A DNA stretch of 34,521 bases from Deltaproteobacteria bacterium (GTDB taxonomy: Bacteria > UBA10199 > SBBF01). Below, one piece after another: positions 1-34,521 of this stretch; within the stretch, counting starts at the first letter, position 1, and each line of letters starts with the position of its first letter. The position numbers and the translations under genes are program-made. Location: assembly GCA_016183175.1 (NCBI GenBank), contig JACPFC010000106.1, positions 1-34,521 of the forward strand. The letters are read 5' to 3'. The notes beneath the pieces were generated by a model. The model saw only the letters and a program-made list of their open reading frames with translations. It searched no databases and had not been told where the DNA came from.

Positions 1-10
1 CGCGCCCTCA

Positions 11-46
11 ATTCTGGGCGTAATAAATTACGCCCCTACACAGAAT
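11..46. repeat. Short palindrome (family F type) upstream of hemDE
   Basis: The inverted repeat GGGCGTAAT (16-24) / ATTACGCCC (27-35) has a 2-nt loop and sits inside outer arms ATTCTG (11-16) / CAGAAT (41-46). Read on the - strand it has the form TAGGGGCG...CGCCC, like the palindrome inside comEC at 11400-11437. It ends 3 bp before the hemDE start codon, so it could affect initiation there. Function unknown. Confidence 0.6.
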
Positions 47-49
47 CAT

Positions 50-2041
50 ATGACCAACGAATTAAAAAATCTCACCGTTGTCGCCTTTGAAAGCCGGATG
101 AGTCTGGTCCTCCAGCGGAAATTGGAAGGGCTGGGAGCAACAGCCCTTGTGGCTCCGTCGATGAAGGAAGTTCCGATCGCGGAAAATCCAAAGGTGTTTG
201 ATTTTTTTGAAGAGCTGGAGGCAGGGCGGATCGATCTTCTCATTCTTTTAACCGGCGTGGCGACGCGGACGTTTATTTCCACGCTTGAAACAAAATATCC
301 CCAAGCACAGATTATTCGGACTCTGGCCACGAAAACAAAAATCGTTGTCCGTGGCCCCAAGCCGACTGCCGTTTGCAAAATGCACAACATCCCGATTTTT
401 GCCACCGCCCCGGAACCCAACACCTGGCGGGAAATTTTAACGATTCTCGAAGAGGAAAATTGTCTTCAGGGAAGACGGGTCGGTGTTTTGGAGTATGGAA
501 TCTCCAACACCGCCTTTTTACAGGAGCTGGAACAGGAGGGGGCCTCTGTGATTCCAGTGCCCGTTTATCAATGGGCGCTTCCCGACGATCTTGGTCCGCT
601 CAACCGGGCGATTGACGCGATTTGCAACGGCGAGGTGGATTTGGCCCTTTTTACCAGTGCCAATCAGGCGGATAACATGCTCCGCCGCGCCCAAGAGAGG
701 GGGATAGAAGCGGCACTCCGTCGCGGATTTTATCGGACAGCCATTTTTTCCATCGGTCCCGTCTGTTCCGAAAAGCTCTCTGATCTGCAATTTTTCCCTG
801 ATGAAGAGGTGTTCCCCAATAAACTGGATGCACTGGTGGAACTGGCGGCGAAGAAGGGGGGGATGTTGGCCATGAGGAAAAAGAAAAGGGCTTCGGTATG
901 TGAGGTACGTGAACGGGTGACGCCGAGGGAGGGTTCCCGATCGAGCCGCAGTCGTGCTCCTTCACGACGAGGACGAGAGCGGGAAACCCGAAGGCGGCAG
1001 GACCCGTTCACGCAAACATCGGATTCGCCCATCCTTCGTGCTTGTCGGGGCGAAAAAAACAAAACCGTTCCGATCTGGCTCATGCGGCAGGCGGGGCGGT
1101 ATATGGCGGAGTATCAGATGGTCCGCGGCAAGGTCGGTTTTCTGGAATTATGCAAAGATCCCGATCTGGCCGCCGAAGTCACAATTTCGGCAGTAGAGCG
1201 GCTAGGAGTGGATGCGGCGATTATTTTTTCCGACATCCTCCTGCCGCTGGAGGCGATGGGGGTTCCGCTGGAATATCGCGACAAAGAAGGCCCGGTCATC
1301 GGCCGGCCGGCGCGGGATATCCAGTCGATTGAAAACTTGAGGCCGGTCGACCCGCACGAGTCGCTTGGGTTTGTCCTCGAGGCGATCCGCAAGACACGCA
1401 AGGCCCTGCATCCTCAAATCCCTCTCATCAGCTTTTGTGGCGCGCCGTTTACGATGGCTTCCTATCTCATCGAAGGGAAAGGTTCGCGCAACTACATTCC
1501 GACCAAAGTTTTAATGAAGGAGAATCCGTCCGCGTGGAAGGCCCTGATGAAAAAACTGGTGATGGTTCTCACCGATTTTCTAAACGCCCAGGTGATTGCA
1601 GGGGCCGATCTCCTTCAGGTGTTTGACAGCTGGGTCGGGTGTTTGTCGCCGGAGGATTACAAGGAATATGTCCTGCCCCATACCAAAAAACTCATTTTGG
1701 GGATTAAAAAGGGAACCCCCGTCATTCATTTTGGAACCGGCACCGGAACTTTGCTGGAACTGCAAAAGCAGGCGGGGGGGGGTGTTATCGGCGTCGACTG
1801 GCGGGTGAATATCAAAGACGCGGCCAGGCGTTTAGGCAAAGTGGGAATTATGGGAAACCTCGATCCGGTGATTCTGTTTTCAAAGCCGGAGGTCATCCGT
1901 CGCGAGGCAAAAAAAATACTTCAAGCGGTTGGCAAAAGGCCCGGATTTATTTTCAATCTTGGTCATGGAATTCTCCCCGAAACACCCGTCGACCATGTCA
2001 TGGCGCTGGTGGATTTTGTGCATGAGTGGAAGGTGAGGTGA
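50..2041 (+). CDS. hemDE: Fused uroporphyrinogen-III synthase / uroporphyrinogen decarboxylase
   Basis: The 663-codon ORF joins two consecutive heme-pathway enzymes. Residues 1 to about 265 look like HemD, which cyclises hydroxymethylbilane to uroporphyrinogen III. Residues from about 325 are a complete HemE, which decarboxylates uroporphyrinogen III to coproporphyrinogen III: RQAGRY (346-351), FSDILLP with the catalytic Asp near 395, FCGAPFT, FDSWVG and a C-terminal NLGHGILP. Both enzymes are cytosolic. The basic, low-complexity linker (about 280-322) is the translation of palindromic element A1. HemE proteins normally begin just before the ACRGE motif, so the linker stands where the hemD stop and hemE start would be. 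An in-frame ATG at 871, behind a G-rich stretch, could allow separate HemE initiation. The 3' end overlaps convergent hemH by 44 bp. Domain identities are firm; whether the product stays fused is not known. Confidence 0.93.
   Translation: MTNELKNLTVVAFESRMSLVLQRKLEGLGATALVAPSMKEVPIAENPKVFDFFEELEAGRIDLLILLTGVATRTFISTLETKYPQAQIIRTLATKTKIVVRGPKPTAVCKMHNIPIFATAPEPNTWREILTILEEENCLQGRRVGVLEYGISNTAFLQELEQEGASVIPVPVYQWALPDDLGPLNRAIDAICNGEVDLALFTSANQADNMLRRAQERGIEAALRRGFYRTAIFSIGPVCSEKLSDLQFFPDEEVFPNKLDALVELAAKKGGMLAMRKKKRASVCEVRERVTPREGSRSSRSRAPSRRGRERETRRRQDPFTQTSDSPILRACRGEKNKTVPIWLMRQAGRYMAEYQMVRGKVGFLELCKDPDLAAEVTISAVERLGVDAAIIFSDILLPLEAMGVPLEYRDKEGPVIGRPARDIQSIENLRPVDPHESLGFVLEAIRKTRKALHPQIPLISFCGAPFTMASYLIEGKGSRNYIPTKVLMKENPSAWKALMKKLVMVLTDFLNAQVIAGADLLQVFDSWVGCLSPEDYKEYVLPHTKKLILGIKKGTPVIHFGTGTGTLLELQKQAGGGVIGVDWRVNIKDAARRLGKVGIMGNLDPVILFSKPEVIRREAKKILQAVGKRPGFIFNLGHGILPETPVDHVMALVDFVHEWKVR
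908..1012 (+). repeat. Family A palindromic element, copy 1, inside hemDE
   Basis: A 105-bp imperfect hairpin. The outer arms CGTGAACGGGT (908-918) and ACCCGTTCACG (1002-1012) pair perfectly, GGGTTCCCG pairs with CGGGAAACCC, and the apex is GTCGTG-CTCCTT-CACGAC. It is translated in frame as an Arg/Ser-rich linker. A second copy lies in hemN (4252-4366) in the same orientation relative to translation. The central 45 bp are nearly identical in both but are read in different frames. Confidence 0.9.
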
Positions 2042-3032
2042 TCATCTCGCAGATCGCCTCCACCCATGAGGGATGGCTATTCAGAGAAGGGATCAATGCC
2101 AGCCTTTCCCCTCCCGTAGCCAAAAAAGATTCCTTTCCGCGGATGGCGATCTCTTCCAGTGTTTCCAGACAATCGGCCACAAACGAGGGACAAAAAACAG
2201 CGATTCTCTTTTTTCCCTGTCGAGCCAGTTCGGGGAGGATCAAATCGGTATAGGGTTTAATCCACGGTGTCCTCCCAAGACGCGATTGGAAAGAGATGGT
2301 GTATTGGTCTTTGGATAATGCCGATTCTTGTGCTATGGCTCTGGCCGTCTGAACGCAGTGGGCCCGGTAGCAGAGGCGATTATGCTCCGAAATCGTTTCA
2401 CAGCAGGAATTATCCATCGGACAGCGGGAAACTTTTCTGATATGTCTTTCGGGCAAACCATGAAAACTGAAGACCACATGATCAGGGTTCAGATCGGTCA
2501 AAACCGGACGGCCGGTTTCCGCAAAGGCCCGAATAAAACCGGCGTGGCCATAGAAAGGACCGACGGTGTCGAGCATTCCTTCGTAACGGAGTTCGCCCAA
2601 TATCCGACTTGCCTCCTGAAGGGAGGTTTCGGTGGAGGAAAGAGCATACTGCGGATAGAGGGGAAAGACCTTGATCGAATGAACGCCGGCGTCCACCAGT
2701 CTGGCAATCGCTGTTTTAAGGCCTGGATTGCCATAACGCATCGCTGTTTCCACAGCAAAGTTGCTTCCCAATTTTTCGGCGACCTTTTTTGTCAGGTCCA
2801 TCGTGTGAAACAAAAGCGGGGAGCCCCGGTCGGTCCATATTTTTTTGTAGGCTAAAGTCGATTTGGGGGAACGAAAGGGGCCAATAATGCAGTTCACCAA
2901 AAGCCATCGCGCCAAAGGATTAATGTCGATCACATAGGGGTCGGACAGGAACTCTTTGAGGTATCTCCGGACAGCCGGGACCGTCGGTTCATCCGGGGTG
3001 CCGAGATTGATGAGAAGGACGCCGTTTTTCAT
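1998..3032 (-). CDS. hemH: Ferrochelatase
   Basis: This 344-residue protein inserts Fe(II) into protoporphyrin IX, the last step of protoheme synthesis. Family features are the N-terminal GVLLINLGTPDEP, SFHGLPERH with the catalytic His, and the C-terminal FVADCLETLEEI with the conserved acidic metal-site residues. Length is normal for bacterial HemH. The start ATG overlaps the hemN stop by 4 bp (ATGA), so the two are probably translationally coupled in a hemN-hemH operon. The 3' end runs 44 bp into the 3' end of convergent hemDE. A CNCC-like Cys cluster (CPMDNSCC) is visible, but whether it holds an Fe-S cluster cannot be judged from sequence alone. Confidence 0.95.
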   Translation of the reverse strand: MKNGVLLINLGTPDEPTVPAVRRYLKEFLSDPYVIDINPLARWLLVNCIIGPFRSPKSTLAYKKIWTDRGSPLLFHTMDLTKKVAEKLGSNFAVETAMRYGNPGLKTAIARLVDAGVHSIKVFPLYPQYALSSTETSLQEASRILGELRYEGMLDTVGPFYGHAGFIRAFAETGRPVLTDLNPDHVVFSFHGLPERHIRKVSRCPMDNSCCETISEHNRLCYRAHCVQTARAIAQESALSKDQYTISFQSRLGRTPWIKPYTDLILPELARQGKKRIAVFCPSFVADCLETLEEIAIRGKESFLATGGERLALIPSLNSHPSWVEAICEMITSPSTHAQNPPAP

Positions 3033-4489
3033 ACCGTCCTCGAAAATACCGGCGTTTTTGCGTGACTCCGGACTCCCTCCAGATAGCGGTCGAACGCCAT
3101 GGCGATGTTTCTTAAAAAGAGGGTCCCTTCGTTGACCGCCCGAATTTTATTTTCGTCGATCGCCAACAGGCCGTCGTCGGCAAAAGTTTTCAGCCGTGAA
3201 ACATCTTCCGCAAAATAATCGGCAAACCGGATGTCCCATGCCTTTTCAAAGGCCGGAATATCCACGCGGCCCCGGCACATGATGCGGGTGATCAAGTCGC
3301 GCCGCAAGGTGTCGTCGCGGTTTAAGCAAAAACCGCGAAATGTCGCGAGTTGACCTTGTCTTATCGATTCATAATAAGCCCTCAATTCCTTTTTGTTCTG
3401 AAAATAGTTCCCGCCGACATACGAAATACTGCTGACTCCAAAACCGATCTGGTGGGCATCGGCCCTTGTTGAATATCCCATGAAATTCCGGTGAATCGTT
3501 TCGTTATCCAGCGCCCGGCTCAACTCATCCTCTTTCAGGGCGAAGTGATCAATGCCGATGTGGCGATAGCCGTTTTGGGTGAATGTCTCGTAGGCCTTTT
3601 CAAAGAGCTGAAGTTTCAGTTCTGGCGGCGGGAGATCGGAGTCTTTGAACGACCGCTGAACAGGGCGGACCCACGGGACATGGGCATAGCTGTAAACCGC
3701 CAGACGGTCGGGGTGGAGATAAAGGACTTTTTTCAGCGTCTCTTTCCAGCCCTTCATGGTTTGTCCCGGAAGGCCGTAAACCAGATCGAAGTTGAACGAC
3801 TGAAAACCGAGTTTCCGCAGAAGCGTCACCATCTCTTCCGTCATTTCGTAGGTTTGATTGCGATGGATCAGTTTTTGGACGGTTGGGTCGAAATCCTGCA
3901 CACCGAGGGAAATCCGGTTGAACTTGAGTTCCGCCAGCATCTCGCAAAAGGCCTCTGTCGAAGTTCGCGGGTGCAGTTCGATTGCGATTTCGGCGTCGGA
4001 CAAAAGATGAAAATGTTTTCGGACACGATCGACGATTTCTTTGAGTTCTTCCGGTTGAAGGAAATTGGGGGTGCCGCCGCCGAAGTGAAGCTGGACGACC
4101 TCCCTTGTATCCTTGGGCAGAAGATCACCGATCCGATCGAGCTCGGTCAAAAGGACATCCACATATTCGCGGGAGCGGGCATGGTCTTTGGTGATCACCT
4201 GCATACAACCGCAAAAATGGCAGAGCGATTCGCAGAAGGGGAGATGGAAGTAGAGAGATAACGGGTCCTGCCGCCTGCGGGTCCTCCCGCTCTCGTCCTC
4301 GTCGTGAAGGAGCACGACTGCGGCTCGATCGGGAGCCCTCCCGCAGGCGTCACCCGTTATCTCTCTCAGAGCTTTTTTATAGTTTTCTTTCCCCACATCG
4401 CTCGTCCATGCCGGCACGGTGGGGTAGCTTGTATACCGCGGTCCCGGTACGTCGTACTTTTGAAGTAATTGGAGCAAGCGGCTGTCCAT
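3029..4489 (-). CDS. hemN: Oxygen-independent coproporphyrinogen III oxidase (radical SAM), with inserted element
   Basis: A radical-SAM enzyme that converts coproporphyrinogen III to protoporphyrinogen IX without oxygen. The SAM [4Fe-4S] motif is CESLCHFC (C86, C90, C93), followed by the extra Cys typical of true HemN (CGC), then HFGGGTPNFL. The N-terminal PGPRYTSYPT and a full C-terminal HemN domain separate it from HemW. The start at 4489 follows a good AGGAGA ribosome-binding site 5 nt upstream. Residues about 46-76 are not native HemN: they are the translation of palindromic element A2, placed just before the strand PLSLYFHLPFC that carries the cluster motif. Without the insert the length (about 455) is normal. 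A surface-loop location is inferred from its position between conserved segments. First gene of the hemN-hemH pair. Confidence 0.94.
   Translation of the reverse strand: MDSRLLQLLQKYDVPGPRYTSYPTVPAWTSDVGKENYKKALREITGDACGRAPDRAAVVLLHDEDESGRTRRRQDPLSLYFHLPFCESLCHFCGCMQVITKDHARSREYVDVLLTELDRIGDLLPKDTREVVQLHFGGGTPNFLQPEELKEIVDRVRKHFHLLSDAEIAIELHPRTSTEAFCEMLAELKFNRISLGVQDFDPTVQKLIHRNQTYEMTEEMVTLLRKLGFQSFNFDLVYGLPGQTMKGWKETLKKVLYLHPDRLAVYSYAHVPWVRPVQRSFKDSDLPPPELKLQLFEKAYETFTQNGYRHIGIDHFALKEDELSRALDNETIHRNFMGYSTRADAHQIGFGVSSISYVGGNYFQNKKELRAYYESIRQGQLATFRGFCLNRDDTLRRDLITRIMCRGRVDIPAFEKAWDIRFADYFAEDVSRLKTFADDGLLAIDENKIRAVNEGTLFLRNIAMAFDRYLEGVRSHAKTPVFSRTV
4252..4366 (-). repeat. Family A palindromic element, copy 2, inside hemN
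   Basis: A 115-bp imperfect hairpin. Outer arms pair perfectly over 15 bp (4252-4266 with 4352-4366, core AACGGGT/ACCCGTT), CCTGCGGG pairs with CCCGCAGG, CTCCCG with CGGGAG, and the apex GTCGTG/CACGAC is the same as in copy 1. Differences from copy 1 are often compensatory. The right arm also encodes native HemN residues (PLSL), so the left arm looks like an inverted copy of the flanking gene sequence. The insertion keeps the hemN frame. Confidence 0.9.
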
Positions 4490-4559
4490 GGGATTCTCCT
4501 ATAATCCGCTTTGGTGCACGATTTCAACCCCATCTTTTCTTTTGAATATCGTGACCTCC

Positions 4560-4775
4560 TCTCAATGCCGTACCGCCTGTTTTAACAGTGGTCAGCGTAT
4601 TGAGGATCATTTCGTTGACGTCACCGAAATGATCGGCATTGGCAAAGGAGGGCAACGGGAGGTCAAGGTGACGCTCTTTTCCCGTTACGCCTGTTATCTC
4701 ATAATTCAGAATGCCGATCCCTCCAAAGAAATCGTTGCCCTGGGTCAAACCTCTCTCTACAATCTATTCCGTAGA
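4560..4775 (+). pseudogene. Remnant of a DinD-like (DNA-damage-inducible protein D) gene
   Basis: In the frame starting at 4488, about 60 residues match my memory of the DinD core: an Asn-Ser-Gly, IEDHF, IGKGGQRE, a SRYACYLI-like stretch, QNADPSKE and GQT. Upstream residues look random, and the match ends abruptly after GQT where the family continues with a YFA.QTR-like segment. The piece is cut at both ends and has no obvious start or ribosome-binding site, so it is called a degraded gene fragment. It lies next to brnTA, consistent with a small accessory island between hemN and the aldehyde dehydrogenase gene. Family identification is from memory of DinD sequences. Confidence 0.65.
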
Positions 4776-4778
4776 TCT

Positions 4779-4822
4779 AACCGTCCGATTTTCGGACGAA
4801 TGCGCCCCAAAAATGGACGGTT
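4779..4822. repeat. Nested inverted repeat upstream of the sigma-54-type promoter
   Basis: AACCGTCC (4779-4786) and GGACGGTT (4815-4822) are inverted. Inside, CGTCCGA (4782-4788) pairs with TCGGACG (4792-4798) around a TTT loop. It lies 60-110 bp upstream of the promoter at 4884, the usual distance for an enhancer-binding-protein site, but it could equally be a hairpin left with the dinD remnant. Confidence 0.4.
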
Positions 4823-4883
4823 GCACCAACCTCCCGTTTCATAAGTCCTTGAAATTTAATGAATCCGATCTCATTGCCACAGG

Positions 4884-4899
4884 TGGCACGAGATTTGCT
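4884..4899 (+). promoter_or_regulatory. Sigma-54 (-24/-12) promoter candidate upstream of brnT
   Basis: TGGCACGAGATTTGCT matches the RpoN consensus TGGCACG-N4-TTGCW exactly, with GG (4885-4886) and GC (4897-4898) in the required spacing. Predicted transcription start is about 4910, some 48 nt before the brnT ATG. A sigma-70-like pair, TTGCAT and TATACT with 16-bp spacing, lies at about 4926-4953, directly before that ATG. Which one is used cannot be told from sequence. Confidence 0.5.
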
Positions 4900-4957
4900 C
4901 ATGTTCAGAGAGGCTGTTTTTGGCCTTGCATTCATTTATTTACGGTATATACTAAAA

Positions 4958-5245
4958 ATGAGATTCGATTGGGATCCCAAAAAGGCGGAACTAAACGAAA
5001 AGAAACATGGTTTTAGTTTTGCAGAGGCTATCACAGCGTTTGATGACCCGCTTTCTTTGATTGTCGATGACAAAAAACATTCTGTTGCGGAAGAGAGAAA
5101 ATGGTTAATTGGCAATACCGACGCTGGAAGATTAGCGGTTGTTGTCTTTACAGAGCGCGCGGAAATAATCAGGGTAATCAGTGCGCGACCCGCAAGCAGA
5201 AAAGAGAGGGAAATTTATGATACGATACAGAGAATTCCCGTTTGA
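4958..5245 (+). CDS. brnT: BrnT family toxin (DUF497)
   Basis: A small RelE-fold ribonuclease-type toxin of the type II BrnT/BrnA system. Family features are the N-terminal FDWDPKKAELNEKKHGFSF, the AITAFDDP segment, the R-K-W-L-I-G strand, a VVVFTER-like core and the C-terminal IRVISARPASRKE helix. The ATG at 4958 is chosen because the DUF497 fold begins at MRFDWD; in-frame codons upstream are not family-like. The 95-residue length is normal. Its 3' end overlaps the antitoxin gene by 29 bp, the usual toxin-first brnTA arrangement. In characterised systems BrnT cuts mRNA and is neutralised by BrnA, which also represses the operon; here that is inferred from homology. Confidence 0.9.
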   Translation: MRFDWDPKKAELNEKKHGFSFAEAITAFDDPLSLIVDDKKHSVAEERKWLIGNTDAGRLAVVVFTERAEIIRVISARPASRKEREIYDTIQRIPV

Positions 5246-5483
5246 ACGGGCGCGAAGGGCAACTTCCGAGGAGTTGAAAAAATACCGGAAAGCCATCGAA
5301 AGAACTTTGGGCGTAAAACGGAAAAGCCGCGGCCGCCCGCCCAAGTTATCCAGGGATAAATACCTTGCGGTTTCCATCCGCCTGCATCCTCTCGCACTCT
5401 CGTGGGTTAGAGGAGAAGCAAGGAAAAGAGGGGTGGGGTATCAAACGGTCATTAATCAGATTCTCCTTAAGCAGGCGGCATAG
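5217..5483 (+). CDS. brnA: BrnA-like antitoxin
   Basis: An 88-residue basic protein directly after and overlapping brnT. The C-terminal region, with the strand YLAVSIRLHP, a following helix and GYQTVINQIL, matches the ribbon-helix-helix part of BrnA-type antitoxins, which bind the operon promoter as dimers. The N-terminal part (RERARRATSEELKKYRK-like) is highly charged, as expected of a flexible toxin-binding segment. The start at ATG 5217 is preferred to the upstream codon at 5181 because it lies near the end of brnT and removes residues that only mirror the toxin frame. Assignment rests on gene order plus the RHH signature. Confidence 0.85.
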   Translation: MIRYREFPFERARRATSEELKKYRKAIERTLGVKRKSRGRPPKLSRDKYLAVSIRLHPLALSWVRGEARKRGVGYQTVINQILLKQAA

Positions 5484-5503
5484 AAAATGCAATTTTTGCG
5501 CCG

Positions 5504-6871
5504 TTATTTAATGTAGACCGTCTTGATATTCACAAACTCGCGAATGCCGAAGCTGGAGAGTTCGCGCCCGTAGCCCGACTGTTTGATCCCGCCGAAGGGG
5601 AGGCGGGGGTCAGACTTCACATGGGTGTTCACAAAACAGTTTCCCGCCTCCAATTCGTCCGTGGCAATATGTTCTCCCTTTGTGATGTCGGTTGTAAAGA
5701 CCGCCGCGCCGAGGCCAAAAGGGGTGTCGTTTGCAACCCTGATTGCTTCCTTCTCATCTTTGACGGAAATGATTGAAGCCACCGGGCCGAAGAGTTCTTC
5801 ATCATAGGCCGGCATTCCCTTTTTTACCTTCGTCAGAATAGTCGGAGGATAAAAAGCCCCTTTGCCTTCCGGAATTTTTCCTCCCAAAATAAGTTTGGCC
5901 CCTTTTTTGACGCTTTTTACCACTTGCCGATGGAGCTCTTCTCTTAAATCGGGACGGGCGAGCGGGCCGAGCGAAACCGCTTCGTCAAACGGGTCCCCCA
6001 TTTTTTTCCCGGACATCTTTTCACCCAGCCGTTTTTCAAATTCTTTGCGGATCGATTCCACCACGATAAACCGCTTGGCCGCCACACAACTTTGCCCGGT
6101 GTTCAACAGTTTGGCAAAAACGCAGGTCTCAAGCGCCTGATTCAAGTCGGCATCAGCCAAAATCACATACGGATCGCTTCCCCCCAGTTCCAGGACCGTT
6201 TTTTTCAGTGCCGCTCCCGCCTTGGCCGCAACCGAGCGTCCCGCCGGGGTAGAGCCGGTCAGCGTCACCGCGCAGACCGCCGGATGATCGATGATTTTTC
6301 CCGTGTCTTTTGCGGCAATCAGAAGAGTCCGAAACAGATTCTTTGGAAACCCGGCGTCGCGGAAAATACCCTCAATCGCGAGGGCGCAACCGGACACATT
6401 GGAGGCATGTTTGAGGACGACGGCGTTTCCGGCCATAATCGCCGGAGCCGCGAATCGAAAAACCTGCCAGAAAGGAAAATTCCACGGCATGATCGCCAAA
6501 ACAACGCCGAGGGGCGTATAGGCAACATAGCTTTTTGCCGCATCGGTTGGGACGATTTCGGGCGAGAGGAATTTTTCGGCGTTTTCGGCAAAAAAATCGC
6601 AACCCCAGGCGCATTTTTCAATCTCGGTCCGCGCCTGCGCAATCGGTTTTCCCATTTCACAGGTCATGAGCCGGGCAAATTCCTCTTTTTTGGAGCGGAG
6701 AATCCCGGCTGTCTTCCTCATTTTTTCCGATCGCTCCGCAAATGAAGTCTTTCGCCATTCCTGAAAAGTCTCCGACACGCCGGCCAAAATCGCGGCAACT
6801 TTTTTGGAGGACATGGAAGTGTATTTGTTGATGAGCGAACCGTTTGTCGGATTGATCGACTTGAAAATCAT
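5504..6871 (-). CDS. NAD(P)-dependent aldehyde dehydrogenase, succinate-semialdehyde dehydrogenase type
   Basis: This 455-residue ALDH superfamily enzyme oxidises an aldehyde to the acid. Conserved parts are the MPWNFPFWQV cofactor segment, TGSTPAGRSVA, LELGGSDPYVI with the general-base Glu, NTGQSCVAAKRF with the catalytic Cys near 262, and ELFGPVASI followed by the LPFGGIKQSGYGRE tail. The sequence is closest in style to the short GabD/Sad type used for succinate semialdehyde, but substrate cannot be fixed from sequence. The start ATG overlaps the tadA stop by 4 bp, so it is the third gene of an ogt-tadA-ALDH run. No catalytic residue is missing. Confidence 0.9.
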   Translation of the reverse strand: MIFKSINPTNGSLINKYTSMSSKKVAAILAGVSETFQEWRKTSFAERSEKMRKTAGILRSKKEEFARLMTCEMGKPIAQARTEIEKCAWGCDFFAENAEKFLSPEIVPTDAAKSYVAYTPLGVVLAIMPWNFPFWQVFRFAAPAIMAGNAVVLKHASNVSGCALAIEGIFRDAGFPKNLFRTLLIAAKDTGKIIDHPAVCAVTLTGSTPAGRSVAAKAGAALKKTVLELGGSDPYVILADADLNQALETCVFAKLLNTGQSCVAAKRFIVVESIRKEFEKRLGEKMSGKKMGDPFDEAVSLGPLARPDLREELHRQVVKSVKKGAKLILGGKIPEGKGAFYPPTILTKVKKGMPAYDEELFGPVASIISVKDEKEAIRVANDTPFGLGAAVFTTDITKGEHIATDELEAGNCFVNTHVKSDPRLPFGGIKQSGYGRELSSFGIREFVNIKTVYIK

Positions 6872-7416
6872 CCTTTTTTCTCCCTTTTGGTCTCAAAAAA
6901 ATCCTTCAGCAAGGCGGCGCACTCATTTTCCAAAATTCCGCCGGTAATTTGCAAGGTATGATTGTTTGCGGTGATGGAACTCTGGTTGGAGAGGGATGGA
7001 AAAAGGTGCGCGGAGGCCCGTTTGGGGTCGGTACAGCCAAAAACCAGCCCTCCTACCCGCGCCTGTAACACCGCCCCCAGGCACATGAGACAGGGTTCCA
7101 AGGTGACATACAGGGTCGTCTCGGAAAGCCGCCAGTTGTCGAGCCGTTTCCCCCCCTCTTCCAGCGCCGCCATTTCGGCATGGTGGAGGGGATTTTTCGA
7201 TTTCTCGCGCGCGTTGTGCGCCCTCGCAACAATTTCACTCTTGTGAACGAGGACGGCGCCGATGGGAATTTCACCCTCATCGGCGGCCTTTCGGGCCTCA
7301 ACAAGGGCCAGTTGCATGAATCTGCAGAGGGAGCTCTGTTCCGCTGGCGTCAGCTCGCTCAATTCAGGTAATTTTTCTCGACTTTGGCTTTGATCGTTGC
7401 GTAAACAATGACTCAT
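6868..7416 (-). CDS. tadA: tRNA adenosine(34) deaminase
   Basis: A zinc cytidine-deaminase-fold enzyme that converts A34 of tRNA-Arg(ACG) to inosine. The zinc site is complete: HAE (79-81, with the proton-shuttle Glu) and PCLMC (108-112). The 182-residue reading from ATG 7416 is longer than typical TadA (about 150). The extra N-terminus is encoded between the arms of an inverted repeat (7324-7474), and family similarity begins near FMQLALVEAR, so initiation at Met34 (7317) is possible. The 4-bp ATGA overlap with ogt supports the longer start. Translation is probably coupled to both neighbours. Confidence 0.92.
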   Translation of the reverse strand: MSHCLRNDQSQSREKLPELSELTPAEQSSLCRFMQLALVEARKAADEGEIPIGAVLVHKSEIVARAHNAREKSKNPLHHAEMAALEEGGKRLDNWRLSETTLYVTLEPCLMCLGAVLQARVGGLVFGCTDPKRASAHLFPSLSNQSSITANNHTLQITGGILENECAALLKDFFETKREKKG

Positions 7417-7474
7417 TGCTTTGTCCTTTCACCTCGCTTCCGCTGACTGCCACGCGTCACAGAGCTCCCTCTGC
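7324..7474. repeat. Inverted repeat pair spanning the ogt-tadA junction
   Basis: GCAGAGGGAGCTCTGT (7324-7339) and its exact complement ACAGAGCTCCCTCTGC (7459-7474) face each other 119 bp apart. Weaker matches (GC..GGC..TCAGC) extend the arms inward. The left arm lies in the tadA N-terminal extension and the right arm in the ogt C-terminal tail, so the overlap of the two genes sits inside the loop. Both ends of these proteins may therefore be element-derived. Confidence 0.6.
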
Positions 7475-7760
7475 ATTCAATTCCTTCCCGCGCCAGCAGT
7501 TCCTTTTTCTTTTTTACTCCCAAAGAAAATCCGCCGATCGACCCGTCGGCGCGAATGACCCGGTGGCATGGCACCACCACCGGATACGGATTTTTTTTCA
7601 CCGCCTGCCCCACCGCCCGCACCGCTTCGGGCTTGCCTATTTTTTTGGCCACCCATGCGTAACTCCGAACCTGGCCGGCCGGGATTTTCATCAGTTGCCG
7701 CCAAACCTTTTGCTGAAACGGCGTTCCACATGAGAAGTTCGGTTTTTTTATTTGAGACAT
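7413..7760 (-). CDS. Methylated-DNA-[protein]-cysteine S-methyltransferase-like protein
   Basis: A 115-residue protein consisting almost only of the MGMT DNA-binding/active-site domain. It has TPFQQKVWRQLMKIPAGQVRSY, the winged-helix Arg region, and PCHRVI with the methyl-accepting Cys at 65, so it is not an alkyltransferase-like (ATL) protein, which has Trp there. It is shorter than Ogt/Ada-C because the N-terminal ribonuclease-like domain is missing. The ATG at 7760 is used; the longer reading starts at a TTG and adds residues unlike the family. The last 20 residues (after EGIEC) are basic, low complexity and carry one arm of an inverted repeat. It repairs O6-alkylguanine if active; that is inference from the intact Cys. 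Confidence 0.88.
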   Translation of the reverse strand: MSQIKKPNFSCGTPFQQKVWRQLMKIPAGQVRSYAWVAKKIGKPEAVRAVGQAVKKNPYPVVVPCHRVIRADGSIGGFSLGVKKKKELLAREGIECRGSSVTRGSQRKRGERTKQ

Positions 7761-7929
7761 GGGGAAACAACTAGTCGAGCAGGGTGGGAGCGTCAATATT
7801 TAAACACTAGTAAGCTCTCAAATCGATAAAGTTATCATATTGAAAATGGTTTTTTTTGGGGCTTGGAAGGGACATAAGTAAAAATATTAGTAATTTCAGC
7901 TAGTTAAAATATGAACAAAACTCGTTTGG

Positions 7930-7946
7930 TTGGCACGAAATCTGCA
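7930..7946 (+). promoter_or_regulatory. Sigma-54-type promoter candidate for the 7975 gene
   Basis: TTGGCACGAAATCTGCA fits the RpoN consensus with a single change in the -12 box (CTGCA for TTGCA). GG (7932-7933) and GC (7944-7945) are correctly spaced. Predicted start is about 7957. It ends a 130-bp AT-rich stretch (7797-7929) suitable for IHF or activator binding, and its presence argues against the upstream TTG (7930) as a translation start. Confidence 0.5.
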
Positions 7947-7974
7947 TGTTGTTACAGAAGGGGTGAGTCGAGGT

Positions 7975-8406
7975 ATGAGGGATAAACATCTTGTAGAATC
8001 GAAAAGGAATCATCCTACCGCGGGGTCCCAACATGGGTCAGTGACCCCTGGGTCTGAAACCCACGGGTCGTTGACCCAGGAGTCACCAATTCCTCCGAGA
8101 CCCTACGTTGAAATTCCGAACATTGACAAATTGTTCAAACCGCACGGGGTTTATGACGGCAAGATGTTTTATACCCATGACAAAGTGACCTATACCTTCG
8201 TTGACAACAAAGAGGTCGTCTCCCTTCATTTCGACAAAAAACGCCAGGCCATTTTTTATCGCGGCCACAATATCGCCAACCTCAATTTAACCGACGACCA
8301 AAAGCGGCATCTCGACCGGTTTGCGGAGGAGCTGGACAAAGATCCGCAGACCAAAAGCTTCTCTCCCATTTATTCCAAGGCACTCGGCGCGGCGATGAAA
8401 CGGTAG
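7975..8406 (+). CDS. Protein of unknown function with a repeated-motif C-terminus
   Basis: I do not recognise this 143-residue protein. There is no signal peptide or membrane segment. Residues about 20-45 form a linker rich in Gly-Ser, Thr and Pro, encoded by a cluster of GGGTC/GACCC palindromes (8023-8085). The rest looks folded: a beta-rich segment with YDGKMFYTHDKVTYTF, then AIFYRGHNIANLNL followed by a charged helix. That last motif resembles two motifs in the next gene (VLNGRDVAGLI and VLNGMNVTAFI). The ATG at 7975 follows GAGG and lies downstream of the sigma-54-type promoter, which is why it is preferred over TTG 7930. Probably cotranscribed with the following gene and comEC. Confidence 0.7.
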   Translation: MRDKHLVESKRNHPTAGSQHGSVTPGSETHGSLTQESPIPPRPYVEIPNIDKLFKPHGVYDGKMFYTHDKVTYTFVDNKEVVSLHFDKKRQAIFYRGHNIANLNLTDDQKRHLDRFAEELDKDPQTKSFSPIYSKALGAAMKR

Positions 8407-8420
8407 CGCCGGTCAATCAA

Positions 8421-8542
8421 ATCAAAAGGAGAGTTCTTTTGACGGAGCAATTTTCGCTCCCGCCAGCCACATCCACCGACGAAACAATCCAACTCGGGGC
8501 GGCTTGCGAAAATTGCGAAGACAAAGGGACTCTCCTTTTGAT
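8421..8542 (+). repeat. Family B palindromic element, copy 1
   Basis: 36-bp terminal arms (8421-8456 and 8507-8542) are complementary at 29 positions. The outermost 14 bp (ATCAAAAGGAGAGT) pair perfectly, as do the inner 9 bp (CAATTTTCG). The 50-bp centre is about 80% identical to copy 2 at 11677-11804. It fills the gap between two genes, and its right arm overlaps the possible start of the next ORF (TTG 8504). Confidence 0.9.
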
Positions 8543-9259
8543 GTTGCCAATCTACGGCAATTCACCGAAAATCAACCTGTGGACATTAAGCCAATCAGGC
8601 TCATCCAGAAGGTCGAGCCGGCCGAAATTCCGCAGACGCGGATCGACCGCAACCTTCCCCGCGCCCCCGTTCTTCCCAAACCCCCTCCCGGAAAATGGGA
8701 CTACTCCGGCGGGCGCATCGTCTTAAACGGCCGCGATGTGGCTGGTCTTATCGAGCAGACGGCAAACCAGAAACCTGTTGCCTTGTCAAAGCTGGCCGGC
8801 GAGCTGGAGGCGTTTCGGAACTATTACATCCGCAAAAATTCAAAAAAGCGGAAAAGAAAAGCGGGAGGGGAAGTCATCGTCGAGGAACTCGACCCCACCG
8901 GCGAGCTGGGGCATCTCTCGGCGCTGGTGGATGCCTACATCGCCAAGATTATGCGCCTTCTCAAGCGCAAATACGACGAAAAGGCCGACGGCCTTTCGTA
9001 TTCCCTTGATGATGACGGCCAGCTGGTCTTAAACGGCATGAACGTCACCGCCTTTATCCGGATGGCCGAGCAGTATCCCGGCGACAAGGCCCGCCTGTTT
9101 TTAAAAGGGCTGAAGGAACGCCTCTCGGTCATCCTCTCCAACAAGACCCGAAACCCCAATTACGAAAAAATCTACGAGGCGACCCAACGCCTCTTTGAAC
9201 AGATCGATCTCGAACTGAAAAGAATCGTTGAAAAAGAGCGGCTGATTGAGAATAAGTAA
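8504..9259 (+). CDS. Protein of unknown function with two copies of a VLNG-type motif
   Basis: Unrecognised soluble protein. The stated start (TTG 8504) lies inside family B copy 1, so the first dozen residues would be element-encoded. GTG 8579 is an alternative and no ATG is available before the conserved-looking part, so the native start may have been lost when the element entered. After a Pro-rich segment, two similar units follow: GGRIVLNGRDVAGLIEQ and DGQLVLNGMNVTAFIRM, each with a helix ending in a Leu-rich segment. Between them is a Lys/Arg cluster (KNSKKRKRKAGG), and the C-terminus is an alpha-helical, charged tail. It is 3 bp from comEC, which suggests cotranscription and a possible link to DNA uptake, but no function can be assigned. 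Confidence 0.65.
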   Translation: MRKLRRQRDSPFDVANLRQFTENQPVDIKPIRLIQKVEPAEIPQTRIDRNLPRAPVLPKPPPGKWDYSGGRIVLNGRDVAGLIEQTANQKPVALSKLAGELEAFRNYYIRKNSKKRKRKAGGEVIVEELDPTGELGHLSALVDAYIAKIMRLLKRKYDEKADGLSYSLDDDGQLVLNGMNVTAFIRMAEQYPGDKARLFLKGLKERLSVILSNKTRNPNYEKIYEATQRLFEQIDLELKRIVEKERLIENK

Positions 9260-9262
9260 CCT

Positions 9263-11701
9263 GTGTACGCCCCCCGCGAAATCGCGCGCAGGCCGCTTTT
9301 TTATCCCCTTTGCCTCCTCATCATCGGGATTCTTGCCTGGGATCATTGGATTCTCCCCAATAAAAAAAGTCTCCCGCTCCCCGATAAGCCCGCCGAATAC
9401 GAAGGGGTGATCGTCGAAAACCCCGATGTCTCGGGAGAAAAGACCAAGGCGGCAGGGCCCCTCCAAAAAGCTGGCGGGCAGGCGCCAACCAAATGGTCCG
9501 AATGGACCTTCAAACAGTCCGCAAACTTCTTGGCAAAACGCGTAGAAGTTGCAGAGAAAAAAACCAAACTTACGGTCAAGAAACGCGCCGAAGACGGACG
9601 CGAGGCAAAAGTTCTTCTGACACTCATCGATACTGCCATGCCGTTCCGACGGGGCGATTGGATTCGCTTTCACACCCGCCTTAAAGAGCCGGTCTCTTAC
9701 AAAAACCCCGGCGGCTTCAATTATGCCCGTTATTTGCGCCGGAAGGGGATTTTAGCGACAGGCTTCATCCGGACCCCGAAAGATATCTCGGCGATTGAAC
9801 CGGTTGAACCGGCTCAGCCGGCCCGTCTTTCGGCTCTGGAGTACAGAATGGATGCGCTCAAGACAAAAACAAAAGAACATCTTGTCTCCCTTGCGGGAAC
9901 GCGTTCCGCGGGGATTCTCGTCGCCCTCCTTTGGGGGGATGAGTCGCTTCTCGACTTCGAGACCGAAAATTTGTTTCGCAATCACGGCATCAATCACCTT
10001 CTGGTCATCTCCGGCCTCCACTTCGCCACGCTGGCCTTTTTGATCTTTCATCTGTTCATGGCGACAGCAAGGCTTTTTCCCCGCCTCCTCCTCTCATTTC
10101 CCATGCGAAAAATCGCATCCGGGGCGACGATGGTTCCACTGACTCTCTATGTTCTCTTTTGTGAACCGAACCCTTCCATTACGCGGGCCTATATCGCCAT
10201 TGTCGCCTATCTGGCCGCGATGATATTAAACCGCTCGCGCGATCTCCTGAACGTCGTCTTTTTGGCGGCCTTTATCATTCTTTTGACGCGCCCTTCCGAC
10301 CTCTTTGATCTTTCATTCCAGCTGTCGTTTGGCGCCGTCTTGTGTCTTGCGCTGATTTTGCCTGTTTTGTCGGATTTTTTTGCCCAAAAGCCGGATGACA
10401 AAAAGAAAAACCTTTTGAGGCAAATTACCTCCTGGTTCGGCGAATTGATTCTGATCAATGCGGCGGTGTTTATCGGGCTAACCCCCATTCTTGTTTATTA
10501 TTTTCATCGCATGACCCCCGATTCATTCATCATGAACCTCTGGGCGGTTCCCCTTTTTGAACTGGTGATTGTGCCCATCGGCCTTGTATCCCTTGTCCTT
10601 GAAATTTTTGCGCCGGGAGCCGCCTCGTTTCTTTTTGCTTTTGACACCCGGCTTATCGACGCGGCCCTCCGGATTTTGCAAAAGGCCGATTCATTGTTTG
10701 GAACCCCTCTCCTTGTTTTTCCGCCCCGCGGCTGGGAGCTGATGCTCTATTTTTTTCTCCTTTTTACGTTTGTCCTCGGCGTCCGGCCCCGATTTCGCAA
10801 AATTACCGCCCTTGCCGTTGCCGCTGTTTTTCTCGTTGACGGGGGTTTCAGGCTCCATCAGGTGTACGGCGCCGATCGTTTCCGGATCACGCAGATCGAC
10901 GTGGGGGAGGGGGATTCCCTTTTGGTGGAATCGCCTGGACCGAAACGGGTGCTGATTGACGGCGGGGGATCCCCTTTTTTCGATCTGGGAGAAAATGTAT
11001 TGATCCCTTTTTTGCTGTATGAACGGATTCCAAGGCTGGATGCCGTTGTGGTCACGCATGCCGACACCGACCACTATCTGGGTCTTCAAAAGGTGCTGGA
11101 GTCTTACCGGGTCGGCGAACTCTGGTGGAACGGGGTTTTGGACGACAACCCGGCTTATCGGCATTTGTTGGAAACAGCCGGGGAAAAGGGGATCAAAATC
11201 GTCGAAATGAGTCGCGGGATGCAATTTTCTTTGTCGGCGGAAGATCGCTGGGAGGTCCTTTCGCCCGATCCGGAGGACAAGATCACCGCCAAAGACAATA
11301 ACCGGTCGGTTGTCCTTCGTCTTACGGTGCGCGGCTGGACGGCGTTGTTTACGGGCGACCTCGAATCGTGGGGGGAATTTAAATTGTTGCGATCGATGAT
11401 AGGGGCGTCCGCCAATACTTCGTGGCGGACGCCCCTACGCTCCGATTATCTGAAGGTCGGCCACCACGGGAGCCGGACATCAAGTTCGGAGGATTTTTTA
11501 AAGGCGGTCTTGCCGCGCGTAGCTACTGTCGGGGTCGGAGCCGGGAACCGGTTTCGTCATCCCTCGCGCGAAGTGGTCCGGCGGTTTGAAAGCCTCCACA
11601 TTCCAATGTATCGAACCGACCGGGACGGGGCGATTCAGGTGAATTTTGACGGGAGTGAAATTCAGGTCAAAACATACAACAAACAAAAGGGGTCCTTTTG
11701 A
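9263..11701 (+). CDS. comEC: ComEC/Rec2 family DNA internalisation protein
   Basis: The 812-residue inner-membrane channel protein carries single-stranded DNA into the cytoplasm during transformation. In order: N-terminal membrane segments (about 12-30), an OB-like periplasmic domain, the competence membrane domain with HGINHLLVISGLHFATLAF and many helices (about 220-525), and a C-terminal metallo-beta-lactamase domain with DVGEGDSLLVE, VVVTHADTDHYLG (metal motif near 598-603), FTGDLE and LKVGHHGS. The start is GTG 9263. A 38-bp perfect palindrome (11400-11437) adds about 13 residues just before RSDYLKVGHHGS, and the last residues and stop codon come from family B copy 2. Both oddities lie outside the catalytic motifs. 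Confidence 0.94.
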   Translation: MYAPREIARRPLFYPLCLLIIGILAWDHWILPNKKSLPLPDKPAEYEGVIVENPDVSGEKTKAAGPLQKAGGQAPTKWSEWTFKQSANFLAKRVEVAEKKTKLTVKKRAEDGREAKVLLTLIDTAMPFRRGDWIRFHTRLKEPVSYKNPGGFNYARYLRRKGILATGFIRTPKDISAIEPVEPAQPARLSALEYRMDALKTKTKEHLVSLAGTRSAGILVALLWGDESLLDFETENLFRNHGINHLLVISGLHFATLAFLIFHLFMATARLFPRLLLSFPMRKIASGATMVPLTLYVLFCEPNPSITRAYIAIVAYLAAMILNRSRDLLNVVFLAAFIILLTRPSDLFDLSFQLSFGAVLCLALILPVLSDFFAQKPDDKKKNLLRQITSWFGELILINAAVFIGLTPILVYYFHRMTPDSFIMNLWAVPLFELVIVPIGLVSLVLEIFAPGAASFLFAFDTRLIDAALRILQKADSLFGTPLLVFPPRGWELMLYFFLLFTFVLGVRPRFRKITALAVAAVFLVDGGFRLHQVYGADRFRITQIDVGEGDSLLVESPGPKRVLIDGGGSPFFDLGENVLIPFLLYERIPRLDAVVVTHADTDHYLGLQKVLESYRVGELWWNGVLDDNPAYRHLLETAGEKGIKIVEMSRGMQFSLSAEDRWEVLSPDPEDKITAKDNNRSVVLRLTVRGWTALFTGDLESWGEFKLLRSMIGASANTSWRTPLRSDYLKVGHHGSRTSSSEDFLKAVLPRVATVGVGAGNRFRHPSREVVRRFESLHIPMYRTDRDGAIQVNFDGSEIQVKTYNKQKGSF
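11400..11437. repeat. Family F palindrome inserted in the comEC reading frame
   Basis: TAGGGGCGTCCGCCA (11400-11414) and TGGCGGACGCCCCTA (11423-11437) are perfectly complementary around an 8-nt loop. The translation (IGASANTSW...) interrupts the stretch between the FTGDLE strand and LKVGHHGS of the beta-lactamase domain, where ComEC proteins normally have only a short connection. The reading frame is kept. Confidence 0.8.
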
Positions 11702-11804
11702 CGAAGTAATTTTCGTTCCCGCCGGCGACATCTGTCGGCGAGACAATCCAACTCCGGGCGGCTTACGAAAATTGCGAAGACAAAGGGACCCCTTTTGTTT
11801 GTTG
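11677..11804 (+). repeat. Family B palindromic element, copy 2
   Basis: 39-bp arms (11677-11715 and 11766-11804) are complementary at 33 positions, and the outer 19 bp (CAACAAACAAAAGGGGTCC) are perfect. The core matches copy 1 (8421-8542), but the outer arms differ between copies while staying self-complementary. It encodes the last comEC codons and its TGA, and ends 4 bp from the stop of the convergent lipoprotein gene, so it could serve as a bidirectional terminator. Confidence 0.9.
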
Positions 11805-11807
11805 TCA

Positions 11808-12131
11808 CTACCGTAATTCCAGCATTTCCCACGACAGAATATCCCACCCCAGCGGCGGGGTTTTTTTGGCGGTTAAAAGGACGCGGGCCATCTGGCCGTT
11901 TCCCAACTGCAGGAAGGCGTCGATTTCGGAAAGATTCCGGGCCTGTTCGGACACGCCATTGATTTCGACCTTTTGAACCGGGTTTTGGCCGATGATGGAG
12001 GTTTTGTATTTTTTGCCGTAGCTTTTAAAAAAGCCCGCGGTCATTGAATGGGCCGATTTGGCCGATGGCATCCGCCCGCCGCAGGCGGCGAGGACGGCGA
12101 GCATTAACAGTGTCATGAGTGTTTTTCGCAT
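11808..12131 (-). CDS. Small lipoprotein of unknown function
   Basis: A 107-residue protein with a classic lipoprotein signal: a basic N-terminus (MRKT), a hydrophobic core (LMTLLMLAVLA) and lipobox LAAC, with acylation expected at Cys17. The mature part (about 90 residues) is beta-rich, with KYKTSIIGQNPVQKVEINGV and a C-terminal GWDILSWEMLEL. I do not recognise a family. It lies downstream of, and in the same direction as, the Nudix gene, separated by about 47 bp. The stop codon is next to family B copy 2. Export to the periplasmic face is a confident inference; its role is unknown. Confidence 0.8.
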   Translation of the reverse strand: MRKTLMTLLMLAVLAACGGRMPSAKSAHSMTAGFFKSYGKKYKTSIIGQNPVQKVEINGVSEQARNLSEIDAFLQLGNGQMARVLLTAKKTPPLGWDILSWEMLELR

Positions 12132-12178
12132 TGGGCAGGAGTATCAGCAGATGCTCTGGACAATGTCAAATGTCAAAG

Positions 12179-12754
12179 TCATTTGTATGAGACACGCCAC
12201 GCCTCGAGGAACTCCACCAGAATCCTCCCCGTTGCCCCCCAGATTTCGTGGTTCTTATAGATGAAGGTGGGATCTTCGTATTCGATGCCATAGAGCTGTT
12301 TTTTCACATGTCGAAAATTTTCGGGGTTCAGGAAGTGGCCGACCGGAGCGGTGAAAATCTCGGCAATCTCGGAGAGGCTGGGTTTTAAGGTGAAGGATTG
12401 ACTTACCCTGCCGACAAACGGGGTCACCAGATAACCGCTTGGCGTCGCCAGTTGTCCCAAGCGTCCGACGGATGAAACCAGCGAAGGTTCGAGGCCGATC
12501 TCCTCCCGGGTTTCACGAATCGCCGTGGCCCACAAATCGCTGTCTCCCTCATCGCAGGCGCCGCCCGGAAAACAGATCTGCCCCTTGTGATGCAAAACGA
12601 TCTGCGACCGTTTGGTGAAAAGGAGATGATCCTCACCCTTTTCGCGGAGAAGAAGAACCAGCACCGCCGCCTTGGTCAATTGCGCCGGCGCTCCCGGGTG
12701 TGTCTGAACAGCCCGCTTCTGCCGGGCCAAAAATTTTGAAAGCTGTTTGTCCAT
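12179..12754 (-). CDS. Nudix hydrolase, CoA pyrophosphatase (NudL/YeaB) type
   Basis: A 191-residue Nudix enzyme. The Nudix box is present as GACDEGDSDLWATAIRETREEIGL-like sequence spanning about residues 78-101 with the catalytic REXXEE core. The preceding KGQICFPGG and the following TPSGYLVTPFVG match the CoA-pyrophosphatase subgroup, which splits CoA or acyl-CoA into 3'-phosphoadenosine phosphate and (acyl-)phosphopantetheine. Length is typical. The start ATG at 12754 lies directly at the end of repeat E2, which carries a GGGCC hairpin, so initiation may be influenced by that element. It sits between the lytic transglycosylase and a lipoprotein, all on the - strand. Confidence 0.88.
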   Translation of the reverse strand: MDKQLSKFLARQKRAVQTHPGAPAQLTKAAVLVLLLREKGEDHLLFTKRSQIVLHHKGQICFPGGACDEGDSDLWATAIRETREEIGLEPSLVSSVGRLGQLATPSGYLVTPFVGRVSQSFTLKPSLSEIAEIFTAPVGHFLNPENFRHVKKQLYGIEYEDPTFIYKNHEIWGATGRILVEFLEAWRVSYK

Positions 12755-12792
12755 TATGCTTGGGGCCCTTTCGGCCCGGTTGTTGCTATTCG
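12752..12792 (-). repeat. Family E repeat ending at the Nudix start codon (copy E2)
   Basis: About 41 bp match the sequence before PilZ protein 1 (19933-19973). The core GGGCCGAAAGGGCCCCAA is identical, can fold as GGGCC-GAAAG-GGCCC, and is followed in both copies by 3-4 variable bases and ATAATG, where ATG is the start codon. The genes downstream are unrelated. A translated-leader or mobile ribosome-binding role is speculative. Confidence 0.75.
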
Positions 12793-12799
12793 TATCTAT

Positions 12800-14542
12800 T
12801 CAGAGTTGATTAACTATCCCATTCTCCTCTTTCATCTCCGCTCCCACCTCGCTCTCTCCTCCCTGCTCGGTCGGCGCTCGGTGGGAACCCTCCTCCGGCG
12901 TCATCGCCACACCGGTATCGGTTGACGCACCACTGTCGCGGGGGAGTTTGATGATCATTCCGGGAGAAATCGGTTCGCCGGGAATCAGGTTGTTCGCCTC
13001 TTCCAGGCTCTCCAACGGTATCCGGTAGTAATCGGCAATCGAGGCGGTTGTTTCGTCCTCCTGCACGACATGCCATTCGGCGGTCTGGATCTGCCTCCAG
13101 TATCGGGCCGCCGCGCGGGCAAAGAGGGGGCCGAAATTTTTCGGGATTTTTACCAGGTAGCCTGCGGGGAGCGAATAGTCGCCGTTCAACACATCCTCCG
13201 CGATGGCGGGGTTTAAATTTCTTAAGACCTCGGGATCGACATCCACCATCTCCGCAAGCATTTTCAGGTTGATGCTCTCCTGCGGCATGAAGAGCTCATA
13301 TTGCAGGGGAGGAAGTTTTTCAATCGGGCCGAAAAACGTCTCCTGATTGTCGTAAACATAAAGCGCCGCCAAAAATTCGGGATAATAGTTGCGCGAAAAA
13401 AACTGGTAGCCCGGATCCTTGAAATTTTTGATGATCGTCGCGATGTCGTCCGTTTTCAACTCTTCCCTGGCGCGAAGCAGGCGGCCGGGGCCCGTGTTAT
13501 ATGCATTTACGGTCAGCGGCCAGGAGCCGAGCAGTTTGTATTCATTGGCCAGATGCCGGGCCGCCGCGTAGGTGGAAAGAATGGGGTCGAGCCGCTCGTC
13601 CGCCCACGAGTCGATTTTCAGGTAGCGCTTTCCGGTGGGGTAGATGAATTGCCAAAGCCCCACCGCCTCGGCCGACGAGACGGCATTGATGTTGAAGGCC
13701 GACTCCACAAAGGGGATGCGGGTCAGTTCCACCGGGAGTCCCTTCAGCGCAAAAATATTTTCCATCTCCTTCATGTAGAGGCCGGAAAGCCGGATGGCCC
13801 GGAGAAAACGGTTTTTGAATCCCGATTGCGTGTCGATATTGTCCGGATCGGCCGCCTCCGAAAGCGAGGAAGGGCCTTCGCGGGCAAAAAGATCGGCGAT
13901 CCGTTTTTCCTCGGGGGTCAAGCTGGCGCCGCCGGAAATTTTTTGGGGGAGGCCCAAAAGCATTTTGCGGAGGCGCATTTTTTCTTCAAGGATAAACTGG
14001 TCTTTGAGCGCGCCGGCCATGGAGGGGGAGAGGCCGGAGGTCAGATCGTCGAGGCCGGACAAGTCGATGGCGGAGTAGACAATGGCCACATTGTCCTTGT
14101 GGTGGAAAAGATACTGGTCCTTGTCGTACCGGCCGAAAACCTGAATCCAGAAATCGACCATTCCACGGATCGCCTCGGGAACAGGGAACGAATAATGGAC
14201 CGGGTCGCGATCCTGCCGGGAGTCGGACACCCATGCCTCGTCAAACGGGACGCCAAAGCGGCGCTCGAATTCCTCTTTTATGGCGACCAGCGATTTTTCC
14301 GCCTCGTCCGCCGGAAACGGCGCCTCGCCGCTCGCCTTGAACTGGATGAAATCGCTCAAGCCGGCGGAGGGAGCCGTTTCGTTTGCCCCTTCGGCCTCCG
14401 GAGGCGGAATCATGGCCGCGGTCGCAGAATCGGGACGAAAATGGCGGGCAATCTGCGATGGAATTCCAAAAACCAGCAGATAGAGGCTGATGGAAAGGGA
14501 GAGAACGAACGCGATTTGCCGGAATTTTTTGGAATAAGTCAT
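12800..14542 (-). CDS. Membrane-bound lytic murein transglycosylase (MltD-like) with LysM
   Basis: This 580-residue enzyme would cleave peptidoglycan to 1,6-anhydro muropeptides in the periplasm. Residues about 10-28 form an N-terminal membrane anchor or uncleaved signal (IAFVLSLSISLYLLVFGI). The SLT domain holds FVESAFN with the catalytic Glu near 280, SSAEAVGLWQFIYPTGKRY, and NAYNTGPGRL. A degenerate LysM-like segment (about 425-465) and a clearer C-terminal LysM (about 490-535: YYRIPLESLEEANNL, then PGMIIKLP) would bind glycan strands. The segment between anchor and SLT is long (about 200 residues) and less conserved. The final residues are Gly/Glu-rich and probably disordered. Confidence 0.92.
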   Translation of the reverse strand: MTYSKKFRQIAFVLSLSISLYLLVFGIPSQIARHFRPDSATAAMIPPPEAEGANETAPSAGLSDFIQFKASGEAPFPADEAEKSLVAIKEEFERRFGVPFDEAWVSDSRQDRDPVHYSFPVPEAIRGMVDFWIQVFGRYDKDQYLFHHKDNVAIVYSAIDLSGLDDLTSGLSPSMAGALKDQFILEEKMRLRKMLLGLPQKISGGASLTPEEKRIADLFAREGPSSLSEAADPDNIDTQSGFKNRFLRAIRLSGLYMKEMENIFALKGLPVELTRIPFVESAFNINAVSSAEAVGLWQFIYPTGKRYLKIDSWADERLDPILSTYAAARHLANEYKLLGSWPLTVNAYNTGPGRLLRAREELKTDDIATIIKNFKDPGYQFFSRNYYPEFLAALYVYDNQETFFGPIEKLPPLQYELFMPQESINLKMLAEMVDVDPEVLRNLNPAIAEDVLNGDYSLPAGYLVKIPKNFGPLFARAAARYWRQIQTAEWHVVQEDETTASIADYYRIPLESLEEANNLIPGEPISPGMIIKLPRDSGASTDTGVAMTPEEGSHRAPTEQGGESEVGAEMKEENGIVNQL

Positions 14543-14615
14543 CGAATCTGTAATTATAGTCGAATTGTCAAAAAAATCAATTCACAGATCCCTCTCGATT
14601 TGCTAAAAGACTTGG

Positions 14616-15023
14616 ATGCCCCACATCAAAAAGCACGCGCAATTTTGGCTCCCCCTTTTGGTTCTTGCGTTCTCTTCTGTTTCCTGCGGTTCAACGTCGG
14701 ATTCGGAAGAGTCGGAGGAGGATGACGAGGAAGGGGTCACGCTGACCATCTCGGCCGGACATGTTTTTGCCACCCCCGCTTTGACCGCTCCTTCCGGTTC
14801 CACCATCACCGTCATTAACAATGATGATACGCCGCACACCGTCACCAGCCAGAGCGCCGAGGATGCCTTTGACGATACGGGTGACTTTGACGTGACGGTC
14901 TCTTCCGGGGGAACAGCCCTGCTGACGCTTCCCGAGGCCGCCTCCGGGACGGTATTTTTCTATTATTGCGCGTTTCATGTGGACGGCATGAGCCCCTCCA
15001 GCGGGACAATCGCGATTGAATGA
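14616..15023 (+). CDS. Cupredoxin-like (plastocyanin-type) lipoprotein
   Basis: A 135-residue exported copper protein. A signal peptide with lipobox SVSC (Cys near 24) is followed by an acidic linker (SDSEESEEDDEEG) and a cupredoxin fold. Type-1 copper ligands can be placed: His in DTPHTV, then Cys, His and Met in YYCAFHVDGM. Such proteins carry electrons or bind copper at the outer face of the membrane. The stop codon overlaps the start of the NSS transporter by 4 bp, so the two are probably cotranscribed, although no functional link is known. Its role as a carrier is inference from ligand conservation. Confidence 0.9.
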   Translation: MPHIKKHAQFWLPLLVLAFSSVSCGSTSDSEESEEDDEEGVTLTISAGHVFATPALTAPSGSTITVINNDDTPHTVTSQSAEDAFDDTGDFDVTVSSGGTALLTLPEAASGTVFFYYCAFHVDGMSPSSGTIAIE

Positions 15024-16576
15024 AAGCACCATCAAAACCCCGTGAAGTTTGGGCCACACGCGTCGGCCTGATTCTGGCCGTGGCCGGCAACGCCATCGGC
15101 CTCGGCAATTTTCTCCGCTTTCCGGTCCAGTGCGCCCAAAACGGCGGCGGGGCCTTCATGATCCCCTATTTCATCGCCCTCTTTTTGCTCGGCATCCCGC
15201 TTATGTGGTGCGAATGGGCCATGGGACGTATCGGCGGCCGACACCACTGCGGCACCACCCCCGGCATCTTCCATGTCCTCTGGAAACATCCTGTCTCAAA
15301 ATATCTGGGGGCGCTGGGGATTTTTATCCCGACGGTGGTGGCCATCTATTATGTTTACATCGAATCGTGGACGCTGGCCTACGCCGTTTTTTCGGTGACC
15401 GGAAAATACTTCGGCATCATGACCCATGAAGGGATGGGGGAATTTCTGGCCAGTTATCAGGGGCGGTATCCCAGCGCCCACTTTAAAACCATCGTGCCGG
15501 CCCTTCTTTTTTATCTGTTTATTCTCTTCGTGAACGTCCAGATACTCTCCCGCGGCATTGTGAAGGGGATCGAATGGCTGGCCAAGTGGGCGATGCCGAC
15601 CCTTTTTATTTTCGCCATTGCCATGGTGGTGCGCGTGTTCACCCTCGGGACCCCCGATCCGACGCATCCCGAAATGAGCGTTCTGCATGGTTTCGGCTTC
15701 ATGTGGAATCCCGATTTCTCAAAGCTTACCCAAAGCCAGATCTGGCTCGCCTCGGCGGGGCAGATTTTTTTCACCCTGTCGCTCGGCTTCGGCGCCATCC
15801 AGACCTTTGCCAGCTACGTCAAAAAAGATGAAGACATCGCACTAAACGGCCTCACTACCTCGGTCACCAACGAATTTGCCGAAGTGGTCTGCGGCGGCTC
15901 CATCGCCATTCCGGTGGCGGTGGCCTTTTTCGGCATTGCCGCCACAACCGCCATCGCCAAAGGGGGGGCGTTCGACCTTGGTTTTCAGGCGATGCCGATT
16001 ATTTTCCAGAAAATGCCCCTGGGACAGATCTTCGGCGGCATATGGTTTTTTCTCCTTTTTTTGGCGGCCCTCACCAGTTCGGTGGCCATTGTCCAGCCGC
16101 TGATGGCTTTTTTGCAGGAAGAGTTCCAGATCGGCCGGAAGAAGGCGGCATGGGCCTGCGGGGCTGTCTTACTTGCCTTCGGCCTGCCGGTGATTTTTTT
16201 CCTCAAGTACGGTTTTTTGGATGAATTCGATTTCTGGGCGGGCACCTTTGGCGTGGTGGCCTTTGCCGTGATCGAGATCATCGTCTTTTTCTGGATTTTC
16301 GGCGCCAAAAAGGCCTGGGAAGAAATTGTCAGCGGCGCCGATATCAGGATTCCGAGGATTTTCTATTATATCCTCAAGTATGTGACGCCGGTTTATCTGA
16401 TTGTCCTTCTTGTCGCCTGGTTTGTCCAAAACGGGCTGGATGTCCTTCTGTTCAAGGGGGTTTCGGAGACCAACCTTCCCTATGTGATTACAGCCCGAAT
16501 TGTGCTGGCCGGCATGTTGATCGCTATTCTTTGGATGGTTAATCGCGTTTTTAAAAGGGAGCACCGGATTTTATGA
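15020..16576 (+). CDS. Neurotransmitter:sodium symporter family transporter, MetP-like
   Basis: A 518-residue inner-membrane Na+-dependent amino-acid transporter of the NSS/SNF (LeuT fold) family. The first helix carries the family signature VAGNAIGLGNFLRFP, which includes the unwound sodium/substrate site. It is followed by GGGAFMIPYF and about 12 hydrophobic segments to the C-terminus. Prokaryotic NSS proteins of this size with a small partner gene, as here (16573-16704), resemble MetPS of Corynebacterium, which imports methionine and alanine. Substrate here is not proven. It overlaps the cupredoxin gene by 4 bp at its start and the small-subunit gene by 4 bp at its end. Confidence 0.93.
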   Translation: MKAPSKPREVWATRVGLILAVAGNAIGLGNFLRFPVQCAQNGGGAFMIPYFIALFLLGIPLMWCEWAMGRIGGRHHCGTTPGIFHVLWKHPVSKYLGALGIFIPTVVAIYYVYIESWTLAYAVFSVTGKYFGIMTHEGMGEFLASYQGRYPSAHFKTIVPALLFYLFILFVNVQILSRGIVKGIEWLAKWAMPTLFIFAIAMVVRVFTLGTPDPTHPEMSVLHGFGFMWNPDFSKLTQSQIWLASAGQIFFTLSLGFGAIQTFASYVKKDEDIALNGLTTSVTNEFAEVVCGGSIAIPVAVAFFGIAATTAIAKGGAFDLGFQAMPIIFQKMPLGQIFGGIWFFLLFLAALTSSVAIVQPLMAFLQEEFQIGRKKAAWACGAVLLAFGLPVIFFLKYGFLDEFDFWAGTFGVVAFAVIEIIVFFWIFGAKKAWEEIVSGADIRIPRIFYYILKYVTPVYLIVLLVAWFVQNGLDVLLFKGVSETNLPYVITARIVLAGMLIAILWMVNRVFKREHRIL

Positions 16577-16704
16577 TGTCCATGATGGCGATAAACGATT
16601 TGTCTTCCGAGGGCCTGATTTTCATGGCCGGTTCGTGGGCGATTATTCTGGGCCTGTGCGTTTTCTGTTTTTGGAAAGTGCTGAAGAAAAAAGAAAAGCG
16701 CTAA
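16573..16704 (+). CDS. MetS-like NSS transporter small subunit (43 residues)
   Basis: A short gene read directly from the sequence: ATG 16573 overlaps the transporter stop (ATGA) and ends at TAA 16702-16704. The product begins [17 protein letters not shown], has one hydrophobic segment (about 17-34, [17 protein letters not shown]) and ends in a basic tail (KVLKKKEKR). Size, single membrane helix, basic tail and position match MetS-family small subunits, which are needed for activity of their NSS partner in Corynebacterium MetPS. The 3' end overlaps convergent dapL by 4 bp. Identification rests on context and architecture because similarity over 43 residues is weak. Confidence 0.75.
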
Positions 16705-17906
16705 ATTTTCAGCCGCGTTTTTATCCGTTCCACCGCCTCTTCGATTTTTTCCTTGAAACCAAAGGCGCTCAAGCGAAGATAGCCCTCGCCGGAGGGGCCA
16801 AAGCCGGCCCCCGGTGTTCCAACGACATGACATTCCTTCAGCAATTTTTCAAAAAAGGCCCATGAATTCATTTTGCCGGGGGTTTTAAGCCAGATGTAGG
16901 GGGCGTTGATCCCTCCAAAGGCCTCAAGCCCCAGCGAGATCAATCCCTCGCGGATCAGCCGCGCACTTTCCATGTAAAAATCGACCAGCTCGCGGACCTC
17001 CTGCTTTCCCTCCGGCGTGTAGCAGGCGGAGGCCGCTTTTTGCACCGGGTACGAAACGCCGTTGAACTTTGTCGTCTGGCGCCGGTGCCACAGAGGGTTT
17101 ACCGCCACCGCTTTTCCCTTTTTATCTCTGGCCTTCAATGCCTCCGGAATCACGGTGTAGGCGCAACGGGTGCCGGTGAAGCCCGCGGTTTTTGAAAAGC
17201 TCCTAAACTCGATGGCCACCTCTTTTGCCCCCTCGATTTCGTAAATGGAATGGGGGATTGTCTTGTCCGTGATATATGCTTCGTAGGCGGCGTCGAAGAG
17301 GATGACGGCGCGGTTCTTTTTGGCGTAATCGACCCATTTTTTGAGCGAACTCCGGCTCATCGCGTGGCCCGTGGGATTGTTGGGGGAGCAGAGATAGATG
17401 AGGTCCGCTTTTTTCTTCGGCGGATCGGGGTCGAAATCATTTTCCGCGGTCGCCGGTATATGGAGGATGGGGGTTCGCCCCGCCATCACGTTCGTATCGA
17501 CATAAACCGGATAGACCGGGTCGGTGACGGCGACTTTGTTTTTGAGGGAAAAAATTTCCTGGATGTTTCCGGTGTCGCACTTGGAGCCGTCGGAGATAAA
17601 AATCTCATTTGGCTTCAGAGACACGCCGCGCGGCTTAAAATCATTCTCGATGACGGCCTCGATCAAAAACGGATACCCCTGCTCCGGCCCGTAGCCGTGA
17701 AAGGTGAGCGGCTCGGCCATTTCGTCCACCGCCTCGTGAAAGGCGCGGATGACCGCCTTGGGGAGGGCCAAGACCACGTCGCCGATGCCGAGACGGATCA
17801 GGGAAGTTTTTGGATTTTTTTCCTGAAATGCCTTTACCCGGCGGCCGATTTCGGGAAAAAGGTAGCCCGCCTTGAGTTTCAAATAGTTATCATTTATTTG
17901 GGGCAT
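16701..17906 (-). CDS. dapL: LL-diaminopimelate aminotransferase
   Basis: A class I/II PLP aminotransferase that makes LL-2,6-diaminopimelate directly from tetrahydrodipicolinate, bypassing DapD/C/E. DapL hallmarks are the N-terminal [28 protein letters not shown], the [10 protein letters not shown] loop, [29 protein letters not shown], and [15 protein letters not shown] with the PLP lysine. The length of 401 residues from ATG 17906 is normal; AAGG lies 9 nt before this ATG. The longer reading from TTG 17954 adds unlike residues and is rejected. DapL is found in plants, Chlamydiae, some Deltaproteobacteria, Spirochaetes and others, which gives a taxonomic hint. Convergent with the metS-like gene. 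Confidence 0.95.
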
Positions 17907-17973
17907 AATTTGCCTTGGGTGTACCACGCTTTCCCTCTTGATTTCAATCGACAATGTGTCTTAGTCCATTGTC

Positions 17974-18489
17974 GTGCCGCACATTGCCTTTATCGCCATT
18001 GGCTCCAATCTGGGCAATCCCGCCGAGCAGTGCCATCGCGCCCTGTGCAAGCTCGAGAACACCGAAGGGATCACGCTTGCCTGCTGTTCCTCTTTTTACC
18101 CGACCGATCCGCTGGTGCCGGACGGGGTCGACCACTCCACCGTACCGGCATATGTCAATGCTGTTTGCGAGATCAGCACCACATTAACCCCCGAACTTCT
18201 TCTTGCACGGCTCTTGGTCATCGAGAAAGAAATGGGGCGGGAGAGGCGCGAAAAATGGGAGTCCCGGATTATCGATCTCGATCTCTTGTTTTATGATGAT
18301 TTGGTCTTTCACACAAACACCCTTAGGGTGCCCCATCCAGAGATTCAGAACCGGCGGTTTGTTCTGGAGCCGCTCTGCGAAATCGCGCCTCAGTGGATCC
18401 ATCCCGTACACAAAAGGACGGTTCGGGAAATGGCAGGGGATCTGTCTTCCACCATCCACTATTCACCATCCACTATTCACCAATCATGA
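17974..18489 (+). CDS. folK: 2-amino-4-hydroxy-6-hydroxymethyldihydropteridine pyrophosphokinase
   Basis: HPPK transfers pyrophosphate from ATP to 6-hydroxymethyl-dihydropterin in folate synthesis. Family features are the N-terminal AIGSNLGNP, YVNAVCEI, the RIIDLDLLFYDD signature with Mg-binding Asp residues, LRVPHPEIQNRRFVLEPLCEI, and the length of about 158 core residues. It starts at GTG 17974. The last 13 residues (after LSS) come from a 14-bp tandem repeat and look unrelated to HPPK, so the gene has been extended by repeat DNA. It heads a + strand run with the zinc-ribbon protein and the transaldolase. Confidence 0.93.
   Translation: MPHIAFIAIGSNLGNPAEQCHRALCKLENTEGITLACCSSFYPTDPLVPDGVDHSTVPAYVNAVCEISTTLTPELLLARLLVIEKEMGRERREKWESRIIDLDLLFYDDLVFHTNTLRVPHPEIQNRRFVLEPLCEIAPQWIHPVHKRTVREMAGDLSSTIHYSPSTIHQS
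18450..18481 (+). repeat. 14-bp tandem repeat at the folK 3' end
   Basis: CACCATCCACTATT occurs twice in tandem (18450-18463, 18464-18477) plus a partial CACC. It encodes the last folK residues and ends 4 bp before the next start codon. A similar-looking CCATCAAC repeat lies between ybaB and recR (32124-32203). Confidence 0.85.
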
Positions 18490-18713
18490 ATCTCTTACGC
18501 GCCCTTTTCATCCTGCTTTTAATCTATTTCGTTTTTCGCTATATCACCCGTCTGTTTGCCCCGGCGCAAAAAAGAGAAAATCGCCTGGACGAGGGGAGGG
18601 AGCAACTTTATCCGTGCCCAACCTGCGGGACGTACAACACGTCCGCTGTTGCCTTCCGGGCCAATGGGGGTTATTACTGCAATCGGGAATGTTTTAATCG
18701 GAGGGAGAAATGA
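18486..18713 (+). CDS. Small membrane protein with zinc ribbon (PP0621-like)
   Basis: A 75-residue protein with one N-terminal membrane helix (about 3-23, [18 protein letters not shown]) and a cytoplasmic treble of Cys residues: YPCPTCG, then YYCNRECFN, giving CxxC...CxxxC. This helix-plus-zinc-ribbon layout resembles the PP0621 family of small proteins of unknown role. The ATG at 18486 follows the folK repeat tail closely; the reading can be extended upstream but only through folK sequence. It overlaps the transaldolase gene by 4 bp. Function unknown. Confidence 0.8.
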
Positions 18714-19354
18714 AAATCTTCATCGACAGCGCCGATATCGGCGAAATTCGCGAGGCCAACGCCATGGGGGCCATCGACGGCGTGACCACCAATCCGTCAC
18801 TGGTCGCCAAAACGGGGCGACGGTTTGAGGAGGTCATCAAGGATATTATTGCAGAGGTCAACGGCCCCATTTCGCTCGAGACGGTGACGCTCAAATGCGA
18901 CTCGATTGTGGAGGAGTCCAAAAAACTTCACGGCATCCACAAAAATGTCGTCGTCAAAATTCCGCTGATCGAAGAGGGCTTAAAGGCGATTCGCAAGTGC
19001 CGCGATCTGGGAATTCCGGTCAACTGCACCCTCTGTTTTTCGGCCAATCAGGCGCTTTTGGCGGCCAAGGCGGGGGCGACCTATATCAGCCCGTTTGTCG
19101 GGCGTCTGGATGACATCGGCCAGGTGGGGATGGATTTGATCCGTCAGATCAAAACCATCTATACCAACTACGGCATCAAAACACAAATCCTCGTCGCCAG
19201 CGTCCGGAATCCCATTCATTTTCTGGAGGCGGCGCTCATCGGCGCCGATGTGTCGACTCTCCCGTTCGCGGTCATCCGGCAGTTGGCCAAACATGCGTTG
19301 ACGGACGCAGGGCTGAAAAAATTTCTTGCAGATTGGGAAAAAGTGCCGAAATAA
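18710..19354 (+). CDS. Transaldolase (TalC/FSA small type)
   Basis: A 214-residue single-domain class I aldolase of the small transaldolase / fructose-6-phosphate aldolase group. It shows [37 protein letters not shown] with the Schiff-base Lys near 83, [19 protein letters not shown] and [12 protein letters not shown]. The group moves a dihydroxyacetone unit between sugar phosphates in the non-oxidative pentose phosphate pathway. The sequence does not decide clearly between transaldolase and F6P aldolase; in most bacteria this subgroup works as transaldolase. The start ATG overlaps the preceding gene by 4 bp. Confidence 0.93.
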
Positions 19355-19370
19355 TGGATGAGGGGGTGTT

Positions 19371-19775
19371 GTGTCTTCCGAAAAAAAAGGTTGCGGTTGT
19401 TGTTCATTCACCTTCGGTTGCTTTGTCGGCATGCTTTTGCTTGCCGGGATTCTGTTCGGCGGCAGTTACCTTTTCCTGACGCGCACCGCTTTTCTTCTCG
19501 ATCAGGGGTTAAAGTACGCCTATCCCCAGATGCGGCCCTATGTGGAACGGTCCCTGCCGGATGAGTGGCCTCCCCCGCAAAAAGAGGCGATCATGAACAG
19601 GATCGACCGCGATGTGGACGGCTACTTAAGCCTGCCGAGCGGGGACCGCCGTGCCGTCCGTGAAAAAATAAAGGAAATGGCGACAACCTGGAGCAATCCG
19701 CAGATCGACAAAGAGGTCCAGTTGCGGGAGATTGAGGCGTTGATTCAGGAGTTGAAAAACAAAGAGTCGCCATGA
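19371..19775 (+). CDS. Single-pass membrane protein of unknown function
   Basis: A 134-residue protein starting at GTG 19371, 16 bp after the transaldolase. It has a Cys/Gly-rich start (KKGCGCCSFTFGC), one membrane helix (about 17-37, VGMLLLAGILFGGSYLFL), then a soluble, charged, mostly helical domain ending in a coiled-coil-like tail (REIEALIQELKNK). The tail probably faces the periplasm or cytoplasm as a small helical hairpin. No recognised domain. Located at the end of the folK-transaldolase run. The name is only a description. Confidence 0.75.
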   Translation: MSSEKKGCGCCSFTFGCFVGMLLLAGILFGGSYLFLTRTAFLLDQGLKYAYPQMRPYVERSLPDEWPPPQKEAIMNRIDRDVDGYLSLPSGDRRAVREKIKEMATTWSNPQIDKEVQLREIEALIQELKNKESP

Positions 19776-19798
19776 CGCATGATGTTACTTTATCCGTT

Positions 19799-19826
19799 TG
19801 ACAGGCCGGATTGAAATTTTATAAGG
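19799..19826 (+). promoter_or_regulatory. Sigma-70-type promoter candidate for PilZ protein 1
   Basis: TTGACA (19799-19804) and TATAAG (19821-19826) are 16 bp apart, about 145 bp upstream of the PilZ start codon. The leader would include the hairpin at 19837-19868 and repeat E1. Confidence 0.5.
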
Positions 19827-19836
19827 CTTAAAGAAG

Positions 19837-19909
19837 CAAATCATCCCGCCTGAGGCGGGTGATTTGCGCGGGGTTTGGGGCCACCTGCCCGCCGGATTGG
19901 CAGGCGGGT
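19837..19909. repeat. GC-rich hairpins in the PilZ-1 leader
   Basis: GCAAATCA-T-CCCGCC / GGCGGG-TGATTTGC (19837-19868) is a near-perfect hairpin with a TGA loop. Directly after it, CCTGCC (19885-19890) pairs with GGCAGG (19900-19905), and the overlapping CCCGCC pairs with GGCGGG (19904-19909). The 12-mer CCTGCCCGCCGG recurs after the M48 protease gene. Confidence 0.6.
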
Positions 19910-19932
19910 TTGAGGCCCGCAATACATTAACG

Positions 19933-19973
19933 CGAGTAGCATCAAACGGGCCGAAAGGGCCCCAAATATAATG
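19933..19973 (+). repeat. Family E repeat ending at the PilZ-1 start codon (copy E1)
   Basis: This copy matches E2 (12752-12792, - strand) along about 41 bp: CGAGTAGCATCAAACGGG here, CGAATAGCAACAACCGGG in E2, then the shared core GGGCCGAAAGGGCCCCAA and ATAATG. In both copies the final ATG is the start codon of the gene downstream. The hairpin lies where a Shine-Dalgarno sequence is expected. Confidence 0.75.
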
Positions 19974-20327
19974 TCTCAAGATATCTTCACCCGCCCCGAA
20001 CGCCGCAATTACCGGCGCGTCCATGTCGATGTGGAGGTTGATCTCCTCCTGAACGGGCAAAATGTAAAAACCACCGCCGTCAACTTGAGTTGCGGCGGGA
20101 TGTATCTCCCCGTCAAAAAAAAGGAGGTGAGGGAACAGGAAAAAGTGCAGGCGGCGGTTTATCTCCCCGATATGTCCAAGCCGGTGGTGGTGGCGGGCGA
20201 GGTGGCCCGCGTGGAAAAGGGCTCCTTTTTAAGCCCGCGCAAGGGGGGACTGGCCATCCGCTTTTCCGGCCTCTACGACGACAACATTCTCGCCATCGAC
20301 CGGTTCATCAAGGACAAACTCCATTGA
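19971..20327 (+). CDS. PilZ domain protein 1
   Basis: A 118-residue stand-alone PilZ protein, a c-di-GMP receptor. Both ligand motifs are present: the N-terminal Arg motif (RRNYRR, about 11-16) and the barrel motif NLSCGGMYL (about 38-46). Residues 45-105 complete the beta-barrel (VVVAGEVARV, GGLAIRF), and the C-terminal helix (DNILAIDRFIKDKL) ends the fold. No other domain. Such proteins regulate motility, polysaccharide or development by binding partners. The start codon coincides with the end of repeat E1, and the TGA is immediately followed by repeat D1, so the gene is framed by repeat elements at both ends. Confidence 0.9.
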   Translation: MSQDIFTRPERRNYRRVHVDVEVDLLLNGQNVKTTAVNLSCGGMYLPVKKKEVREQEKVQAAVYLPDMSKPVVVAGEVARVEKGSFLSPRKGGLAIRFSGLYDDNILAIDRFIKDKLH

Positions 20328-20504
20328 TTAAATCGGGGGCTTTGCCGCTGGCGCCCGGGGTCCCCGCCGAACGCCACCGGTTCGAGTGAGGTGGGGGCGG
20401 AAACTGATTCCGCTCCCAAGCCGCTTAATCCGCCACCGGCGGCGCGGCTTGGGAACCCTACCCCCCGTTCGCTCGGACGGAATAAATCCGATCCTCGCTC
20501 ACTA
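20327..20504 (+). repeat. Family D element copy D1, split by a family C element
   Basis: The left part (20327 to about 20356, ATTAAATCGGGGGC then TTTGCCGCTGGCGCCC) and the right part (about 20459-20504, CCCCCGTTCGCTCGGACGG to CTCACTA) match intact copies D2 (29988-30066) and D3 (31455-31533). Between them lies a complete family C element (20357-20458). The host element therefore predates the insertion. Confidence 0.85.
20357..20458 (+). repeat. Family C palindromic element, copy C1, nested in D1
   Basis: About 102 bp, running from GGGGTCCCC to GGGAACCC. It has two hairpins: CGCCACC/GGTGGGGG around GGTTCGAGTGA, and CCCAAGCCGC (20415-20424) / GCGGCTTGGG (20444-20453) with CCGCC/GGCGG inside. 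The copy in dnaX has CCCAAGTCGC/GCGACTTGGG, a compensated base-pair change. Confidence 0.88.
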
Positions 20505-20506
20505 AA

Positions 20507-20546
20507 ATTATTTTGTTCCCCGCGGGGAATTGGCTTACGAAAATGA
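20507..20546. repeat. Palindrome, possibly a degenerate family B relic
   Basis: TTCCCCGCGGGGAA (20516-20529) is a perfect 14-bp palindrome, flanked by ATTTTG and CGAAAAT. The 13-mer GGCTTACGAAAAT (20532-20544) is identical to one in family B copy 2 (11760-11772). Most of the rest of family B is absent, so the assignment is tentative. Confidence 0.35.
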
Positions 20547-20617
20547 TAGACCGCGGTGTGGCAATTTATCTTTGCAATCTTTGGGCGAATTTTCTAGGCT
20601 CGGCCGGCAGTTGTCAG

Positions 20618-20704
20618 GGAAGGGTGGCCGAGCGGTTGAAGGCGCCAGACTCGAAATCTGGTATAGTCGAAAGGCTATCGTGGGTTCAAATCCCACCCCT
20701 TCCG
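20618..20704 (+). tRNA. tRNA-Ser (CGA)
   Basis: Acceptor GGAAGGG/CCCTTCC, D-arm with GGCCGAGCGGTTGAAGGC, anticodon stem CCAGA/TCTGG with loop CTCGAAA (anticodon CGA, reading UCG), a long class II variable arm (TAGTCGAAAGGCTA), and T-arm GTGGG-TTCAAAT-CCCAC. The discriminator is G. The 3' CCA is not encoded (CATA follows). Confidence 0.95.
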
Positions 20705-20712
20705 CATACCTG

Positions 20713-21630
20713 CTACGCACCCACCGTCACCACCTGCACCGTGATATTGTCCGCCGCGCGGGGAGGGGCGGCGCGGATGGAATGATCAGGCGACATCTGG
20801 ATAACAAAGGGAGCCTCCGCGTTGTTACGGGCGTAGGCGAGATCAAAGAGGGCCATTTGGAATCCGGAGGGACTTGTTTCCTTCGCCATTTTCAGAATCT
20901 CGTATTCGCTCACCACATCCCAGAGGCCGTCGGAGCCGAGCACGATCCGGTCCCCGGGCGAGGCCCTGAAGGCGGTCTGCCAGGGAAGGCCGTTTCCATA
21001 TCCGATGGCGCCGGTGATGATGTGCTTTTCGGGATGGTTGTAAAAATCCTCGGGACGAAGAAGCCCTTTTTCAATCCGTTCGCTCACCACGTTTTCCATT
21101 CTCGTGGTCCCTTCGCTGATGATTTTACCCTCGGGACCGGGTCCCTTTCCGAACGTCATGGCCTTGGAATCTCCCTTGATGGCCAGCATGACGTTAAGCA
21201 GACGGTCGATCTGAACCACAACCGCCGAGGCATAGGCGCCGCAGGCCTTTTCCCGCACCAGATTGTGCGCCCCCATGAAGGCGTCGAACAGGCCCCCCCC
21301 TTTCATCAGGATGTCGGAGAGCTGTTCGTTGGCATAGAGGCCGGCGAGGTATCCGCTCAAACTCCCCCCGGCGCCGTCGATAACTCCGGCAATCAGCGCT
21401 CCATTGGTGGTGACTCCGGTAAAATAGCTGTCCTCGTTGACTTTGTACTTCGACCGCGGGCCACCATAGCTGGTGGTTGAACTGATCCGCCCAATGGGAT
21501 GCTCAAAATCAAGCGGCTCCCCGTTGTTGTAAGGGGCCTCTTCGGGGCGTTCTTCAAAACGGCGGTCGAAGACCACCTTTTTTAACCCCAACGAGATGCG
21601 ATGACACATTCTTTCGGGACGGACGGACAT
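20713..21630 (-). CDS. PP2C family serine/threonine phosphatase
   Basis: A 305-residue metal-dependent protein phosphatase. Motifs in order: KVNEDSYF (Asp67 metal ligand), GVIDGAGG (Asp85, normally DGMGG), ITGAIGYG, RIVLGSDGLWDVVS, and C-terminal ADNITVQVV with the last metal Asp. All catalytic Asp residues are visible, so it should be active; partner kinase unknown. The first 45 residues are not phosphatase-like. ATG 21630 is given; Met8 (21609) is an alternative. A possible sigma-54-type sequence lies 18 bp upstream. The gene ends 9 bp from the tRNA-Ser on the opposite strand. Confidence 0.92.
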   Translation of the reverse strand: MSVRPERMCHRISLGLKKVVFDRRFEERPEEAPYNNGEPLDFEHPIGRISSTTSYGGPRSKYKVNEDSYFTGVTTNGALIAGVIDGAGGSLSGYLAGLYANEQLSDILMKGGGLFDAFMGAHNLVREKACGAYASAVVVQIDRLLNVMLAIKGDSKAMTFGKGPGPEGKIISEGTTRMENVVSERIEKGLLRPEDFYNHPEKHIITGAIGYGNGLPWQTAFRASPGDRIVLGSDGLWDVVSEYEILKMAKETSPSGFQMALFDLAYARNNAEAPFVIQMSPDHSIRAAPPRAADNITVQVVTVGA

Positions 21631-21647
21631 GTAGAAAAATAAATCTT

Positions 21648-21663
21648 TGCAAACTTAATGCCA
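21648..21663 (-). promoter_or_regulatory. Weak sigma-54-like promoter upstream of the PP2C gene
   Basis: Read on the - strand, TGGCATTAAGTTTGCA has GG and GC with the correct 10-bp gap and a good -12 box (TTTGCA), but the -24 box differs (TGGCATT). The predicted start lies only about 8 nt before ATG 21630, which would fit better if translation starts at 21609. The rest of the 263-bp gap (21631-21893) is AT-rich with no other clear feature. Confidence 0.3.
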
Positions 21664-21893
21664 GACGAATCAGCAACATATCGAATTAATTAATAATTTG
21701 CAAGCATTTGAAAAATAGAGAAGATAAAAGGAAATTTGGTTAGTAATAAAATCCAAAAGATTAGACAGATAAGGTCTGTCCGTCTTGATTTCCGGTCGCC
21801 CTATAGTCCCGTCACCCCAAGTGGGGGTTTGGAAACCGCAGAGGTAGGAACTTCTTTACAAAGGATAAAAGTTTGGGGAAAAATAGTCCCATC

Positions 21894-22787
21894 ATGAAAA
21901 CGGGTCGCCGCGGTCTGGTTTTTTTCGTTTTTGTCGTCCTGCTTTTCGGTCCTGTCGCCTGTGGATCCACGCAGTCGGAGGGGGCGCGGTCGTCGGCCGG
22001 GGCAAAGGGAGAGCACAAACACTTAGACGACTACAAACGGAAACACTTCAACCTCTTTTCCGAGAAAGATGACATCAAGCTTGGCGAATATGTGATGAAG
22101 CTTCAGATCAAGGAATTCAAAAAGGAAGGGGTCGGCGTCGATCTTCCTAAACATCAGGAATTGAAGGCACGCGTCGAAAAGATTGTCCATCGTCTCGCCG
22201 CCGTTTCCGACAAGCCGGATTTTCCCTACGAGGTGCACATCTTCGACAGGCCCGATGTGGTGAACGCCTTTGCCATGCCGGGGGGGAAGATCGGCGTATT
22301 TACCGGCCTGTTCGACCGTGAAAAAGGATTGGTCGATATCAACAACGACGATCAAATTGCCGCCGTGATCGGCCATGAAATGGCCCATGCGACGGTGCGG
22401 CACATCACGCGGCGGCTGACCACCTATCAGGGGATCAACCTCATCGGGCTGGCCGGCGTGATCGGCTTTGGGCAGGGTTTGGGGCCCAACGCGGAATATA
22501 TTTTTAATCAGGTCTTTTCACTCGGCGTGAACCTCTATCTCCCCAGTTACAGCCGGAAGCACGAAAAGGAGGCCGACCAGATCGGTTTCTATTATCTCGC
22601 AAAGGCGGGCTACAACCCGCAGGCGGCCATCGACATCTGGAAAAAAGCGGCCGCCAAGGGAGGCCCCAACTCAAAACGCACCGACTTTTTCGCCTCGCAT
22701 CCCGCCAGCGGAGAACGGGCAAAGGCGCTTGAGGCGTGGCTCCCGGAGGCTCTGCAAATCCAAAGCTCTGCCGGTGCCGCTTACTAA
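21894..22787 (+). CDS. M48 family metalloprotease, lipoprotein
   Basis: A 297-residue zinc protease with a lipoprotein signal (MKTGRRGLVFFVFVVLLFG, lipobox PVAC). The mature enzyme has the M48 zinc site: GHEMAHATVRH (His161, Glu162, His165) and HEKEAD (223-228, third ligand Glu226). The substrate-strand region AFAMPGGKIGVFTGL and the C-terminal FFASHPASGERAKAL also match the LoiP/YcaL-type periplasmic group, which degrades misassembled outer-membrane proteins. No C-terminal TPR is present. The ATG at 21894 is chosen because it begins the signal peptide; the TTG at 21873 adds six unrelated residues. Exported role inferred from the lipobox. Confidence 0.93.
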   Translation: MKTGRRGLVFFVFVVLLFGPVACGSTQSEGARSSAGAKGEHKHLDDYKRKHFNLFSEKDDIKLGEYVMKLQIKEFKKEGVGVDLPKHQELKARVEKIVHRLAAVSDKPDFPYEVHIFDRPDVVNAFAMPGGKIGVFTGLFDREKGLVDINNDDQIAAVIGHEMAHATVRHITRRLTTYQGINLIGLAGVIGFGQGLGPNAEYIFNQVFSLGVNLYLPSYSRKHEKEADQIGFYYLAKAGYNPQAAIDIWKKAAAKGGPNSKRTDFFASHPASGERAKALEAWLPEALQIQSSAGAAY

Positions 22788-22803
22788 CTGTTGTAAATTC
22801 CAT

Positions 22804-22887
22804 CGGCCCCACCCCCCTTTGTCAAACCTGTCCGCCGGTTGTGCCTGCCCGCCGGCAGTATGGAGGGTGGCGGAGGGGGGAAAGGGG
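22804..22887. repeat. GC-rich palindromic spacer after the M48 gene
   Basis: The 104-bp gap between convergent genes contains CCACCCCCCTTTGTC (22808-22822), close to CCACCCTCCCCTTTGTC inside dnaX (33051-33067). It also holds a hairpin around CTGCCCGCCGGCAG and a G-rich end complementary to its C-rich start (CCCCCC/GGGGGG). It probably serves as a transcription barrier for both genes. Confidence 0.5.
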
Positions 22888-22891
22888 GAAT

Positions 22892-23590
22892 TTAATAATT
22901 CGTCAGAATCCGGTTTTGCGGGAGGCCCAGCGCTTTCAGGCGGTCGGATACATCTCGGACCATCCCCTCCATTCCGCAGACCAGCGCGATGGTGTTTTCA
23001 GTTTTGCACGAATCGGCGATATGCCGCTGTACATGGCCGAAGAGGCCTTTCCAAGCGGGGTGGGCCTGATTCGAAACGGTCTGAATGATTTCAACCCCCC
23101 CATTTTTCCAGTCGCTGAATTCATGGGCATAGGCAAATTCGTCCGGATTCCGGGCGCCGTAGAAGAGAGTGACGTCGCCGTAGTCTTGCCGTTTTTCCAT
23201 AATCCACCGAAGGGCCGAACGGAGCGGGGCGATCCCGGTGCCCGCGGCAAAGAGGAGGATATTTTTGCCATGGCCGGTTCCCATTCTAAATCCCCCGCCG
23301 CGGGCACTGGTCACCGTAACGGCGTCTCCCGGGTTCATGGTGACAAGCACATTTGTCAGCGGCGCCCCCGCTTTGATCAAAAACGACCATGTTGGCTCGC
23401 GCGGGGAGCTCGACATGGCGAAATAGTTTTCGTTGCCGCTCGGGATGCTGATGACCGTGTATTGACCGGGACGGGTAAACGATTTTCCCACTTTCCCATC
23501 CTCGATGGTGAAGACGAAATGAAACGCCTGCGGCGTCTCCCGGATTTTTTCCGTCAGAAGGGCGGCGCTGGTTAGAGATTTTTTTCTCAT
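22892..23590 (-). CDS. FAD/NAD(P)-binding oxidoreductase (ferredoxin reductase family)
   Basis: A 232-residue flavin reductase of the FNR superfamily. The N-terminal FAD barrel has RPGQYTVISIP and YFAMSSSP (RxYS/T-like motif modified). The NAD(P) half has LLFAAGTGIAPLRSALRW, FYGARNPDEFAY, and C-terminal ALVCGMEGMV. There is no Fe-S, cytochrome or globin domain, so it is a minimal reductase that could serve a soluble electron carrier. The start ATG overlaps the rpoH stop by 4 bp, so it would be made with the heat-shock sigma factor. Electron acceptor unknown. Confidence 0.88.
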   Translation of the reverse strand: MRKKSLTSAALLTEKIRETPQAFHFVFTIEDGKVGKSFTRPGQYTVISIPSGNENYFAMSSSPREPTWSFLIKAGAPLTNVLVTMNPGDAVTVTSARGGGFRMGTGHGKNILLFAAGTGIAPLRSALRWIMEKRQDYGDVTLFYGARNPDEFAYAHEFSDWKNGGVEIIQTVSNQAHPAWKGLFGHVQRHIADSCKTENTIALVCGMEGMVRDVSDRLKALGLPQNRILTNY

Positions 23591-24519
23591 GACCGGTTGA
23601 GATCCACTTCGAAGCCTTTATCCTTGAAAAACGTTTTTAATTTCAACACCACCCGTTCCTCCAGTTGGCGAATCCGCTCGCGCGTGATGCCGTATTCGTC
23701 GGCAATATCCTGAAGAGTCTTCGGCACCTCGGCGTAAAGCCGTTCACGGAATATTTTCTTTTCCTTGTCTTTGAGGGTTGCGACAAATTCATCCAGATTG
23801 GAAAAGAGCTGATTTTTCAATTCCTCATCCATTACCTGTTGGTCGGCCGGGGTCTCCCCGGAGGCGAACATGTCGATGTTGAGTTTACCGTCGTAATGCG
23901 GGTTGGGGGCATCCAGCGACAGATCGCCAAAACCCATCCTCTGCTCCATTTCCACCACCTCTTTTTCCTTCACATCCATTTTTTCGGCCAAGAGGCGCGA
24001 GTCGGGGGAAAACCCCATCGATTCGATCTTTCGTTTTTCCTTCATCAGATTATAGAATAATTTTTTCTGCGCCTGCGTGGTGCCGAGCCGGACCAGCCGG
24101 AAATTGTCGACGATGAATTTCAAAATATAGGCCCGGATCCACCAGGCGGCATAATAGGAAAAGCGCGTCCCTTTGGAGGGGTCATATTTTTTCACGGCGC
24201 GCAAAAGGCCGATGTTTCCCTCCTGAATCAGATCAAGAAGATTGTGAAAGGCCCGGGAATATTCCATGGCGATTTTCACGACGAGTCTTAAGTTCGAGAC
24301 GACCAGTTTTTTGGCCGATTCGGGATCCTGATGCTCAAAGTAATGCCGGGCCACCGCTATCTCCTCCTCGCGGGTCATCAACGGATACCGGCTGACTTCC
24401 ATCAGATATCGGTGAAGCGAATCGACCGGAACGGGAAGTGCCTCTTCGTGGATAAGAGGAACAAGGGCTTGATCATGCGGGGCCTTAAACGCCGATTTCT
24501 TTGATGATTTCCTTGGCAT
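23587..24519 (-). CDS. rpoH: RNA polymerase sigma-32 (heat-shock) factor
   Basis: A 310-residue sigma-70-family factor. Region 1.2 (LHRYLMEVSRYPLMTREEE), region 2 (SNLRLVVKIAMEYSR, LLDLIQEGNIGLLRAVKKYDP, SYYAAWWIRAYI), the RpoH box around QKKLFYNLMKEKRKI, and region 4 (LQDIADEYGITRERIRQLE) are all present. Region 1.1 is absent, as in RpoH. ATG 24519 is used; the TTG three codons upstream is less likely. The first 30 residues are basic and variable. Expected to direct chaperone and protease genes during heat or envelope stress; cotranscribed with the flavin reductase. A divergent tRNA-Gln starts 61 bp upstream. Confidence 0.93.
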   Translation of the reverse strand: MPRKSSKKSAFKAPHDQALVPLIHEEALPVPVDSLHRYLMEVSRYPLMTREEEIAVARHYFEHQDPESAKKLVVSNLRLVVKIAMEYSRAFHNLLDLIQEGNIGLLRAVKKYDPSKGTRFSYYAAWWIRAYILKFIVDNFRLVRLGTTQAQKKLFYNLMKEKRKIESMGFSPDSRLLAEKMDVKEKEVVEMEQRMGFGDLSLDAPNPHYDGKLNIDMFASGETPADQQVMDEELKNQLFSNLDEFVATLKDKEKKIFRERLYAEVPKTLQDIADEYGITRERIRQLEERVVLKLKTFFKDKGFEVDLNRS

Positions 24520-24580
24520 GCGCTTCAAGATTTAACATTTTGACAGCCGGAGTCAATCTACGATAGATGATGCCTGATTT

Positions 24581-24651
24581 TCCGGGATCGTCCAATGGTA
24601 GGACTACGGACTCTGACTCCGTCAATGAAGGTTCGAATCCTTCTCCCGGAT
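24581..24651 (+). tRNA. tRNA-Gln (CTG)
   Basis: Acceptor TCCGGGA/TCCCGGA, D-arm GTCC-AATGGTA-GGAC, anticodon stem ACGGA/TCCGT with loop CTCTGAC (anticodon CTG, reading CAG), and T-arm GAAGG-TTCGAAT-CCTTC. The discriminator reads T and no CCA is encoded. TTGACA lies at 24543 upstream with a GATAGAT -10-like sequence. The 3' end is joined directly to repeat C3. Confidence 0.9.
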
Positions 24652-24745
24652 CAAGGGACTTGGTTGCTTCTGCCGTCTCCGCCCCCGCCTCGCTCGAACC
24701 GGTGGCGTTCGGCGGGGACCCCTGGTTCGAATCCAAGTCCCGGAT
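24652..24745. repeat. Family C element copy C3 with duplicated tRNA-Gln 3' end
   Basis: 24675-24722 match the conserved left half of C1 and C2 on the - strand (GGGGTCCCCGCCGAACG and onward). At its far end GGTTCGAATCC-AAG-TCCCGGAT (24724-24745) repeats the tRNA 3' end GGTTCGAATCC-TTC-TCCCGGAT (24630-24651), 94 bp apart. GGGACTTGG (24655) pairs with CCAAGTCCC (24733), so the insert is also a hairpin. It looks like integration at a tRNA 3' end with target duplication. Confidence 0.8.
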
Positions 24746-24755
24746 ATTGGTTTTT

Positions 24756-25271
24756 ATGACCGTTTCGCAAAAAGAAATCGCAACGCTCGCCGCCGGGTGT
24801 TTTTGGGGGGTGGAGAAGATTATTCGGGAGATTCCGGGGGTGCTCGATACGACCGTCGGCTACACCGGCGGTACCACCTCACATCCCACCTACGAGGATG
24901 TTTGCACCGGGACAACAGGACATTCCGAGGCGATCGAAATCGTTTTTGATCCGGCCAAAATTTCCTACGAGGCGCTTCTCGACTATTTTTTTCGTCTTCA
25001 CGACCCTACCACCCTGAATAAACAGGGGCACGATGTGGGGAACCAGTATCGGTCGGCCATTTTTTATCACGGCGAAAAACAGAAAGAGGCGGCGCTCAAG
25101 GTCCGCGATCACGTCAACCGCTCCGGCAAATGGTCCAAAGGAATTGTGACCGAAATCGTCCCGGCCGGAACCTTTTACACTGCCGAGGAATATCATCAGG
25201 ACTATTTGCTGAAAAATCCGGGGGGATACAGCTGTCATTATTTGCGTAATGAGAGGAGACAACCATCATGA
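24756..25271 (+). CDS. msrA: Peptide-methionine (S)-S-oxide reductase
   Basis: A 171-residue enzyme that repairs oxidised methionine (S-sulfoxide) in proteins. The active site is AAGCFWGVE (Cys15), followed by TTVGYTGG, HSEAIEIVFDP, FFRLHDPTTLN and QYRSAIFY. A further Cys in the tail (GYSCHY) can serve as resolving Cys. The start ATG 24756 follows the family C element; earlier in-frame codons run through the tRNA and are not coding. The stop overlaps the DUF4399 gene by 4 bp. Reducing partner (thioredoxin) inferred from the family. Confidence 0.95.
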   Translation: MTVSQKEIATLAAGCFWGVEKIIREIPGVLDTTVGYTGGTTSHPTYEDVCTGTTGHSEAIEIVFDPAKISYEALLDYFFRLHDPTTLNKQGHDVGNQYRSAIFYHGEKQKEAALKVRDHVNRSGKWSKGIVTEIVPAGTFYTAEEYHQDYLLKNPGGYSCHYLRNERRQPS

Positions 25272-25708
25272 AAAATCAAATTCTTGTTTTTGCTTTGTTG
25301 TTTTTAGGGATGAATTCTGTTTTTGCCCATGAGGAGGGCGGCATGCCGCATCACGCTTCTCCCCCGGGGGCCCGCGTGTTTATTATCGAACCGGCCGACG
25401 GGGCGACGGTACACAATCCGGTCAAGGTCAAATTCGGCTTGGAAGGGATGATGATCGCTCCCGCCGGGCCCACGGGGGGCGAAAATACGGGGCATCATCA
25501 TCTGCTCATCGATCTCGAGGCTCTCCCCCCTTTGGATCGGCCGCTTCCATCCAGCGAGCAGATCCGGCACTTCGGCCAGGGGGAAACCGAGGCGAGCCTA
25601 ACTCTCACTCCGGGGTGGCACTACTTCCGGCTTCTTTTGGCCGACGGCAACCACATCCCGCATAATCCGCCGGTGATGTCCGATGTGGTGCATATTAATG
25701 TGCAGTAG
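25268..25708 (+). CDS. DUF4399 domain exported protein
   Basis: A 146-residue protein with a cleavable Sec signal (MKNQILVFALLFLGMNSVFA, cut after Ala). The mature part starts with a His-rich HEEGGMPHH and carries the DUF4399 pattern: GATVHNPVKVKFGLEGM, GENTGHHHLLID, RHFGQGETEASLTLTPG, and C-terminal ADGNHIPHNPPVMSDVVHI. His clusters suggest a metal-binding role, but the family has no defined function. It overlaps msrA by 4 bp and is likely cotranscribed. Periplasmic location is inferred. Confidence 0.87.
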   Translation: MKNQILVFALLFLGMNSVFAHEEGGMPHHASPPGARVFIIEPADGATVHNPVKVKFGLEGMMIAPAGPTGGENTGHHHLLIDLEALPPLDRPLPSSEQIRHFGQGETEASLTLTPGWHYFRLLLADGNHIPHNPPVMSDVVHINVQ

Positions 25709-25716
25709 GTCTTTAG

Positions 25717-25839
25717 CTGTTGACAAAGTCTGCAAGGGGCTGAAATTGTCATTCCCGCGAAAGCGGGAATCCAGTCTTTTCAAACACTTCTGGATCCCCG
25801 TTTTCACGGGGATGACGTCAAACGTGACTTTGTCAACAG
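25717..25839. mobile_element. MITE-like element with 14-bp terminal inverted repeats
   Basis: Terminal arms CTGTTGACAAAGTC (25717-25730) and GACTTTGTCAACAG (25826-25839) are perfect. Inside lie two hairpins: GTCATTCCCGCGAAAGCGGGAATCCAG and CTGGATCCCCGTTTTCACGGGGATGAC-type sequences (given here as 25749-25775 and 25790-25816 approximately). It has no ORF and no copy elsewhere in the window. The inner ATTCCCGC-GAAA-GCGGGAAT hairpin is common in bacterial intergenic repeats. It borders the ATPase/DUF4276 cassette. Confidence 0.8.
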
Positions 25840-25865
25840 ACTGTTAGGCACCTTTGTTCCATCCG

Positions 25866-26489
25866 TTATTGCCAGTTTGGTTTGAATTTCTTTATAGCCT
25901 TGATTGCTCTTCTAAGACTATCGGATCTTTTCTGTGCTTCCCTGATATCCCAAAAGTTGCGGACAAAATTTGTGAGTACACCATTATAATCCGGGCCAAT
26001 AATTGATCGTGTGGAAACATCTGGTACGATTGCTGAACGTAACTTACTGGATGTTGATCGTCTGGCAAGATTTATCAGAATTGTCTTTGGGTCATTTATC
26101 GATTCAATCTGCTCAGGTACAAGCCCTGCATTAATTTTCAGATAACTAGCCAAATTTTTCTTGTCAGCTAATAACCACGCTTCTGCCTCTTTGACAGCTA
26201 TTCTAAGGATAAGATTTTTTTGTTTGTTGTCACTTGCCAGCCAATCTTTAATAAGATCAGGCGCACAACCATAGCGGTCTAGATCGGCTAATACAAAATA
26301 AGGAATGCTCTTGGCCGCTTTGTTAAAGGCACGAATTTTAGTTCTTATGTAATCAACACCACCTCTATCATACACTGTTTTAACAGCAAATCGCTTTCTA
26401 GAATTTTCCAATATCTTTTCAGCAAGCGCTTTACTCAGAGCATCTTCAACTACAAGACTAAGCGGTATTATGTATTTTTTTTTATTCAA
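25866..26489 (-). CDS. DUF4276-type (TOPRIM-like) protein of a two-gene defence cassette
   Basis: A 207-residue protein. A Toprim-like start can be seen: VVED (Glu15) in a beta-alpha unit, then FVLADLD with Asp69 and Asp71 (DxD), and the DUF4276 signature KEAEAWLLAD (100-109), followed by NDPKT, an ARRS..SKLR segment and GPDYN. In the family, such proteins pair with an upstream SMC-like ATPase and probably act as the nuclease or effector. The start overlaps the ATPase gene by 8 bp. Codon and base composition are AT-richer than the neighbours, suggesting transfer. Anti-phage function is inferred from pairing and family. Confidence 0.8.
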   Translation of the reverse strand: MNKKKYIIPLSLVVEDALSKALAEKILENSRKRFAVKTVYDRGGVDYIRTKIRAFNKAAKSIPYFVLADLDRYGCAPDLIKDWLASDNKQKNLILRIAVKEAEAWLLADKKNLASYLKINAGLVPEQIESINDPKTILINLARRSTSSKLRSAIVPDVSTRSIIGPDYNGVLTNFVRNFWDIREAQKRSDSLRRAIKAIKKFKPNWQ

Positions 26490-27630
26490 AGAGATTTAGT
26501 TGGTCCAGCTTTAATGGTAGGGTTCTGGGTAGCACTGCATCTGCTATGGTTAGTCCAGCGTTCAGCAAATCGGTTACTTCTCCAAGATCAGAAGCTTTCT
26601 CAACTTCTGTTCCCTCCTGATGAGGCCTAAGAATAAGAGTCTCACCAGCACCAATGCCTCTGTCTGATAGTAGATCAGCACTATGCGTTGTGATAATTAT
26701 TTGGCGTTTCTTTTCCCTCAAAAGCCGGTAGATTAATGCGGGAAGCAATTTTACGATACCTGGATGAAGAGATAGCTCCGGTTCTTCTAAGAGTAAAACG
26801 GAATCACTTTCGAAGAGAGACCACAACAATCCAATGAGTCTGATCGTTCCGTCTGAAAACTGATCTTCTCTTTGTTTGCCAGCATGTGGTCGCCAGTGCT
26901 CATACACTGCCTCCAAATGAGCCAAACCTCGATCGTCACGTACAAAAGATAATTCCTTAAGTTGTGGCACTGCTGATCGTAGAGCTTCTCCAATCTTTCC
27001 CAAGCGGCTTTTTCGGGTCTTTTCAGGGACTTGTGCCAAGCGATCAAGAAAACTAAGTCCAAAGGGATCGCCAGGAATTCCTGGCCCCGGAAAAGCATCT
27101 GGGTGACGTACTAGTTGTGGTACGATATGAAGATATTGAATTGATTCAAAGAAATTGGCAATTGCCCTAAAGAGCAAATTTGCATTAATTTGTTCAAGAT
27201 GTGTCTGTGTTAACCTTAGATTATCAGCTACGTCTTGATCATCCGGCCTATTTAAAATTTGTTGTTTTTCCTTCCATACCCGTTCGTATTTCAAATATGC
27301 CTGTCTGTAACCTCGGACCTCCTGAGCTATTCCTATTGCATAAATCCATTTTGGCTTATCACCTAAATCATCGGAGATGTGGATTTCAAATTCAACATCC
27401 GGGTCTTGTCGGGCGGCTAAACAACGGATCTTGGTTAAACCACCACGTTCTTGAACAGCTTTTTGCAAACCACCACCCGTTTTAGCTATATCTCTCAAAA
27501 AACGTATTGCATCCAAAAAGTTAGATTTTCCTGAGGCATTTGGACCGACAAGAAATGCTCTATAGCCGAGCTTCGCATCAACGCTTCTAAAGTTTCGCCA
27601 ATTTTTAAGTAATATTTTGCTAATTAACAT
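26482..27630 (-). CDS. AAA/SMC-like ATPase of the defence cassette
   Basis: A 382-residue ABC/SMC-type ATPase of the AAA_21/OLD-like group. Walker A is LVGPNASGKSN (about 28-37), the signature region SDGTIRLIGLLW precedes LLLEEPELSLHP (Walker B, about 278-290), and the His switch is TTHSADLLSD (about 317). The N-terminus LKNWRNFRSVDAKLG is typical. No nuclease domain is fused; the partner DUF4276 protein is encoded by the next, overlapping gene. The start is 27 bp after pepA. The ATPase-Toprim pairing resembles known two-gene systems (for example OLD/Gabija/PARIS relatives), though it is not identical to them as far as I can see. Sensor or regulator role is inferred. Confidence 0.85.
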   Translation of the reverse strand: MLISKILLKNWRNFRSVDAKLGYRAFLVGPNASGKSNFLDAIRFLRDIAKTGGGLQKAVQERGGLTKIRCLAARQDPDVEFEIHISDDLGDKPKWIYAIGIAQEVRGYRQAYLKYERVWKEKQQILNRPDDQDVADNLRLTQTHLEQINANLLFRAIANFFESIQYLHIVPQLVRHPDAFPGPGIPGDPFGLSFLDRLAQVPEKTRKSRLGKIGEALRSAVPQLKELSFVRDDRGLAHLEAVYEHWRPHAGKQREDQFSDGTIRLIGLLWSLFESDSVLLLEEPELSLHPGIVKLLPALIYRLLREKKRQIIITTHSADLLSDRGIGAGETLILRPHQEGTEVEKASDLGEVTDLLNAGLTIADAVLPRTLPLKLDQLNLFE

Positions 27631-27657
27631 AAAAACAGCAGTTGAATGAGTTTATCT

Positions 27658-29142
27658 TCATAAACTATCAATAAACTCCGCGAAGGTGCGAACCATCACC
27701 CCGGTGCCGCCTCTGGGCTCATACTCGCGCGGTTTGTCGGTCCATGAGGGGCCGGCGATGTCGATGTGGGCCCATTTGTTCTTTCCCACAAATTCCTGGA
27801 TGAACAGGCCGCCGTTGATGGTGCCGCCGTAATTGCCGCCGACATTTTTCAAATCGGCAATGGGCGATTTCAATTCCTCCTTGTATTCCTCCGCCAGGGG
27901 GAGCTCCCACATCTTTTCGCCGGTTTTTTGGCCGCTTTTAATCAACTTATCCACCAACTCCCTGTCGTTTCCCATGATGCCCGATATCCGCTCTCCCAAG
28001 GCCACGAGGCAAGCACCGGTTAAGGTAGCCACGTCGATTAAGTAATCCGGTTTTTTCCTGTCGGCGTAGCTGATGGCGTCGGCGAGGGTGAGCCGCCCTT
28101 CGGCGTCGGTGTTTAAGACCTCAATGGTTTTTCCGTTCATCGCCGTCACCACATCGCCGGGGCGCTGGGCCATCGCGTCGGGCATATTTTCCGCCGCCGC
28201 CACAAAGGCCCAAACCTCCACCTTCGGTTTTAATTTTGCGATCACCGACATGTAGCCAATCACCGCCGCGGCGCCCGACATGTCGTCCTTCATTGTTTCC
28301 ATGAACTTGGGGGGTTTGAGCGAAAGGCCTCCGGAATCGAACGTGACCCCTTTGCCGATCAGCGCGATTCTCTTTTTCGGTTTTCCCGCAGGGCGGTAAT
28401 GCATTTCGATGAAGGCGGGGGGATTGATGCTCCCCTGGGCGACCCCCAAGTAAGCCCCCATCTTCATCCGGCGGATTTGGGCGGTGTTGAACAGGCGGGT
28501 CCGCACCCCTTTTAGGCGTCTAGCCACCCGTCCCAGCTCGGCCGGCGTCATGTGGAGGGCCGGCGTGTTGATGAGGTCGCGCGCCAGACAGACGCCGTTG
28601 GCCAAAAACAATCCCCGTTCAATTCCTTTTTTAACTTCCGGGATTTTGGATTTGTCGGGACAGAGAATGGCAACCTCTTTGATTTCGTGCGCCTCTCTTG
28701 GCCTCTTTTTGTAGCGGTCAAACGAATAGGCGGCAAGCACCATTCCCTCCACCACCGCCTGCGCGCAGTCCTTTTTGGAAAAAAGGCCAAGATGTCCGCC
28801 GTGGGCCGCGGTGGCGATATGCGTGGCGCGGATTTGACCCGCCGCCTGAACAATTTTTCCCGCCCCCTTTCGGACGACATCGAGATTAAAATCCTTTTTA
28901 TCGCCCAGCCCCAGGACCATCACATATTCGGCCGGCATTTTTCCGTGCGTGTTGAGCAGTTTGGTCTGCCCCGCCTTTCCCTCGAATTTTTCGCGCCGGA
29001 TGAGCTTTCGCAATTCGCCCCCCAGTTTTTTGTCAATCCGGTTGGCGAAGGTGTGGGTGTCGATTTTTCCGTCGTGCATGTTGACCACAAGGAGGTCGGT
29101 TTTGATGGTGGTAAGATCGCGCGTATCATAGGTGAATTTCAT
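27658..29142 (-). CDS. pepA: Leucyl aminopeptidase (M17)
   Basis: A 494-residue cytosolic zinc/manganese aminopeptidase, hexameric in the family. The C-terminal catalytic domain has LIGKGVTFDSGGLSLKP (metal Lys/Asp), KDDMSGAAAVIG, NTDAEGRLTLADA (signature), and PLAEEYKEELKSPIADLKN. The N-terminal domain (1-160) is of PepA type but less conserved. Length is normal and the start ATG 29142 follows a purine-rich AGGACTAA stretch. It stands alone between a divergent ZIP transporter gene and the defence cassette, whose ATPase gene begins 27 bp downstream and could be read through from pepA. Confidence 0.95.
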   Translation of the reverse strand: MKFTYDTRDLTTIKTDLLVVNMHDGKIDTHTFANRIDKKLGGELRKLIRREKFEGKAGQTKLLNTHGKMPAEYVMVLGLGDKKDFNLDVVRKGAGKIVQAAGQIRATHIATAAHGGHLGLFSKKDCAQAVVEGMVLAAYSFDRYKKRPREAHEIKEVAILCPDKSKIPEVKKGIERGLFLANGVCLARDLINTPALHMTPAELGRVARRLKGVRTRLFNTAQIRRMKMGAYLGVAQGSINPPAFIEMHYRPAGKPKKRIALIGKGVTFDSGGLSLKPPKFMETMKDDMSGAAAVIGYMSVIAKLKPKVEVWAFVAAAENMPDAMAQRPGDVVTAMNGKTIEVLNTDAEGRLTLADAISYADRKKPDYLIDVATLTGACLVALGERISGIMGNDRELVDKLIKSGQKTGEKMWELPLAEEYKEELKSPIADLKNVGGNYGGTINGGLFIQEFVGKNKWAHIDIAGPSWTDKPREYEPRGGTGVMVRTFAEFIDSL

Positions 29143-29216
29143 TTAGTCCTCCGTTGGAATCTTACAATTTATCTTAAGTGTTGCCGTTTTCCAAGAAAAT
29201 CTTGTACCATCGTCCC

Positions 29217-29975
29217 ATGTTGCAAACTTATAACACTCTCGCCTATTTTGGCGCTTTGGCGGTTCTGCTGACTCTTTTGGGAGGGGCCATTCCCCTCCTT
29301 CGCCGGTGGAAGGAGGATCATCTCCACACCTTTGTCAGCTTTTCGGCGGGGGTTCTCATCGCTACCGCATTTCTCCATCTGATGCCGAACGCCATTTCAC
29401 GCGGCAATCCCCTCTGGGTCGGGTTTTGCATCTTGGTCAGTTTTCTTTTTCTTTTCATCCTCGAAAAATTCGTCATGCTCCACCCCTGCGAAGAGACGCA
29501 TTGCGATTATCACACGATGGGGATCGCCGCCTTTGCCGGGATGGTGACGCACACCTTTTTTGACGGCTTTGCCTTGGGAAGCGCGTTGATGGTTCCGGGG
29601 CTGGGGGGCCGACCCGGCCTGGGGACGGTGGTCTTTTTTGCCATCATGGCGCACAAAATCCCCTCCAGCTTTGCCCTGGCCAGCATTTTAAGAAAGGCAA
29701 AGTGGAGGCGGAGAAAGATTCTGTTGTTTATCCTGGTGTTCGGGTCGATCATCCCGGTGGGGGCGCTGGTGTCGGTTACTTTGCTCCAGTCGATCGGCGA
29801 CCAGTCGGTGGGGATTGCGCTGGCGTTAAGCCTGGGGACGTTTTTGTACATCTCAACTTCCGATTTTTTGCCCGAGGTCCATCGGGCGCACGAACGACGG
29901 TTTAAAAATCTTGCCGCCTTTCTGGGGGGAATTCTCCTGCTCGCCCTTTTGGCTTTTTTGCTTCCCGAACATTAA
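29217..29975 (+). CDS. ZIP family metal transporter
   Basis: A 252-residue inner-membrane transporter for divalent metals (Zn2+ or similar). Eight hydrophobic segments are seen. Metal-path motifs are HLMPNA (helix 2), HTFFDGFALG with the conserved His and Asp (helix 4), and HKIPSSFALA (helix 5). The loop between helices 3 and 4 has a HPCEETHCDYH Cys/His cluster. ATG 29217 is used, since the TTG at 29178 would add 13 non-hydrophobic residues. It diverges from pepA. Direction and exact ion cannot be stated from sequence. The next feature, element D2, begins 12 bp after the stop. Confidence 0.9.
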   Translation: MLQTYNTLAYFGALAVLLTLLGGAIPLLRRWKEDHLHTFVSFSAGVLIATAFLHLMPNAISRGNPLWVGFCILVSFLFLFILEKFVMLHPCEETHCDYHTMGIAAFAGMVTHTFFDGFALGSALMVPGLGGRPGLGTVVFFAIMAHKIPSSFALASILRKAKWRRRKILLFILVFGSIIPVGALVSVTLLQSIGDQSVGIALALSLGTFLYISTSDFLPEVHRAHERRFKNLAAFLGGILLLALLAFLLPEH

Positions 29976-29987
29976 CCGGCAAAACAT

Positions 29988-30066
29988 TAGTGAGCGAGGA
30001 TCGGATTTATTCCGTCCGAGCGAACGGGGGGCGCGGGGGCGCCAGCGGCAAAGCCCCCGATTTAAT
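29988..30066 (-). repeat. Family D element, copy D2
   Basis: A 79-bp intact copy, opposite to D1 and D3. It contains GGGGGC/GCCCCC around TTTGCCGCTGGC and CCGT/ACGG around TCGCTCGG. The conserved TAGTGAGCGAGGATCGGA end (29988-30005) is the same as in D1 and D3. It supplies the last 19 codons and the stop of PilZ protein 2 (30007-30456). Confidence 0.88.
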
Positions 30067-30456
30067 TTGTTCCGCCGTGAAGTGATTGATGAGGTGGGTA
30101 AACAAATCCATCGAGTCAAGGTCTCCTTCGTTACGGCCCAAAAAGGCAAAGCCGACCTCGTAGAAGGGATCATCCCCTTTTTCCGACGGGCGATTCCAGA
30201 CGATTCTTCCCATGAAGTAATTGCCGGTCTTTAATATGTTGCCGCGGTTGGTTTTCAGGTCATCAAGCGCATTCTCGTCCAGGTATGCCAGCGCGTAAGT
30301 CCCGGCTTCTATGGGTGTTGCGGAACGGAAACAGGCGCCCCCGGCGGAAAGATTTTTCGAGACGACGATATCTTTGTGAATTTTTTTCTGCGGGTTGAAA
30401 AAGAGGAGATGCTGTTGCGCCGCGACCGGCGTGCGCGCGAATCGTCTTTTTTCCAT
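30007..30456 (-). CDS. PilZ domain protein 2
   Basis: A 149-residue PilZ protein. The Arg motif is KRRFAR (3-8) and the barrel motif NLSAGGACFRS follows at about 37-47, so c-di-GMP binding is likely. The core ends near THLINHFTAEQ. The last 19 residues (IKSGALPLAPPRPPFARTE) are encoded wholly by element D2, giving a Pro-rich tail foreign to the fold. ATG 30456 is preferred to GTG 30459. It is followed upstream by a small coiled-coil gene and MglA in the same direction, so a polarity/motility context is possible. The original stop codon has probably been lost. Confidence 0.88.
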   Translation of the reverse strand: MEKRRFARTPVAAQQHLLFFNPQKKIHKDIVVSKNLSAGGACFRSATPIEAGTYALAYLDENALDDLKTNRGNILKTGNYFMGRIVWNRPSEKGDDPFYEVGFAFLGRNEGDLDSMDLFTHLINHFTAEQIKSGALPLAPPRPPFARTE

Positions 30457-30474
30457 CACGGCAGGGTTATAATT

Positions 30475-30732
30475 CTAGGATTGAAACGAGGCAAGATAAG
30501 ATTTGCAACGGGAGAGGTTTTCCCCCGCCTCTTCGAGGCGCCTGTCCAGGCTTTTGTGCTTGCGCCGGACCTCGCCCAGACCGGAGGCGATTCTTTCCTC
30601 ATCGGCAAGATTTTTTTGAAGAACGACATCCATTTTTTTTATGTCCCGCTCGATGCGCCGCACCTCCAGCCTTGTCACCGCCGTCTGCACGTTGCATATC
30701 CGAAGATACCGTTTGGCCAGTGCCGTATCCAT
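30475..30732 (-). CDS. Small coiled-coil protein of unknown function
   Basis: An 85-residue, highly charged, mostly helical protein. Heptad-like patterns occur through most of its length (VTRLEVRRIERDIKKM, RKHKSLDRRLEEAGENL), consistent with a coiled coil or a FliJ-like helical hairpin. No signal peptide, no membrane segment. It ends 16 bp before the GTG/ATG of PilZ protein 2 on the same strand, so the two are probably cotranscribed. A motility-export chaperone like FliJ is one possibility but unproven. TTGAAA and GACAAT (17-bp spacing) just upstream could be a promoter. Confidence 0.65.
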   Translation of the reverse strand: MDTALAKRYLRICNVQTAVTRLEVRRIERDIKKMDVVLQKNLADEERIASGLGEVRRKHKSLDRRLEEAGENLSRCKSYLASFQS

Positions 30733-30830
30733 ATTCGTATTGTCGCAGAATCAGCCCCCTTTTCAAAGGACAAATTTAGCCGCTTTGTCCATTAATTCAG
30801 TCAAAAATTTGGCGAAGACGGCCACTGCCG

Positions 30831-31412
30831 TCACGCTGTCTTCAAGGTCAGGATCACTTGCCGGAGGCATTCCTGGAATGGTTCCAGAATTCCCTTTCCC
30901 TGCAGGGCCACCGACTCAAAGTCGGCGACATGGAAGGTGTTGACGACCCTTCGCAGTTCATCCAGAGCGCAGGCATCCGGCAGGTCGCGCTTGTTGTACT
31001 GGATGATAATCGGGATATCCTTGGGGGCGTATCCCATTTTTTGGATATGGTTGCGCAACTCCTCGCTACTATCGAGATTGTCCTGCAGGCGCTCCAGCGC
31101 CGAATCGACAACGAAAATGATCCCGTCCACCCCTTTTAAAAGAAGTTTGCGGGAATCTTCATAGAGCGGCTGGCCGGGGACCGTGTAGACCTGAAAACGG
31201 GTCTTGAACCCCTTGATCCCGTTGGAGGAAAGGGGGAGGAAGTCGAAAAAGAGGGTCTTTTCGGTCTTGGAGAGGCTCTTGATTTTGGTTTTTGATTTTG
31301 CCTGAACCTGGTTTTGCAACTGCTGGAGGGTGGTGGTTTTTCCCGAAAGGCCGGGGCCGCAGTAAACGATTTTAAAGTTGATTTCTTTCTTGACCGTGTT
31401 GATGACCGACAT
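30831..31412 (-). CDS. mglA: MglA-type Ras-like small GTPase
   Basis: A 193-residue GTPase close to MglA, the polarity switch of gliding and type IV pilus motility in Myxococcus. P-loop CGPGLSGKTT (18-27), switch II TVPGQ (77-81) in place of the Ras DxxG, and NKRD (140-143) for guanine are clear. The N-terminal FKIVYCGPG is also MglA-like. No MglB-type gene lies nearby. Prokaryotic Ras-like proteins of this sort are frequent in deltaproteobacterial-type lineages. A TTGACA..CATAGC promoter-like pair (31424-31451) lies upstream. Cell-pole role is inferred from the family; gene symbol used by similarity. Confidence 0.88.
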   Translation of the reverse strand: MSVINTVKKEINFKIVYCGPGLSGKTTTLQQLQNQVQAKSKTKIKSLSKTEKTLFFDFLPLSSNGIKGFKTRFQVYTVPGQPLYEDSRKLLLKGVDGIIFVVDSALERLQDNLDSSEELRNHIQKMGYAPKDIPIIIQYNKRDLPDACALDELRRVVNTFHVADFESVALQGKGILEPFQECLRQVILTLKTA

Positions 31413-31423
31413 GGTGATGGTAT

Positions 31424-31451
31424 GCTATGAAGCGGCAAGGGAGGCTGTCAA
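31424..31451 (-). promoter_or_regulatory. Sigma-70-type promoter candidate for mglA
   Basis: On the - strand TTGACA and CATAGC are 16 bp apart, and the predicted start lies a few bases before the mglA ATG region (31410-31412). The -35 box is perfect; the -10 box is weak. Confidence 0.35.
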
Positions 31452-31454
31452 TCA

Positions 31455-31533
31455 ATTAAATCGGGGGCTTTGCCGCTGGCGCCCCCGTCCCCCCCGTTCG
31501 CTCGGACGGAGTGAATCCGATCCTCGCTCACTA
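31455..31533 (+). repeat. Family D element, copy D3
   Basis: 79 bp, same orientation as D1. ATTAAATCGGGGGC to CGCTCACTA. The last three bases CTA (31531-31533) are, on the - strand, the TAG stop of recR, so the element end terminates that gene. Confidence 0.88.
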
Positions 31534-32118
31534 GTATTCCATCCTCGATTCTAGGGCGCGGGCGAGCGTCATCTGGTCGATATACTCAATGTTTCCCCCC
31601 ACCGGAATGCCGGCGGCCAGTTTGGTTACCCTGATATTGAGGGGTTTGACCATCTTGGAAATATAAAGGGCGGTGGCGTCGCCGGTGACATTGGGATTGG
31701 TGGCCAGTATCAGTTCGCGGATCTCTTCGGTGCGAAGCCGACGGAGGAGCTCCCCGATTTTTAAATTTTCGGGACCGATGCCGTCCAGAGGCGAGAGGGC
31801 CCCCTGCAAAACATGATAAACGCCGCGGAACTCCCGCGTCCGCTCGATGGCCAAAAGATCGGAAGACTCCTCGACGACGCAGACAATCTGCTGATTGCGG
31901 CGGAGGTCGGCGCAGAGGACGCAGGGGTCGGCCTCGGTCAAATGAAAACAGCGGGAACAGAAACGGATTTTTTCCGCCACGTCCGTCAATGATTCGGCCA
32001 GCGCCTGGGCGTAATCGGCGGGCTGGCGCAGAATGTGCAACGCCAGCCGCAGGGCCGTTTTTTGGCCGATGCCGGGGAGCCTGGAAAGTTCATGGATAAG
32101 GCGATCGAGGGGGGTCAG
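31531..32118 (-). CDS. recR: Recombination mediator RecR (start codon uncertain)
   Basis: RecR loads RecA with RecO at gaps. Present are LPGIGQKTALRLALHIL (HhH), the zinc finger CSRC...CVLC (C54, C57, C66, C69 with the given start), and the Toprim domain with CVVEESSDLLAIERT and ATNPNVTGDATALYI. Similarity extends upstream of the first standard start codon TTG 32040, back to PLDRLIHELSR, where no ATG or GTG is in frame. CTG 32116-32118 is given as a placeholder. A GTG at 32120-32122 with SDPLDR would be in frame if the C6 run (32109-32114) had five bases. So either a one-base indel, an unusual start, or a slippery run. The TAG stop comes from element D3. Confidence 0.9.
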   Translation of the reverse strand: MTPLDRLIHELSRLPGIGQKTALRLALHILRQPADYAQALAESLTDVAEKIRFCSRCFHLTEADPCVLCADLRRNQQIVCVVEESSDLLAIERTREFRGVYHVLQGALSPLDGIGPENLKIGELLRRLRTEEIRELILATNPNVTGDATALYISKMVKPLNIRVTKLAAGIPVGGNIEYIDQMTLARALESRMEY

Positions 32119-32123
32119 ACACT

Positions 32124-32203
32124 GGTTGATGGTTGATGGTAGATAGTTGATAGAGGTAAAATTGCACCATCAACCATCACCAATCGACCATCAACGATCA
32201 ACA
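32124..32203. repeat. Inverted CCATCAAC repeat between ybaB and recR
   Basis: GATGGTTGATGGT (32128-32140) and ACCATCAACCATC (32166-32178) are perfect inverses, followed by another CCATCAAC copy (32188-32195). It occupies the gap in what is usually a tight dnaX-ybaB-recR operon and lies directly against the disturbed recR start. Confidence 0.8.
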
Positions 32204-32207
32204 GTAT

Positions 32208-32519
32208 TTAAAATCCCGGAATTTTTAGGCCCAAATTTCCCATCATTCCCGACATTTCGTCCTGGGTTGCCTCGCGGACCCTTTTTAACGCCTCGTTGAC
32301 GGCGGCGACAATCAAATCCTCCAGCATCTCGACGTCATCTTTGGCGACTATCTCCGGATCGAGTTTTACGGAGAGAATCTCTCCCTTTCCATTGGTTTTA
32401 ACCGTCACCATGCCGCCGCCGCTTGCGGCCTCGAAAACTTTTGAGCCCAACTCCTCATGTTGTTTGGCCAGCTTTTTTTGCAGTTCCTGCGCCTGTTTCA
32501 TGATTTCGGTTATTTTCAT
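32208..32519 (-). CDS. ybaB: YbaB/EbfC family nucleoid-associated protein
   Basis: A 103-residue DNA-binding protein of the YbaB/EbfC family. N-terminal IMKQAQELQKKLAKQHEELG forms the helical part, GGGMVTVKTNGKGEILSVKLDPEIV the central sheet, and LEDLIVAAVNEALKRV the C-terminal helix. It binds DNA as a tweezer-like dimer. Size and motifs are typical. The start ATG overlaps the dnaX stop by 4 bp, the common dnaX-ybaB-recR arrangement. After it, a repeat separates the recR gene. Confidence 0.93.
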   Translation of the reverse strand: MKITEIMKQAQELQKKLAKQHEELGSKVFEAASGGGMVTVKTNGKGEILSVKLDPEIVAKDDVEMLEDLIVAAVNEALKRVREATQDEMSGMMGNLGLKIPGF

Positions 32520-34261
32520 TTAATCTCTTTCACCTCTTTTAGTTTCGCCCCCAACAGCTCCTGCGCCTTTTGCACCATCGGATCGGCCAGGGCGCGGGCG
32601 GTCAAGGCCTCTTTTTTCTTTTTTTCCTCTTCCTCACGGAGTTCGCGGGCGGAGGCGGGGGCGCCTCCCGTTTCCCCCAGAAAACGGATGCCGAATTTCA
32701 CCGGCTTTTTGAAATAACCACCGGCCACCTCCTGAAGCATCTCGATCCGTTCGCGGAGCATGTCGGCATAGAGCGATTTCGGCTCGAAACCGAGGTCGAT
32801 CGAGTCGTCCCGAATCGCCAATGGCCGCGCATGCTCAAGAATCGCCCCCACCTGCGGCCGGACTTCGAGGACTTTTTTGACGAAGTTGGTCCATCCACTA
32901 ACCCCCTCTCCCTTGAGGGGAGGGTTCCCAAGTCGCGCCGCCAGTGGCGGATTAAGCGACTTGGGAGCGGAGTCAGTATCTGCCCCCACCTCACTCGAAC
33001 CAGTGGCGTTCGGTGGGTCCCCGGGTAGGGGAGAGGGTGAAGCTCGAGTGCCACCCTCCCCTTTGTCCCCTCCCCTCAAGGGAGGGGAGAGGTGAGAGGA
33101 TGACGCCTGTTGTGATGAACCTTGTGTTTCCAATCTCTCCAAAATCTCCGGAATACTCATCAGCTCCTTGGCTCTCAACATCTTTAGGAGCGTGACCTCA
33201 AACGCCATTTTGGGGAAATCGCTCCGCGCCAGATCCTCCACCCCCCGCGCCAAAATTTGAAAGAGGGTCAAGTATTTTGCGGCCGGAATGAGAGAGGCCA
33301 TTTTTTTGATCCGTTCCTTTTCCGCGGGGGGGAGATCGACAAATTCATCTCCCCCTTCGGCCATGACCAGGCAATGACGGATCATCTCCAAAAGTCCTTC
33401 GGAAAAAATTTTCAGGTCAAACCCCTGTTCATAGACCGATTGGGCCTGCTTCAGCACCGCCCGGACATCTTCTTTAAGAAGCGCCTCCAGGGTGGCAAAA
33501 AGAAGCGCCCGGTCGGCCAACCCCAGGATCTCGCGCACCTGGTCAGGCGTAGCCCCCGCGCCGCAAAAGCTGATGACCTGATCCAAAAGCGAAAGAGAGT
33601 CGCGCACCGATCCTTCGGAGCACGAGGCGACGAGCGTCAGACCTTCCTCGTCCACGGCGATTTTTTCACGGGCCAGAATATTTTTCAAGTGGCCGACCAG
33701 TTGGGGGACAGAGAGGCGTTTAAAATCGAAGCGCTGGCATCGCGAAAGAATCGTCACCGGAATCTTGTGCGGTTCGGTCGTTGCAAAAATAAAAATGACG
33801 TGCGGCGGCGGCTCCTCAAGGGTTTTTAAAAGGGCGTTGAAGGCGGCCTGGGAGAGCATGTGGACTTCGTCGATAATATAGATTTTGTATTTCCCGCCGG
33901 TGGGGAGATATTTCACCTGCTCGCGCAGTTCGCGGACATCATCCACGCCGGTGTTGGAGGCGCCGTCGATTTCCCGGACATCCAGCGAGTTGGACTGGGT
34001 GATCCCCACGCATGCTGTACAGGTCTGGCAGGGGGCGATCGTCGACCCCGTGGGGGTTAGCCCCCTTTCGCAGTTGAGCGATTTGGCCAAAATCCGCGCG
34101 AGGGAAGTCTTGCCGACGCCGCGGGCGCCGCAAAAAAGATAGGCTTGGTGGAGGCGTTTTTGCGCGATGGCGTTGGTCAGCGTTTTGACCGTCGTCTCCT
34201 GTCCCAGCACCTCCTCAAACGACTGCGGGCGGTATTTGCGGGCAAGAACCTGATAAGCCAT
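32516..34261 (-). CDS. dnaX: DNA polymerase III gamma/tau subunit, with element insertion
   Basis: The 581-residue clamp-loader ATPase starts at ATG 34261 (MAYQVLARKYRPQSFEEVLGQ); longer readings cross the tRNA-Ser gene. Motifs: Walker A CGARGVGKTSLARIL, zinc Cys set (C..C..C, CQTCTAC), DEVHML (Walker B), SRC sensor 1, and the domain III helical bundle to about residue 380. Residues about 383-457 are not native: they are encoded by a composite of palindromic repeats (32900-33105) rich in Pro/Gly. The C-terminal tau part continues from about 458. Near the 3' end, A7-G-A6 runs (32604-32625) could allow slippage, but a programmed gamma frameshift is not clear. Confidence 0.94.
   Translation of the reverse strand: MAYQVLARKYRPQSFEEVLGQETTVKTLTNAIAQKRLHQAYLFCGARGVGKTSLARILAKSLNCERGLTPTGSTIAPCQTCTACVGITQSNSLDVREIDGASNTGVDDVRELREQVKYLPTGGKYKIYIIDEVHMLSQAAFNALLKTLEEPPPHVIFIFATTEPHKIPVTILSRCQRFDFKRLSVPQLVGHLKNILAREKIAVDEEGLTLVASCSEGSVRDSLSLLDQVISFCGAGATPDQVREILGLADRALLFATLEALLKEDVRAVLKQAQSVYEQGFDLKIFSEGLLEMIRHCLVMAEGGDEFVDLPPAEKERIKKMASLIPAAKYLTLFQILARGVEDLARSDFPKMAFEVTLLKMLRAKELMSIPEILERLETQGSSQQASSSHLSPPLRGGDKGEGGTRASPSPLPGDPPNATGSSEVGADTDSAPKSLNPPLAARLGNPPLKGEGVSGWTNFVKKVLEVRPQVGAILEHARPLAIRDDSIDLGFEPKSLYADMLRERIEMLQEVAGGYFKKPVKFGIRFLGETGGAPASARELREEEEKKKKEALTARALADPMVQKAQELLGAKLKEVKEIK
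32900..33105 (-). repeat. Composite palindromic insertion in dnaX, including family C copy C2
   Basis: Family C copy C2 occupies 32922-33022 (CCCAAGTCGC 32927-32936 / GCGACTTGGG 32956-32965, CCGCCA/TGGCGG inside) and is flanked by CCCTTGAGGGG-type palindromes (32903-32923 and 33063-33095). The whole is translated in frame (for example DPPNATGSSEVGADTDS, NPPLKGEG), adding about 70 residues between the ATPase part and the tau tail. Confidence 0.88.
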
Positions 34262-34351
34262 AAAAACTTTTAGAACATATGCCATGGATGTTTTCAATAC
34301 CTGTTTTCCCGATTGCCGGACTTGGCCAATATACGTTATATCAACAATGAA

Positions 34352-34441
34352 GGAAGGGTGGCCGAGCGGCTGAAGGCGCACGCTTGGAAAGCGTGTTACC
34401 CTTAACCGGGTACGTGGGTTCGAATCCCACCCCTTCCGCCA
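34352..34441 (+). tRNA. tRNA-Ser (GGA)
   Basis: Acceptor GGAAGGG/CCCTTCC, GGCCGAGCGGCTGAAGGC, anticodon stem CACGC/GCGTG with loop TTGGAAA (anticodon GGA), long variable arm (TACCCTTAACCGGGTA), T-arm GTGGG-TTCGAAT-CCCAC, discriminator G and an encoded CCA. The 80 bp after it hold only a small GGCGC-GTT-GCGCC hairpin (34476-34488). Confidence 0.96.
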
Positions 34442-34521
34442 ATTTGTACTTTCAGAAAAATCGTAAGAAGTTGCCTTGGCGCGTTGCGCCTCGGCATGGT
34501 ATTTCCCCGCGAGAATACAAG

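Follow-up and report, generated by a model that had tools for sequence, protein, structure and literature searches.

Two palindromic hairpins located in frame within hemDE and hemN of a Deltaproteobacteria bacterium are copies of one element, with the ends CGGGTGACGCC...GGCGGCAGGACCCG. This element is very likely a small, non-autonomous, protein-coding mobile palindrome that works like the Rickettsia palindromic elements (RPEs) and forms an apparently separate, cross-phylum family. The comparisons described below showed multiple copies, empty orthologous sites, a conserved paired structure and complementary arms specific to each copy. They also showed in-frame readthrough in single-copy housekeeping genes, translation itself being inferred from the open frames. 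Until now, the presence of selfish DNA in working protein genes had been described as peculiar to Rickettsia and Wolbachia; in this analysis, a single recognisable family was found in several phyla, including Saccharibacteria with 0.5-0.7 Mb genomes, and in the essential genes encoding IleRS, TypA, PheT, HemB and TilS.

Two copies of one palindromic element lie in frame in hemDE and hemN

The sequence studied, referred to as the window, is a 34,521-nt stretch from a Deltaproteobacteria bacterium (UBA10199; SBBF01; assembly GCA_016183175.1, contig JACPFC010000106.1, positions 1-34,521). Copy 1 (908-1012, forward strand; 93-nt core at 914-1006) is found in hemDE (50-2041, forward strand), which encodes a 663-residue fusion of HemD (PF02602) to HemE (PF01208). 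It encodes RVTPREGSRSSRSRAPSRRGRERETRRRQDP in the HemD-HemE linker; its left and right conserved ends are at 914-924 and 993-1006, and its arms are CGTGAA (908-913) and TTCACG (1007-1012). Copy 2 (4252-4366, reverse strand; 95-nt core at 4262-4356) is found in hemN (3029-4489, reverse strand; radical SAM and HemN_C domains, 486 residues), where it encodes residues 45-76, TGDACGRAPDRAAVVLLHDEDESGRTRRRQDP. Its left end is at 4346-4356 and its right end at 4262-4275, enclosed by the 10-bp arms AGAGAGATAA/TTATCTCTCT (4252-4261 and 4357-4366).

A repeat search of the window recovered the centres of both copies as a 58-nt inverted pair (927-984 and 4285-4342) with 98% identity. Folding predicted stable hairpins in hemDE (-59.3 kcal/mol, z -5.3) and hemN (-76.0 kcal/mol, z -7.3), and none of 200 shuffled sequences reached the stability of either one. 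The host frames were uninterrupted across both copies and the HemD-HemE and HemN domains were retained in Pfam searches, the element centre being translated in two frames (RVTPREGSRSSRSRAP... and TGDACGRAPDRAAVVLLHDEDES...). The initial annotation, made from the sequence alone, had described hairpins at 908-1012 and 4252-4366 with a near-identical centre, compensatory stem changes between copies and a centre read in different frames in HemDE and HemN. All of these claims held, and the compensatory changes listed were real. The proposal that both inserts are translated without breaking their enzymes held at the sequence level; translation of the copies as part of their host proteins is an inference that rests on the open frames of single-copy genes, without peptide or expression data. 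The boundaries were refined, the full element having fixed ends and an outermost stem that is specific to each site.

An AlphaFold model of HemN had a mean pLDDT of 91, and segments with values below 50 were confined to residues 53-64 and 69-71, both within the insert. The insert was modelled as a loop of low confidence separating helix 34-42 from strand 77-82, and was predicted to be the only clearly disordered part of an otherwise intact fold. Only this one protein was modelled.

The window contains other repeats. A second family (8433-8530 and 11692-11789) consists of two 98-nt copies, 87% identical, each framed by its own inverted repeat. A third family is present at 20355-20463, 32917-33025 (reverse strand) and 24647-24725 (reverse strand), one of these copies being read through in the linker region of DnaX and another within an N-terminal extension of a methionine sulfoxide reductase-like ORF. 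An 85-nt inverted pair (29983-30067 and 31454-31538, 93% identity) represents another, intergenic palindromic repeat family.

The element is dispersed in unrelated genes of the same genome

Sequence searches of the 2.35-Mb assembly containing the window revealed about 15 copies of the element and one truncated end. In the short form, the core spans 92-95 nt; the longer forms (122, 140 and 188 nt) have only the ends in common with it. Copies were inserted in either orientation, and at least 11 were in frame within recognisable genes, some of them named from sequence by eye: HemDE, HemN, TsaD, TlyA, FolP, PBP1C, an NOP2-type rRNA methyltransferase, a GMC oxidoreductase, a radical-SAM enzyme, a family 4 uracil-DNA glycosylase and an acyl reductase. 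Since hosts unrelated to heme also carry copies, the link with this pathway is coincidental and heme-pathway specificity was rejected. The pairing of two heme enzymes implied by the initial annotation therefore failed and is attributed to chance, as TsaD, FolP, TlyA, PBP1C and uracil-DNA glycosylase are also hosts. That annotation also underestimated the extent of the family, which has about 15 copies in this genome, conserved ends and a cross-phylum distribution. The absence of any other copy in the genome would have refuted it; this does not apply, about 13 copies having been found beyond the window pair.

The acyl reductase gene of the window's genome and its ortholog in a relative (loci L002 in G000 and L037 in G001) contain distinct element subtypes, oppositely oriented and located almost at the same position, which suggests that they were inserted independently. 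In the NOP2-type methyltransferase (L014, contig C137 of G000), the element copy seems to have a member of the window's third repeat family nested within it.

Orthologous sites in relatives are empty

HemN proteins of relatives have a short loop where the window HemN has 32 additional residues (for example, ALKDMGEQ followed directly by LSLYFHLPFC in G001), and four HemD-HemE fusions (G004, G005, G011 and G017) lack the insert. The insert residues being absent from HemN and HemDE homologues, the other refutation set out at the start, that the same residues would be ancient in these proteins, does not apply either. The fusion of HemD to HemE is ancestral in the class, and three members bear different palindromes in the same linker. 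The element was rejected as the cause of this fusion, which is shared by relatives without the element. The linkers in L284 (G002), L285 (G001) and L286 (G021) contain these three other, unrelated palindromic repeats, indicating that this linker is an insertion hot spot.

The TsaD site is empty in G001 and contains a different insert in G002. In HemN and TsaD of G002 (L054 and L234), heptamer repeats (GGGACCA)n/(GGTCAC)n are found in the loops occupied by the element in the window's genome.

Among Saccharibacteria, one loop of IleRS contains the element in four relatives, in frame in every case, and lacks it in more than 15; a relative with 79-87% DNA identity provided another four empty orthologous sites. 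Insertions in the topoisomerase I of Saccharibacteria (L093, L120, L126 and L177) recur at roughly the same positions and in either orientation. The comparisons did not include a pair of same-species strains with and without the element, and the insert boundaries of the window's own copies are defined at the protein level only, the nearest relatives belonging to other genera.

The core has a conserved, covarying structure

Element cores are 72-190 bp long, with conserved ends and a variable centre. Aligned cores have in common a CGGGT/ACCCG stem, an asymmetric internal loop, a GCC/GGC stem and another covarying stem; the conserved internal loops are GAC/GGCAGG and GCGCAG/CGAGCAC. Paired cells in the alignment amounted to 90.1%, against 77.0% after shuffling, and cells changed on both sides numbered 99, against 37.5. 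The invariant TGA of CGGGTGACG closes one of the six reading frames, and the remaining five are open in 72-83% of distinct cores.

Complementary arms differ at each site

Beyond the core, complementary flanks close most copies, and their sequence differs from one site to another. Across 210 distinct copies, flank positions 1 to 4 paired in 76, 71, 66 and 63%, compared with 40, 27, 25 and 27% when flanks were re-dealt. Of these copies, 40% had arms of 4 bp or more (1.0% in the shuffled set) and 5.2% had arms of 10 bp or more (0.01%). Identical 88-nt cores, three in one Omnitrophota genome and one in another, have different and perfect arms of about 4, 10, 13 and 14 bp, which excludes a slow compensatory evolution of the arms.

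The HemB, TilS and CtaA-CtaB copies of G018 are in frame only if the core and one arm were added, not the core alone. Occupied IleRS, rplJ-rplL intergenic, PheT and PBP sites are longer than empty ones by the core plus roughly 6-19 nt; because inserts usually exceed the core by this length, the arms seem to be made at insertion rather than pre-existing. Both the frame arithmetic and the lengths of occupied and empty sites point to this inference. Most coding copies in the window's genome fit an insertion of AA, core and TT with no additional arm, and the RsmA copy fits insertion of the core alone. The arm mechanism is therefore not uniform and is left open; a simple inverted duplication at every site was rejected, as it does not fit the frame arithmetic in the window's genome and in RsmA.

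The family is found across bacterial phyla

A search of 84,980 species for exact matches to both ends returned at least 120 records. Matching records were labelled Omnitrophota, Saccharibacteria, Kerfeldbacteria, Deltaproteobacteria, Nitrospirae, Acidobacteria, Chloroflexi, Dormibacterota, Actinomycetota, Krumholzibacteriia and Bacillota; carriers thus labelled include Patescibacteria other than Saccharibacteria, and Nitrospirota. By our estimate, well under one chance match to the 25 fixed bases is expected, and the reversed end pattern gave no match in 13 carrier genomes. With a covariance model, 18 of 46 genomes from the window's class were found to carry the element, with a maximum of 36 copies; in a Saccharibacteria class, 28 of 195 genomes carried it, with a maximum of 16 copies. 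In other phyla, essential-gene hosts include IleRS, TypA, PheT, RsmA, TopA, HemB and TilS, with empty orthologous sites in relatives.

No match was found in phage, plasmid or viral (IMG/VR) collections, and a phage or plasmid origin was rejected on this basis. Rfam gave no match at the gathering score, only chance-level scores far below it overlapping the element. The 13-mer GGCGGCAGGACCC was found in no paper of the open-access literature searched, which described no cross-phylum element of this kind; subscription papers were outside the search. The family is cross-phylum and, in the sources searched, apparently undescribed.

Proposed mechanism and alternative explanations

The element inserts in either orientation. 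We propose that genic insertions survive only if they add a net length divisible by three, leave the frame open and fall in a permissive surface loop or linker of the protein; the element would then be translated as a hydrophilic, disordered peptide. Dispersal is inferred to be selfish, as folded DNA handled by an enzyme acting in trans, which was not identified. The arms may arise during insertion, through fold-back synthesis or the repair of a hairpin-capped break, for instance, either of which would copy or add a few paired nucleotides on both sides. The fetched loci contained neither a transposase nor a longer, autonomous version of the element carrying these ends, whole genomes not having been scanned; candidate longer copies at L106, L170, L040 and L007 were rejected as chance or truncated ends. 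A bolder reading, which the data do not quite bring us to favour, is that of an undescribed cross-phylum class of structure-dependent mobile palindromes that lack a transposase of their own, build a new site-specific complementary stem at each insertion by fold-back or hairpin-capped repair, and are tolerated as translated loops in essential enzymes.

The strongest alternative, which we consider unlikely, is precise insertion at the dyad of pre-existing palindromes of at least 8 bp, the arms being the halves of the target. In its favour, 8 of 13 copies in the window's genome have arms that extend exactly 4 bp beyond AA/TT, and rejoining the flanks gives in-frame, native-looking TsaD, FolP, radical-SAM enzyme, uracil-DNA glycosylase and acyl reductase. 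RsmA, with 13-bp arms, retains its native length, and T. roseum REPs sit in small palindromes (PMC3733652). However, the 10, 13 and 14 bp arms on identical cores call for palindromes without a loop, of which a genome is expected to contain about one or fewer. In relatives, the empty sites are non-palindromic and shorter by the core plus 6-19 nt, and this mode of insertion would cause frameshifts in HemB, TilS and CtaA-CtaB.

A conserved structured RNA (regulator or ribozyme-like), with copies diverged in place by compensatory change, is very unlikely. The conserved internal loops and cross-phylum covariation would support it, but copies are found on both strands of unrelated genes, identical cores carry different arms, empty orthologous sites exist and Rfam gave no match at the gathering score.

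Equally improbable is a REP element mobilised by a RAYT/IS200-type Y1 transposase: the element is palindromic, present in many copies and sometimes genic, and Y1_Tnp genes are common in the window's class, but none was found in carriers G018 (6 copies, 98% complete), G001 and G002 (13 copies), G007 has 10 Y1_Tnp genes yet no element, and the GTAG/CGTC head, CCA tail and 20-40 bp length (PMC3733652) are lacking.

Under the preferred reading of a mobile palindrome, the element represents a natural peptide-insertion scan of core enzymes. Its site-specific arms provide a handle on the integration of hairpin DNA, a question made testable from sequence alone by pairs of occupied and empty orthologs.

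Comparison with known systems

Integron attC sites are imperfect palindromes with conserved internal loops, RYYYAAC/GTTRRRY boxes and a cassette context. The element resembles them as an imperfect palindrome with conserved internal loops, but inspection by eye revealed no RYYYAAC/GTTRRRY boxes, and there is no cassette structure around the copies. Like MITEs, it is short, non-autonomous, palindromic and multi-copy; unlike them, the listed copies, read by eye, have no direct target-site duplication, their flanks being inverted complements, and the fetched loci yielded no transposon with matching ends that could be its parent (whole genomes were not scanned).

GTAG/CGTC REPs are 20-40 bp long and carry a head, GTAG or CGTC, at the base of the stem as well as a short tail; some are intragenic and some lie inside palindromes (PMC3733652). 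Both are palindromic repeats dispersed in genomes and sometimes intragenic, but the present element does not qualify, having a core of 72-190 bp and other ends. Nor does it qualify as a RAYT-mobilised REP, as the Y1 transposase was not found in the three carriers named above.

The closest likeness is to the palindromic elements of Rickettsia and Wolbachia, which are palindromes of about 100-150 bp present in many copies, in frame in unrelated conserved genes, and encoding solvent-exposed peptides (PMC10969869, PMC3767692). The element meets the criteria of size and copy number and of in-frame insertion in unrelated conserved genes with the protein kept; exposure of the encoded segment was met in the HemN model, for one protein only. 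The suggestion of the initial annotation that such behaviour occurs in another lineage is thus supported by multiple in-frame copies in conserved genes outside Rickettsia. This is a likeness in behaviour, no sequence comparison with RPEs having been made. The element differs from RPEs in the hosts found here, all of which are outside Rickettsiales and belong to many phyla, in the ends shared by its copies, and in the complementary arms that are specific to each site.
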